Part shown: piece after piece, positions 1 through 35,921 of the stretch
Numbering within the stretch: the first letter of the stretch is position 1
Layout of the letters: each line of letters begins with the position of its first letter
Source of the DNA: a virus
DNA: 35,921 nt
Reading direction: 5' to 3' (one strand)
Virus record (IMG/VR): IMGVR_UViG_3300008262_000249
Span: 1 to 35,921 of that record
Notes under the pieces: model-generated
What the model was told of the DNA's origin: nothing
Databases searched by the model: none
The model's input: the letters and a program-made list of their open reading frames with translations, nothing else
Program-made: the position numbers and the translations under genes

Positions 1-477
1 TTTTGCAACATTTACCTGAATTATTTCTGAACCTAATGTATATGTACTTGTTGTATTAGGTTGCAAACTGTTGTAAACTTCTTGTGAAATTGTTTCAGTT
101 TCAACGGTTGTTGTATTTGTGTTTATATTTGTTTGTGTGGTAATTTTTTCATAATGATGTGTAAAATTTAAATTATTAGTATTGTATTTGTTTAAAATAT
201 ATTTTTGAAATTTATTTGAACTTAATGGCCAGTCCCATTGTGGATCATTTAATTGATTACAATATAAAACAATCCAAAAACGATTGATATCTCCGTAATA
301 TTTGTAAGCAATAATTTCAGGAGTATCACCGTCTTGTACATCATAACTATAATAAACCAGAGCATTATTTAATACACTTGGTATTACACTTGCTCTTGCC
401 ATCAAATTTGTATAGACTGTGGTAACGTTGTTTTGGTCCACGTATCTTATTTTTGGTAAAGAATTAAAGTATTGCAT
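1..477 (-). CDS. gp53: Baseplate wedge protein gp53 (partial)
   Basis: The frame opens at an ATG that overlaps the stop of gp48 (TAATG) and stays open to the window edge, so only about 159 N-terminal residues are seen. Residues about 45-95 carry a LysM-like segment (DGDTPEIIAYKYYGD, then NRFWIVLYCNQLNDPQWDWPL). This segment is the hallmark of the T4 gp53 family, which sits in the baseplate wedge and helps join wedges around the hub. The Asn/Thr-rich stretch after it is typical of the variable C-terminal part. The overlap with gp48 indicates translational coupling of two baseplate genes. Identification is by motif and by its gp48 neighbour; the C-terminus is unknown. Confidence 0.88.
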   Translation of the reverse strand, partial: MQYFNSLPKIRYVDQNNVTTVYTNLMARASVIPSVLNNALVYYSYDVQDGDTPEIIAYKYYGDINRFWIVLYCNQLNDPQWDWPLSSNKFQKYILNKYNTNNLNFTHHYEKITTQTNINTNTTTVETETISQEVYNSLQPNTTSTYTLGSEIIQVNVAK

Positions 478-1517
478 TAGTATCCTGCCTCGATTGATGC
501 TCTGTCAACCAAGATAATTTCTTTAAATGTGATGTTCACAATACTTTGTACCGGTGCACCATCTGTATGTGCTGTCCATCCATTTGGTGCATAGTTTACA
601 TCAATTGATTCAACCACACATTTTTGCAATCTTGGTAGATTCGTATTTGTTTTGCCTTGGAAACGGAAATCAATATTAAAATATGCAGGTGGCACCCAAA
701 ACATACCTGCAAAAGCAGTTGATGCAGCTGGTGCAGCCCACTTTCTAAACATTTTGATAATTTGTTTAACATCTTCAGCTTCTTTTGCTGAATATGGTGT
801 AAATGTAAATGACATATCGAATGTTCTAAAGTCAATACCTTGAAACAACATTTGTTTCTGTGGATTGAAAACGTAACCAGCTTTGTTCAATATAACTTTT
901 GATGCATCGTTGTTTACAACATCTGTAAATTTACTAACAACTTTACCTAAAAGTGGTATTGCACCTGCAGCTGATGCTAATGTTGTACTATCATCATAAG
1001 ATGCAGCAGAACTTAAAGAAAAGTTTTCTGGCATGTACAAAGATATGTAACCGACTGGTGTACCTTTCCTCTCACTAAAAAAGTTTGTAACACCAGCAAT
1101 TTTTCCAGCTATACTATCAAGTGCTCCAAAACCTGCGTTTAATGTGCCAGTTGCGGCTCCTCTAGGATCATCAACAACTTTTGTTACACCGTCTTTAACG
1201 GTTGATGTGAAACTATCCCATGTGCTGCTTAATGAATCAAACGAGAGACCGTTAATTGCATCTAGGCCTACTCCTGCAGCGTCAAATCCCATGTCCACAA
1301 AATTTCTATTCAAAACATATATGCCTTCCAAACCAATTTCTTTGACTTCTTCGATTGTAAAGAATACTGAATGTGATTTAGTTGAACTACCTAAGTCTCT
1401 TGGATACTGCACAAAGTCCAGTCCTCCACTTTCATACAATGATCCAAGTGGACCGCCTAGTAATCCACCTGGTATATTAATGCCGCCAATTGATGTTGGT
1501 ATTGAAATAAGTGCCAT
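477..1517 (-). CDS. gp48: Tail tube cap / baseplate protein gp48
   Basis: A 346-residue protein whose C-terminus (VESIDVNYAPNG, then ITFKEIILVDRASIEAGY) matches the end of T4 gp48, where the corresponding motif is IRFDKTPNG then MREIITLNRASLYAGTF. In T4, gp48 caps the baseplate hub and, with gp54, starts tail tube polymerisation; T4 gp48 is about 364 residues, close to this length. The N-terminus is Gly/Ile/Pro rich and the middle contains a hydrophobic Gly/Ala segment. A late-type motif (core TAAATA) lies 31-36 bases upstream of the ATG. No strong Shine-Dalgarno sequence is visible. It is transcribed divergently from gp4. Confidence 0.88.
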   Translation of the reverse strand: MALISIPTSIGGINIPGGLLGGPLGSLYESGGLDFVQYPRDLGSSTKSHSVFFTIEEVKEIGLEGIYVLNRNFVDMGFDAAGVGLDAINGLSFDSLSSTWDSFTSTVKDGVTKVVDDPRGAATGTLNAGFGALDSIAGKIAGVTNFFSERKGTPVGYISLYMPENFSLSSAASYDDSTTLASAAGAIPLLGKVVSKFTDVVNNDASKVILNKAGYVFNPQKQMLFQGIDFRTFDMSFTFTPYSAKEAEDVKQIIKMFRKWAAPAASTAFAGMFWVPPAYFNIDFRFQGKTNTNLPRLQKCVVESIDVNYAPNGWTAHTDGAPVQSIVNITFKEIILVDRASIEAGY

Positions 1518-1546
1518 CGTTTTGTTTTCTGAAAGAGTGATATATA

Positions 1547-1554
1547 GTATTTAT
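1547..1554 (-). promoter_or_regulatory. Candidate T4-type late promoter for gp48-gp53
   Basis: The minus strand reads CATAAATA here, one mismatch from the T4 late -10 element TATAAATA. It lies about 31-36 bases upstream of the gp48 ATG, the same spacing as two other candidates in this window. It overlaps the start codon of the divergent gp4 gene. Motif and position are seen; function is inferred. Confidence 0.55.
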
Positions 1555-1987
1555 GGCATATTCAGGAACGTTTCGACCCTCAAATCCCCAGAAATACATG
1601 GGAGACCACAAAAACATCATATATCGCTCATCATGGGAATGTCGAGTGATGAATTGGCTCGACAAAAATCCAAGTATTGTGTCTTGGGCCTCAGAAGAAT
1701 TGATAATTCCATACAAATCACCAGTTGACAATCGTATGCACCGATACTTTCCAGACTTTGTTGTTAAAGTTAAAGACAAAAATGGCCAAACTAAAACGAT
1801 GATGCTTGAAGTAAAACCAAAAAAACAAACAATGGAACCAGAAAAGAAGAAACGTGTCACTAAACAATATATACAAGAGGTTGTAACATGGGGTGTCAAT
1901 CAAGCCAAATGGAAGGCTGCAACAGAGTATTGTTTGGATAGAGGTTGGGAATTCAAGTTGATAACGGAAGACCATCTTGGACTGTAA
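1553..1987 (+). CDS. gp4: Head completion protein gp4, nuclease fold
   Basis: A 144-residue protein of the T4 gp4 (gp50/65) head completion family. It shows the PD-(D/E)XK arrangement shared with TnsA-type nucleases: E29 in RSSWEC, PD at 67-68 in HRYFPDF, and E86-V-K88 in LEVKPK. The family acts on the filled head, at or near the DNA end, before tail attachment. N-terminal MAYSGTFRP.NP.KY.GD and C-terminal RGWEFK.ITE blocks are also conserved in phage relatives as I know them. It is the first gene of the rightward virion block. The ATG lies directly downstream of an AT-rich stretch without a clear Shine-Dalgarno sequence. Confidence 0.85.
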   Translation: MAYSGTFRPSNPQKYMGDHKNIIYRSSWECRVMNWLDKNPSIVSWASEELIIPYKSPVDNRMHRYFPDFVVKVKDKNGQTKTMMLEVKPKKQTMEPEKKKRVTKQYIQEVVTWGVNQAKWKAATEYCLDRGWEFKLITEDHLGL

Positions 1988-1998
1988 CTAAATATCCG

Positions 1999-2616
1999 AT
2001 GACGACAAAATCCATACTCACCACACTATCTGAAGAAAAGGTAGCGGCTCAATATCCAACAATGAGCCGTGAATCTTTGCGTTGGTTGTTGCAAAAAGTT
2101 GCAGCACTCAGAAATCCAACACGTTTATCTGTTCCAATCACAAAAGAACAAAATAGATGGACAAGACCAGGAGACAGACAGAAATTTTTAATGGGTGGTA
2201 TGTATTATTTTGTGTATGATCCAAAAGGTAAGGCAAATTTACCATATTATGACAGATTTCCACTGGTATTACCACTTAAAAGACAATCTGATGGGTTTAT
2301 CGGGTTAAACCTACATTATTTGCCGTTAAAGTACAGGGTTCTTTTCCTGCGTAAATTATTGAATTTCGCAATCTATGATGAGAACGATGAAATAAAGCGA
2401 ATCCGTATCACCTATCAAATTCTGGAGGCTTCTTCCAAGTTAAAAGAATTTAGACCTTGCATCAAACACTACCTATACAGTCATATAAAATCCAGAATTC
2501 TGGCTGTAGAACCTAATGAATGGGATATTGCAACATATTTACCAATTCAGCAGTTCAAAAAGGCAAAACCACAAGAAGTCTGGAAAGATTCGGTCCAAGA
2601 AATAAGGAATTCTTAA
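1999..2616 (+). CDS. Conserved T4-type morphogenesis protein (possible DNA-end protector)
   Basis: About 205 residues from the ATG shortly after the gp4 stop; a longer version would need a TTG start inside gp4 and is less likely. The core MYYFVYDPKGK, LPYYDRFPLVLPL, GLNLHYLPLKYR followed by a CIKHYLYSHIKS region and an acidic-Trp EWDIATYLP motif is familiar from T4-like phages of aquatic bacteria. It normally sits beside gp4 there, and some annotations call it the gp2-type DNA-end protector. The adjacency to gp4 fits T4, where gene 2 neighbours gene 4. I see no catalytic motif, so the name is tentative although the family is real. Confidence 0.7.
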   Translation: MTTKSILTTLSEEKVAAQYPTMSRESLRWLLQKVAALRNPTRLSVPITKEQNRWTRPGDRQKFLMGGMYYFVYDPKGKANLPYYDRFPLVLPLKRQSDGFIGLNLHYLPLKYRVLFLRKLLNFAIYDENDEIKRIRITYQILEASSKLKEFRPCIKHYLYSHIKSRILAVEPNEWDIATYLPIQQFKKAKPQEVWKDSVQEIRNS

Positions 2617-3288
2617 ATGGCACGTACACTCAACGATTTTAAATCAAGTTTCTCTGGTGATTTGGCTAGAACCAGTAGGTTCGATGTTGAAATACCTCTA
2701 CCATTAACTTTGATACCATATATAAAGTCTGCACGTAGACTCAATTACAGATGTGAAGTTGCAAATTTACCTGGTAGAACATTTGCAACCACAGAACAAA
2801 AGACGTATGGTCCAATTGAAAAACATCCATATCTTACAACATACAATGATATTGATTTGACTTTTATTGTTGATGATGATATGCAACAAAGATTGCTTTT
2901 TGATGGATGGTTGAATTACATCAATCCAACATACAATTACAATATGCGTTACAAAGAAAATTACGCAACAACTTTGACAATCAATCAATACAACGTTTCA
3001 AACGAAAAAACATATGCTGTCAGTTTGATGGATGCATATCCAGTTTCTATGAATCAGTTGGACTTAGATTGGAACGGAGATGGGTATCATAAACTGACAG
3101 TAACATTTGCATACACATACTGGAAAAACTTGTCTCTACAAGCTTTGGGTATGGACCTTTTGGATGCAGGTTTAGATTCTATTGCAAGTGGAGCGGGTGG
3201 ATTAGGTGGTTCTATAGGAAATGCTGTTTCGAGTGGATTTAGCGGCATAGCAGATTCAATATCATCACCAATAAATTTTAATGAATGA
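2617..3288 (+). CDS. Tail tube-fold protein (gp19/gp54-like)
   Basis: 223 residues. The N-terminus (SFSGDLARTSRFDVEI) resembles the start of T4 gp19 (SGDFARPNLFQVEI). The middle ends in the tube-fold signature YPVSMNQLDLDW followed by KLTVTFAYTYW, as in gp19. A Gly/Ser-rich tail of about 50 residues (ASGAGGLGGSIG...) extends past the gp19 length and recalls the C-terminus of gp54, the tube initiator. Because it lies between gp4 and gp26 among baseplate genes, a tube initiator or hub tube component is at least as likely as the bulk tail tube. It starts immediately after the preceding stop. Confidence 0.75.
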   Translation: MARTLNDFKSSFSGDLARTSRFDVEIPLPLTLIPYIKSARRLNYRCEVANLPGRTFATTEQKTYGPIEKHPYLTTYNDIDLTFIVDDDMQQRLLFDGWLNYINPTYNYNMRYKENYATTLTINQYNVSNEKTYAVSLMDAYPVSMNQLDLDWNGDGYHKLTVTFAYTYWKNLSLQALGMDLLDAGLDSIASGAGGLGGSIGNAVSSGFSGIADSISSPINFNE

Positions 3289-3302
3289 ACTAAGGAGTTA
3301 TT

Positions 3303-4028
3303 ATGGCTTTACCAAAACTTGAAGTGCCAACATATGAACTGGAATTACCACTTTCTAAAAAGAAAATTAAATATAGACCGTATCTAGTCAAAGAACAAAA
3401 GGCCTTGATGATGGCCTTGGAATCTTCTGATGCGAAAACAATTCAACACAATGTCAGAGAAATTTTGACTGTGTGTACTTTGTCTAAAGATGTGGACATT
3501 GATGAATTGCCAATCGTAGATATTGAATATTATTTTCTACAGTTGAGAGCAAAATCAGTCAGTGAAATCTCCGAATCAAAATACCGTTGTAACAATGAAG
3601 TCGATGATAAAGTCTGTGGCAACATCATGGAAGCCAAGATTGATTTGACTGAGATACAACCAGTGCAAGAAGAATATGTGGATCCAGAAATTCAATTAAC
3701 AGAAAAAATCACCGTTAAAATGAAGTATCCACCATTTAAGTTAATCAAAGATTCGGTTGATATGGATGACATTACAGAAGTTACCTTCAACATGTTGGCT
3801 CAGTCAATTGAATATGTTTATGATGGTGAACAATTCCACTATGCAAAAGAAGTTCCTGTAGAAGAATTGGTTGAGTTTATTGAACAACTAAACCAAGAAC
3901 AGTTTGAGAAACTGGAAAAGTTCTTTAATAGTATTCCTAAACTGTCTAAGAAAATTGATATGACTTGTTCCAAATGTGGTTTTGAACACCACTTGGATGT
4001 GGAAGGGCTCGAAAGTTTTTTCGGCTAA
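3303..4028 (+). CDS. gp26: Baseplate hub assembly protein gp26
   Basis: 241 residues with the opening typical of the T4 gp26 baseplate hub family (MALPKLEVPTYELELPLSKKKIKYRPYLVKEQ, here given as separate blocks MALPKLEVPTYELELP and KIKYRPYLVKEQ). Two zinc-ribbon-like halves are visible: C96 and C105 (CNNEVDDKVCGN) and C222/C225 with H229-H230 (CSKCGFEHH). A good AAGGAG ribosome site precedes the ATG. The gene ends in a T-run, and the -1 frame downstream encodes a gp51-like segment, so a longer fusion may also be made. In position and behaviour it resembles the tail assembly chaperone that precedes tape measure genes. Confidence 0.82.
   Translation: MALPKLEVPTYELELPLSKKKIKYRPYLVKEQKALMMALESSDAKTIQHNVREILTVCTLSKDVDIDELPIVDIEYYFLQLRAKSVSEISESKYRCNNEVDDKVCGNIMEAKIDLTEIQPVQEEYVDPEIQLTEKITVKMKYPPFKLIKDSVDMDDITEVTFNMLAQSIEYVYDGEQFHYAKEVPVEELVEFIEQLNQEQFEKLEKFFNSIPKLSKKIDMTCSKCGFEHHLDVEGLESFFG
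4016..4022 (+). promoter_or_regulatory. Candidate -1 ribosomal slippery site TTTTTTC
   Basis: In the gp26 frame the bases read T TTT TTC, a perfect X_XXY_YYZ heptamer, two codons before the gp26 stop. Slipping back one base places the ribosome in the frame that continues as the gp51-like segment. I see no obvious strong stem-loop just downstream. The heptamer and frame relation are seen; frameshifting is inferred from analogy with lambda G/GT-type tail chaperones. Confidence 0.65.
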
Positions 4029-4213
4029 TACTTGGTTATGATGACTTAAAAAATTACTACAAGACTAACTTTTCATTGATGCAACACCATAAGTATAGTC
4101 TTACCGAACTTGAAAATATGATACCTTGGGAACGAGATATCTATGTCGCCATGTTGATTCAATATTTGGAAGAAGAAAACCAAAAACTAAAAGAACGACA
4201 AAGAAATAAATGA
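4022..4213 (+). CDS. gp51: gp51-like hub assembly segment, -1 frame extension of gp26
   Basis: After a -1 slip the reading frame encodes RLILGYDDLKNYYK, then MQHHKYSLTELENMIPWERD and a charged helix ending in QKLKERQRNK: about 63 residues up to a TGA that overlaps the ATG of the next gene (ATGA). The frame has no ATG before codon 20, at 4079, and that ATG lacks a ribosome site, so independent translation would give only about 44 residues. The YSLTELENMxPWERDIYV block has the look of the second domain of tail assembly chaperones. Coordinates give the extension only; the fusion would run from 3303 to 4213. Confidence 0.68.
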   Translation, partial: RLILGYDDLKNYYKTNFSLMQHHKYSLTELENMIPWERDIYVAMLIQYLEEENQKLKERQRNK

Positions 4214-5835
4214 AGTTATTCGGAAATAAAAAAGAAAACAGTGGCGATAAATCGTCAAGTCCTGTTGCGTCTGAAAAAACAAAAAGTTCTGTTAGTTTTC
4301 TAAAAAGAACTGTAAGTAAAATCGGCAGTCTTTTTTCTAAAACAAATACCGAAAATACTGCTGAACCCATGTCTAACGCCAAATATCTCGGTGAAATTTA
4401 TAAATTGATGGTGCAAAACAGTGTCGATATAAAATTAGAACGTGAACAACAGGTTAACTTTAGAGAAGAAGAAGATTCTGAGGAACAAAAAAGACACTCT
4501 GAAATAATCAGAGCTTTGACTATACGTAGAAGACCGAAACCTAAAGCAGTTATACGCCGTGAGAAGAAGGCGGAAGAAAAGGCCAAAGAACCGCCTAAGA
4601 AAACTGGTGAACCACCTAAGAAACCAGCAGATCCAGCTAAACCAGCTGAAACACCTAAGAAACCAGCAGATCCAGCTAAACCAGCTGAAACACCTAAGAA
4701 ACCAGCAGATCCAGCTAAACCAGCTGAAAAACCAGTTGAAAAAGCCAAAAAAGAAGTTGATGACGGAGTTAAAAAAGCTGCTGAGGAAAAGGCTAGAAAA
4801 GATGCTCAAGAGGCAGCCAAAAAAGAAGCTGAAACGAAAGCCAAAAAAGAAGCTGAAGAAAAGGCTAAGAAAGAAACAGCAGAAAAATTAAAGAAAGAGG
4901 AACAAGAAAAATTAAAACGTGAGGCTGCGGAGAAAGCTAAAGCTGATAAACTAAAAGAACAAAATAAACCAGACACCGCAACACAACAACCACCAACGCC
5001 ATCTAAACCTGTACCTAATCTATCAACTGCTCAAAAAATTGCACTAGGTACTGCCCCCGCTATTATTGGTGGTTTATTAATGCCATCTCAATCTGTGGCC
5101 AGCGCAATTGATAAAGCTTCAACTCTTGTTGGTGTGTCTAGACCATTAATGTATGCTATGGCAAACCAGGAAAGTAAATTTAATCCGAATATAAAAGCAG
5201 ACACATCTTCAGCAACAGGTTTATATCAATTCCTTAAAGGTAGTTGGTCGGACATGGTGAAAAAATATGGTAAAGACTATCCAATTTTAGAACAAAAAGG
5301 TGTAACTGATCCGGAAGCTAATGCTATTGCAGGTGCATTGTTTATAAAAGAAAATTCCGAAGTATTGAAAAAAGCAGGTATACCAATAAATGCATCAACA
5401 ATATACACTGCTCATTTTTTAGGTGCTGGCGGTGCAAGAAGTTTCTTTAAATTGAATGATGATGATATTGCTGCAAAGAAATTACCCAAGGCAGCTGATG
5501 CAAATAAATATGTTTTCTATAAACTTAAAAAAGACAAAACAGGTAAAAAATTAATACCGGATTTGGATAATCCAAAAACAGTAAAAGAAGTTAAAGAATT
5601 TCTTTTTCAAAAAGTTGGCCAATATGAAGAAAAATATGCAAAAGGTTTAGAAAATATTTCAACATCAAATTCAGGTAGTCAAGTGAACCAATCATCCATA
5701 CAAAATAACGATATGAAAAAACAGGACACTCCTGCACCAATAAACATACAACAAAATACAACTAACGTGAACAATACAACCGAATCATCAAATGCACCAA
5801 AGGTTGATGATAGACCAGCACATCAAAGAAAGTAA
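4210..5835 (+). CDS. Hub/tape-measure-like protein with lytic transglycosylase domain
   Basis: 541 residues. The N-terminal part is basic and charged. Residues 58-103 form a helical module shared with the next gene. Residues 136-174 hold three exact 13-residue repeats (PKKPADPAKPAET), followed by a Lys/Glu/Ala-rich coiled coil to about 250. Residues 290-420 are an SLT-type lytic transglycosylase domain with catalytic Glu321 (ANQESKFNP) and the SSATGLYQF motif. The tail is Asn/Thr-rich. Such proteins are virion-associated and cleave peptidoglycan during DNA entry. Lying directly after the gp26/gp51 chaperone pair, the position of a tape measure gene, it could be the T4 gp29 counterpart or a hub lysozyme. 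Confidence 0.75.
   Translation: MKLFGNKKENSGDKSSSPVASEKTKSSVSFLKRTVSKIGSLFSKTNTENTAEPMSNAKYLGEIYKLMVQNSVDIKLEREQQVNFREEEDSEEQKRHSEIIRALTIRRRPKPKAVIRREKKAEEKAKEPPKKTGEPPKKPADPAKPAETPKKPADPAKPAETPKKPADPAKPAEKPVEKAKKEVDDGVKKAAEEKARKDAQEAAKKEAETKAKKEAEEKAKKETAEKLKKEEQEKLKREAAEKAKADKLKEQNKPDTATQQPPTPSKPVPNLSTAQKIALGTAPAIIGGLLMPSQSVASAIDKASTLVGVSRPLMYAMANQESKFNPNIKADTSSATGLYQFLKGSWSDMVKKYGKDYPILEQKGVTDPEANAIAGALFIKENSEVLKKAGIPINASTIYTAHFLGAGGARSFFKLNDDDIAAKKLPKAADANKYVFYKLKKDKTGKKLIPDLDNPKTVKEVKEFLFQKVGQYEEKYAKGLENISTSNSGSQVNQSSIQNNDMKKQDTPAPINIQQNTTNVNNTTESSNAPKVDDRPAHQRK
4615..4731 (+). repeat. Three tandem 39-bp repeats
   Basis: Three units of 39 bases, near-identical at the DNA level (only the last codon of unit 3 differs), encode PKKPADPAKPAET three times in frame. 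The sequence identity suggests recent expansion in a Pro/Lys/Ala linker. Confidence 0.95.
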
Positions 5836-5838
5836 AAA

Positions 5839-7302
5839 ATGGCAGATAATAAACTAAATTATCAACAGGCTAGAAGTGTCAGAAAAGCAAATTTTTCTGA
5901 CATATTGCTTGACCAACTAGCACAAAGTGATACGGGTGTACTTGGTGCTATTGGTAAAACCATTTCATTGAAAGGTCAAGCTAGAGTTAAAGGCATCAAA
6001 GCGAAATTTGATCCTTTGAATATTGTAAGATTCATGACTATGGGATCCAGGTTTGGTCCGGCTTTGTTTGGTAAAATGACTGGTCGTAATCAAAAAGATA
6101 TTGACTATTTTACTGGTCGTACTAAAAGTGTTGTTGGTACCAGAAACACTGCTGAGAAATTAAAAAAAGTTGGCGGCACCGGTGATTCACAAGGTATGAA
6201 TGAACAGTTATCCAAAATATATTCTTTCTTACAAACGAACCGTGAAGAAGATATTAAATTAAAACAATTGGCCAAAAATTCTGAAGAAGAAATTGCCTTA
6301 GAAAAAGGTAAACGTCATAAAGAATTGGTTGATACACTACAGAAGTTAATGAAACAAATTAATTCTGGTGGTAAGATAACTGCTGAACCAGTTAAAGAAA
6401 ATTCAATGTGGAGTGATATGTGGGAGAAACTAAAAGGTTTGGCTGATTTGGTTTCGGTAATGAGAGGCACTCTACTTGAAGTAGCCAAAAAGGTTGGATT
6501 GAAAGGCCTTGAAGTATTATCTAAAGCCGGTAGATTTGGTTTGCAAGCGGCAACTGCTGCGGCCGCCAGCGGTAGTTTAACTGTTGGCGGTGTTGGCCTC
6601 GCCGGTGTTGCTATTACTGTTGGTGCAACAAATGTTTTGTCTAATATGACGGATAAACAACGTGACCAAATATCCACTGACGTTGGTAGTGATACAGCTT
6701 TAGCAGCTCAAGCATTAAATTCTGCTAAGTCGGAAGAAGAATTACAATCATATGAGAAGTCACTTACAAAATATAGAAAATATATTGATGATGCACCATT
6801 CACAACACGAGCAGCAGCACTTTATAATCCTGCAGCTGCTGGAAATTATTTAAGAAATCAACCAAAAGTTCCAAAAAGTGACATAGATGAATTTGAAAAA
6901 TTTGGTATAATACCTCCTGCACCAACCGCTGAGCCTGTTAAAAAACAAAACGTAACACCACAAGCACCTGTTGGCCAAGAATTTGATGCTGAAGGTAATT
7001 TAACATCTGCACCAGTACAAACCAAACCAGTAAATAAACCAATCACACCAGTTGTGCCACCTGCAGCCAGTCCTGTTGCACCGGCACCAAAGTCTGCACC
7101 TGTTTCATCATTATCAAATACCAATGCTGATTTGAATTTACCTATACTTGCATCTAATGATATGAAACCTATTATTAACAAGACGGTCAACAATGTTTCA
7201 CAGAAACAGGAAAGAACCGGATTGAGACCTAGTCAAATATCTGTGCGTAACGATGAACCAACATTCATGCAATTGATTGTTGAATCAACAAGAGTTGTTT
7301 AA
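5839..7302 (+). CDS. Tape-measure/hub-like structural protein
   Basis: 487 residues with no catalytic motif recognised. The N-terminal 120 residues are basic (ARSVRKANFSDILLDQL, NIVRFMTMGSRFGPALFGKM). Residues 121-165 resemble residues 58-103 of the preceding protein: IY at matching positions, DIKL, EE, then KRHKEL against KRHSEI. Residues about 225-275 are hydrophobic and Gly/Ala-rich (QAATAAAASG, GGVGLAGVAITVG), like membrane-inserting parts of tape measure proteins. The C-terminal third is Pro/Ala-rich linker ending in a short ordered tail. Last gene of the rightward block, so probably a tail interior or hub protein. Function is inferred from composition and context. Confidence 0.6.
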   Translation: MADNKLNYQQARSVRKANFSDILLDQLAQSDTGVLGAIGKTISLKGQARVKGIKAKFDPLNIVRFMTMGSRFGPALFGKMTGRNQKDIDYFTGRTKSVVGTRNTAEKLKKVGGTGDSQGMNEQLSKIYSFLQTNREEDIKLKQLAKNSEEEIALEKGKRHKELVDTLQKLMKQINSGGKITAEPVKENSMWSDMWEKLKGLADLVSVMRGTLLEVAKKVGLKGLEVLSKAGRFGLQAATAAAASGSLTVGGVGLAGVAITVGATNVLSNMTDKQRDQISTDVGSDTALAAQALNSAKSEEELQSYEKSLTKYRKYIDDAPFTTRAAALYNPAAAGNYLRNQPKVPKSDIDEFEKFGIIPPAPTAEPVKKQNVTPQAPVGQEFDAEGNLTSAPVQTKPVNKPITPVVPPAASPVAPAPKSAPVSSLSNTNADLNLPILASNDMKPIINKTVNNVSQKQERTGLRPSQISVRNDEPTFMQLIVESTRVV

Positions 7303-7304
7303 CC

Positions 7305-7330
7305 AATAAAAAACCCCGCCGAAGCGGGGT
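7305..7330 (-). terminator. Rho-independent terminator after gp32
   Basis: ACCCCGC and GCGGGGT form a perfect 7-bp stem around a four-base CGAA loop (minus strand TTCG). On the minus strand the stem is followed by six T residues, the standard intrinsic terminator. It lies 32 bases beyond the gp32 stop. On the plus strand no T-run follows, so it mainly ends leftward transcription and separates it from the convergent virion block. Confidence 0.92.
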
Positions 7331-7361
7331 CTAAACAAAGTTCTGAGAAAGGAGCTTTTGT

Positions 7362-8243
7362 TTAATCTTCAGCCAACTTGGCAAAGTATTCCATATCGTC
7401 ATCATCAGTATCTGCGATATCTACTTCAACTGGCTTCTTAGGTGCAGCCTTAGCTTGTTCAACTGTGGTACGTGCTCGAGGAGCATCACCATCATCATTC
7501 AAACCAAGTACTTTATCCAAACGTGTTTTCAACATATCATAAGACTTGAATTCTTTGTCAGCTGTCAACTCAGTCAATGAGTATTCAGACTTCCAAATTT
7601 TCTCCAACTTCTCATCGTCATCCAACAATGCAGATGGTGACATGAATTCAGACTTATCATAGTTTTGATAACCTGCAACCTTAGTAATCTTCAACTTGAA
7701 GTTAGCACCTTTCCACAAATCAAATGGATTGATTGGTGTTTCATCTTCAAACTGAGGGTTCATCGCCTCTGTAACCTTCTCAAAAATCTTGGCACCGAAC
7801 TTGAACAATTTAACTTGTCCTTCATTCTCTGGATGCTTAGGATCAGAAACGATATACACGTTTGCAATGTAACTTAGTTTACGTTTTTGTTTACGTACAA
7901 TGTCCTTGTTTGCTTCAATGCCTGAGTTCCACAATTTGTTGTTGTGTTCACATACGGGACATTGTTGGTTTTTGGTTGTCAAACATTTGTCGATTAACCA
8001 ACCACCAGGACCTTGGAATCCATGTTCGAAAATCTTAGCCCAAGGAAGACCATCTTCACCATCAACTGCTGCTGCGGGTAGAAAACGAATCGTAGCCATG
8101 CCGTTGCCAGCTTTGTCTACTTCTGGTCGCCAAAAGTTTTCTTTATCGGATTTACCTTCTGTGGAGGCGTTGAGCTCTGCCACTTTTGCTTTCAATGTGT
8201 CCAGATTGCCTGAACTCTTTTTAAGATTTGAAAAATCTACCAT
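7362..8243 (-). CDS. gp32: Single-stranded DNA-binding protein gp32
   Basis: 293 residues with the T4 gp32 zinc site order His-Cys-Cys-Cys: H74 (IFEHGF), C87 (DKCLTT), C95 and C98 (CPVC). T4 uses H64, C77, C87 and C90. The OB-fold core (ATIRFLPA, LSYIANVYIV) precedes an acidic C-terminus (DIADTDDDDMEYF), the part that recruits partner proteins in T4. gp32 coats replication, recombination and repair intermediates. It has its own sigma70-type promoter, three 11-bp repeats just upstream of the ribosome site, and its own terminator. That monocistronic, heavily controlled arrangement fits a protein whose T4 version represses its own translation. Confidence 0.93.
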   Translation of the reverse strand: MVDFSNLKKSSGNLDTLKAKVAELNASTEGKSDKENFWRPEVDKAGNGMATIRFLPAAAVDGEDGLPWAKIFEHGFQGPGGWLIDKCLTTKNQQCPVCEHNNKLWNSGIEANKDIVRKQKRKLSYIANVYIVSDPKHPENEGQVKLFKFGAKIFEKVTEAMNPQFEDETPINPFDLWKGANFKLKITKVAGYQNYDKSEFMSPSALLDDDEKLEKIWKSEYSLTELTADKEFKSYDMLKTRLDKVLGLNDDGDAPRARTTVEQAKAAPKKPVEVDIADTDDDDMEYFAKLAED

Positions 8244-8257
8244 GATTTACCTTTCTA

Positions 8258-8290
8258 GTATAAACGGAATATTAACGGAATATAAACGGA
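8258..8290 (-). repeat. Three tandem 11-bp repeats in the gp32 leader
   Basis: On the minus strand the leader reads TCCGTTTATAT, TCCGTTAATAT, TCCGTTTATAC in tandem, ending just before the AGAAAGG ribosome site of gp32. T4 gp32 binds an unstructured AT-rich repeat stretch in its own leader RNA to repress translation. An equivalent autoregulatory operator is the natural reading, but binding is inferred. Confidence 0.8.
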
Positions 8291-8305
8291 TTGTCCACAT
8301 GATGC

Positions 8306-8334
8306 ATTATATAATATTATTTAGGCCTCGTCAA
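8306..8334 (-). promoter_or_regulatory. Sigma70-type promoter of gp32
   Basis: -35 TTGACG (8334-8329) and -10 TATAAT (8311-8306) are separated by 17 bp. The spacer also contains the late core TAAATA (8323-8318). The -35 overlaps the 3' end of the HAD gene, so gp32 can be transcribed independently of it. Confidence 0.82.
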
Positions 8335-8815
8335 GTATAAACTTCAACTGTGCCAAGGTATCGGGAACATTCTTATGTAAGATTGCCACTCCACCTGAGT
8401 CACGCCAATCAGTGATAACACTTTCGGTATCGTCAATGATTAACGTGTCTGTTCTTGCGTATTTTTTCTTTAGATGTTTGCCTGGTACAAAGTTACGTTG
8501 AAAGTCAATCTCATTTGTTTCCAACCACTTTATCTTTTGTTTAGACACCGCATCATGTCGTTTCTCACTCGCTGTAGAGGATAGAATCTGAGTTGGTGGA
8601 AGTGCATTACGCAAAGCACGTACCAAATCCATTGCATCAGGCATCAACTCTAGTGTTTCAAAATTACCATCAGCAATAAACTTATCAAAATATTTATTGA
8701 ATTCTTTATATTCTCTTGTTGAACTTGGTGCAACCTTAAAAAGTTCCACATACCTCTTTTCAAAGTTGGCAATAACGCCATCCATGTCCAAATAGATGCA
8801 GTTAATTTTATGCAT
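8321..8815 (-). CDS. HAD-family phosphatase, 5'-nucleotidase-like
   Basis: 164 residues with HAD motifs in order: DMDGV (D10 nucleophile, D12 acid/base), LSSTAS near residue 78 (motif II), a Lys-rich GKHLKKKYA near 115 (motif III) and LIIDDTES (motif IV). The small cap and length fit 5'(3')-deoxyribonucleotidase-like HAD proteins that occur in phages and may adjust nucleotide pools. A broader phosphatase role cannot be excluded. The start overlaps the end of gp59 by eight bases, so it belongs to the gp33-gp59 run. Confidence 0.8.
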   Translation of the reverse strand: MHKINCIYLDMDGVIANFEKRYVELFKVAPSSTREYKEFNKYFDKFIADGNFETLELMPDAMDLVRALRNALPPTQILSSTASEKRHDAVSKQKIKWLETNEIDFQRNFVPGKHLKKKYARTDTLIIDDTESVITDWRDSGGVAILHKNVPDTLAQLKFILDEA

Positions 8816-9416
8816 ATTCTTTCAAACTTTCTTTTAAAATTTCTTTGAACTTTTCTTTATCATAAACAATGAACGGTGTGTACTTTTCAATTTTTCTCTT
8901 GTATGTTGGCCAAACAACATCATCTGTTATTTTTTTAGACCACATTGGTAAGAAATTCATAATATCATTTAATATACACACCGTTTCAATGCTTATAGTG
9001 TTCTGAGCCATTTCTTTTAACAATACTGGATATTGTCCATCGTTAACCATCAACATTTCATTTGGTGATTGTGTTGCGTTAAGTAGACCTATTATATCTT
9101 GTTCGAAGCGGTATGTCAAGCTCTGGTTTCTTTTTTGCCATTTCTTGTAGTTTTCTTCACCTTCAATACCAGATATATCACCGACCCAATTCACATTGGT
9201 TTCCAGGAAATTGGCAATATAAAACGACCGTAATTCGTCTATGTTGTACTTTCTGGAAAGTTTATAAAAAGAATATTTGGCTTTGTTGTTTGCGAAGTTG
9301 TCCTTTGATACGTTGGTCTTTCCGTTATAACGAAAAAAATTGTAAGTATCAGAAGTAAAATGAAGTTTAATGCTTTGATATAGGGCATATGCTTCAAATC
9401 CTGTCGTTTCGGTCAT
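8808..9416 (-). CDS. gp59: Replicative helicase loader gp59
   Basis: 202 residues resembling T4 gp59 across its length. Shared blocks include an N-terminal YxLYQSIKLHF, a Tyr/Lys-rich KYSFYKLSRKYNIDEL (T4 KYFFQKLSEKYKLKEL), NVNWVGDISG (T4 DAWIGDISD) and FEQDI (T4 FEEDI). T4 gp59 is 217 residues and loads the gp41 hexameric helicase on gp32-coated forks. The gene starts within the gp33 stop (ATGA overlap) and lies one gene away from gp32, its binding partner. Confidence 0.87.
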   Translation of the reverse strand: MTETTGFEAYALYQSIKLHFTSDTYNFFRYNGKTNVSKDNFANNKAKYSFYKLSRKYNIDELRSFYIANFLETNVNWVGDISGIEGEENYKKWQKRNQSLTYRFEQDIIGLLNATQSPNEMLMVNDGQYPVLLKEMAQNTISIETVCILNDIMNFLPMWSKKITDDVVWPTYKRKIEKYTPFIVYDKEKFKEILKESLKEYA

Positions 9417-9679
9417 AGAGGCAATTTAGAACTTTTCTTCAATAGATTTAAGTCTTGTGCTTCTTCTCTAATCTTTGCTTTCAATGCACTGGAGATTAAG
9501 GAAGAAGCCACATCAACTTCCATGCCTGTTTGTTCACAATGATGTATGATTGCATCCATATGGGTACCACCCATTTCACTGACGCTTTTACTAATCATTT
9601 CACTAAATTCATTAATTTCGGTTTTTGTTGGCACTTTAAGCTTTCGTATAGAACAAATGGTTTCCAATTTTAGCAACAT
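9413..9679 (-). CDS. gp33: Late transcription coactivator gp33
   Basis: 88 residues. MDAIIHHCEQTGMEVDVASSLI followed by KAKIREEAQDLNLL (blocks of T4-like gp33) aligns with T4 gp33, where SYLEATTAFLEENSIP and IEKIQSEAIDENLL are found. gp33 bridges RNA polymerase and the sliding clamp, and with gp55 directs transcription from TAAATA-type late promoters, several of which are visible in this window. The start overlaps the end of the wall hydrolase gene by 44 bases. An internal Met at residue 27 is the only alternative and would remove conserved sequence. Confidence 0.78.
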   Translation of the reverse strand: MLLKLETICSIRKLKVPTKTEINEFSEMISKSVSEMGGTHMDAIIHHCEQTGMEVDVASSLISSALKAKIREEAQDLNLLKKSSKLPL

Positions 9680-10124
9680 ACTTCAATTTCCACGCCGGAT
9701 TTACCGAAGTGTTATGATAGAACATTGATTTTGTTCTGTATATTGTATCATGTAATTTTGGTTCTGTCAAGGCTTTCCTTGCAACAATTAGGCATTCTTC
9801 CCATGCATACTTACTTCTAATCGGACCGACCTTCTCACCAACCCAGCTGAATTGGTATGTGTTGCCTGTTTTTTGGTACACGACCTCACAAATTGTGGAT
9901 GGAAACTTTGGACTATTTGCACGATTCATTGTAACTTGTGCTACCGCTAATTTACCTTCAAATGATTCACTTGCGGCTTCATAGTAAATATTTTTAGCCA
10001 TGCAAAGAAGTTGTTTATTCACATCTTGTGAAACAGCATGTTCAAGTGAAAGTGTTTGCTGTTGTGATGATAAAGGTATAATTAATATTGATAAAGAAAA
10101 TAATAAAGTTGGTAAAAACTTCAT
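9636..10124 (-). CDS. Secreted cell wall hydrolase, SleB family
   Basis: 162 residues. A signal peptide is evident (MKFLPTLLFSLSILIIPL, cleavage near 19-21). The mature part is a SleB/Hydrolase_2 domain: MAKNIYYEAASESFEGKLAVAQV with likely catalytic Glu49, VTMNR, TICEVVYQ, YQFSW and a final GNHLFYTK. This family cleaves peptidoglycan glycan strands. With a signal peptide it probably acts as an exported endolysin; no holin is recognised next to it. A perfect AAGGAG precedes the ATG. It is downstream of the exact late promoter and upstream of gp33. Confidence 0.85.
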   Translation of the reverse strand: MKFLPTLLFSLSILIIPLSSQQQTLSLEHAVSQDVNKQLLCMAKNIYYEAASESFEGKLAVAQVTMNRANSPKFPSTICEVVYQKTGNTYQFSWVGEKVGPIRSKYAWEECLIVARKALTEPKLHDTIYRTKSMFYHNTSVNPAWKLKYVAKIGNHLFYTKA

Positions 10125-10143
10125 TGGTACTCCTTGTGTGTGT

Positions 10144-10164
10144 TAAAGGGGGAAACCCCCCTTA
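10144..10164 (-). terminator. GC-rich hairpin before the wall hydrolase gene
   Basis: AAGGGGG and CCCCCTT form a perfect 7-bp stem with a very short loop, lying between the stop of the 92-residue gene and the hydrolase ribosome site. The minus strand lacks a long T-run after it (only TTTAAC), so it may be a weak terminator, an attenuator or an RNA-stabilising 3' hairpin. Confidence 0.6.
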
Positions 10165-10168
10165 ATCC

Positions 10169-10447
10169 TCAGGTAGTTTTTCTGGTGACCTTGATTTCAG
10201 GTGCCGTGGAAATATTCGATACAAAACCATTCAAGGTTTGGGCCTTGTTAATAATGTCTGTTTCTGAGGGGATTGTTGGCAGTGCCGGATGTTCAGGTGG
10301 TGTTTCACCTTTGGCTTTTGCCGTATCGCATTTGATGTGCCAGTCTTGTTGTAGACGGTCTCGTTCTGCGTTGTATGAATCATATAACATGTCTCTGGCC
10401 ATTTTTAGTAGTTCAAGACGTATTTCAAAGGGTGTCATGTTTGACAT
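10169..10447 (-). CDS. Conserved hypothetical protein (MTPFEIRLELLKMA family)
   Basis: 92 residues. The N-terminus MTPFEIRLELLKMARDML is a block I recognise from small proteins of T4-like aquatic phages; its function is unknown to me. The protein has an amphipathic helical N-terminal half (to about 45), a Pro-rich middle (GETPPEHPALPTIP) and a Thr/Lys-rich tail. A Met at residue 4 could be an alternative start. It is the first gene after the exact TATAAATA late promoter, so late expression is likely. Confidence 0.75.
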   Translation of the reverse strand: MSNMTPFEIRLELLKMARDMLYDSYNAERDRLQQDWHIKCDTAKAKGETPPEHPALPTIPSETDIINKAQTLNGFVSNISTAPEIKVTRKTT

Positions 10448-10491
10448 AGTTTTCTCCTGTGTTGTGTAAAGTGTGTTGGTGGATTATTTAA

Positions 10492-10511
10492 ATGGGTCCC
10501 ACCGAACCCAT
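10492..10511 (-). terminator. Hairpin between outer-membrane gene and late promoter
   Basis: ATGGGT and ACCCAT form a 6-bp stem with an eight-base loop just beyond the beta-barrel gene; the minus strand continues TTAAATAA. It could end transcripts from upstream. No proper T-run, so only moderately convincing. Confidence 0.45.
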
Positions 10512-10516
10512 ATACT

Positions 10517-10524
10517 TATTTATA
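10517..10524 (-). promoter_or_regulatory. Exact T4-type late promoter TATAAATA
   Basis: The minus strand has the exact T4 late consensus TATAAATA in an intergenic position, about 70 bases upstream of the 92-residue gene and followed by the lysis gene and gp33. gp33 in the same window supports use of such promoters. Confidence 0.75.
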
Positions 10525-10528
10525 CGTA

Positions 10529-11071
10529 TTAGAAACTACGTGTGTACTGTAGACGCCATGCATCTTTTTCTTCGTCACCGTATGTACGGCTCCAACGAAC
10601 TGCAACAGAATCTTTTTTAGTCAAAGGATAACCAACTGCTGCATGAACACGGGTTGTTTGATAGTTGTTTGCAGTGTCAAACGCATTACGATAACGACCA
10701 CCAACATCACCAGTCAAACCAGCAACCAATGGGAATTTCACACCAGCATCAACTGCATAATGTGAGAAGTGTGTAGAACTACTAATTCTTTCACCCAAAC
10801 GACCACCAATGTAAAATGCACCGATAGATTGTTTCACACGAACTTCCAAACCTTGTGTAATGGAACCACTGCCGAGTGCAGCTTGGCTGTTTTCCATTTT
10901 AAGGCTATAGTCAGTAGAACCAACTTTAGTACCAATGACAACAGCTTCTTTGATGTTTTTCGCATCTGTTGCACGATTTGTTTCATCTGAATATTCCAAT
11001 GAACCATAACCTTGTGCCATTGCTGAAGCACTGATGACCAAAGAGGCCAAAATAAAACTGATTTTCTTCAA
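10529..11071 (-). CDS. Phage-encoded outer-membrane beta-barrel protein
   Basis: 180 residues. A clear signal peptide (MKKISFILASLVISASAMA, cleavage before Q20) is followed by alternating polar/hydrophobic strands and ends in RLQYTRSF. The terminal Phe after an aromatic/hydrophobic pattern is the signal recognised by the BAM machinery. About 160 mature residues suit an eight-stranded barrel. The start codon is TTG, placed six bases after a strong AGGAG. Similar host porins serve as phage receptors, so a role in surface remodelling or superinfection exclusion is possible; this is inference. It may be an acquired host gene. Confidence 0.82.
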   Translation of the reverse strand: MKKISFILASLVISASAMAQGYGSLEYSDETNRATDAKNIKEAVVIGTKVGSTDYSLKMENSQAALGSGSITQGLEVRVKQSIGAFYIGGRLGERISSSTHFSHYAVDAGVKFPLVAGLTGDVGGRYRNAFDTANNYQTTRVHAAVGYPLTKKDSVAVRWSRTYGDEEKDAWRLQYTRSF

Positions 11072-11107
11072 AATTAACTCCTAGTTGTTAAACAAAATGA
11101 TAGGTAT

Positions 11108-11713
11108 TCAGGAACCTAACGAACCTATTCCAAATGCTGGAATTCCTAAAAAAGACCGTGTTATATCTATGATATAAATTAAACGTCTTTTTTGTGATTT
11201 GTTGTGAGCACTATGTAACTGCCCGTTATCGAATCCAAATAAATCGGACCATTCCAATTCTTTACCATCCACTTCAAAATAAACATCACCCTCAGGTACT
11301 ATTAATGGTATATGTATTCTTATTGTATTGTGTGATTTATTTTCTATATCTGCATGTCGATTAATAACACCACCTGCTTCAAGTACACTATAACCACTGC
11401 AACCAGCATGAGCAATGTATTGTTGTGTCAATGTTGAGGCTGTTGGGAATATACTGCGTACTCTTGGTTCAAGGAAAAAGTTTTGTTCAATACGTTGTTC
11501 CGGCAAGGCATAACGTAATCCTTCAACCTTCCAATCATTCTTTTCTTTTTCATCTAATATGGCCAATGGATTTGTTGCTGCGTATGATGTGCCGCCTTTG
11601 AATGTGGTGTGAAAGTCTTTGTGATATTCTAAAAATTCGTCACGCAATTTTGGTACCAGTTCCATTAATTCATCTGCGATTCTAATTTCTTTTCTATACC
11701 AAATTGATTGCAT
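11108..11713 (-). CDS. Aspartyl/asparaginyl beta-hydroxylase-like 2OG oxygenase
   Basis: 201 residues. A double-stranded beta-helix core shows H120-x-D122 (NRHAD), HNTIRIHIPL, and a distal His at 167 or 170 (QLHSAH) followed by Arg176/177. This is the iron- and 2-oxoglutarate-binding set of Asp/Asn beta-hydroxylase-like enzymes. Substrate is unknown; protein side-chain hydroxylation is the family's usual reaction. A good GGAGG site lies directly after the terminal hairpin of the tmRNA, so the two may share a transcript. It is the first of five oxygenase-like genes in about 6 kb. Confidence 0.8.
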   Translation of the reverse strand: MQSIWYRKEIRIADELMELVPKLRDEFLEYHKDFHTTFKGGTSYAATNPLAILDEKEKNDWKVEGLRYALPEQRIEQNFFLEPRVRSIFPTASTLTQQYIAHAGCSGYSVLEAGGVINRHADIENKSHNTIRIHIPLIVPEGDVYFEVDGKELEWSDLFGFDNGQLHSAHNKSQKRRLIYIIDITRSFLGIPAFGIGSLGS

Positions 11714-11727
11714 TATACCTCCACTAA

Positions 11728-11892
11728 GTGGTTGGTTATTCTGTTACGAGGAAACCAACCGAAACCCTAAGCGGCGTTTAGGCTGCTAATGCGAACTGTG
11801 AGTCGTTTGCGTTTACTTGATTTAGTTTTAACATCTTCTCTGATGAGTTGTCCACTTCTGTACTATTTGCCCTGTCGAAACTATGCACCCCC
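11728..11892 (-). ncRNA. tmRNA coding piece with tag ANDSQFALAA
   Basis: 5' end G at 11892: GGGGGUG forms the acceptor stem, then the conserved GUUUCGACAGGG D-analogue. The tag frame runs GCA AAC GAC TCA CAG TTC GCA TTA GCA GCC TAA (11810-11778); as in E. coli, the resume codon is Ala GCA. The stop lies in a CCTAA/TTAGG hairpin. An 8-bp hairpin GGTTGGTT/AACCAACC (11760-11730) probably marks the 3' end. H2 strand GTACAGAA (11863-11856) pairs with TTCTGGAC of the acceptor piece with one mismatch. The tag is close to E. coli ANDENYALAA; the ALAA end is what ClpXP recognises. Confidence 0.9.
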
Positions 11893-12011
11893 ATCAAAAA
11901 CATCTCATATCGGCGTAAGTATTTGCAATTACCACTACAGTAAAAGGTGACTTACCGTGTATCCTCATATGAGTGAGGCCGCTAGTTAGGCGACTTTCTC
12001 TGCCATGTTTT

Positions 12012-12077
12012 TGGTGGAGGTGGGGAGATTCGCACCCCCGTCCAGAACACATTTCTAGTTGCTTCGTACAACCATAA
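12012..12077 (-). ncRNA. tmRNA acceptor piece
   Basis: Begins near the predicted transcription start. It carries a small GTTG/CAAC hairpin, the H2 strand TTCTGGAC (12047-12040), then a T-arm GGGGG-TGCGAAT-CTCCC with one G-U pair. The acceptor strand CACCTCC, discriminator A and encoded CCA end at 12012. The T-loop has TG in place of the usual TT, a mild deviation. The mature 3' end would be made by processing in the following A-rich intervening segment. Confidence 0.9.
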
Positions 12078-12083
12078 AAACAC

Positions 12084-12112
12084 ATTATAACATATCTTAT
12101 TTATTGTGTCAA
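12084..12112 (-). promoter_or_regulatory. Consensus sigma70 promoter of the tmRNA
   Basis: -35 TTGACA (12112-12107) and -10 TATAAT (12089-12084), both exact consensus, with a 17-bp spacer and an extended -10 TG. The spacer also contains a late core TAAATA (12103-12098). The -35 overlaps the stop of the nuclease gene. Transcription should begin near 12077. Confidence 0.92.
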
Positions 12113-12768
12113 CTGTTTTTGTGATAAAAATCAATTGCCTTAACCAGACCTTCAATGTGGTCTTGTGTTTTTTCTCTAAAAACTAATGGTGGTGCATCTT
12201 GCACAGCCATAATAATTACCAGTTCATCAATTGGTTGGCCAACCAATTCTTCATACATCAATGCATATGCAGTTGTTTGCCAGAAATAATCCAAAATAGA
12301 ATCACGGTCTTTAGCCTTCTTTGATGTTTTAAAATCAATTACAGACAGTTTACCCTCATACTCACCAATACAGTCTACACGACCTGCCAGTCCAAGTTGG
12401 GAGGACCACAATCCAACCTCTTGGTAGTGTATATTGTTGATTTTGTTTAGTAATGGTTTGATTGATATGAACATCTCTTTGGCATCAGGCATAACAGTTC
12501 CTGGTGGTTTAGGTTCATTGTTCAAATAGTATTCACACAACGTATGCATATTGGTGCCACGGGATGTGGCCTGTCTGGAGATTTTGTTTGCAACTTCATC
12601 ACCAACTCTACGGCGCCATGCCATGATGGCTTCTTTTTTCTGTGCTCCCACCACTGTGGTCACCGATGGTAATTTCTTGCCGTCAGGTGTGACATAATAT
12701 CTTTTCCCGTCAGGAAAAGTTTGAGATTCAATTTTTGGAATCTCTTTTGGTGGGCAATAAACAAACAT
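12109..12768 (-). CDS. PD-(D/E)XK exonuclease (MGME1/Cas4-like)
   Basis: 219 residues. The nuclease core is E117 (YQEVGL), D132 (GLAGRVDCIG), D145-F-K147 (VIDFKTSKK), preceded by a conserved H75 (RGTNMH). This is the RecB-like PD-(D/E)XK arrangement of MGME1- and Cas4-type exonucleases, found widely in T4-like phages, where it probably acts on single-stranded ends in replication or recombination. The start overlaps the radical SAM stop (TAATG) with an AGGA site inside that gene's end, so the two are coupled. No CRISPR array is present, so a Cas4 role is not implied. Confidence 0.82.
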   Translation of the reverse strand: MFVYCPPKEIPKIESQTFPDGKRYYVTPDGKKLPSVTTVVGAQKKEAIMAWRRRVGDEVANKISRQATSRGTNMHTLCEYYLNNEPKPPGTVMPDAKEMFISIKPLLNKINNIHYQEVGLWSSQLGLAGRVDCIGEYEGKLSVIDFKTSKKAKDRDSILDYFWQTTAYALMYEELVGQPIDELVIIMAVQDAPPLVFREKTQDHIEGLVKAIDFYHKNS

Positions 12769-14285
12769 TATAATCCTAACTTTAATCTTTTATATTCAAG
12801 GATAGTTTGATCCGCTTCTTCAATTTTTTTATTCAAAAAAGTTTTGTCGAATGTTCCATCAATGATATCTTTAATATCAACTCCCATACCAACCAATTCA
12901 AATACATCATGGTTGATACTGACACCTTTATCAGCATTACCATAAATTGATTTGCCTGCTTTAATTCGGTGTTGTTCTGTTTCCACATTTAAATCGGTTG
13001 TAATTTTTCTTGAATTGAAATAGTTTAAGTATTTATTTTTCCAAATTAACAAATTACTGTCATCGTTGTGATATCGTGTATCATCATCACCTTCTGGTAT
13101 CGTATATTCTCCGGGTAATAATTCACTATAACCCCACTTCTCATATTCCTTTTCAAATTCACTTAGGCGACTAACAGAATTTTTTCTGATAACCAAGGGC
13201 CACCAATCCCAATTGTCAAACACTTCAAAATTTTGGTCCAATAACATTTTCTGACTCTTGTATACACTAGATAGGGGTTCACCAGGTAAACCACAAATCA
13301 TTCCTGTATAAGTGTAGGTTGGTTTGTACTTCTTTAACTGTCTAATCGCTTCAAACTGTCTTTCATTATCTAGGCCTTTACCGATGGCCTTCTTTGCTTC
13401 AGGATGAAATGTTTCCAAACCAAATGTTGCAGCAACCAAACCAGTGTCAGCCAACATAGGTATAGTTTCTGGAAAACGTTCAATCAAATCTGCACGTAAG
13501 AATGCTGTGTAAGTAATCTTAATACCACTCTTTGCAATAGCTTCAGCAACATAATCCAATTTAACCACATTGTCATTGAATGTATCATCATTGAACCAAT
13601 AGTTATTCACACCAAACATTTCATAATTTCTACGCAACTCTGCGGCTAAATTATCCACATGGCGAATATAATCATTTTTCTTTTTGCCTAACAATGGGAA
13701 GGCACAGAATCGGCATCTGAATATACATCCTCGACTAATTTCAATCGGCAAGAAATTGTTTTTGATTAAATCACTTTCTAACCATTTGATTGTTAAATCA
13801 CTATCATCATTTTTATATAGCATTTCTGCATTGATAGATAGTGTTCCTTTGTATGGTACCCATTTCAAATCATCCAAACGTTTTTTGTTTAGAAATTTAA
13901 GGTAGTGTAATACGGCTTCTTCAGCATAACCCCAAAAAACTCTATCAACTTGTGTTAAATCTACACCATCAATTGGTGTCTCATTACCACCAATCAATGT
14001 TTTCACTTGTGGATATTTTTCTCTGATGTATTTGAATAAATGATTCAATTTATCAAAAGCATATATGAACGTAATACTGATACCAACAAACAAAGTTTTT
14101 GGTCCAATAAATCTATCACAAACTCTTTCAATTTCTTCTTCAGTGAAGTTACCAAAGTAATCAACGACCTCAAGGTTATAACCATGTGGTTCTAAAAAAG
14201 TTCTTAATCTTGCTGCACCGGCCGGCCGACTAATTGTTCTAGTTCGTTCCATACCGGTAAAAACAATACCATGTATATCGGTCAT
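12768..14285 (-). CDS. Radical SAM enzyme with B12-binding-like N-terminus
   Basis: 505 residues. C187, C191 and C194 (RGCIFRCRFCAF) are the CxxxCxxC ligands of the radical SAM [4Fe-4S] cluster. Residues 1-130 look like the Rossmann-type domain of B12-binding radical SAM proteins (VGISITF, TLIGGNETP, FWGYAEEAV), but I do not see the DxHxxG cobalamin ligand motif, so it may not bind B12. The SAM barrel continues with WFNDDTFND, FGLETF and MICGLPGEP. Substrate is unknown. It is first in a run with four oxygenase-like genes and upstream-coupled to the nuclease. The ATG has no clear Shine-Dalgarno sequence. Confidence 0.85.
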   Translation of the reverse strand: MTDIHGIVFTGMERTRTISRPAGAARLRTFLEPHGYNLEVVDYFGNFTEEEIERVCDRFIGPKTLFVGISITFIYAFDKLNHLFKYIREKYPQVKTLIGGNETPIDGVDLTQVDRVFWGYAEEAVLHYLKFLNKKRLDDLKWVPYKGTLSINAEMLYKNDDSDLTIKWLESDLIKNNFLPIEISRGCIFRCRFCAFPLLGKKKNDYIRHVDNLAAELRRNYEMFGVNNYWFNDDTFNDNVVKLDYVAEAIAKSGIKITYTAFLRADLIERFPETIPMLADTGLVAATFGLETFHPEAKKAIGKGLDNERQFEAIRQLKKYKPTYTYTGMICGLPGEPLSSVYKSQKMLLDQNFEVFDNWDWWPLVIRKNSVSRLSEFEKEYEKWGYSELLPGEYTIPEGDDDTRYHNDDSNLLIWKNKYLNYFNSRKITTDLNVETEQHRIKAGKSIYGNADKGVSINHDVFELVGMGVDIKDIIDGTFDKTFLNKKIEEADQTILEYKRLKLGL

Positions 14286-14288
14286 AAT

Positions 14289-15083
14289 TTAAATGAATTC
14301 GTTATCTCTAACTTTTTTGGTAACATATCTTTCTCTAATTGCCTCAAAAAAATCAATATCTTCATCTGTTAATTCAGCATCATCAATTTTTTGTCGGAAC
14401 CCTCTTACAAAATTTTGTAATTGTTCGAATTCTCCGTCATAATTAAAATGTTTTGTTACCTTTTTGGTGTCATATGCATCCATGATGATATGATATCGGT
14501 CTTCATCCGAGTCATTTCGAATTTGGTGCCATTGATTCACCCAAAGAATCCAGACACTACCATCAGCAGGCATATGCAAATTTTTACCTTGGGATATATG
14601 CACACATTTCTTGTTTGTGAATAATGGAATATGAATACGAGCCATATATTCCGTTTCATCAGCATCTCTATGCACCAAAGATTTTGAGTGTGCTTTCAAA
14701 CAAGTAACCCTTGCTCTTGTAGGATAAAAACCCATCTCACGTATATCGTCCAGAACTTTTTTAATTTCACCAACATATGCTTCGGTAGGTTTATCATGTT
14801 CTAGACCATGTGATATATTAAAAAATTTGTATGCTTTTGCGACTAATTCATTTGTTGGTAAGAATGATTCTAATGATTGTCCTTTTTCTAATTGAACAGC
14901 TTCCCAACCGCCAGTCCATGTGGCTTCTTTGCACAGTAAACTCCATCCACCAAATCCATTATATTTCGGTGTTTCGTATTCTTCGCCTTGAATAACTTGG
15001 TCACCCAAAGTGAAAACACTATCTTTCACTTCTTGTTTTAATTTTTCAATATCTACTGTATAGTTTAATTTTTCGAAAAACAT
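14289..15083 (-). CDS. 2OG-Fe(II) oxygenase, Asp/Asn hydroxylase-like
   Basis: 264 residues. H138-R-D140 (LVHRDAD) gives the HxD iron motif, IHIPL a core strand, H186 (NQWHQIRN) the distal His and R196 (DEDRYHII) the likely 2-oxoglutarate ligand. Spacing fits Asp/Asn beta-hydroxylase-like proteins. A strong AAAGGA site precedes the ATG. It sits between the radical SAM gene and two smaller oxygenase-like genes in the same direction with few spare bases, so co-transcription is likely. Substrate is not evident; a phage protein is one possibility. Confidence 0.8.
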   Translation of the reverse strand: MFFEKLNYTVDIEKLKQEVKDSVFTLGDQVIQGEEYETPKYNGFGGWSLLCKEATWTGGWEAVQLEKGQSLESFLPTNELVAKAYKFFNISHGLEHDKPTEAYVGEIKKVLDDIREMGFYPTRARVTCLKAHSKSLVHRDADETEYMARIHIPLFTNKKCVHISQGKNLHMPADGSVWILWVNQWHQIRNDSDEDRYHIIMDAYDTKKVTKHFNYDGEFEQLQNFVRGFRQKIDDAELTDEDIDFFEAIRERYVTKKVRDNEFI

Positions 15084-15093
15084 TTCTTATCCT

Positions 15094-15765
15094 TTATAAG
15101 TTTCCAGTTTCTTGTAACATTTCATACACCTGACTATATTCATATAATTTGGTTCTAAGTGCAAAAGCCTTTCTAAGTTTTGCATCGCCACCTAATGGTT
15201 CAACATTATGTGCAACTCTAACGTCCAGCATATATGCTTCTCCAGTTTGAGCCACAAAAGATCCAATTTCATAAACATCATCAAATGTGTATACCGCATC
15301 AACGTATGTTATTTCTTCACAAGTTGGCATATTTTGTTTTTCAGACACAAATTCTTTAACTCTTGTTTTTAATTCCTCAACATTAACATTTTGGTCTATA
15401 ATTGTTCCCCCATCAACACCATGGTGTCTATCTTCTTCTGTCTTCCAAGAATTTGCTCCTGGTTTTGGTTTGAAGAAAACTGTCCTGTAATTCTGTGGGT
15501 CATAATAAAAATTGATTGTTGTTATAAAATCATTATCAACGTGTGGTAACAACAAACTATTAATAGACATTCTTGTTACTTGAAAATCTTTCCAATACCT
15601 TTCAGGTATAACTTTATACAACACTTCTTTTTCAGGTTCTGGTGTCCAAATTGTACTGTGTCTTACACCTAGTCCATATTTTCCAGCAAATGAATCAGCC
15701 TTACCTTGTGGTATAATGGTGTGTGGCATATATTCATATGTATGTTTTAATTTAACAAACGACAT
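15094..15765 (-). CDS. 2OG-Fe(II) oxygenase-like protein, paralogue 1
   Basis: 223 residues. HxD at H75/D77 (LLPHVDND), core INFYYDP, distal H186 (VAHNVEP) and R198 (LRKAFALRT) complete the 2OG oxygenase set. It is clearly related to the next gene: both share an opening MxFxKL, a KxIWxPE block, RYWxDF, PHxDxxxITxINFY, TxFxKPK, EIGSFVA or EVGSFVA and LRKAxxL. This copy has an insertion of about 45 residues between FFKPK and EIGSFVA. Substrate unknown. Confidence 0.78.
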   Translation of the reverse strand: MSFVKLKHTYEYMPHTIIPQGKADSFAGKYGLGVRHSTIWTPEPEKEVLYKVIPERYWKDFQVTRMSINSLLLPHVDNDFITTINFYYDPQNYRTVFFKPKPGANSWKTEEDRHHGVDGGTIIDQNVNVEELKTRVKEFVSEKQNMPTCEEITYVDAVYTFDDVYEIGSFVAQTGEAYMLDVRVAHNVEPLGGDAKLRKAFALRTKLYEYSQVYEMLQETGNL

Positions 15766-16285
15766 TATTGGTTTCCTTTAACATTTCTAGTACGTCCTGA
15801 TACTTATGAACAAAAGTTCCTAAGGTAATGGCTTTACGTAAATTAAATTTACCCTTAACGCCATGTATTTGACTTACATCAAGTAACCAAATATCATAAT
15901 CTTTAGCAACAAAACTACCAACTTCAATTAAATCTTCTTCAAAATATATATGTCCATTGGTTTGATTCTCAACCTGTACAGTTTTTGGAATCTCCACCTT
16001 CGGTTTATAAAAAGTTGTTGTGCAACCTTCGGTTTGCATATAGAAATTTATAGAGGTGATAATTTCAGTATCTGTGTGTGGTGGGATTATACAATCAATT
16101 GTCATAACTGTCAAGTGAAAGTCCTGCCAATACCTTTTTGGTAATACAGCATAAATCTTTTCTGCTTCAGGTGACCATATTTTCTTATAGTCAATACCTT
16201 TACCATCAAATTTGAAATTTTTTAATGGGTCGGTAATTGCATATATTGGTTTTTCAAAAGATTTTTCCAGCTTGGTAAACATCAT
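15752..16285 (-). CDS. 2OG-Fe(II) oxygenase-like protein, paralogue 2
   Basis: About 177 residues. H72/D74 by the longest numbering (PPHTDTE), core INFYMQTEG, distal H143 (QIHGVKG) and R152 (NLRKAITL). It is a shorter paralogue of the previous gene without its middle insertion. I place the start at the ATG that overlaps the preceding stop as ATGA, because MMFTKLEKSFE then aligns with MSFVKLKHTYE of the paralogue; an ATG six bases earlier is possible. Its 3' end overlaps the start of its paralogue by 14 bases, consistent with tandem duplication. Confidence 0.78.
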   Translation of the reverse strand: MMFTKLEKSFEKPIYAITDPLKNFKFDGKGIDYKKIWSPEAEKIYAVLPKRYWQDFHLTVMTIDCIIPPHTDTEIITSINFYMQTEGCTTTFYKPKVEIPKTVQVENQTNGHIYFEEDLIEVGSFVAKDYDIWLLDVSQIHGVKGKFNLRKAITLGTFVHKYQDVLEMLKETNNVVC

Positions 16286-16974
16286 TTCCATTCTTTAATC
16301 TTTGCCATGCGACCAGCCCAAGATTTTAAAATTACCGTATTTTGTGCATTTTTATCTACCACTTTTCTTAGGTCGGTTGATAGTGAAATACGTAGGTCAT
16401 CGGATTTATTTTCGTCAACTCCATGCAACACATATGACGGAAAGAATATCAATCTACCTTCAACCGGTTTATATCTACGTTCTCTTAATTTTGGTGTACT
16501 ACTTAGTGTATTGTTTAACCAATCAATGGCCTGTGCGGAATCAAATAATACAAGGTCACCACAACCTTCTTTAACTTTGATATAATACGTTGCTGCAATT
16601 GCTGATTCGGTGTGTCCATGCACCTCTAAGCGTTCTCCTGGTTCACGCACATTGACCCAACCCATGAAGTGTTCACAACCACGAATGTTTAACATCCTGA
16701 GTTGTGGAATATTTTGCACAATCTTCTTGGTTACAATGTCTATAATTTCTTGTTTGAGTATATCTAAGTTGGGTCTACTGTAGTCCCATATACTGTTGTT
16801 TGGATCCTTATCTTTACCCAATACAATATCTTTACCAATACCATAAATTTCATCCAATAATGTCTCATTAAATTGTTCATCGAATTTAGTTTGCACTTCC
16901 CACACCGGACTTTGCCAAAACATATTCTGTGCATTTTGGTACCAATGGTACGCATCTCTGTCATCTTTTGTCAT
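16282..16974 (-). CDS. 2OG-Fe(II) oxygenase, 2OG-FeII_Oxy_5 type
   Basis: 230 residues. The pattern is that of the phage-common Oxy_5 type: WVNVREPGERLEVHGHTE (H119, H121, E123), AATYYIKV, a GDLVLFD turn, then GRLIFFPSYVLHGVDEN with H184 and RISLSTDL with R195. The iron site here would be H121-x-E123 or H119-x-H121 with H184, and R195 for 2-oxoglutarate. Its stop overlaps the next gene (ATGA). The fold differs from the two neighbours downstream, so the cassette was not built only by duplication. Confidence 0.8.
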   Translation of the reverse strand: MTKDDRDAYHWYQNAQNMFWQSPVWEVQTKFDEQFNETLLDEIYGIGKDIVLGKDKDPNNSIWDYSRPNLDILKQEIIDIVTKKIVQNIPQLRMLNIRGCEHFMGWVNVREPGERLEVHGHTESAIAATYYIKVKEGCGDLVLFDSAQAIDWLNNTLSSTPKLRERRYKPVEGRLIFFPSYVLHGVDENKSDDLRISLSTDLRKVVDKNAQNTVILKSWAGRMAKIKEWK

Positions 16975-16982
16975 AATAAAAA

Positions 16983-17369
16983 TCAGTAATTTTGTTTTTC
17001 AAACCATTCTTTAAATTGTCTTAGGTGTTCCAATTTCAACTGATGTTCCTCATCTGTCAAATCAGCATCTTTCGGTAAAGATGCATAATTTTCATATTCT
17101 TCTGTTGGATTTCTAAAAATTGGATCATTTGCCGTTGTCCAACCAGCTTCCGTGAATTTCTGAATCTGTCCGTCAAATAGTTCCACTAATACATCCTCAT
17201 ACTCATAACTCATGCGGAAAAATTCATCTTTTTCTTCTTCACTTAAAGCAGCAACTCTTTCGAAGAATGTTTTTTTTACAAAATTTGGTATTAATGTTTT
17301 ATCGTATAAAATATTTTCATTATTATATGTTTTTATTGTTGGAAGTAAAGTATGTGAATATTTTTTCAT
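16983..17369 (-). CDS. Hypothetical protein, EWxEKQ-tailed family, copy 1
   Basis: 128 residues from MKKYSHTLL, whose ATG overlaps the stop of the previous gene (ATGA); an ATG 15 bases earlier is possible. No domain recognised. It is acidic and helical in the second half and ends FKEWFEKQNY, resembling the end of the upstream neighbour (YKEWLEKQ). Both also carry an SxEEKDEFF or TQQKKERVF helix followed by ...VELFDGQI or ...LTKIFGNAL, so the two look like diverged copies. Cys is absent. The cassette context suggests a partner or substrate of the modifying enzymes, but nothing proves it. Confidence 0.7.
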   Translation of the reverse strand: MKKYSHTLLPTIKTYNNENILYDKTLIPNFVKKTFFERVAALSEEEKDEFFRMSYEYEDVLVELFDGQIQKFTEAGWTTANDPIFRNPTEEYENYASLPKDADLTDEEHQLKLEHLRQFKEWFEKQNY

Positions 17370-17656
17370 TGTTTTTCCAACCATTCTTTATATTCTCTAA
17401 CATATGCATTATCAACATTATCTCTAGTCAATTTTGGAACAAAAACCGCACTTTCGGCCAAAGCGTTCCCAAAAATTTTTGTTAGTAAATTTTCATGTTT
17501 TGTTAACAGTTCAAAAACACGTTCTTTTTTTTGTTGCGTCATTGAGTCAAAGGCATTTGAACTATATGTGTTAAAAAAATGTCTCAGATGTTCATCTGTA
17601 TAATCCAGATTGTTAATCAATATTTTAACCGGTCTTATACTAGAATATGTCGTCAT
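17366..17656 (-). CDS. Hypothetical protein, EWxEKQ-tailed family, copy 2
   Basis: 96 residues without a recognised domain. An N-terminal strand-rich part (IRPVKILINNLDY) is followed by helices (HLRHFFNTYSS, KKERVFELLTKHENLLTKIF) and the tail REYKEWLEKQ. Related to the next gene by its tail and central helix. The start overlaps the stop of the Cys-rich protein gene, so translation is likely coupled to it. Function unknown. Confidence 0.7.
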   Translation of the reverse strand: MTTYSSIRPVKILINNLDYTDEHLRHFFNTYSSNAFDSMTQQKKERVFELLTKHENLLTKIFGNALAESAVFVPKLTRDNVDNAYVREYKEWLEKQ

Positions 17657-18546
17657 TATGCCACCTTTTTCTTTGGAATAAATCTCTCAATAAAACGACC
17701 TAGTTCTGCAACCAATTTGAACATTACAAAAATTACAACAAGGCCAGCACCTTTTAAGAAACCAGGTTCTTTTTTACTTGGTCCAAACCAACGTTGCCAT
17801 ACACCAATTACCTTACAGATTGGTGTGCCAAACACAAACATCATTTTACCTGTCAGACTGCCTGTTTCCTTTTCACCCATCAAGTATGCCATTTCTTCTG
17901 CCCAAGGTGTTGCAATATCGTGAGCCCAAGTGATGGACCATTTCTTTGCAGCTGCACTAAATTCTTCATCGGACATCCAAGGCATCATCTTAGGACCTTT
18001 GCCATCCATCCAATCAACAACAATTTCTGCCCATGCACGATAACCATTGTAGATATCTGGATTAGTTTTTTGCAAACGTTCACCAAATGCTTGGTCTGCT
18101 TCAAAAATGTTTTTCTTCATCAATCCCAAATCAAACAACTTGGTACAAATAATCTTTGAACAATTGCAATTATAAGAAAAACAATTTTGGTTTGATGTGC
18201 AGTTGTATACGGGTGTTGTTGATAACTGACAGTCTCCAGTTTGTAACCAAGCCTGAGTATCACAGTTTGCACAATTTACTGCGGTACAATTATTGGTTTT
18301 ATTACATTGAATATTACCACAATTACAATTTTTTGCGGTATTGTTTACGTTATTACAATTTCCAGCATTATTCTGTCTATAATATCTCAACCCACCAAAA
18401 GAACCTAAATTTGATGTACCTGGTCTTATAGCTGGTTTTATAAAACCATTTAAAAAAGTCAATTCCGTAGGAACGGTATATATTCGGCCAAGTTCTGCAT
18501 TAATGTTTGAAAATCCGATAGGTTGACCTGGTGCTGGTAGTGGCAT
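17656..18546 (-). CDS. Cys/Asn-rich virion-like protein
   Basis: 296 residues in three parts. Residues 1-55 (QPIGFSNINAELGR, TFLNGFIKPAIRPG, LGSFGGL) look like the N-terminal segment repeated in tail and neck proteins of aquatic T4-like phages. Residues 64-134 hold 13 Cys, ten of them in Asn-Cys pairs. Residues 137-250 are helical and Trp-rich (KMMPWMSDEE, WAHDIATPWAEEMAYL). A hydrophobic helix at about 268-286 (GLVVIFVMFKLVAEL) and a basic end follow. It lies directly downstream of the SPASM radical SAM gene, so it is the obvious candidate substrate, though it may simply be a disulfide- or metal-rich virion protein. No enzyme motif seen. Confidence 0.72.
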   Translation of the reverse strand: MPLPAPGQPIGFSNINAELGRIYTVPTELTFLNGFIKPAIRPGTSNLGSFGGLRYYRQNNAGNCNNVNNTAKNCNCGNIQCNKTNNCTAVNCANCDTQAWLQTGDCQLSTTPVYNCTSNQNCFSYNCNCSKIICTKLFDLGLMKKNIFEADQAFGERLQKTNPDIYNGYRAWAEIVVDWMDGKGPKMMPWMSDEEFSAAAKKWSITWAHDIATPWAEEMAYLMGEKETGSLTGKMMFVFGTPICKVIGVWQRWFGPSKKEPGFLKGAGLVVIFVMFKLVAELGRFIERFIPKKKVA

Positions 18547-18575
18547 TTTTTCTACTCTCTATAATGTTGTTGTAG

Positions 18576-18583
18576 TTATTTAG
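18576..18583 (-). promoter_or_regulatory. Candidate late promoter of the Cys-rich protein
   Basis: The minus strand reads ACTAAATA, containing the late core TAAATA, 31-36 bases upstream of the ATG, the same distance as at gp48. It overlaps the stop codon of the radical SAM gene. Two mismatches from TATAAATA make it weaker than the copy at 10517. Confidence 0.45.
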
Positions 18584-20031
18584 TTTTCTAAACGAGATTT
18601 ACCATAAACCAAAACTTCATCAACTTCACCAATAATCTCTTTAATTACCTTGATTGGTATAATTTTTTTCTGTTTATCTTCTTCGTGCGTGAATATATTA
18701 CCAAAGATATCTTGTCGGTCAAGAGGTAGAGTATCACTCTTAATTAGTGTCGGAATATAACCACCTGTCATGACTGTGAATCCGGCCGCAAATAATGCCA
18801 CGTTATCAGAGTATGCATTAGCACAAGAAACATCCCAAAACTTTTCGTCCAAGAACATACATGCACCTTTACAGACATGTAACACTGGACACTCTGGACA
18901 TTCTTTTCGGTTAGACCAATGTGTAACAGACTTCAATTCAACTTTCGCATAATCTTCCAAGTTTCCACCATGGTGTGATTCACCGTTTTTGGAAATTTCC
19001 AAAGAACTCACATTCTGGCAGGTCATAACGTTACCACGTAAATCGACAGACAAAGTGTGTTCATCATCCATACCACACTTTTGACCCAAATATTTAGATT
19101 CTCTATGAGACAATACACCAGTCACAAAATCATCAATTTTACCTAATTGTGCTCTGAAACCAATTTGACCTTCTGTGCCATACAACTCACCAAAGGCACG
19201 TTGTCTAAAATCAAAATGTTCTTGTTTTGTGATTAGTGAGTATGATATACCTTCTTCGTCATAGGCATCAACCATTGAACCTTCACCCAAGATAACATTT
19301 TCGTCACCAGTAAGATTTACGAACCAATCATAGATTTCTTTACGACTTTGATTTTTAGAGTTCAACATTGAATTGAAACTAAAACTTTTACCAAGTCTAG
19401 TCATCATACGATAGAATCCCAAAATACGTTCTTTCTGTTCAGGATCATCAAACGGATCAGGACCACGTACAAATTGACCTGGTCCATCATGTGAAATAGA
19501 CACAGCAAAATCCATCATCATTAACCAATCAATAATTTCATCAGTTAGTATCGAACCATTGGTGATAACACTGAATTGTGGTTTGGTTTTCCAACCATCA
19601 AATTTTTCAGCGATGGCCTCAGCCAATGGTTTCATTGTTTTCCAATAAACAAGAGGCTCACCACCCCAAAATTCAATTTTCAGACCAACATCTTCATCAA
19701 AGTGTAATACATTTAATTTTTCCATAAAAACATCAATGTCTTTTTTGGAAGTTTCTGGCTGACGTTCAACAAATTTCTGTGAACAATAATCACAAGAATA
19801 GTTACAACTCAATCCCATTTGAATTTTTAAATGACTAATTAATTTAGATTTCTTGAGTGGTCTATTCTTATCAAAAGATTTGTATGGTTTGAGTCTATGT
19901 TGAGGCATTTGGTCCTGTGGATATTCAAAAAGATTACCATCGGAGTCCTTCAACACATTAGCCATGTTGTCATAGAAAAATGTTTGTGTATCACCGTCTT
20001 CGAAACGTGTGGCTTGAATTTCAAAAATCAT
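18580..20031 (-). CDS. Radical SAM/SPASM peptide-modifying enzyme
   Basis: 483 residues. The cluster-binding CxxxCxxC is at C76, C80 and C83 (GLSCNYSCDYC), followed by KIEFWGGEPLVYW (SAM-binding GGEP), SVITNGS and AVSISHDGP. A C-terminal Cys-rich region, GQKCGMD, VMTCQN, CPECPVLHVCKGACMF and DVSCANAY, is a SPASM/twitch-type domain for auxiliary Fe-S clusters. This architecture is typical of anaerobic sulfatase-maturating and RiPP peptide-modifying enzymes, which act on Cys, Ser or other residues of a protein substrate. A strong AGAGGAAA site precedes the ATG. It stands immediately upstream of the Cys/Asn-rich gene. Confidence 0.87.
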   Translation of the reverse strand: MIFEIQATRFEDGDTQTFFYDNMANVLKDSDGNLFEYPQDQMPQHRLKPYKSFDKNRPLKKSKLISHLKIQMGLSCNYSCDYCSQKFVERQPETSKKDIDVFMEKLNVLHFDEDVGLKIEFWGGEPLVYWKTMKPLAEAIAEKFDGWKTKPQFSVITNGSILTDEIIDWLMMMDFAVSISHDGPGQFVRGPDPFDDPEQKERILGFYRMMTRLGKSFSFNSMLNSKNQSRKEIYDWFVNLTGDENVILGEGSMVDAYDEEGISYSLITKQEHFDFRQRAFGELYGTEGQIGFRAQLGKIDDFVTGVLSHRESKYLGQKCGMDDEHTLSVDLRGNVMTCQNVSSLEISKNGESHHGGNLEDYAKVELKSVTHWSNRKECPECPVLHVCKGACMFLDEKFWDVSCANAYSDNVALFAAGFTVMTGGYIPTLIKSDTLPLDRQDIFGNIFTHEEDKQKKIIPIKVIKEIIGEVDEVLVYGKSRLEN

Positions 20032-20058
20032 CGTCTTTCCTCTTATGTATTGGAATAA

Positions 20059-20066
20059 TATTTATC
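20059..20066 (-). promoter_or_regulatory. Candidate late promoter of the SPASM enzyme
   Basis: The minus strand reads GATAAATA, one mismatch from the T4 late consensus, in the short gap between the phoH stop and the enzyme start (28-35 bases from the ATG). Position matches the late motifs before gp48 and the Cys-rich gene. Confidence 0.55.
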
Positions 20067-20831
20067 CTAGTAACCTAAGTCTTCACAGGCCACGATCCAT
20101 TGTTTTACTAGACTTGAACGAACAATATCGTCTGGTGTAAAGTATATTTCCTGAAAGGATGGCATCTTTCTTGCCACTTCTAAGAAACTATGGAATGCTG
20201 TTTGGTCTTTGTTACTCTTAATTAAATCTGTCTGTTTAAAATCACCCGAAAATATAATTTTTGACCTGTGTCCGACACGGGTAATAATTGTATTCACCTC
20301 TGACCAGTTCAAGTTTTGGTTCTCATCTACAATAATAATTGCATCATCAATAGAGATACCACGAATCGCTGTAGTAGATATAAATCGTACATGGTTTTGT
20401 TCTTTTAATCTATCCCATGCATCAGAACGACCAAATAGTGTGGCCGCAATTTCTTTGTAAGGTAATTCATAGATTTCTTGTTTTTCTTCAAGATTACCAG
20501 GCAAATAACCAACATCACGTAATTGAACAAGTGACCTAACAACCACCACTTGTTTGAATGAATTCGATTTATCCAAAACTTCTTCTATTGATTTATATAG
20601 TGCCAAAAAGGTTTTGCCTACTCCAGGACTACCGAATAGTCCCATGAAGTAGGCACCGCCTTTATACATCTCAAAGAATAATCTTTGATTCTCTGTTAAT
20701 GGTTCAAACGTCTTTAGATGGTCTGGTTTAATCTTTAATGAATTGTTTACTGCGGGTTGATGCCTCGTCTTATTTTCATCCTCTTGTAGTTGTTCCGCTG
20801 CGTATCTGGCCGTTGTTTTTTTTGTAACCAT
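20067..20831 (-). CDS. phoH: PhoH-like ATPase
   Basis: 254 residues. The Walker A motif is GSPGVGKT at about residues 67-74; VRSLVQLRDVGYLPGNLEEK (a PhoH signature, given whole at 20 residues) and the Walker B IDDAIIIVDENQN follow, then FSGDFKQTD. PhoH-family P-loop proteins are abundant in marine phages; their role is debated (RNA metabolism or phosphate-starvation-like regulation). I choose the ATG five bases after a strong AAGGGG; a TTG one codon earlier is unlikely. Its N-terminus overlaps the preceding small gene by 56 bases. Confidence 0.9.
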   Translation of the reverse strand: MVTKKTTARYAAEQLQEDENKTRHQPAVNNSLKIKPDHLKTFEPLTENQRLFFEMYKGGAYFMGLFGSPGVGKTFLALYKSIEEVLDKSNSFKQVVVVRSLVQLRDVGYLPGNLEEKQEIYELPYKEIAATLFGRSDAWDRLKEQNHVRFISTTAIRGISIDDAIIIVDENQNLNWSEVNTIITRVGHRSKIIFSGDFKQTDLIKSNKDQTAFHSFLEVARKMPSFQEIYFTPDDIVRSSLVKQWIVACEDLGY

Positions 20832-20970
20832 CAATTCCCCTTTGAAATAATGCTGAAACTTTTGTGGTAGAATCGGGTTTCTTTTTCTTCCGATTCTTAC
20901 CGGAATTCTTTACTTGAGGTTTCTCCTCAGTTTTCTTTTTAGGTAGAAATAGTGCAGGTACTTGGGCCAT
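20776..20970 (-). CDS. Small basic hypothetical protein
   Basis: 64 residues starting MAQVPALFLPKKK. The ATG overlaps the stop of the upstream gene (TAATG) and sits seven bases after AAGGG. The protein is Lys/Arg-rich (KNRKKKKPDS) and probably disordered or nucleic-acid binding. Its last 19 codons overlap phoH in another frame. The good start site supports it, but the overlap makes it less certain than its neighbours. Confidence 0.55.
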   Translation of the reverse strand: MAQVPALFLPKKKTEEKPQVKNSGKNRKKKKPDSTTKVSALFQRGIDGYKKNNGQIRSGTTTRG

Positions 20971-21245
20971 TACCATTCCCTTGGTCGTTTTGTTTTATGA
21001 CCAGACATGGTATTTCCTGGAATGGTTTCTTTCATTCTTTGAATGACACCGGTTTCAAAGGCCGAATGTGGTTGACCGATACCAGGAACACTCATGCGCT
21101 GGCCATCACCAAAACCTGGAATGCCATCAACTGAAAAATATCGTTCTAAGTGGGGATTGTTTGTTTTAAACTCATCATACTCAGCAAGGCGCATGGTATG
21201 TTCTTCAATTTCATCTGTATTCTTATTCAAAAATGTATAAATCAT
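20970..21245 (-). CDS. Conserved hypothetical protein (MIYTFxN, HLERYF family)
   Basis: 91 residues. MIYTFLNKNTDEIEEHTM, AEYDEF and NPHLERYF form a block I recognise from small proteins of T4-like aquatic phages. The start resembles FmdB-type zinc-ribbon regulators, but the Cys pairs are missing, so zinc binding is not expected. It ends in a Gly/Arg/Lys-rich tail. The start overlaps the previous stop; an exact late motif lies about 70 bases upstream inside that gene. Confidence 0.72.
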   Translation of the reverse strand: MIYTFLNKNTDEIEEHTMRLAEYDEFKTNNPHLERYFSVDGIPGFGDGQRMSVPGIGQPHSAFETGVIQRMKETIPGNTMSGHKTKRPREW

Positions 21246-21802
21246 GCGGTTTGAAACCAGTTAGGAATGTTACGGGAATTTACCTTGCCTCGCCACGATG
21301 CAAGATGCATCTTATTATTTATATAGTAATTACGGTAAGACTTGATTGAATCGCCTGCCACTTTTACATCATCGGGCATTGCTGGTGTTGGCTCTGTGAA
21401 AGCTACGTGATGAGGAATGTTTGTTGGTGGATACATCAATTCTTCTTCAAGACCAGATAATTCAACTTTGTGAACTTTACCATAACGATAAGTGTACTCA
21501 CGACACAATTCTGTCAATAGCTTAGACAACCAAACATAGTTAGCATATGATTGTCTACACCAAATTGCTGATGGATGGTTGATATGAGTAGCCTTATACA
21601 ATGTATAATCACGACTATCGCCTAGTGTCCAGAATTTCCTTTTTCTACCTGAAGCAGAAATACCTTCAAGTTCCACGCCATCAATAACACGATGAGCAGT
21701 AGAAAGTAACTGAGCATATTCGAGAATCATTTTGATACAATGCTTGTCGTTGTGCATTTCAGCACAAGTTTTGGGGTCATTGTGTAGATAAAAGATATTC
21801 AT
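21242..21802 (-). CDS. Conserved phage protein (NDPKTCAEMHNDKH family)
   Basis: 186 residues. MNIFYLHNDPKTCAEMHNDKH, MILEYAQLLSTAHR, THINHPSAIWCRQSYANYVWL and EYTYRYGKVHK are blocks familiar from many phage genomes without a settled function. Conserved His/Asp (H17, D19, H21, H37) at the N-terminus could bind metal. It ends in a Trp/Asn-rich region (SWRGKVNSRNIPNWF). It overlaps both neighbours by four bases (ATGA), placing it in a coupled run. Confidence 0.78.
   Translation of the reverse strand: MNIFYLHNDPKTCAEMHNDKHCIKMILEYAQLLSTAHRVIDGVELEGISASGRKRKFWTLGDSRDYTLYKATHINHPSAIWCRQSYANYVWLSKLLTELCREYTYRYGKVHKVELSGLEEELMYPPTNIPHHVAFTEPTPAMPDDVKVAGDSIKSYRNYYINNKMHLASWRGKVNSRNIPNWFQTA
21316..21323 (-). 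promoter_or_regulatory. Exact late motif TATAAATA inside a gene
   Basis: Exact T4 late consensus on the minus strand in the 3' part of the gene, 71-78 bases upstream of the next start, a distance similar to the copy at 10517. In coding AT-rich DNA it could be chance. Confidence 0.4.
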
Positions 21803-21930
21803 AGGAACAAATGTTTAAAGAAAGCAAACAATAAACCAAAAATTAATGCAGGTGCAATTATACCCCAAATTAATATGATTGCCAGATAAAAAGGCAATAA
21901 TAATATATGTTTTATGATTTCACCTAACAT
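21799..21930 (-). CDS. Small membrane protein, 43 residues
   Basis: A 43-residue frame, MLGEIIKHILLLPFYLAI then ILIWGIIAPALIFGLLFAFF, with almost its whole length hydrophobic, one long or two short membrane helices. Its ATG overlaps the upstream stop (TAATG) and its stop overlaps the downstream ATG (ATGA), the same coupling style as its neighbours, which argues that it is real. It is too small for homology claims; function unknown. Confidence 0.6.
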   Translation of the reverse strand: MLGEIIKHILLLPFYLAIILIWGIIAPALIFGLLFAFFKHLFL

Positions 21931-22079
21931 TACCAATGCCTTATGACGCCTGCAATTATAAAAAGGTTTGTGATGATGTATGATAACACAATAATGGTTC
22001 TAATGCAAGCGATCCTGTTGGCTTCGCTGTCATTGTTACCACTTTTCTCACCTAAAGCTTTACACCACAGGCGCCACAT
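21930..22079 (-). CDS. Small membrane protein, 49 residues
   Basis: 49 residues: MWRLWCKALGEKSGNND, a polar stretch, then a membrane helix (TIIVLSYIITNLFIIAGVI) and a short basic end. The MWRLWCKALGEK start is one I associate with small proteins of T4-like aquatic phages. It begins inside the last 20 bases of the previous gene and ends in TAATG with the next. Function unknown; one-helix membrane protein with a cytoplasmic or periplasmic head. Confidence 0.62.
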   Translation of the reverse strand: MWRLWCKALGEKSGNNDSEANRIACIRTIIVLSYIITNLFIIAGVIRHW

Positions 22080-22314
22080 ACGGTAATTTAATCCTAGGAA
22101 CATCTACCCACAAACCATGGGTTTTTATGTTGCCATACTGGTCATGGATATTTTTTTTCACCTGTAATGAAACCTTCGTTATCTTGTCATTCTCCATATA
22201 CTCAACGACCTGAAATTCATAACTGATTGGTTCAGTCATTACGAATGACAGAGCATGCCACTGTTGTTGCACTGAAGTGCCATAGAAGGTGTTGGTTGTT
22301 AATACTAAACTCAT
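22060..22314 (-). CDS. Hypothetical protein, 84 residues
   Basis: No recognised domain. The composition (QWHALSFVMTEPISYEFQVVEYM, given in parts QWHALSFVM and YEFQVVEYM) suggests a small beta-sheet protein. Its start overlaps the previous stop (ATGA). It ends in a Pro-rich strand (RIKLPYVAPVV). Soluble by appearance and without Cys. Function unknown. Confidence 0.68.
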   Translation of the reverse strand: MSLVLTTNTFYGTSVQQQWHALSFVMTEPISYEFQVVEYMENDKITKVSLQVKKNIHDQYGNIKTHGLWVDVPRIKLPYVAPVV

Positions 22315-22598
22315 GTTAACATCCTAACCAAACCAATAGTATCAATAGTTGTCAACAAGATATAGTTAACCAACATCCCAAATGATTTCCTAGTATAAGC
22401 AGCCCAAGCGTACATAGCGCAACCAGCAATCCATACAGGATAGAGAACAAGTAAGGGTGGATGTGGTACCGTGGCAGCCATCGTAATACTACACCCGATA
22501 GATACAGCCCAAGCAAGCAACTCAATACAAAAGCGAAAGCGATTAGAATGCCAATCATTCTTAATCCATTGAATTGTCGGTGCGAATATTCGTTCCAT
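22311..22598 (-). CDS. Three-helix membrane protein
   Basis: About 95 residues from MERIFAPTIQW; an ATG 24 bases earlier has no ribosome site, while this one has GAAG upstream. Three hydrophobic segments are visible (LLAWAVSIGCSITMAA, LLVLYPVWIAGCAMYAW, GMLVNYILLTTIDTIGLV). The pattern, including PxPPLLxxYPxWIxG and SFGML, is familiar from small membrane proteins of T4-like aquatic phages and has a nicotinamide-riboside-transporter-like flavour, but identity is not established. It ends overlapping the next gene. Confidence 0.7.
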   Translation of the reverse strand: MERIFAPTIQWIKNDWHSNRFRFCIELLAWAVSIGCSITMAATVPHPPLLVLYPVWIAGCAMYAWAAYTRKSFGMLVNYILLTTIDTIGLVRMLT

Positions 22599-22791
22599 AA
22601 ATTTCTTCGTCCGGTACAACATCTAATGTGCCGTCAATTTGAAAACCACAACCTTCCAAGAACATTTGAAATTCTTCCAAAATTTCCATCAAAGTCACTG
22701 CATTGGTTGTATGAACAACTGTGCGTGTGGTATTATATGATTGTTTTAGTTTAAATTCTAGTTCCATGGTATGATCCATAATATACTTCAT
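22561..22791 (-). CDS. Hypothetical protein, 76 residues
   Basis: A small, acidic, soluble-looking protein (MELEFKLKQSYNTTRTVVHT, LMEILEEFQMFLEGCGF) with a strand-helix pattern. No domain recognised. It begins two bases after the previous stop and overlaps the next gene by 38 bases if the later start there is used. Function unknown. Confidence 0.66.
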   Translation of the reverse strand: MKYIMDHTMELEFKLKQSYNTTRTVVHTTNAVTLMEILEEFQMFLEGCGFQIDGTLDVVPDEEIYGTNIRTDNSMD

Positions 22792-22793
22792 TG

Positions 22794-23105
22794 TTACTCA
22801 CCGAATTTAGGGATGTCCAATTCTTCTGGTTTTTTAGTTTTCTTAGCTGGTGCTTCAGCTGGTGCAGTAACTTTAGGGAAACGGCGTGCAATATCTTCAG
22901 CGGATACAGTTTGCATAGCAAATTGCTTGAACTGGTCATAACTATCAGTAACACGCATAGCATTCTTTGAATTCATACCTGCACCATCAAGTGTAAACAA
23001 TGCACAACCACCAGAGGCCAACGGTGCAATTTCGATAATGTGGTCCAAGTTGATGATAACTGGACAACCTTTTTCAACTGAATTAACTTCAACAAACAAA
23101 CTCAT
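22794..23105 (-). CDS. Conserved hypothetical protein (VEKGCPVIINLDH family)
   Basis: 103 residues. MSLFVEVNSVEKGCPVIIN, LDHIIEIAPL and SGGCALFTLDG form a compact beta domain I recognise from T4-like aquatic phages; relatives have MKVTDSFxxFKQFALQTV, matched here by MRVTDSYDQFKQFAMQTV. The C-terminus is Ala/Lys/Pro-rich and ends acidic (ELDIPKFGE). A strong AAGGAG site precedes the ATG, and a consensus sigma70 promoter lies 175 bases upstream inside the previous gene. Function unknown. Confidence 0.74.
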   Translation of the reverse strand: MSLFVEVNSVEKGCPVIINLDHIIEIAPLASGGCALFTLDGAGMNSKNAMRVTDSYDQFKQFAMQTVSAEDIARRFPKVTAPAEAPAKKTKKPEELDIPKFGE

Positions 23106-23114
23106 AGTGACTCC

Positions 23115-23354
23115 TTATTTTCTATCACAATCTTCCACACGAACCAAATAAACTGTTTTCTCTGTCTGTGGTCTCACAAAGAAACATTCACCTTTGATAG
23201 ACCACAATAGGTGATTTTGTACACCATCTTTAAATTCTTTAAAATCTGGTGCCTTAGTATCTAGGTTGTATACTTGGTAAATTATAACACAAGCCAATAA
23301 GGTTGTCAACCATGTACTCAAATTAGTTTTAATAAAATCAAAAATCTTTTTCAT
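23115..23354 (-). CDS. Single-span membrane protein
   Basis: 79 residues with one N-terminal membrane helix (WLTTLLACVIIYQVYNL) and a soluble C-terminal part with two Cys (GECFFVR and VEDCD) that may pair outside the membrane. The start overlaps the stop of the previous gene (ATGA). No family recognised. The gene contains a consensus sigma70 promoter for the downstream genes. Confidence 0.66.
   Translation of the reverse strand: MKKIFDFIKTNLSTWLTTLLACVIIYQVYNLDTKAPDFKEFKDGVQNHLLWSIKGECFFVRPQTEKTVYLVRVEDCDRK
23281..23309 (-). promoter_or_regulatory. Consensus sigma70 promoter inside a membrane protein gene
   Basis: -35 TTGACA (23309-23304), -10 TATAAT (23286-23281), 17-bp spacer and TG extension: an exact consensus within coding DNA. 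It would drive the 22794-23105 gene and those beyond it. Confidence 0.72.
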
Positions 23355-23590
23355 ATTTTTCCTAGTTGTAAAAGTATAGCATACACTGTGATGCCAATAA
23401 TGGCAACGACAAACAAATAAACCCCTAGTTTGATGGATTCATCTTGGTAGTATTCGACCTCATTTTTAATCATGTCCCGTTGCGCCAGGATCATTGGTGG
23501 TGCCTCATGAGGACCACCCAGCATATGTACAGTCTTTTCGGATTCCTTCAACCTACGCAATGCTGAGACATAATGAATGAATGATAACAT
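23351..23590 (-). CDS. Membrane-anchored hypothetical protein
   Basis: 79 residues. A charged N-terminal helical part (ALRRLKESEKTVHML, RDMIKNEVEYYQDES) is followed by a C-terminal membrane helix (LGVYLFVVAIIGITVYAILL) and a short tail, i.e. a C-tail-anchored layout. Its ends overlap both neighbours (TGATG and ATGA). Function unknown. Confidence 0.66.
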   Translation of the reverse strand: MLSFIHYVSALRRLKESEKTVHMLGGPHEAPPMILAQRDMIKNEVEYYQDESIKLGVYLFVVAIIGITVYAILLQLGKI

Positions 23591-23772
23591 CAGCAGGTCA
23601 CCTTATATGGCGGTCCATAAGGATCGGGTTGATAAGGTGCAGGCCTTGATGCAAGGTGGTGAACCAACTCACGCAAATACACATTTTCTTTTTCGATGCG
23701 TTCCAATTCAGCAAGGCGGAGTTTAATTTCCACCATTTCCTTTTCGATGCGTTCCAATGCAGTAATAATCAT
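23590..23772 (-). CDS. Short coiled-coil protein with internal repeat
   Basis: 60 residues from MIITALERIEKEM; the ATG lies one base after the previous stop, whereas an upstream start would overlap that gene deeply. LERIEKE occurs twice, 17 residues apart, in a predicted parallel coiled coil, and a 17-base DNA repeat encodes it. The C-terminus is Pro/Tyr-rich (PAPYQPDPYGPPYK). Possibly an oligomerising adaptor; function unknown. Confidence 0.66.
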   Translation of the reverse strand: MIITALERIEKEMVEIKLRLAELERIEKENVYLRELVHHLASRPAPYQPDPYGPPYKVTC

Positions 23773-23773
23773 A

Positions 23774-24436
23774 TTAATCCCACAGTGATTGATAATATTT
23801 ACCAAACAAACGCAAACCATTAGTGATGCGTTCTTGATGTTTGTTACGACCTTCCCAGTCTATCTCATATGTATGATTTGGTCCATGACGCATTTCACTA
23901 TATCTTTGTTCACCTTTAGACACTTCATTACCTTCCGCATCAACAGGCACAAATTTCCAATCACATACTCCCGAAGTGTATTGTTCTTCCCAATCATTAT
24001 CTGGTTGTAGTTGTTCAAAAGCCCAAATCATTTCATCCATGACCCAATCAAAACGTTTGAAATGGTTAGCATCTATATCATATACATTTTCTTTTGGTGG
24101 TGCCGATGTAGACTTCAATTCTTCTGGTACATCTGCATCATCAACATTGGGCGAACCGTGTTTGGTTGCATGTAATTGTTTCAACATTGGAAGAATGATT
24201 GGTGACAATGTACCATCCATATTCCATGTATCCCATCTGTCGAGTTTTACATAACGAATATGTGGATGAATAAAGTCCATGAATTTCATGTATGCATTTG
24301 ACAATGGCATCAGACGATTAGACCACTTTTCAATGATTGGTTCATCATAGTCAATCTCACGCCAAAAGAAAATCTTCTCCAAAATTGTATATGGAGAAAT
24401 CCAGTGGTTACGATAATTTGAGAAATAAACTTTCAT
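23774..24436 (-). CDS. Conserved phage protein (DTWNMDGTLSPIILPMLKQL family)
   Basis: 220 residues. RWDTWNMDGTL, IILPMLKQLHATKHGSP, VDDADVPEEL, RFDWVMDEMIWAFEQ and DWEEQYTSG form a strongly conserved pattern that I know from T4-like aquatic phages, where it is an uncharacterised, possibly virion-related protein. Helical and acidic, with many Trp. It overlaps the epimerase stop (ATGA). No catalytic site recognised. Confidence 0.8.
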   Translation of the reverse strand: MKVYFSNYRNHWISPYTILEKIFFWREIDYDEPIIEKWSNRLMPLSNAYMKFMDFIHPHIRYVKLDRWDTWNMDGTLSPIILPMLKQLHATKHGSPNVDDADVPEELKSTSAPPKENVYDIDANHFKRFDWVMDEMIWAFEQLQPDNDWEEQYTSGVCDWKFVPVDAEGNEVSKGEQRYSEMRHGPNHTYEIDWEGRNKHQERITNGLRLFGKYYQSLWD

Positions 24437-25254
24437 ACTTTTAACATTTCTTCCAATGTAAATTGTTTTTGCATATAAGGTGACACATCATGTAGAACGG
24501 AGTGAGCCAAGTCACCTTTTCTACGAGGTTTCACATTAACATTAAAATCACAACCATTTACCTTTTTAAATGTGTCTATGATTTGTTGTACTGTATAACC
24601 TCGGCCACTGCCTAGGTTTTCCAACAAGAGATTTGAAGGTCGCTGAATAGCAAGTTTAATGGCCTCACATATTTCAAGTACGTGTATATAATCACGCACG
24701 GCGGTACCATCAAGTGTATCGTAATCATTACCGTATAAATTAAACTCACCTGTTTCCCTCGCTTTCATTAGATTGTACATCAACCCATCATGGTTCGTTG
24801 GATCAATTTCGTATGCAGAACCAATCACATTATAAAACCTGAAAATAGTGTAATCTATATTATTTAAGGTACAATAATTTCGCACCAATGATTCAACAAC
24901 CTTTTTTGATAGACCATATGGACTATCAGGATTAGATGCTGCACCTGTAGAAGCAAAAATGAAATGGTCATAACTAACTTTTTCCATAACATTCAATGTA
25001 CCAGTAACATTCGTTTGATAGTATCGCATCGGCCATTTCATAGAATCACCAACATTCACTAATGCAGCTAAATGAACCACAACATCATAATGGTCATCCA
25101 AACAATTCAGGCTGTTAATATCTTCTTGGATAAATTTTTCCGCATGTTGAGGTTTAAATACACGATCCAAACCAACAACATATTCACCAGCTAACACCCT
25201 ACAGAGGTGTTGGCCAATGTATCCAGAACTGCCAGTGATTAGAATCCTTTTCAT
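24433..25254 (-). CDS. NAD-dependent sugar-nucleotide epimerase/dehydratase
   Basis: 273 residues of the extended SDR family. The nucleotide-binding GSSGYIGQHL near residue 8 has the GxxGxxG loop; FASTGAAS supplies the catalytic Ser/Thr and YGLSK the Tyr-x-x-x-Lys pair. The order and FYNVIGS resemble UDP-glucose 4-epimerase (GalE) and dTDP-glucose dehydratase relatives. It is shorter than GalE (about 338), lacking part of the C-terminus. Phages use such enzymes to alter surface sugars or supply sugars for DNA or capsid decoration; the substrate cannot be read here. Confidence 0.85.
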   Translation of the reverse strand: MKRILITGSSGYIGQHLCRVLAGEYVVGLDRVFKPQHAEKFIQEDINSLNCLDDHYDVVVHLAALVNVGDSMKWPMRYYQTNVTGTLNVMEKVSYDHFIFASTGAASNPDSPYGLSKKVVESLVRNYCTLNNIDYTIFRFYNVIGSAYEIDPTNHDGLMYNLMKARETGEFNLYGNDYDTLDGTAVRDYIHVLEICEAIKLAIQRPSNLLLENLGSGRGYTVQQIIDTFKKVNGCDFNVNVKPRRKGDLAHSVLHDVSPYMQKQFTLEEMLKV

Positions 25255-25535
25255 TCTTTATAATCAATAGAGTTGATTGATTTCATCTTGTCGGCAATGT
25301 CCCAGTTCTTACAGTAATCATTATCTGTATCAAACAATTTCAAATAATCTTTTGCGGACAATTCACGACTAGATACAATCACCTCATCAATGTGGTGTTG
25401 TGAGAATTCTTTGAAAGACTCTTTGCCAATTTCCATAATGAATTCATCATGTGCATGAGATTCTTCACGAGCCTCAATCACATAACGCATACGAAACATT
25501 GATACAGTTTCAACCAGATACAGTTTCTTTTCCAT
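25251..25535 (-). CDS. Conserved hypothetical protein (LYLVETVSMFRMRYV family)
   Basis: 94 residues. KLYLVETVSMFRMRYVIEA and FKEFSQHHIDEVIVSSREL are blocks I recognise from T4-like aquatic phages, as a small alpha/beta protein of unknown role. The C-terminus is more variable and acidic (LFDTDNDYCKNW). It overlaps the upstream gene by 26 bases and the epimerase by four, in a coupled run. Confidence 0.74.
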   Translation of the reverse strand: MEKKLYLVETVSMFRMRYVIEAREESHAHDEFIMEIGKESFKEFSQHHIDEVIVSSRELSAKDYLKLFDTDNDYCKNWDIADKMKSINSIDYKE

Positions 25536-25755
25536 CTTCAGTCACTCCAAAAGTTTTATCAATTTCATATAAACACACATTGGCCAACTCAGAGGCCGGC
25601 CATTTATGCTCACTGGCATATTTTCTATTCTGCACAATAATGTCCATACATTGCTTAACAAGCAACTTGGCGAACAATTCTAACTGTTTACTATTCACCT
25701 CTGGATAGTGACTACCACCAGCTTGCAAAGCAATCGTTTTAATTTGTTCGTTCAT
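25510..25755 (-). CDS. Small FAKLLVKQC-type hypothetical protein
   Basis: 81 residues. The pattern ELFAKLLVKQCMDII...ASELANVCLYEIDKTFGV is of a widespread small phage protein with the frame KFAELIVRECADVC...IKxHFGV. A related copy is at 35426-35635. Function unknown. Its ATG overlaps the metallophosphoesterase stop (TAATG). Confidence 0.72.
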   Translation of the reverse strand: MNEQIKTIALQAGGSHYPEVNSKQLELFAKLLVKQCMDIIVQNRKYASEHKWPASELANVCLYEIDKTFGVTEDGKETVSG

Positions 25756-26681
25756 TAAATCTCCACAAATTTCAATTGAAATCTATCAGCACGGTCTTCG
25801 TATGCATCATAACCACGGGGATTACAAACAATACGAGTAGAACCAACCATATAGTCGAAATCTTCATGTGTATGACCATGAGTCCACAATTTGATTTGTG
25901 GATGATCCATGATGAATTCATCTAATGCAGTACTGTAACCACCATTCATAATGACCTCATCAGCATAACGAGGATGAGTTGACGATTTGCTTGGTGCGTG
26001 GTGACCCACAACAACAAACTTTTGGTCAAACTTACCTTCAATCATTATACGAATGTAGTCCAACATTTCTTTGTGGTCAACAACCGCATCTTCTGGTGAG
26101 AACCGAGAAACACGTTCTTTAAATTCAAAACCATCTTCAATCAATGAATTTACTTCACCAATTTTTTGCATGATGTACTCACCATTCTCATCTTTTTTAT
26201 AGACTGGTGCCTTGTATGTAACCATGCGATTACTATTATCTACACAACGAAAGTCATTCATCATGCCTTTCATGTGCAACAATGTGATTGGATCCTCATT
26301 GTTCATATCAGTCCACAATGTACCACCAATGAATGTTACATCATCAACAGTTAAAATTTCTTTGTCTAAGATATGAAGATTGCGTAGATAACCAAGCTTA
26401 TCACGAAGCCTTGTAATAGTATCCCTAAAATCACCGTGATAATGTTCGTGATTTCCAGCGATGTAGATAACATGAGGGAATCTAGCAGAGCATTCTTGAA
26501 AGAAAGTATGCCACGCCTCAGAGCGGCCAAAGCGGTCAGCAAGCGCATATTCATCCCTATTGTTTAAATCTCTAGCAACACAAATATCACCACCAAGGAT
26601 AAGCACATCAGCACCTTCGGTATTGTCGAGGCTGATAGTACCAAATTCTAGGTGAATATCTGAACAAACTGCAATTTTCAT
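25755..26681 (-). CDS. Calcineurin-like metallophosphoesterase
   Basis: 308 residues. All five metal motifs are visible: D8-x-H10 (CSDIHLEF), GGDI, AGNHEHYHG, VVGHHAPS and THGHTHED. These bind two metals and hydrolyse phosphomono- or diesters; substrates range from cyclic nucleotides to proteins. It has no nuclease-specific domain (not SbcD-like), so a phosphatase or phosphodiesterase role is most likely. A consensus sigma70 promoter precedes it (TTGACA/TATAAT), making it an early gene and the head of its downstream run. An AAGGA site lies nine bases before the ATG. Confidence 0.88.
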   Translation of the reverse strand: MKIAVCSDIHLEFGTISLDNTEGADVLILGGDICVARDLNNRDEYALADRFGRSEAWHTFFQECSARFPHVIYIAGNHEHYHGDFRDTITRLRDKLGYLRNLHILDKEILTVDDVTFIGGTLWTDMNNEDPITLLHMKGMMNDFRCVDNSNRMVTYKAPVYKKDENGEYIMQKIGEVNSLIEDGFEFKERVSRFSPEDAVVDHKEMLDYIRIMIEGKFDQKFVVVGHHAPSKSSTHPRYADEVIMNGGYSTALDEFIMDHPQIKLWTHGHTHEDFDYMVGSTRIVCNPRGYDAYEDRADRFQLKFVEI

Positions 26682-26703
26682 AGTATTATTTCCTTATGAT
26701 GTT

Positions 26704-26732
26704 ATTATAACATAAGCAGTTATATATGTCAA
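26704..26732 (-). promoter_or_regulatory. Consensus sigma70 promoter of the metallophosphoesterase run
   Basis: -35 TTGACA (26732-26727), -10 TATAAT (26709-26704), 17-bp spacer, extended -10 TG. The -35 overlaps the stop of the upstream gene. The next start is 23 bases downstream. Confidence 0.9.
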
Positions 26733-27049
26733 TAACCAATGTTGTTTATTTGCGACAAACGTAGGATTTTTACCTGGTCATCAGGTACGGCAAACATCCG
26801 TGCTCGGAAATATGTAAGGCCATGGCTGTGGTGAGGCATCTTTGTGAATTCGACACTTCTAGTTTTCATTATTTCATCCAGCAGAACCATTAACAACCTT
26901 TGTTTAATATCATCCTGAAATGTTGCAGGATTCATCTGCACCTGTTCCAAGTCACTAACAATAAGTTGCGCTTTAATCATATTGCCTTTGATGGCATATT
27001 GCATTTCTTTGATATCAATAGGCGCATTCCACGGATCAATGATAGTCAC
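26729..27049 (-). CDS. Hypothetical protein, 106 residues, GTG start
   Basis: No recognised domain. The only start that keeps the N-terminal MTIIDPWNAPIDIKEM is GTG, a few bases after a weak GGA; the next Met is 15 codons later. The middle is helical (KQRLLMVLLDEIMKT) and the C-terminus basic with His pairs (MPHHSHGLTYFRARMF). It overlaps the upstream gene by 14 bases. Its end carries the -35 box of the downstream promoter. Function unknown. Confidence 0.66.
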   Translation of the reverse strand: MTIIDPWNAPIDIKEMQYAIKGNMIKAQLIVSDLEQVQMNPATFQDDIKQRLLMVLLDEIMKTRSVEFTKMPHHSHGLTYFRARMFAVPDDQVKILRLSQINNIGY

Positions 27050-27257
27050 TACTGTCCATTCCCGTAATGAGTGTTTTTTGCATGTGTGGAAGCATCTTCA
27101 ACATGATTTCTTCACCACCAGATACTTGTGCTAAGACAACCATTCTGGCCATAATAATACCAACCAAACCGGCATAACTGACCTCATAATTTGAAACTAC
27201 TTTTTTGAGAAAATCATCAAAATCATCCGTAATATCTATTAATTTTTGGTCAATCAT
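27036..27257 (-). CDS. Hypothetical helical protein, 73 residues
   Basis: A small acidic helical protein (DFDDFLKKVVSNYEVSYAG, then a hydrophobic LVGIIMARMVVLAQV) possibly membrane-associated or an oligomerising bundle. Start overlaps the previous stop (TAATG). No family recognised. Function unknown. Confidence 0.66.
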   Translation of the reverse strand: MIDQKLIDITDDFDDFLKKVVSNYEVSYAGLVGIIMARMVVLAQVSGGEEIMLKMLPHMQKTLITGMDSSDYH

Positions 27258-27510
27258 TAGTCTACTCTTTCAATGGACATTTCACAATCAATAATCATTT
27301 CACAATCACCTGGATTCCAACCGTGTTCTTCAAGGTCAAACACTGAATTTTCTTCCAAGAATTCTTCTAACCATTCAACAGTTTCAGAATCACATTCATC
27401 ATAAAGATGTTCTTCCCAATTTCAACAATCAAACGTTGGTCATCTTTCAACCATTCTTGGCGTTCAATGATGGACTTTTTCCATAGTGGTGTAACTTTCC
27501 ACGTTGCCAT
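27257..27510 (-). pseudogene. Small conserved gene broken by a one-base frameshift
   Basis: The first frame (MATWKVTPLWKKSIIERQEW... to about residue 31) ends at a stop near 27367 after 47 residues. A second frame (WEEHLYDECDSETVEWLEEF ... DCEMSIERVD) takes over and ends at 27257, again in TAATG with the next gene. Adding one base near 27415-27422 would join them into an 84-residue protein whose MATWKVTPxxKKSxxER start and LEEFLEENSxxxLEExGW end match small proteins I know from T4-like phages. No slippery heptamer is visible there, so a deletion or an assembly error is likelier than programmed shifting. Confidence 0.68.
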
Positions 27511-27857
27511 TATTTTTTCTCCTGAATTGGTTCAATCTTTGGTTCTTCGTATGTCAGTTCTTTTTCATGCCTAGGTATTTCACCAGTAAATGCACCACTA
27601 AGTGATTTACGAAACGCATACAATGGGAAGAACACTAGAGCCAATACAACTGTAATTCCGATGCCAATTGCAACAAATGTTTTCACGTAGAAAATATATG
27701 TGACTTCCAGTAACAGGTTCCAAAAACCTGCTGTGCCAAAGTTTTCGGCTGGGTCACCATCATTAAACGTGCGAATATGTTTTACAAATTGTTTATTTAA
27801 AATTTCTGTTTGGTTGATAAGAATATCAACAATACCACGATATAGATTAATCATCAT
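27510..27857 (-). CDS. Membrane protein with cytoplasmic acidic tail
   Basis: 115 residues. A central membrane helix (FVAIGIGITVVLALVFFPLYAF) separates a polar N-terminal part from a charged tail (EKELTYEEPKIEPIQEKK); the N-terminal FWNLLLEVTYIFYV may be a second, shorter span. It overlaps its upstream neighbour by four bases and the broken gene downstream by TAATG. Function unknown. Confidence 0.66.
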   Translation of the reverse strand: MMINLYRGIVDILINQTEILNKQFVKHIRTFNDGDPAENFGTAGFWNLLLEVTYIFYVKTFVAIGIGITVVLALVFFPLYAFRKSLSGAFTGEIPRHEKELTYEEPKIEPIQEKK

Positions 27858-28126
27858 GCTTGCACCTCATAAGTTACATCATAACCGCCTTTGCGGTCAG
27901 TCCACCAATCATCTTCATCCATCCAATCCCAATCAATATTGACATCCCAACCGGCATCCTCCATAACGGTGTCAATACTCATATCACCAGATTCCAAATC
28001 TGCCAACATTTGTTGAATCTCATCTTCATCCGCATCAGGATAAATTTCACTCAAAATATCTTCATCAATTTCGGCACTGTATCGTTTCTCAACAGAATGC
28101 CATTCGGATTTAATCACCTGAACCAT
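27854..28126 (-). CDS. Acidic conserved hypothetical protein
   Basis: 90 residues, very acidic and Trp-rich at the C-terminus (DWDWMDEDDWWTDRKGGYDV). The WWTDRKGGYDVTYEV block is one I recognise from aquatic T4-like phages. Such strongly negative small proteins often mimic DNA or block host proteins, but that is only a suggestion. A strong AAGGAG lies six bases before the ATG. Confidence 0.72.
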   Translation of the reverse strand: MVQVIKSEWHSVEKRYSAEIDEDILSEIYPDADEDEIQQMLADLESGDMSIDTVMEDAGWDVNIDWDWMDEDDWWTDRKGGYDVTYEVQA

Positions 28127-28135
28127 AATTACTCC

Positions 28136-28657
28136 TTATCTTAGTGTGTAGTGTGCAACAACAGCATTAGATTTCTTTAATGCTTTAGCACGGCGTTCTT
28201 TGTATTCTACATTCTCAACATCTAACAACTTGGTTTCAGAGGTGTCTTTTTCAGAGGTGTCTTTCTTATCCCAAATTGCTTCACATTGAGCTTTGTTGTA
28301 GTCTGTAAATTGTAGGCAATCCTCGATGAAATATTTTCTATCATTTTCCGGCTTGGTCATCAATTCTTCTTTGTTGGTTGGTTGTGGATCCACACCTTGT
28401 TGGATGGGAGTCGATTGAATAACAGGTTTTTCAACCTCAATGATAATCTGTTCTTGCTCGACCTTAGGCACAACTGGTTTAGTTGGTCTATGGTTTGCTA
28501 GAACAACAAGCGCAACCAAAGCCAAACAACCAATCATAATCTGTTTCCACCATAGATAGAAAACAACACCAAGAACAAATATACCAATGCCACCAAACAC
28601 CATGATTTCCATGGCGTGTTGGGAAATACCAGAATCATTGACGATTTCGGAATACAT
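28136..28657 (-). CDS. Two-span membrane protein with charged tail
   Basis: 173 residues. Two adjacent hydrophobic segments (MVFGGIGIFVLGVVFYLWW and MIGCLALVALVVLA) are followed by a Pro/Val/Glu-rich linker and a charged helical tail (EYKERRAKALKKSNAV). A 15-base tandem duplication adds a second KDTSE near residues 133-142. The two-helix N-terminus plus long soluble tail is compatible with a holin- or spanin-like role, but nothing proves it. Confidence 0.62.
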   Translation of the reverse strand: MYSEIVNDSGISQHAMEIMVFGGIGIFVLGVVFYLWWKQIMIGCLALVALVVLANHRPTKPVVPKVEQEQIIIEVEKPVIQSTPIQQGVDPQPTNKEELMTKPENDRKYFIEDCLQFTDYNKAQCEAIWDKKDTSEKDTSETKLLDVENVEYKERRAKALKKSNAVVAHYTLR

Positions 28658-28667
28658 TTAAATCACC

Positions 28668-28916
28668 TTATTGACGATAAGCCACTTCACATTGAACAGA
28701 AACTGGATACATGATTGTGCCATGATCCGTTTTCTGCGGCAGTGTTTGAATCACTGGACGCATTTTTGCGTCTATACAATCTTTGGATGACCGAATTACT
28801 TCAGCACGTTCAATTACCCTAGCCTTTTCGAAACCTTCTAGTTTTGGTGTTGAACATGCGGCAATCACCAAGAAAAGAATAGTAAACATACCATACCTCA
28901 GAGTTTTGTTAAACAT
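28668..28916 (-). CDS. Small lipoprotein
   Basis: 82 residues from MFNKTLRYGMF, chosen because AAAGGA lies seven bases upstream; a start 15 bases earlier lacks such a site. A signal sequence ends in the lipobox LVIAAC, so Cys would be lipidated and the 63-residue mature protein (STPKLEGFEKARVIERAEV...) anchored to the inner leaflet of the outer membrane or to the inner membrane. It has two further Cys. Candidates are an o-spanin-like or superinfection-exclusion lipoprotein; no homology decides. Confidence 0.72.
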   Translation of the reverse strand: MFNKTLRYGMFTILFLVIAACSTPKLEGFEKARVIERAEVIRSSKDCIDAKMRPVIQTLPQKTDHGTIMYPVSVQCEVAYRQ

Positions 28917-29130
28917 TTTTGATCCTTTCAATCAATTGTGATGCTTCAGTGAAATTTGAAATATCATCAGTGAATTCCATTTCTTGAATCATCAGTTCTG
29001 CTTTTGCCATACGAATTAATTCTAATGCATAGGCAATGTCATCATTATCGGCTTGATCCAGCCATTCATCAAAACCTTCTTCGGAAGTATTCATGATAAA
29101 ATCCAGGTTATCTCGGTCCCACTCATTCAT
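28909..29130 (-). CDS. Acidic hypothetical protein, 73 residues
   Basis: Starts MNEWDRDNLDFIM; the ATG overlaps the stop of the upstream gene by eight bases. Acidic and helical throughout (EEGFDEWLDQADNDDIAYALEL, in parts DEWLDQADNDD and YALELIRMAKAELMI). Related small proteins with this composition are common in T4-like phages. No known domain. Confidence 0.66.
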   Translation of the reverse strand: MNEWDRDNLDFIMNTSEEGFDEWLDQADNDDIAYALELIRMAKAELMIQEMEFTDDISNFTEASQLIERIKNV

Positions 29131-29332
29131 TGAAGTTCGCCTTGATACCATTTTCTTTGAACAGAATTCCAAAGAGTCCGGTTATACCCATTGCTGTGAC
29201 AAATCCGATTTCATTTACACCGTTAATTGCAGGAATAAGAAACATATTCCAAAGCAACATAACAAATAATGAATTCAAAGCAAGCAGGAATATAACCATT
29301 GATATTTTTATCCAAAATTTAGACCAGTTCAT
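29123..29332 (-). CDS. Two-span membrane protein, 69 residues
   Basis: Starts MNWSKFWIK; a GGAGAAG site five bases before this ATG argues against a longer version. Two hydrophobic helices (SMVIFLLALNSLFVMLLW and IGFVTAMGITGLFGILF) are linked by a short loop. Size and topology resemble phage holins, which is a possibility only; no lysis gene is adjacent. Confidence 0.66.
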   Translation of the reverse strand: MNWSKFWIKISMVIFLLALNSLFVMLLWNMFLIPAINGVNEIGFVTAMGITGLFGILFKENGIKANFNE

Positions 29333-29361
29333 AACTTCTCCGTTTATAGTGGGACGAAGCA

Positions 29362-29685
29362 TTAGACTTCAGTAGTTTCGGTTGTTGGTTGTACAACAGG
29401 TGCTGTTGTTTTAGGTGTACCAACATAACGACCATTCTTATCAAACTCGGTGTGGTTAACCAATTGATATGCAGTTACACTACGGCCTTCTTTATGCACC
29501 TTGATGATGCCGCCGTCTTTGCGAATGTTATAGATGTTTGTTGACAAGCGATAGAGAACCGCTTCTTGATCCGTGCCTTTGAAACAGGCCTTAATCTCAT
29601 CGGGAGATACAGGTTTACCTGACAACAGAGTTACGGTGATTTTTTCGTGGCGATTTTGTTTGCCTGAGCGAATTGTATTTGACAT
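29362..29685 (-). CDS. Small winged-helix-like protein
   Basis: 107 residues starting MSNTIRSGKQNRHEK, with AAAGGA upstream. Residues about 18-85 (VTLLSGKPVSPDEIKA, AVLYRLSTNIYNIRKDGG, EGRSVTAYQLVN) have the helix-turn-helix/wing pattern of small DNA-binding proteins. The C-terminal tail is Thr/Val-rich. It is preceded by an early promoter, so it may be an early regulator; no family can be named. Confidence 0.66.
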   Translation of the reverse strand: MSNTIRSGKQNRHEKITVTLLSGKPVSPDEIKACFKGTDQEAVLYRLSTNIYNIRKDGGIIKVHKEGRSVTAYQLVNHTEFDKNGRYVGTPKTTAPVVQPTTETTEV

Positions 29686-29730
29686 TTTATGTCCTTTCAA
29701 AGTTACATGATAAAATTACCAACATGGTTA

Positions 29731-29759
29731 ATTATAACACATAGATGGCATGTTGGCAA
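29731..29759 (-). promoter_or_regulatory. Early promoter (TTGCCA/TATAAT)
   Basis: -35 TTGCCA (29759-29754), -10 TATAAT (29736-29731), 17-bp spacer, extended -10 TG. The ATG of the winged-helix-like gene lies about 46 bases downstream. Confidence 0.87.
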
Positions 29760-29782
29760 CCATCCAGTGTTGTTTTTTTGCA

Positions 29783-30925
29783 TCAGAATGGAATCTCTTC
29801 CGTCATGGCAGATGGAGGTGTTTTTACCGCAGGGGCATCAACCTTCGCATCAACCTTGGAATATAAGTCAAGGAACGCCATTTTGGTGTCTGTATCGAAC
29901 CGTGCCACACACAATTCAATGGCCTTCATGCGGTCACCAAAGATTTTAAATGCTTTGGCAATGTGAACCAAACGCCGTGTGGAGATAATTTCATCAACAG
30001 CACCTTGGTCAAATGATTGGCGAACAATGTCAGCCCATTGTGTCAACTTCTCAACAAAATCCTTGTCATTAATCAATGGTGTAAGGATTTTCTTTTCAGT
30101 CTTAACATCAGGATATTCCTGTTCAACTGTAATAGGGAAACGTTCAAGGAACGCATCATCAAGAATCTGTGACAAGTAACGACCTTCTTCACTACCACGA
30201 CCTTTGGTGTTTGCAGTAGCAATGATAGAGAATCCGTCTTTAGGATAAACCATCTCACCGTTTTTCTTGTTGTAGTATGGTTTGCCTTCTAAGATACCTT
30301 GCAAACACATGAGTTTGTTTGAACCACGGTCAACTTCGTCAATCAATAGAATTGCACCACGTTTCATTGCTGTGATTACAGGACCATCACGGTTAACAAC
30401 GTTACCATTAACAAGAGTAGGACCACCAAGCAGGTCAGATTCATCAGTTTCAATACTGATATTAACTCGGATACATTCCCGCTGCAACTCCGCACATACT
30501 TGTTCCACCATGAGGGTTTTTCCGTTACCAGACAAACCTGTAATAAAAACAGGATAAAACTGACCAGACTTAATAACATTACGCAGGTCTTTAAAGAAAC
30601 CAAATGGAACATAATCAGGATACCTTACAGGAATTGATACATCAGAATCATCAACCAGTTTAGGTTGTTTGAACTCTAACACTTGTGCAGCCAATGCAAC
30701 TTCCATATCAGGTTCTTTTTTCACAATTTTCTTGGTGCCAATATCAGGCAATTTGTATTGACCACGTTCAACTCGGTATTCCGACTTGGTTACAAACCAA
30801 TGCGGAAATGCCAAATCATTTTCTTCAATAACGTGTTGAATGCCGTCACGGGTCAAAATAGAACCTGTGCCAAACAATTCTTCGGCTGCTTTAACAAAAG
30901 CAGTTTGATTGCGGTTTAAACTCAT
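29783..30925 (-). CDS. cobS: CobS-like/MoxR-type AAA+ ATPase
   Basis: 380 residues from the ATG three bases after GGAGAAA; a start eight codons earlier is unsupported. Walker A GLSGNGKT at 130-137, Walker B AILLIDEVD at 191-199, sensor-like IIATANTKG and a helical lid follow. ETDESDLLGG and DGPVITAMKRG are typical of phage CobS-like proteins, named for the cobaltochelatase subunit but probably acting as MoxR-like chaperones or in DNA transactions. No CobT partner is seen in this window, so a cobalamin role is doubtful. The N-terminal 60 residues may form a small binding domain. Confidence 0.85.
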   Translation of the reverse strand: MSLNRNQTAFVKAAEELFGTGSILTRDGIQHVIEENDLAFPHWFVTKSEYRVERGQYKLPDIGTKKIVKKEPDMEVALAAQVLEFKQPKLVDDSDVSIPVRYPDYVPFGFFKDLRNVIKSGQFYPVFITGLSGNGKTLMVEQVCAELQRECIRVNISIETDESDLLGGPTLVNGNVVNRDGPVITAMKRGAILLIDEVDRGSNKLMCLQGILEGKPYYNKKNGEMVYPKDGFSIIATANTKGRGSEEGRYLSQILDDAFLERFPITVEQEYPDVKTEKKILTPLINDKDFVEKLTQWADIVRQSFDQGAVDEIISTRRLVHIAKAFKIFGDRMKAIELCVARFDTDTKMAFLDLYSKVDAKVDAPAVKTPPSAMTEEIPF

Positions 30926-30957
30926 AATTTCTCCAGTTAAGATGCCCACATGTTGGT

Positions 30958-30986
30958 ATTATACATGATAATCACCTCGATGGCAA
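30958..30986 (-). promoter_or_regulatory. Early promoter of the CobS-like gene
   Basis: -35 TTGCCA (30986-30981), -10 TATAAT (30963-30958) and a 17-bp spacer, in the intergenic gap upstream of the CobS-like ATG. A TAGTAC repeat lies just upstream of the -35. Confidence 0.87.
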
Positions 30987-31001
30987 GTACTACTAAAACA
31001 A

Positions 31002-31256
31002 TCATTCTGTCTCCCATTTCTCGGTTTGTTTAAAGGATTTCTCTTGGATTGTCTGGCTATCCTTGAATAGGTGTCTAGGATTACCACACAATGCACATTC
31101 AGGGTTACCACAGTCCATGGCATGGTGTTTAGCGAACTTGTGTGGTTCTTTAACATCAAGGCCGTGGGACTTGGCAATTTTCATTTGCTTTTTGATGGCA
31201 TTTTCATCCTTTTGCAAACGTTTCGAATGTTTAATTTTATCTTCTTCTGTGCTCAT
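31002..31256 (-). CDS. Small Cys-containing protein (zinc-knuckle-like)
   Basis: 84 residues. The centre HHAMDCGNPECALCGNPRH has CGNPxCxxCGNP, familiar from a small, widespread phage protein of unknown role and possibly metal-binding with the nearby His pairs. The rest is Lys/Glu-rich (SKRLQKDENAIKKQMK). A strong AAGGAG lies just upstream. It ends about 16 bases before the next promoter. Confidence 0.75.
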   Translation of the reverse strand: MSTEEDKIKHSKRLQKDENAIKKQMKIAKSHGLDVKEPHKFAKHHAMDCGNPECALCGNPRHLFKDSQTIQEKSFKQTEKWETE

Positions 31257-31264
31257 ACAACTCC

Positions 31265-32395
31265 TTAGAAGGCATCGAAGTTAAAATACTTAGGTGATTC
31301 TTTCAACAAAATCATGGTGATACCATCTTTCTCAAAAATGAATTGACCAGTTTTGTTATTGAATTTCACCAAGTCATCGTTGGTGAATTCTCTCTCATGC
31401 CAACCATCATCTTCATCACCTTCATCAATTTCAATTACATTTGAGACAGCGGGAACAGGAATACCAAGTGCTTTGGGAGTATCAGCTGATTTCTTTTTAG
31501 ATTTAAACCAGAAACTCACACAAATTTCTTTAGATGATAACGGTGCACCATTCCATGTGGTAGGACTTGTACGGTCAGCAACACGGTCACCTTTTAGGAT
31601 TTCCATTTTGTATGATGCGCCACCATCAAACTCTGCCTTCACGTTAAGAATACGCATTGCTTCTTGTGGTGTTTCATTGTAACGATTCATTTCTTCAACC
31701 ATGGCCTTCAACATATCAAAGTTGAATGCTGAGAATACAGAAGCAATGTTCACAATAGTTTCTGTATGTTTTTGGTTCTGTAAATTATCATCACAATATT
31801 CACGGATGAAATCAGCATCAAGACCAGTGAAATTAACCATGTAGAAGATACGACCTGGACGGTTACGCATATGTTGGTCAACACGCCATTTGTCATTACT
31901 TGTCAACATAAACAATTTCTTAGATGAATAGATGCCATCAAGCAATGTCAACAATGCTTCTTGTTCTTCACTGTTATACACTTTTTCAAATTCATCAAAC
32001 AACACAACACATGGTTGTTCAATAGATTGAATCAATGTATTGAATTTGTCACCGTGCCATGGTGCATTGATAACAATAGTTGGCACAGACTGTTTGGCCA
32101 ATTCAATACAAATGTTTTTACTCAACAAGGTTTTACCTGAACCCTTTTCACCAACAAGCATTACGCCTGTAGACTTATCACGGTTCCAGAAACTGTTGAT
32201 GATACGGTCAGTGTTACGTGTGGTATCACCATACAGTTTGCTTGGTGTATCAAAATCTTCAATCTGTTCAATAAAGAAATTGTCAAATGGATCCATCTTC
32301 ACAACATAGTTACCAGCAGGCAACTGTTCGTGCAGGTCCATAGATTCTTTAGTGGCAATACGAAATGTATTGCCTGACTTCATGTAGTAACTCAT
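31265..32395 (-). CDS. AAA+ ATPase
   Basis: 376 residues. Walker A GEKGSGKT at 82-89, Walker B VVLFDEFE at 130-137, a sensor-1-like FMLTSND and an arginine-rich MRNRPGRIFY follow, the arrangement of BCS1/FtsH-like AAA proteins. The C-terminal 150 residues are less conserved, with an acidic EIDEGDEDD and no known domain. Its start overlaps the rIIB stop (TAATG), so it is coupled to rIIA-rIIB. T4-like aquatic phages carry a similar gene here; function is unknown, perhaps protein remodelling linked to the rII proteins. Confidence 0.82.
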   Translation of the reverse strand: MSYYMKSGNTFRIATKESMDLHEQLPAGNYVVKMDPFDNFFIEQIEDFDTPSKLYGDTTRNTDRIINSFWNRDKSTGVMLVGEKGSGKTLLSKNICIELAKQSVPTIVINAPWHGDKFNTLIQSIEQPCVVLFDEFEKVYNSEEQEALLTLLDGIYSSKKLFMLTSNDKWRVDQHMRNRPGRIFYMVNFTGLDADFIREYCDDNLQNQKHTETIVNIASVFSAFNFDMLKAMVEEMNRYNETPQEAMRILNVKAEFDGGASYKMEILKGDRVADRTSPTTWNGAPLSSKEICVSFWFKSKKKSADTPKALGIPVPAVSNVIEIDEGDEDDGWHEREFTNDDLVKFNNKTGQFIFEKDGITMILLKESPKYFNFDAF

Positions 32396-33150
32396 TAAGG
32401 TTCAATCCAGCTATTGGCGTTTTCTTGCACAGGTGCAGTAAATTCTTCTTCATCGTTTGGCATAACACCAACTTCACCAATCACTTCATAACGGCAGGCA
32501 CGGCCTTTCGCATTGTCATAATCGGTTGGGATGGATACAACGTCACGGGGATTGATTTTAACAATCACTGTACGTTCACCACCAAAATGGTTCAGATAGG
32601 ACTCAGAGCAGAAATGCAAACCAGCAGAGCAAGTTTGGTTCTTGTCATCATTCACTTGGTTGCGTTCCATCTCAACAAACTTACCAACAGAATTGTCCAT
32701 GGTACCAGTGTACACATCCATAAAATTATCACGGACTTTCTTGTAAGCAAGGAAATGGCCATCACCAGTAATTGGCAAACGATTCTTTTCCAAGAAACCA
32801 TACAATTCATTCACGGCACGGAACGATGGATTTTCCATCATGTTTTGCATGAAGTTGGCCAATGGTTCGATTGGGAATCCTGACTGCAACATTTCAATCA
32901 TGCGGTTAACAATGGCACCATGCATCTCTGTGCCTTTCCAAAACAACTTCTCGCCTTGGACTGCAATGTTACCTGCACCATAATTCAACACAACCTTTTT
33001 AGGATTGATTGTATCACGTACAGCATCCCAATCACCTGCCTTAATAGCATCAACTACCTTTTGATAGGTGATATGGGTTTTAGAAATTGTGTGTGGTGTA
33101 TTATCAATAACAACCACGACATTAGAACCTTGAATCAAAAACGGAAACAT
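32395..33150 (-). CDS. rIIB: rIIB-like protein
   Basis: 251 residues from the ATG two bases after the rIIA stop. The C-terminal two thirds match T4 rIIB: ENPSxRAVxxLYxFL, DGHFLAYKKVRDNF (T4 DGYFYAYKVVRSNY), QTCSAGLHFCS (T4 QTCSRGLHVCS) and VVSIPTDYDNAKGRACRYEV. T4 rIIB is about 312 residues; the N-terminal helix-turn-helix domain of T4 is missing here. In T4, rIIA and rIIB protect against phage-exclusion systems of the lambda prophage. Immediate adjacency to rIIA is conserved. Confidence 0.9.
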   Translation of the reverse strand: MFPFLIQGSNVVVVIDNTPHTISKTHITYQKVVDAIKAGDWDAVRDTINPKKVVLNYGAGNIAVQGEKLFWKGTEMHGAIVNRMIEMLQSGFPIEPLANFMQNMMENPSFRAVNELYGFLEKNRLPITGDGHFLAYKKVRDNFMDVYTGTMDNSVGKFVEMERNQVNDDKNQTCSAGLHFCSESYLNHFGGERTVIVKINPRDVVSIPTDYDNAKGRACRYEVIGEVGVMPNDEEEFTAPVQENANSWIEP

Positions 33151-33151
33151 C

Positions 33152-35320
33152 TTAAACACCTTTCACTGTGTCAACTAAATTAATATACTCACACACATCA
33201 CCCTCATTTGCATAGGATCCAAACTTTTCAAGCAGAGGATAACGCATTGAAAAAGTTTTTAGTTTTTGTTTGTTTTGTGCAACCAAATCATCAACATTCA
33301 CGGTACTGATAATACCTAGTTTATTAGATAAGATTGTCACCCAATGAATGCCTTTCAACTTTGGTAGACCAACAAAATCATCTAAGAACAACTTTGCAGG
33401 ACTCTTGGCATCAACACCATCAACTACTGTCTGGTAATTATAATCGAAAATGCCGTGTCTGTCAAGCCGTTCTAACACGGTGGCCATTGAAATTTTGGTA
33501 GTCATGGCATTCATTGTGGTAAAGATATGGTCTTCAAGATTAATCCAGTTTGGCATCTTTTTGATAGACTTGATATCACCTTTACGTACACCATATACAT
33601 CAACCTTGAGTTCATCAAGTTCGGTTCTACGCAATAGGTGGCACAAATCACTCACACTTCCATATTTCAACTTATCAAATTGTGGAATAAAACCAGACAA
33701 TGGCACATAATAAAACTTTTTGGTTTTATCAAAGGTGTCCAATGTACCAGATGCACGCCATACAAAATCTTGTGATGCTGAACGATTGGATGAACCACCA
33801 CGTTTTTCAAGTTGGAGAATATTTACATTCTTACCAAGACCATTACCACTGCCAGCTTGACGAGGTTTCTCAAGCAATTCTGAAGAAACCAATCGTTGTT
33901 TGGCAGGTGGATTGTGCATTATTGCATAGAAGGCAACCAAATCCATTGGCTTGGTACTGTCGATTCTATCCAACACATAAACTGTATCACGGTAACTGCC
34001 TTTGCTTTTATCCTTATTACGGAAGTGGTGCTTGGCACGTTCAAACGAACCTTTCTTGGTATCATTTGCAACAAAGAATGTATCCTTGTCTACAGCAATA
34101 TTGAAATACTCATAACGCTTTTGGTTATCATCATATCTAGCATTTGGGCTATAATTCTTGCAACGAGCAATACCACGTTCAGTGCCAAAACACTTGATGT
34201 TAATATTCAACTGAGACAATTCAGACAACAATGTTTCGATATCAAACGAATGATTCCAATCGTTTTTCAACTCATACAATGGGAAGTTTGTTGTTGATGC
34301 ATATTCAAACACCGCAGCCTTCCACAAGGCACTACGTTTCTTTTGATACAAAAATTGTGAACGTTCCCACATATTATCAATCGCATCAGCTTCAGTAGCA
34401 AGAACCTTAGTCAATGCAGCATTCACATTAACCAATTTTTTGCGAATAGAATCAATGGTCAATGGAATGTAGGACAAACCTTCACGACTTGCTTGAAAGT
34501 CCAACTCACCAATATCAAACTCCATGACAAGGCCATGTTTCAATAATTGGTGTAAACCCTCAAGCGATTGCTCTGCTTGTGGTACTTCAATTGGATACGC
34601 AATGTTACCCATGACAGCGATTGATCCTGGACGACCATGGCTCAAGTGCATCGAATGAACACCAGGAATAATATCCTTAGTTTCAAAATCAAGTGGCTCA
34701 ATAGCAATTACATTGCCTGTAATTGTAGGTGTAACAGGGAACCAACGATATACTTTGTTTGCTTCATCAGCAAACTTATTGAAATCGTATCGGTCATTCA
34801 CGGAGAATTTTACCTCAACGCCATTAGGTTCTGTTACCTGTTCTTCACCCATCAGAGCAATAGATGGCACACCAACATCATTGATAAAGGCAGAATAGAT
34901 GCCTTTGCGGCCATCTTTGATAGCTGTTACTGTAAAATTATCAGTGTAACTAAAAGGAGACTTGCTACCAAGACCCAGTGCCCCGATAAAGGCATTGGAC
35001 TCTGTTTTAGTACTCTCAAAATATGTTGTGTATATGTTAGAAACCTGCTCATGATTCAATCCTGTTCCGAAATCACGAATGTAAAACCACGGTTCTAGTG
35101 TGGTTGGTAAATGCACCTCAAATGGTTGATTGGTGCCTGCTGCGGTGTGACTATCAATGGCATTACATGACAGTTCACGAATAATTGCTTTAATCTTATT
35201 GGCATATAAACCACTAGATAGAATGTTAAATGCTTTTGCTGAATTACGGATACGGAATTCACCGATTTCACCAACATTAGAAAGAACCGCCTCTGCTTGA
35301 GGTGCATTGTTTAAAATCAT
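33152..35320 (-). CDS. rIIA: rIIA protein, GHKL ATPase
   Basis: 722 residues from the ATG seven bases after AAAAGG; an upstream TTG is unlikely. The N-terminus has the GHKL ATP site: IIRELSCNAIDSH (E49, N53), DFGTGL at 83-88 and GALGLGSKSP at 113-122. The remainder matches no other family by eye but agrees in size with T4 rIIA (725). rIIA is membrane-associated in T4 and, with rIIB, needed to grow on lambda lysogens. It is the first gene of an early operon with rIIB and an AAA+ ATPase, from its own promoter. Confidence 0.92.
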   Translation of the reverse strand: MILNNAPQAEAVLSNVGEIGEFRIRNSAKAFNILSSGLYANKIKAIIRELSCNAIDSHTAAGTNQPFEVHLPTTLEPWFYIRDFGTGLNHEQVSNIYTTYFESTKTESNAFIGALGLGSKSPFSYTDNFTVTAIKDGRKGIYSAFINDVGVPSIALMGEEQVTEPNGVEVKFSVNDRYDFNKFADEANKVYRWFPVTPTITGNVIAIEPLDFETKDIIPGVHSMHLSHGRPGSIAVMGNIAYPIEVPQAEQSLEGLHQLLKHGLVMEFDIGELDFQASREGLSYIPLTIDSIRKKLVNVNAALTKVLATEADAIDNMWERSQFLYQKKRSALWKAAVFEYASTTNFPLYELKNDWNHSFDIETLLSELSQLNINIKCFGTERGIARCKNYSPNARYDDNQKRYEYFNIAVDKDTFFVANDTKKGSFERAKHHFRNKDKSKGSYRDTVYVLDRIDSTKPMDLVAFYAIMHNPPAKQRLVSSELLEKPRQAGSGNGLGKNVNILQLEKRGGSSNRSASQDFVWRASGTLDTFDKTKKFYYVPLSGFIPQFDKLKYGSVSDLCHLLRRTELDELKVDVYGVRKGDIKSIKKMPNWINLEDHIFTTMNAMTTKISMATVLERLDRHGIFDYNYQTVVDGVDAKSPAKLFLDDFVGLPKLKGIHWVTILSNKLGIISTVNVDDLVAQNKQKLKTFSMRYPLLEKFGSYANEGDVCEYINLVDTVKGV

Positions 35321-35350
35321 TACAAACCTTTTCAATCAATCAATACAAGT

Positions 35351-35379
35351 ATTATATCACGGAATGATGCCATTGGCAA
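35351..35379 (-). promoter_or_regulatory. Early promoter of rIIA-rIIB-AAA
   Basis: -35 TTGCCA (35379-35374), -10 TATAAT (35356-35351), 17-bp spacer, extended -10 TG, about 30 bases upstream of the rIIA ATG. Confidence 0.9.
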
Positions 35380-35412
35380 CAATTATTAACATTAGTTGTA
35401 CAAATACAACAG

Positions 35413-35428
35413 TAGTACTTTAGTACTA
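35413..35428. repeat. Palindromic TAGTACT repeats upstream of the rIIA promoter
   Basis: TAGTACTT is followed directly by TAGTACTA; each unit is nearly self-complementary, so together they form a 16-base direct and inverted repeat. A TAGTAC copy also lies upstream of the CobS-like promoter. This could be an operator or a weak terminator of the upstream gene. Confidence 0.45.
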
Positions 35429-35635
35429 ACTCCGAAATGTTTTAATAATCTTATCCGCACAATAATGTCCATCCATTCCTTTGTCACCTAGTTCTTCACA
35501 TATGGTTAGGCATTCCATAATAATCAACTCGGCGAACCTGTTTAACTGTGCCGGTAAAAGTTTGTCTGTATTGGGTTTAGTCCAGTATTCTTCTGCCCAT
35601 ATTTTATCAGCAAGTTCTTCAATTCGTTTGTTCAT
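35426..35635 (-). CDS. Small FAELIIMEC-type hypothetical protein
   Basis: 69 residues. The pattern RIEELADKIW...LNRFAELIIMECLTICEEL...YCADKIIKTF is of the widespread small phage family also seen at 25510-25755. Function unknown. Its start follows the previous stop directly, and the gene ends about 105 bases before rIIA, leaving room for the promoter. Confidence 0.72.
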   Translation of the reverse strand: MNKRIEELADKIWAEEYWTKPNTDKLLPAQLNRFAELIIMECLTICEELGDKGMDGHYCADKIIKTFRS

Positions 35636-35917
35636 TCAATGATACCCACCATAACAATGTTCTGTAACATAACTAACCACACTCGCTTGGCCGTCTTCAC
35701 CTGAATTGAATACATCAATTGGATGCTTCATATTAAAGTGGAAGTTTGGACTATCCCACCATTTGTCCACCAAATCTTGACGACCAAGCAATGCCATCAA
35801 CATATTATCACAATCAGCCTTTTGCAAGGTAGATTTAATTTTATTATCAATTTCTCTTTTACGCCACATATTAATTCCATGTTCTGTGACGTTCTGCCAC
35901 ATGTTCCATACCATCAT
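35636..35917 (-). CDS. Hypothetical protein with MbcA/ParS-like C-terminal domain
   Basis: Up to 93 residues; the start is uncertain because the frame nears the window edge and several Met codons follow (MMVWNMWQNV, MWRKREIDN). Residues about 42-85 (MALLGRQDLVDKWWDSPN, HPIDVFNSGEDGQASVVSYV) have the G-xx-xx-W-xx-PN...P-x-x-x-x-G pattern of the DUF2384/MbcA-ParS-Xre antitoxin toxin-binding domain. No HTH is seen before it and no RES toxin is in this window. It may sequester a host RES toxin, or merely share the fold. Confidence 0.62.
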   Translation of the reverse strand: MMVWNMWQNVTEHGINMWRKREIDNKIKSTLQKADCDNMLMALLGRQDLVDKWWDSPNFHFNMKHPIDVFNSGEDGQASVVSYVTEHCYGGYH

Positions 35918-35921
35918 ATTC

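Follow-up and report, generated by a model that had tools for sequence, protein, structure and literature searches.

Two-piece tmRNAs were reported from phages in 2022, those of Melnitz and Mosig among them, and 53 of 133 phage tmRNA types were found to be two-piece (PMC9004378). A tmRNA database holds 97,179 entries, 79 of which are from phages, and the cargo on record for the intervening segment (IVS) of permuted genes comprises a tRNA gene and a repeat (PMC11915505). Such RNAs have thus been published for T4-like phages, and the gene described here is a new member of this known kind. It comes from a window (the whole stretch of 35,921 nucleotides that was analysed) that represents a 35.9-kb linear virus record, a fragment, and the virus is T4-like, with a gp32-like single-strand binding protein, a tail tube, a DNA end protector and a PhoH-like protein.

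Melnitz and Mosig resemble the window in having a permuted ssrA gene in T4-like aquatic phages, and in Mosig, a phage of Pelagibacter (SAR11), the tmRNA lies near a PD-(D/E)XK exonuclease 45% identical to that of the window, with one small ORF between the two. However, the tmRNAs of Melnitz and Mosig are alphaproteobacterial or SAR11-like, whereas that of the window is beta-type by Rfam; the Mosig IVS has 44 nt against 119 nt in the window, and the T-loop is different. Permuted tmRNAs of the betaproteobacteria (RF01850/RF04321) share the gene order, the acceptor stem and the tag frame with the window, but bacterial IVSs have 3-55 nt in nearly all cases and bacterial tags are mostly ANDERFALAA or ANDEQFAIAA, the phage clade being separate. 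The Stenotrophomonas phages Moby and Marzo also have a permuted tmRNA according to ARAGORN, but with the acceptor stem GGGGATG/CATCTCC, an IVS of 57 nt and the tag ANDDSYTVRIAA. A precedent for IVS cargo comes from a nominally archaeal MAG, in which the IVS of a permuted tmRNA contains a tRNA-Ala gene (PMC11915505), whereas the cargo described below consists of protein-coding ORFs of several unrelated families in phage relatives, the window itself having none. ARAGORN also detects a permuted tmRNA with the tag ANDETFSMALAA in Synechococcus phage BUCT-ZZ01 (L004, positions 789-1207), which is missing from the annotation of that record.

The Rfam covariance models, which do not include pseudoknots, identified a tmRNA gene of the circularly permuted (two-piece) type, complete, at positions 11725-12126 of the window on the minus strand. 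The match to RF01850 (beta_tmRNA) spans the whole model with 114.5 bits (E = 2.3e-34, cut-off 84) and that to RF04321 (tmRNA_permuted) reaches 114 bits (E = 9.8e-22, cut-off 47), both far beyond chance. Most bacterial beta-type genes score 157-331 bits, and the lower score of the window reflects some deviation from the bacterial consensus. The gene order is promoter, acceptor piece, 119-nt IVS and coding piece with the tag, and the locus comprises the following features:

12109 to 12768, minus strand: PD-(D/E)XK exonuclease (phrog_298, PF12705), the upstream neighbour.
12084 to 12112, minus strand: sigma-70 promoter TTGACA-17-TATAAT, 12 of 12 consensus positions, with TG before the -10 hexamer (extended -10).
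12012 to 12073 (5' limit approximate), minus strand: tmRNA 3' (acceptor) piece, from the RF01850 and RF04321 alignments, with an H2 strand, the T-arm GGGGG-UGCGAAU-CUCCC, the acceptor strand CACCUCC and an encoded ACCA ending at 12012.
11893 to 12011, minus strand: IVS of 119 nt, presumably excised, with the closing helix AAAACAU/AUGUUUU, which extends the acceptor stem, and a conserved UGAU at its end.
11778 to 11892, minus strand: tmRNA 5' (coding) piece from G1 (11892) to the tag stop, from the Rfam alignments, with the acceptor strand GGGGGUG, the D-analogue, an H2 strand, the resume region and the tag.
11778 to 11810, minus strand: tag frame ANDSQFALAA and stop TAA, read from the sequence (GCA AAC GAC TCA CAG TTC GCA TTA GCA GCC TAA).
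11730 to 11760, minus strand: 3' terminal hairpin of the coding piece, GGUUGGUU...AACCAACC with loop CUCGUAACAGAAU, from the sequence and the end of the RF01850 alignment.
11108 to 11713, minus strand: aspartyl/asparaginyl beta-hydroxylase-like protein (PF05118, E = 1.6e-14), the downstream gene.

A preliminary description, made from the letters of the window, had proposed a permuted two-piece tmRNA with this tag on the minus strand, a 119-base segment between the CCA half and the tag half, and a complete copy, preceded by a consensus promoter, in a T4-like phage. All these elements lie where it had placed them, and the search with the Rfam permuted models that it had suggested exceeded both cut-offs. 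The perfect acceptor stem that it described likewise holds, GGGGGUG (11892-11886) pairing with CACCUCC at 7 of 7 positions, including G3-U70. The suggested ARAGORN run turned out differently: the program did not call the tmRNA of the window, a further difference from Melnitz and Mosig, and was also silent on L017, L029 and L053, three contigs in which the gene is identical. The T-stem of the window, GGGGG/CUCCC, contains a single G-U pair, which is common to all four missed genes. IVS length was ruled out as the cause of the miss, for shortening the IVS in silico still gave no call. An assembly error is disfavoured because identical copies of the gene occur in the three other metagenome contigs.

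Covariation was analysed in 74 distinct viral permuted tmRNAs, chosen without requiring pairing in the acceptor stem or the closing helix. Across these sequences, pairing in the acceptor stem plus the IVS closing helix amounts to 96.5%, and 12 pairs (178 cells) have changed on both sides, whereas slid partners gave at most 55% pairing and at most 34 cells, and shuffles at most 85.5% pairing. The AAAACAT/ATGTTTT closure noticed in the preliminary description is real, as this covariation shows. Compensatory variants of the acceptor stem include GGGGGTG/CACCTCC, GGGCCTG/CAGGTCC, GGGGATG/CATCTCC and GGGGCTG/CAGCTCC; U70 is present in 74 of 74 viral rows, 73 of which have G3-U70. Each of the 63 distinct phage tags ends in AA, in 58 cases as LAA, and the tag is conserved among relatives despite synonymous codon changes. 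Covariation, conservation of the tag and the kept place beside the exonuclease are three comparative signs, drawn from sequence, which indicate that the gene is functional.

The kept place is evident from 54 loci in which a homologue of the exonuclease lies upstream of the tmRNA, and an equivalent promoter is found at the same position upstream of the divergent relatives L009, L021, L031, L052, L070 and L135. Neighbour clustering showed that the beta-hydroxylase-like gene is kept beside the tmRNA only in near-identical contigs. A phage metabolic gene cluster extends over 11108-20031 of the window on the minus strand, with two aspartyl/asparaginyl hydroxylase-like proteins, a 2OG-Fe(II) oxygenase and two radical-SAM proteins, one of which has a weak B12-binding match under its cut-off.

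A tree of 136 mature sequences places the window inside the viral group, in a phage-only clade, and the sole bacterial-labelled row in its larger tree group is L273, a chimeric-looking contig. The nearest phage tmRNA is 93% identical to that of the window and the nearest bacterial-labelled ones 78-81%, and a search of about 85,000 species of bacteria and archaea gave no exact copy of the 23-nt 5' start. Therefore, the gene descends within phages and the host cannot be named from the tmRNA, contrary to the earlier expectation that the host lineage might be read from it. It is very unlikely that a host ssrA was captured recently and travels as a passenger whose sequence names the host; the top-scoring Rfam family is indeed the betaproteobacterial one, but the window neither groups with nor comes near in identity to bacterial tmRNAs, and the exonuclease neighbour is kept throughout the 54 loci and in the SAR11 phage. 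Beta-type permuted tmRNAs over the cut-off were present in only 13 of 300 sampled genomes of the order. Methylophilaceae was tried as an assignment for a small-genome bacterial group (L318-L322, IVS AAAG...CTTTTGAT) and rejected, as no genome reached the hxlA cut-off. In L273 (positions 1803-2370), binned as bacterium UBP17, a standard tmRNA with the tag ADEDYALAA runs at its 3' end into a phage-type IVS and coding piece, an arrangement that represents either an assembly chimera or integration at a shared acceptor sequence.

The window thus very probably carries a functional, phage-lineage-specific, circularly permuted ssrA gene, most likely topping up host trans-translation during infection. 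A single precursor would be transcribed by the host RNA polymerase from the consensus promoter, and its acceptor stem and IVS closing helix form one continuous hairpin, as the covariation shows. Host RNase P and 3' tRNA-processing enzymes would cut before G1 (11892) and after the CCA (12012), leaving a two-piece tmRNA with its halves joined by the acceptor and H2 pairing. This RNA would be charged with alanine by virtue of G3-U70, use host SmpB, free stalled ribosomes and add the degron ANDSQFALAA; its processing, charging and trans-translation are predicted here from those of bacterial two-piece tmRNAs (PMC3985003). SmpB was not found in 19 related virus records, some of them fragments, and therefore the SmpB and machinery of the host must serve. 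Phage nucleases and mRNA breakdown would produce non-stop messages, and the phage tmRNA would most likely supplement host trans-translation. Supplementing the host system fits the data better than the replacement or reprogramming that the preliminary description had suggested, which is not indicated, given the ordinary degrons and the lack of SmpB in these records. The same lack would suit a decoy, an RNA that shuts down trans-translation in the host by competing for SmpB, alanyl-tRNA synthetase or ribosomes, and the tag-less tmRNA of phage DS6A, as cited in PMC11915505, offers a precedent. However, a decoy needs no tag frame, stop codon or LAA degron, all of which are kept across the phage clade with synonymous changes, and the tag of the window is present and conserved; a decoy is accordingly considered improbable.

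The IVS of the window shows little constraint in its interior, which is not alignable with that of its closest relatives and scores within shuffles, and its fold is no better than that of shuffles (z = -0.31), so that a structured RNA was rejected. The only reading frame of note, of 24 codons and ending at the shared TGA, was likewise rejected, being without a Shine-Dalgarno sequence and within chance. The unalignable interior and the fold also make it extremely improbable that the IVS is the main functional product, a regulatory RNA or riboswitch to which the tmRNA is secondary: a glutamine riboswitch has been reported with the Melnitz tmRNA (PMC9004378) and some other phages have similar non-coding IVS interiors, but the IVS of the window does not itself match any Rfam family. 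The best reading is that of a spacer whose sequence matters only in the closing helix and the terminal UGAU. A similar non-coding interior, GACGAACCGAG...GGTAGCAAACAC, occurs in different phages (L068, L071, L080, L127, L152 and L155) and may have a function of its own.

The preliminary description overlooked the IVS as a variable slot able to hold small genes. Bacterial IVSs measure 3-88 nt in a first sample, the 88-nt one being that of L273, 5-50 nt in betaproteobacteria and 5-55 nt in 29 genomes of the phylum, the alphaproteobacterial limits being those given by ARAGORN. An alphaproteobacterial exception is the alpha-type permuted tmRNA of L535 (1501-1832), with a structured, hairpin-rich and GC-rich IVS of roughly 140 nt. 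The IVSs of 146 distinct viral genes have a median of 71 nt and a maximum of 246 nt. Those of at least 130 nt are nearly filled by an ORF in 9 of 9 distinct cases, in a sample not selected for Shine-Dalgarno sequences, against 0.23 expected from dinucleotide shuffles; in a Shine-Dalgarno-selected sample, biased by its search pattern, an ORF is present in 23 of 25 against 1.38 expected. Typically, the CCA is followed by NAAGGA at nt 1-6, in the 5' strand of the closing helix, and by a start at about nt 11, and the stop is often the TGA of the conserved TGAT, one base before G1. In one family (L412, L429, L454, L557 and L558) and in L419, L435 and L463, the ORF extends past G1 into the mature coding piece.

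Small IVS ORFs are carried by L109, L141, L445, L058, L015, L431, L408, L418, L437 and their relatives. Those of 41, 42, 47, 50, 52, 54, 64 and 73 codons have no evident mutual similarity, and several shorter ones resemble single membrane helices. A tblastn search of 50,697 isolate phage records gave no match for five IVS ORFs (52, 47, 64, 54 and 73 aa), and ten gave no match to PHROGs below E = 0.02. Pairwise comparisons gave dS 0.18 and dN 0 for L109/L372, dS 2.1 and dN 0.20 for L383/L109, dS 2.1 and dN 0.33 for L141/L445, dS 0.83 and dN 0.19 for L015/L406, and saturated dS with dN 0.27 for the second ORF of L418/L432, which supports the view that several of these ORFs are coding and under purifying selection. 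The IVS is very probably a fast-changing spacer, constrained at its ends only, and the unrelated ORF families indicate that small genes have repeatedly filled it in related phages.

The 52-codon IVS protein has 34 relatives in IMG/VR, most close ones being inside an IVS and others directly upstream of a permuted tmRNA (L507, L515 and L523) or elsewhere. In L515 (2000-2640), where the relative lies upstream, two further small membrane-spanning-looking ORFs occupy the IVS. In L505 (1555-2160), an IVS-type ORF lies between decayed-looking tmRNA halves and is followed by a second permuted tmRNA, an arrangement that possibly arose by tandem duplication and decay.

We lean, by a modest degree, towards the IVS of these related phages being a dual-use slot, in which one precursor would serve as small-protein mRNA and as tmRNA precursor. 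The closing helix would hold the ribosome-binding site in its 5' strand, and translation would stop at the conserved TGA that precedes G1 by one base, or slightly inside the coding piece; therefore, translation should interfere with maturation and vice versa. Where the ORF extends past G1, cutting would yield a non-stop message, which the tmRNA itself should therefore rescue, possibly a built-in feedback. Such coupling of spacer translation to tmRNA maturation is suggested by the arrangement of these elements, and the window gene would be a member of the clade without cargo. What seems to be new is a clade of phages in which the IVS, closed by a helix with strong covariation, is expanded and bears genes; no protein gene inside a tmRNA IVS was found in PMC11915505 or in the open-access papers searched.

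A ribosome-rescue RNA of the phage's own, with no SmpB gene found beside it, implies that infection is limited by rescue capacity. The phage tmRNA passes down within phages and is unsuitable for host assignment. The wider family offers many natural variants in which a processed spacer within a non-coding RNA gene has become, on several occasions, the site of small-protein genes, a compact arrangement. Whether spacer translation competes with tmRNA processing, and which role the tiny, often membrane-type proteins have, can now be tested.
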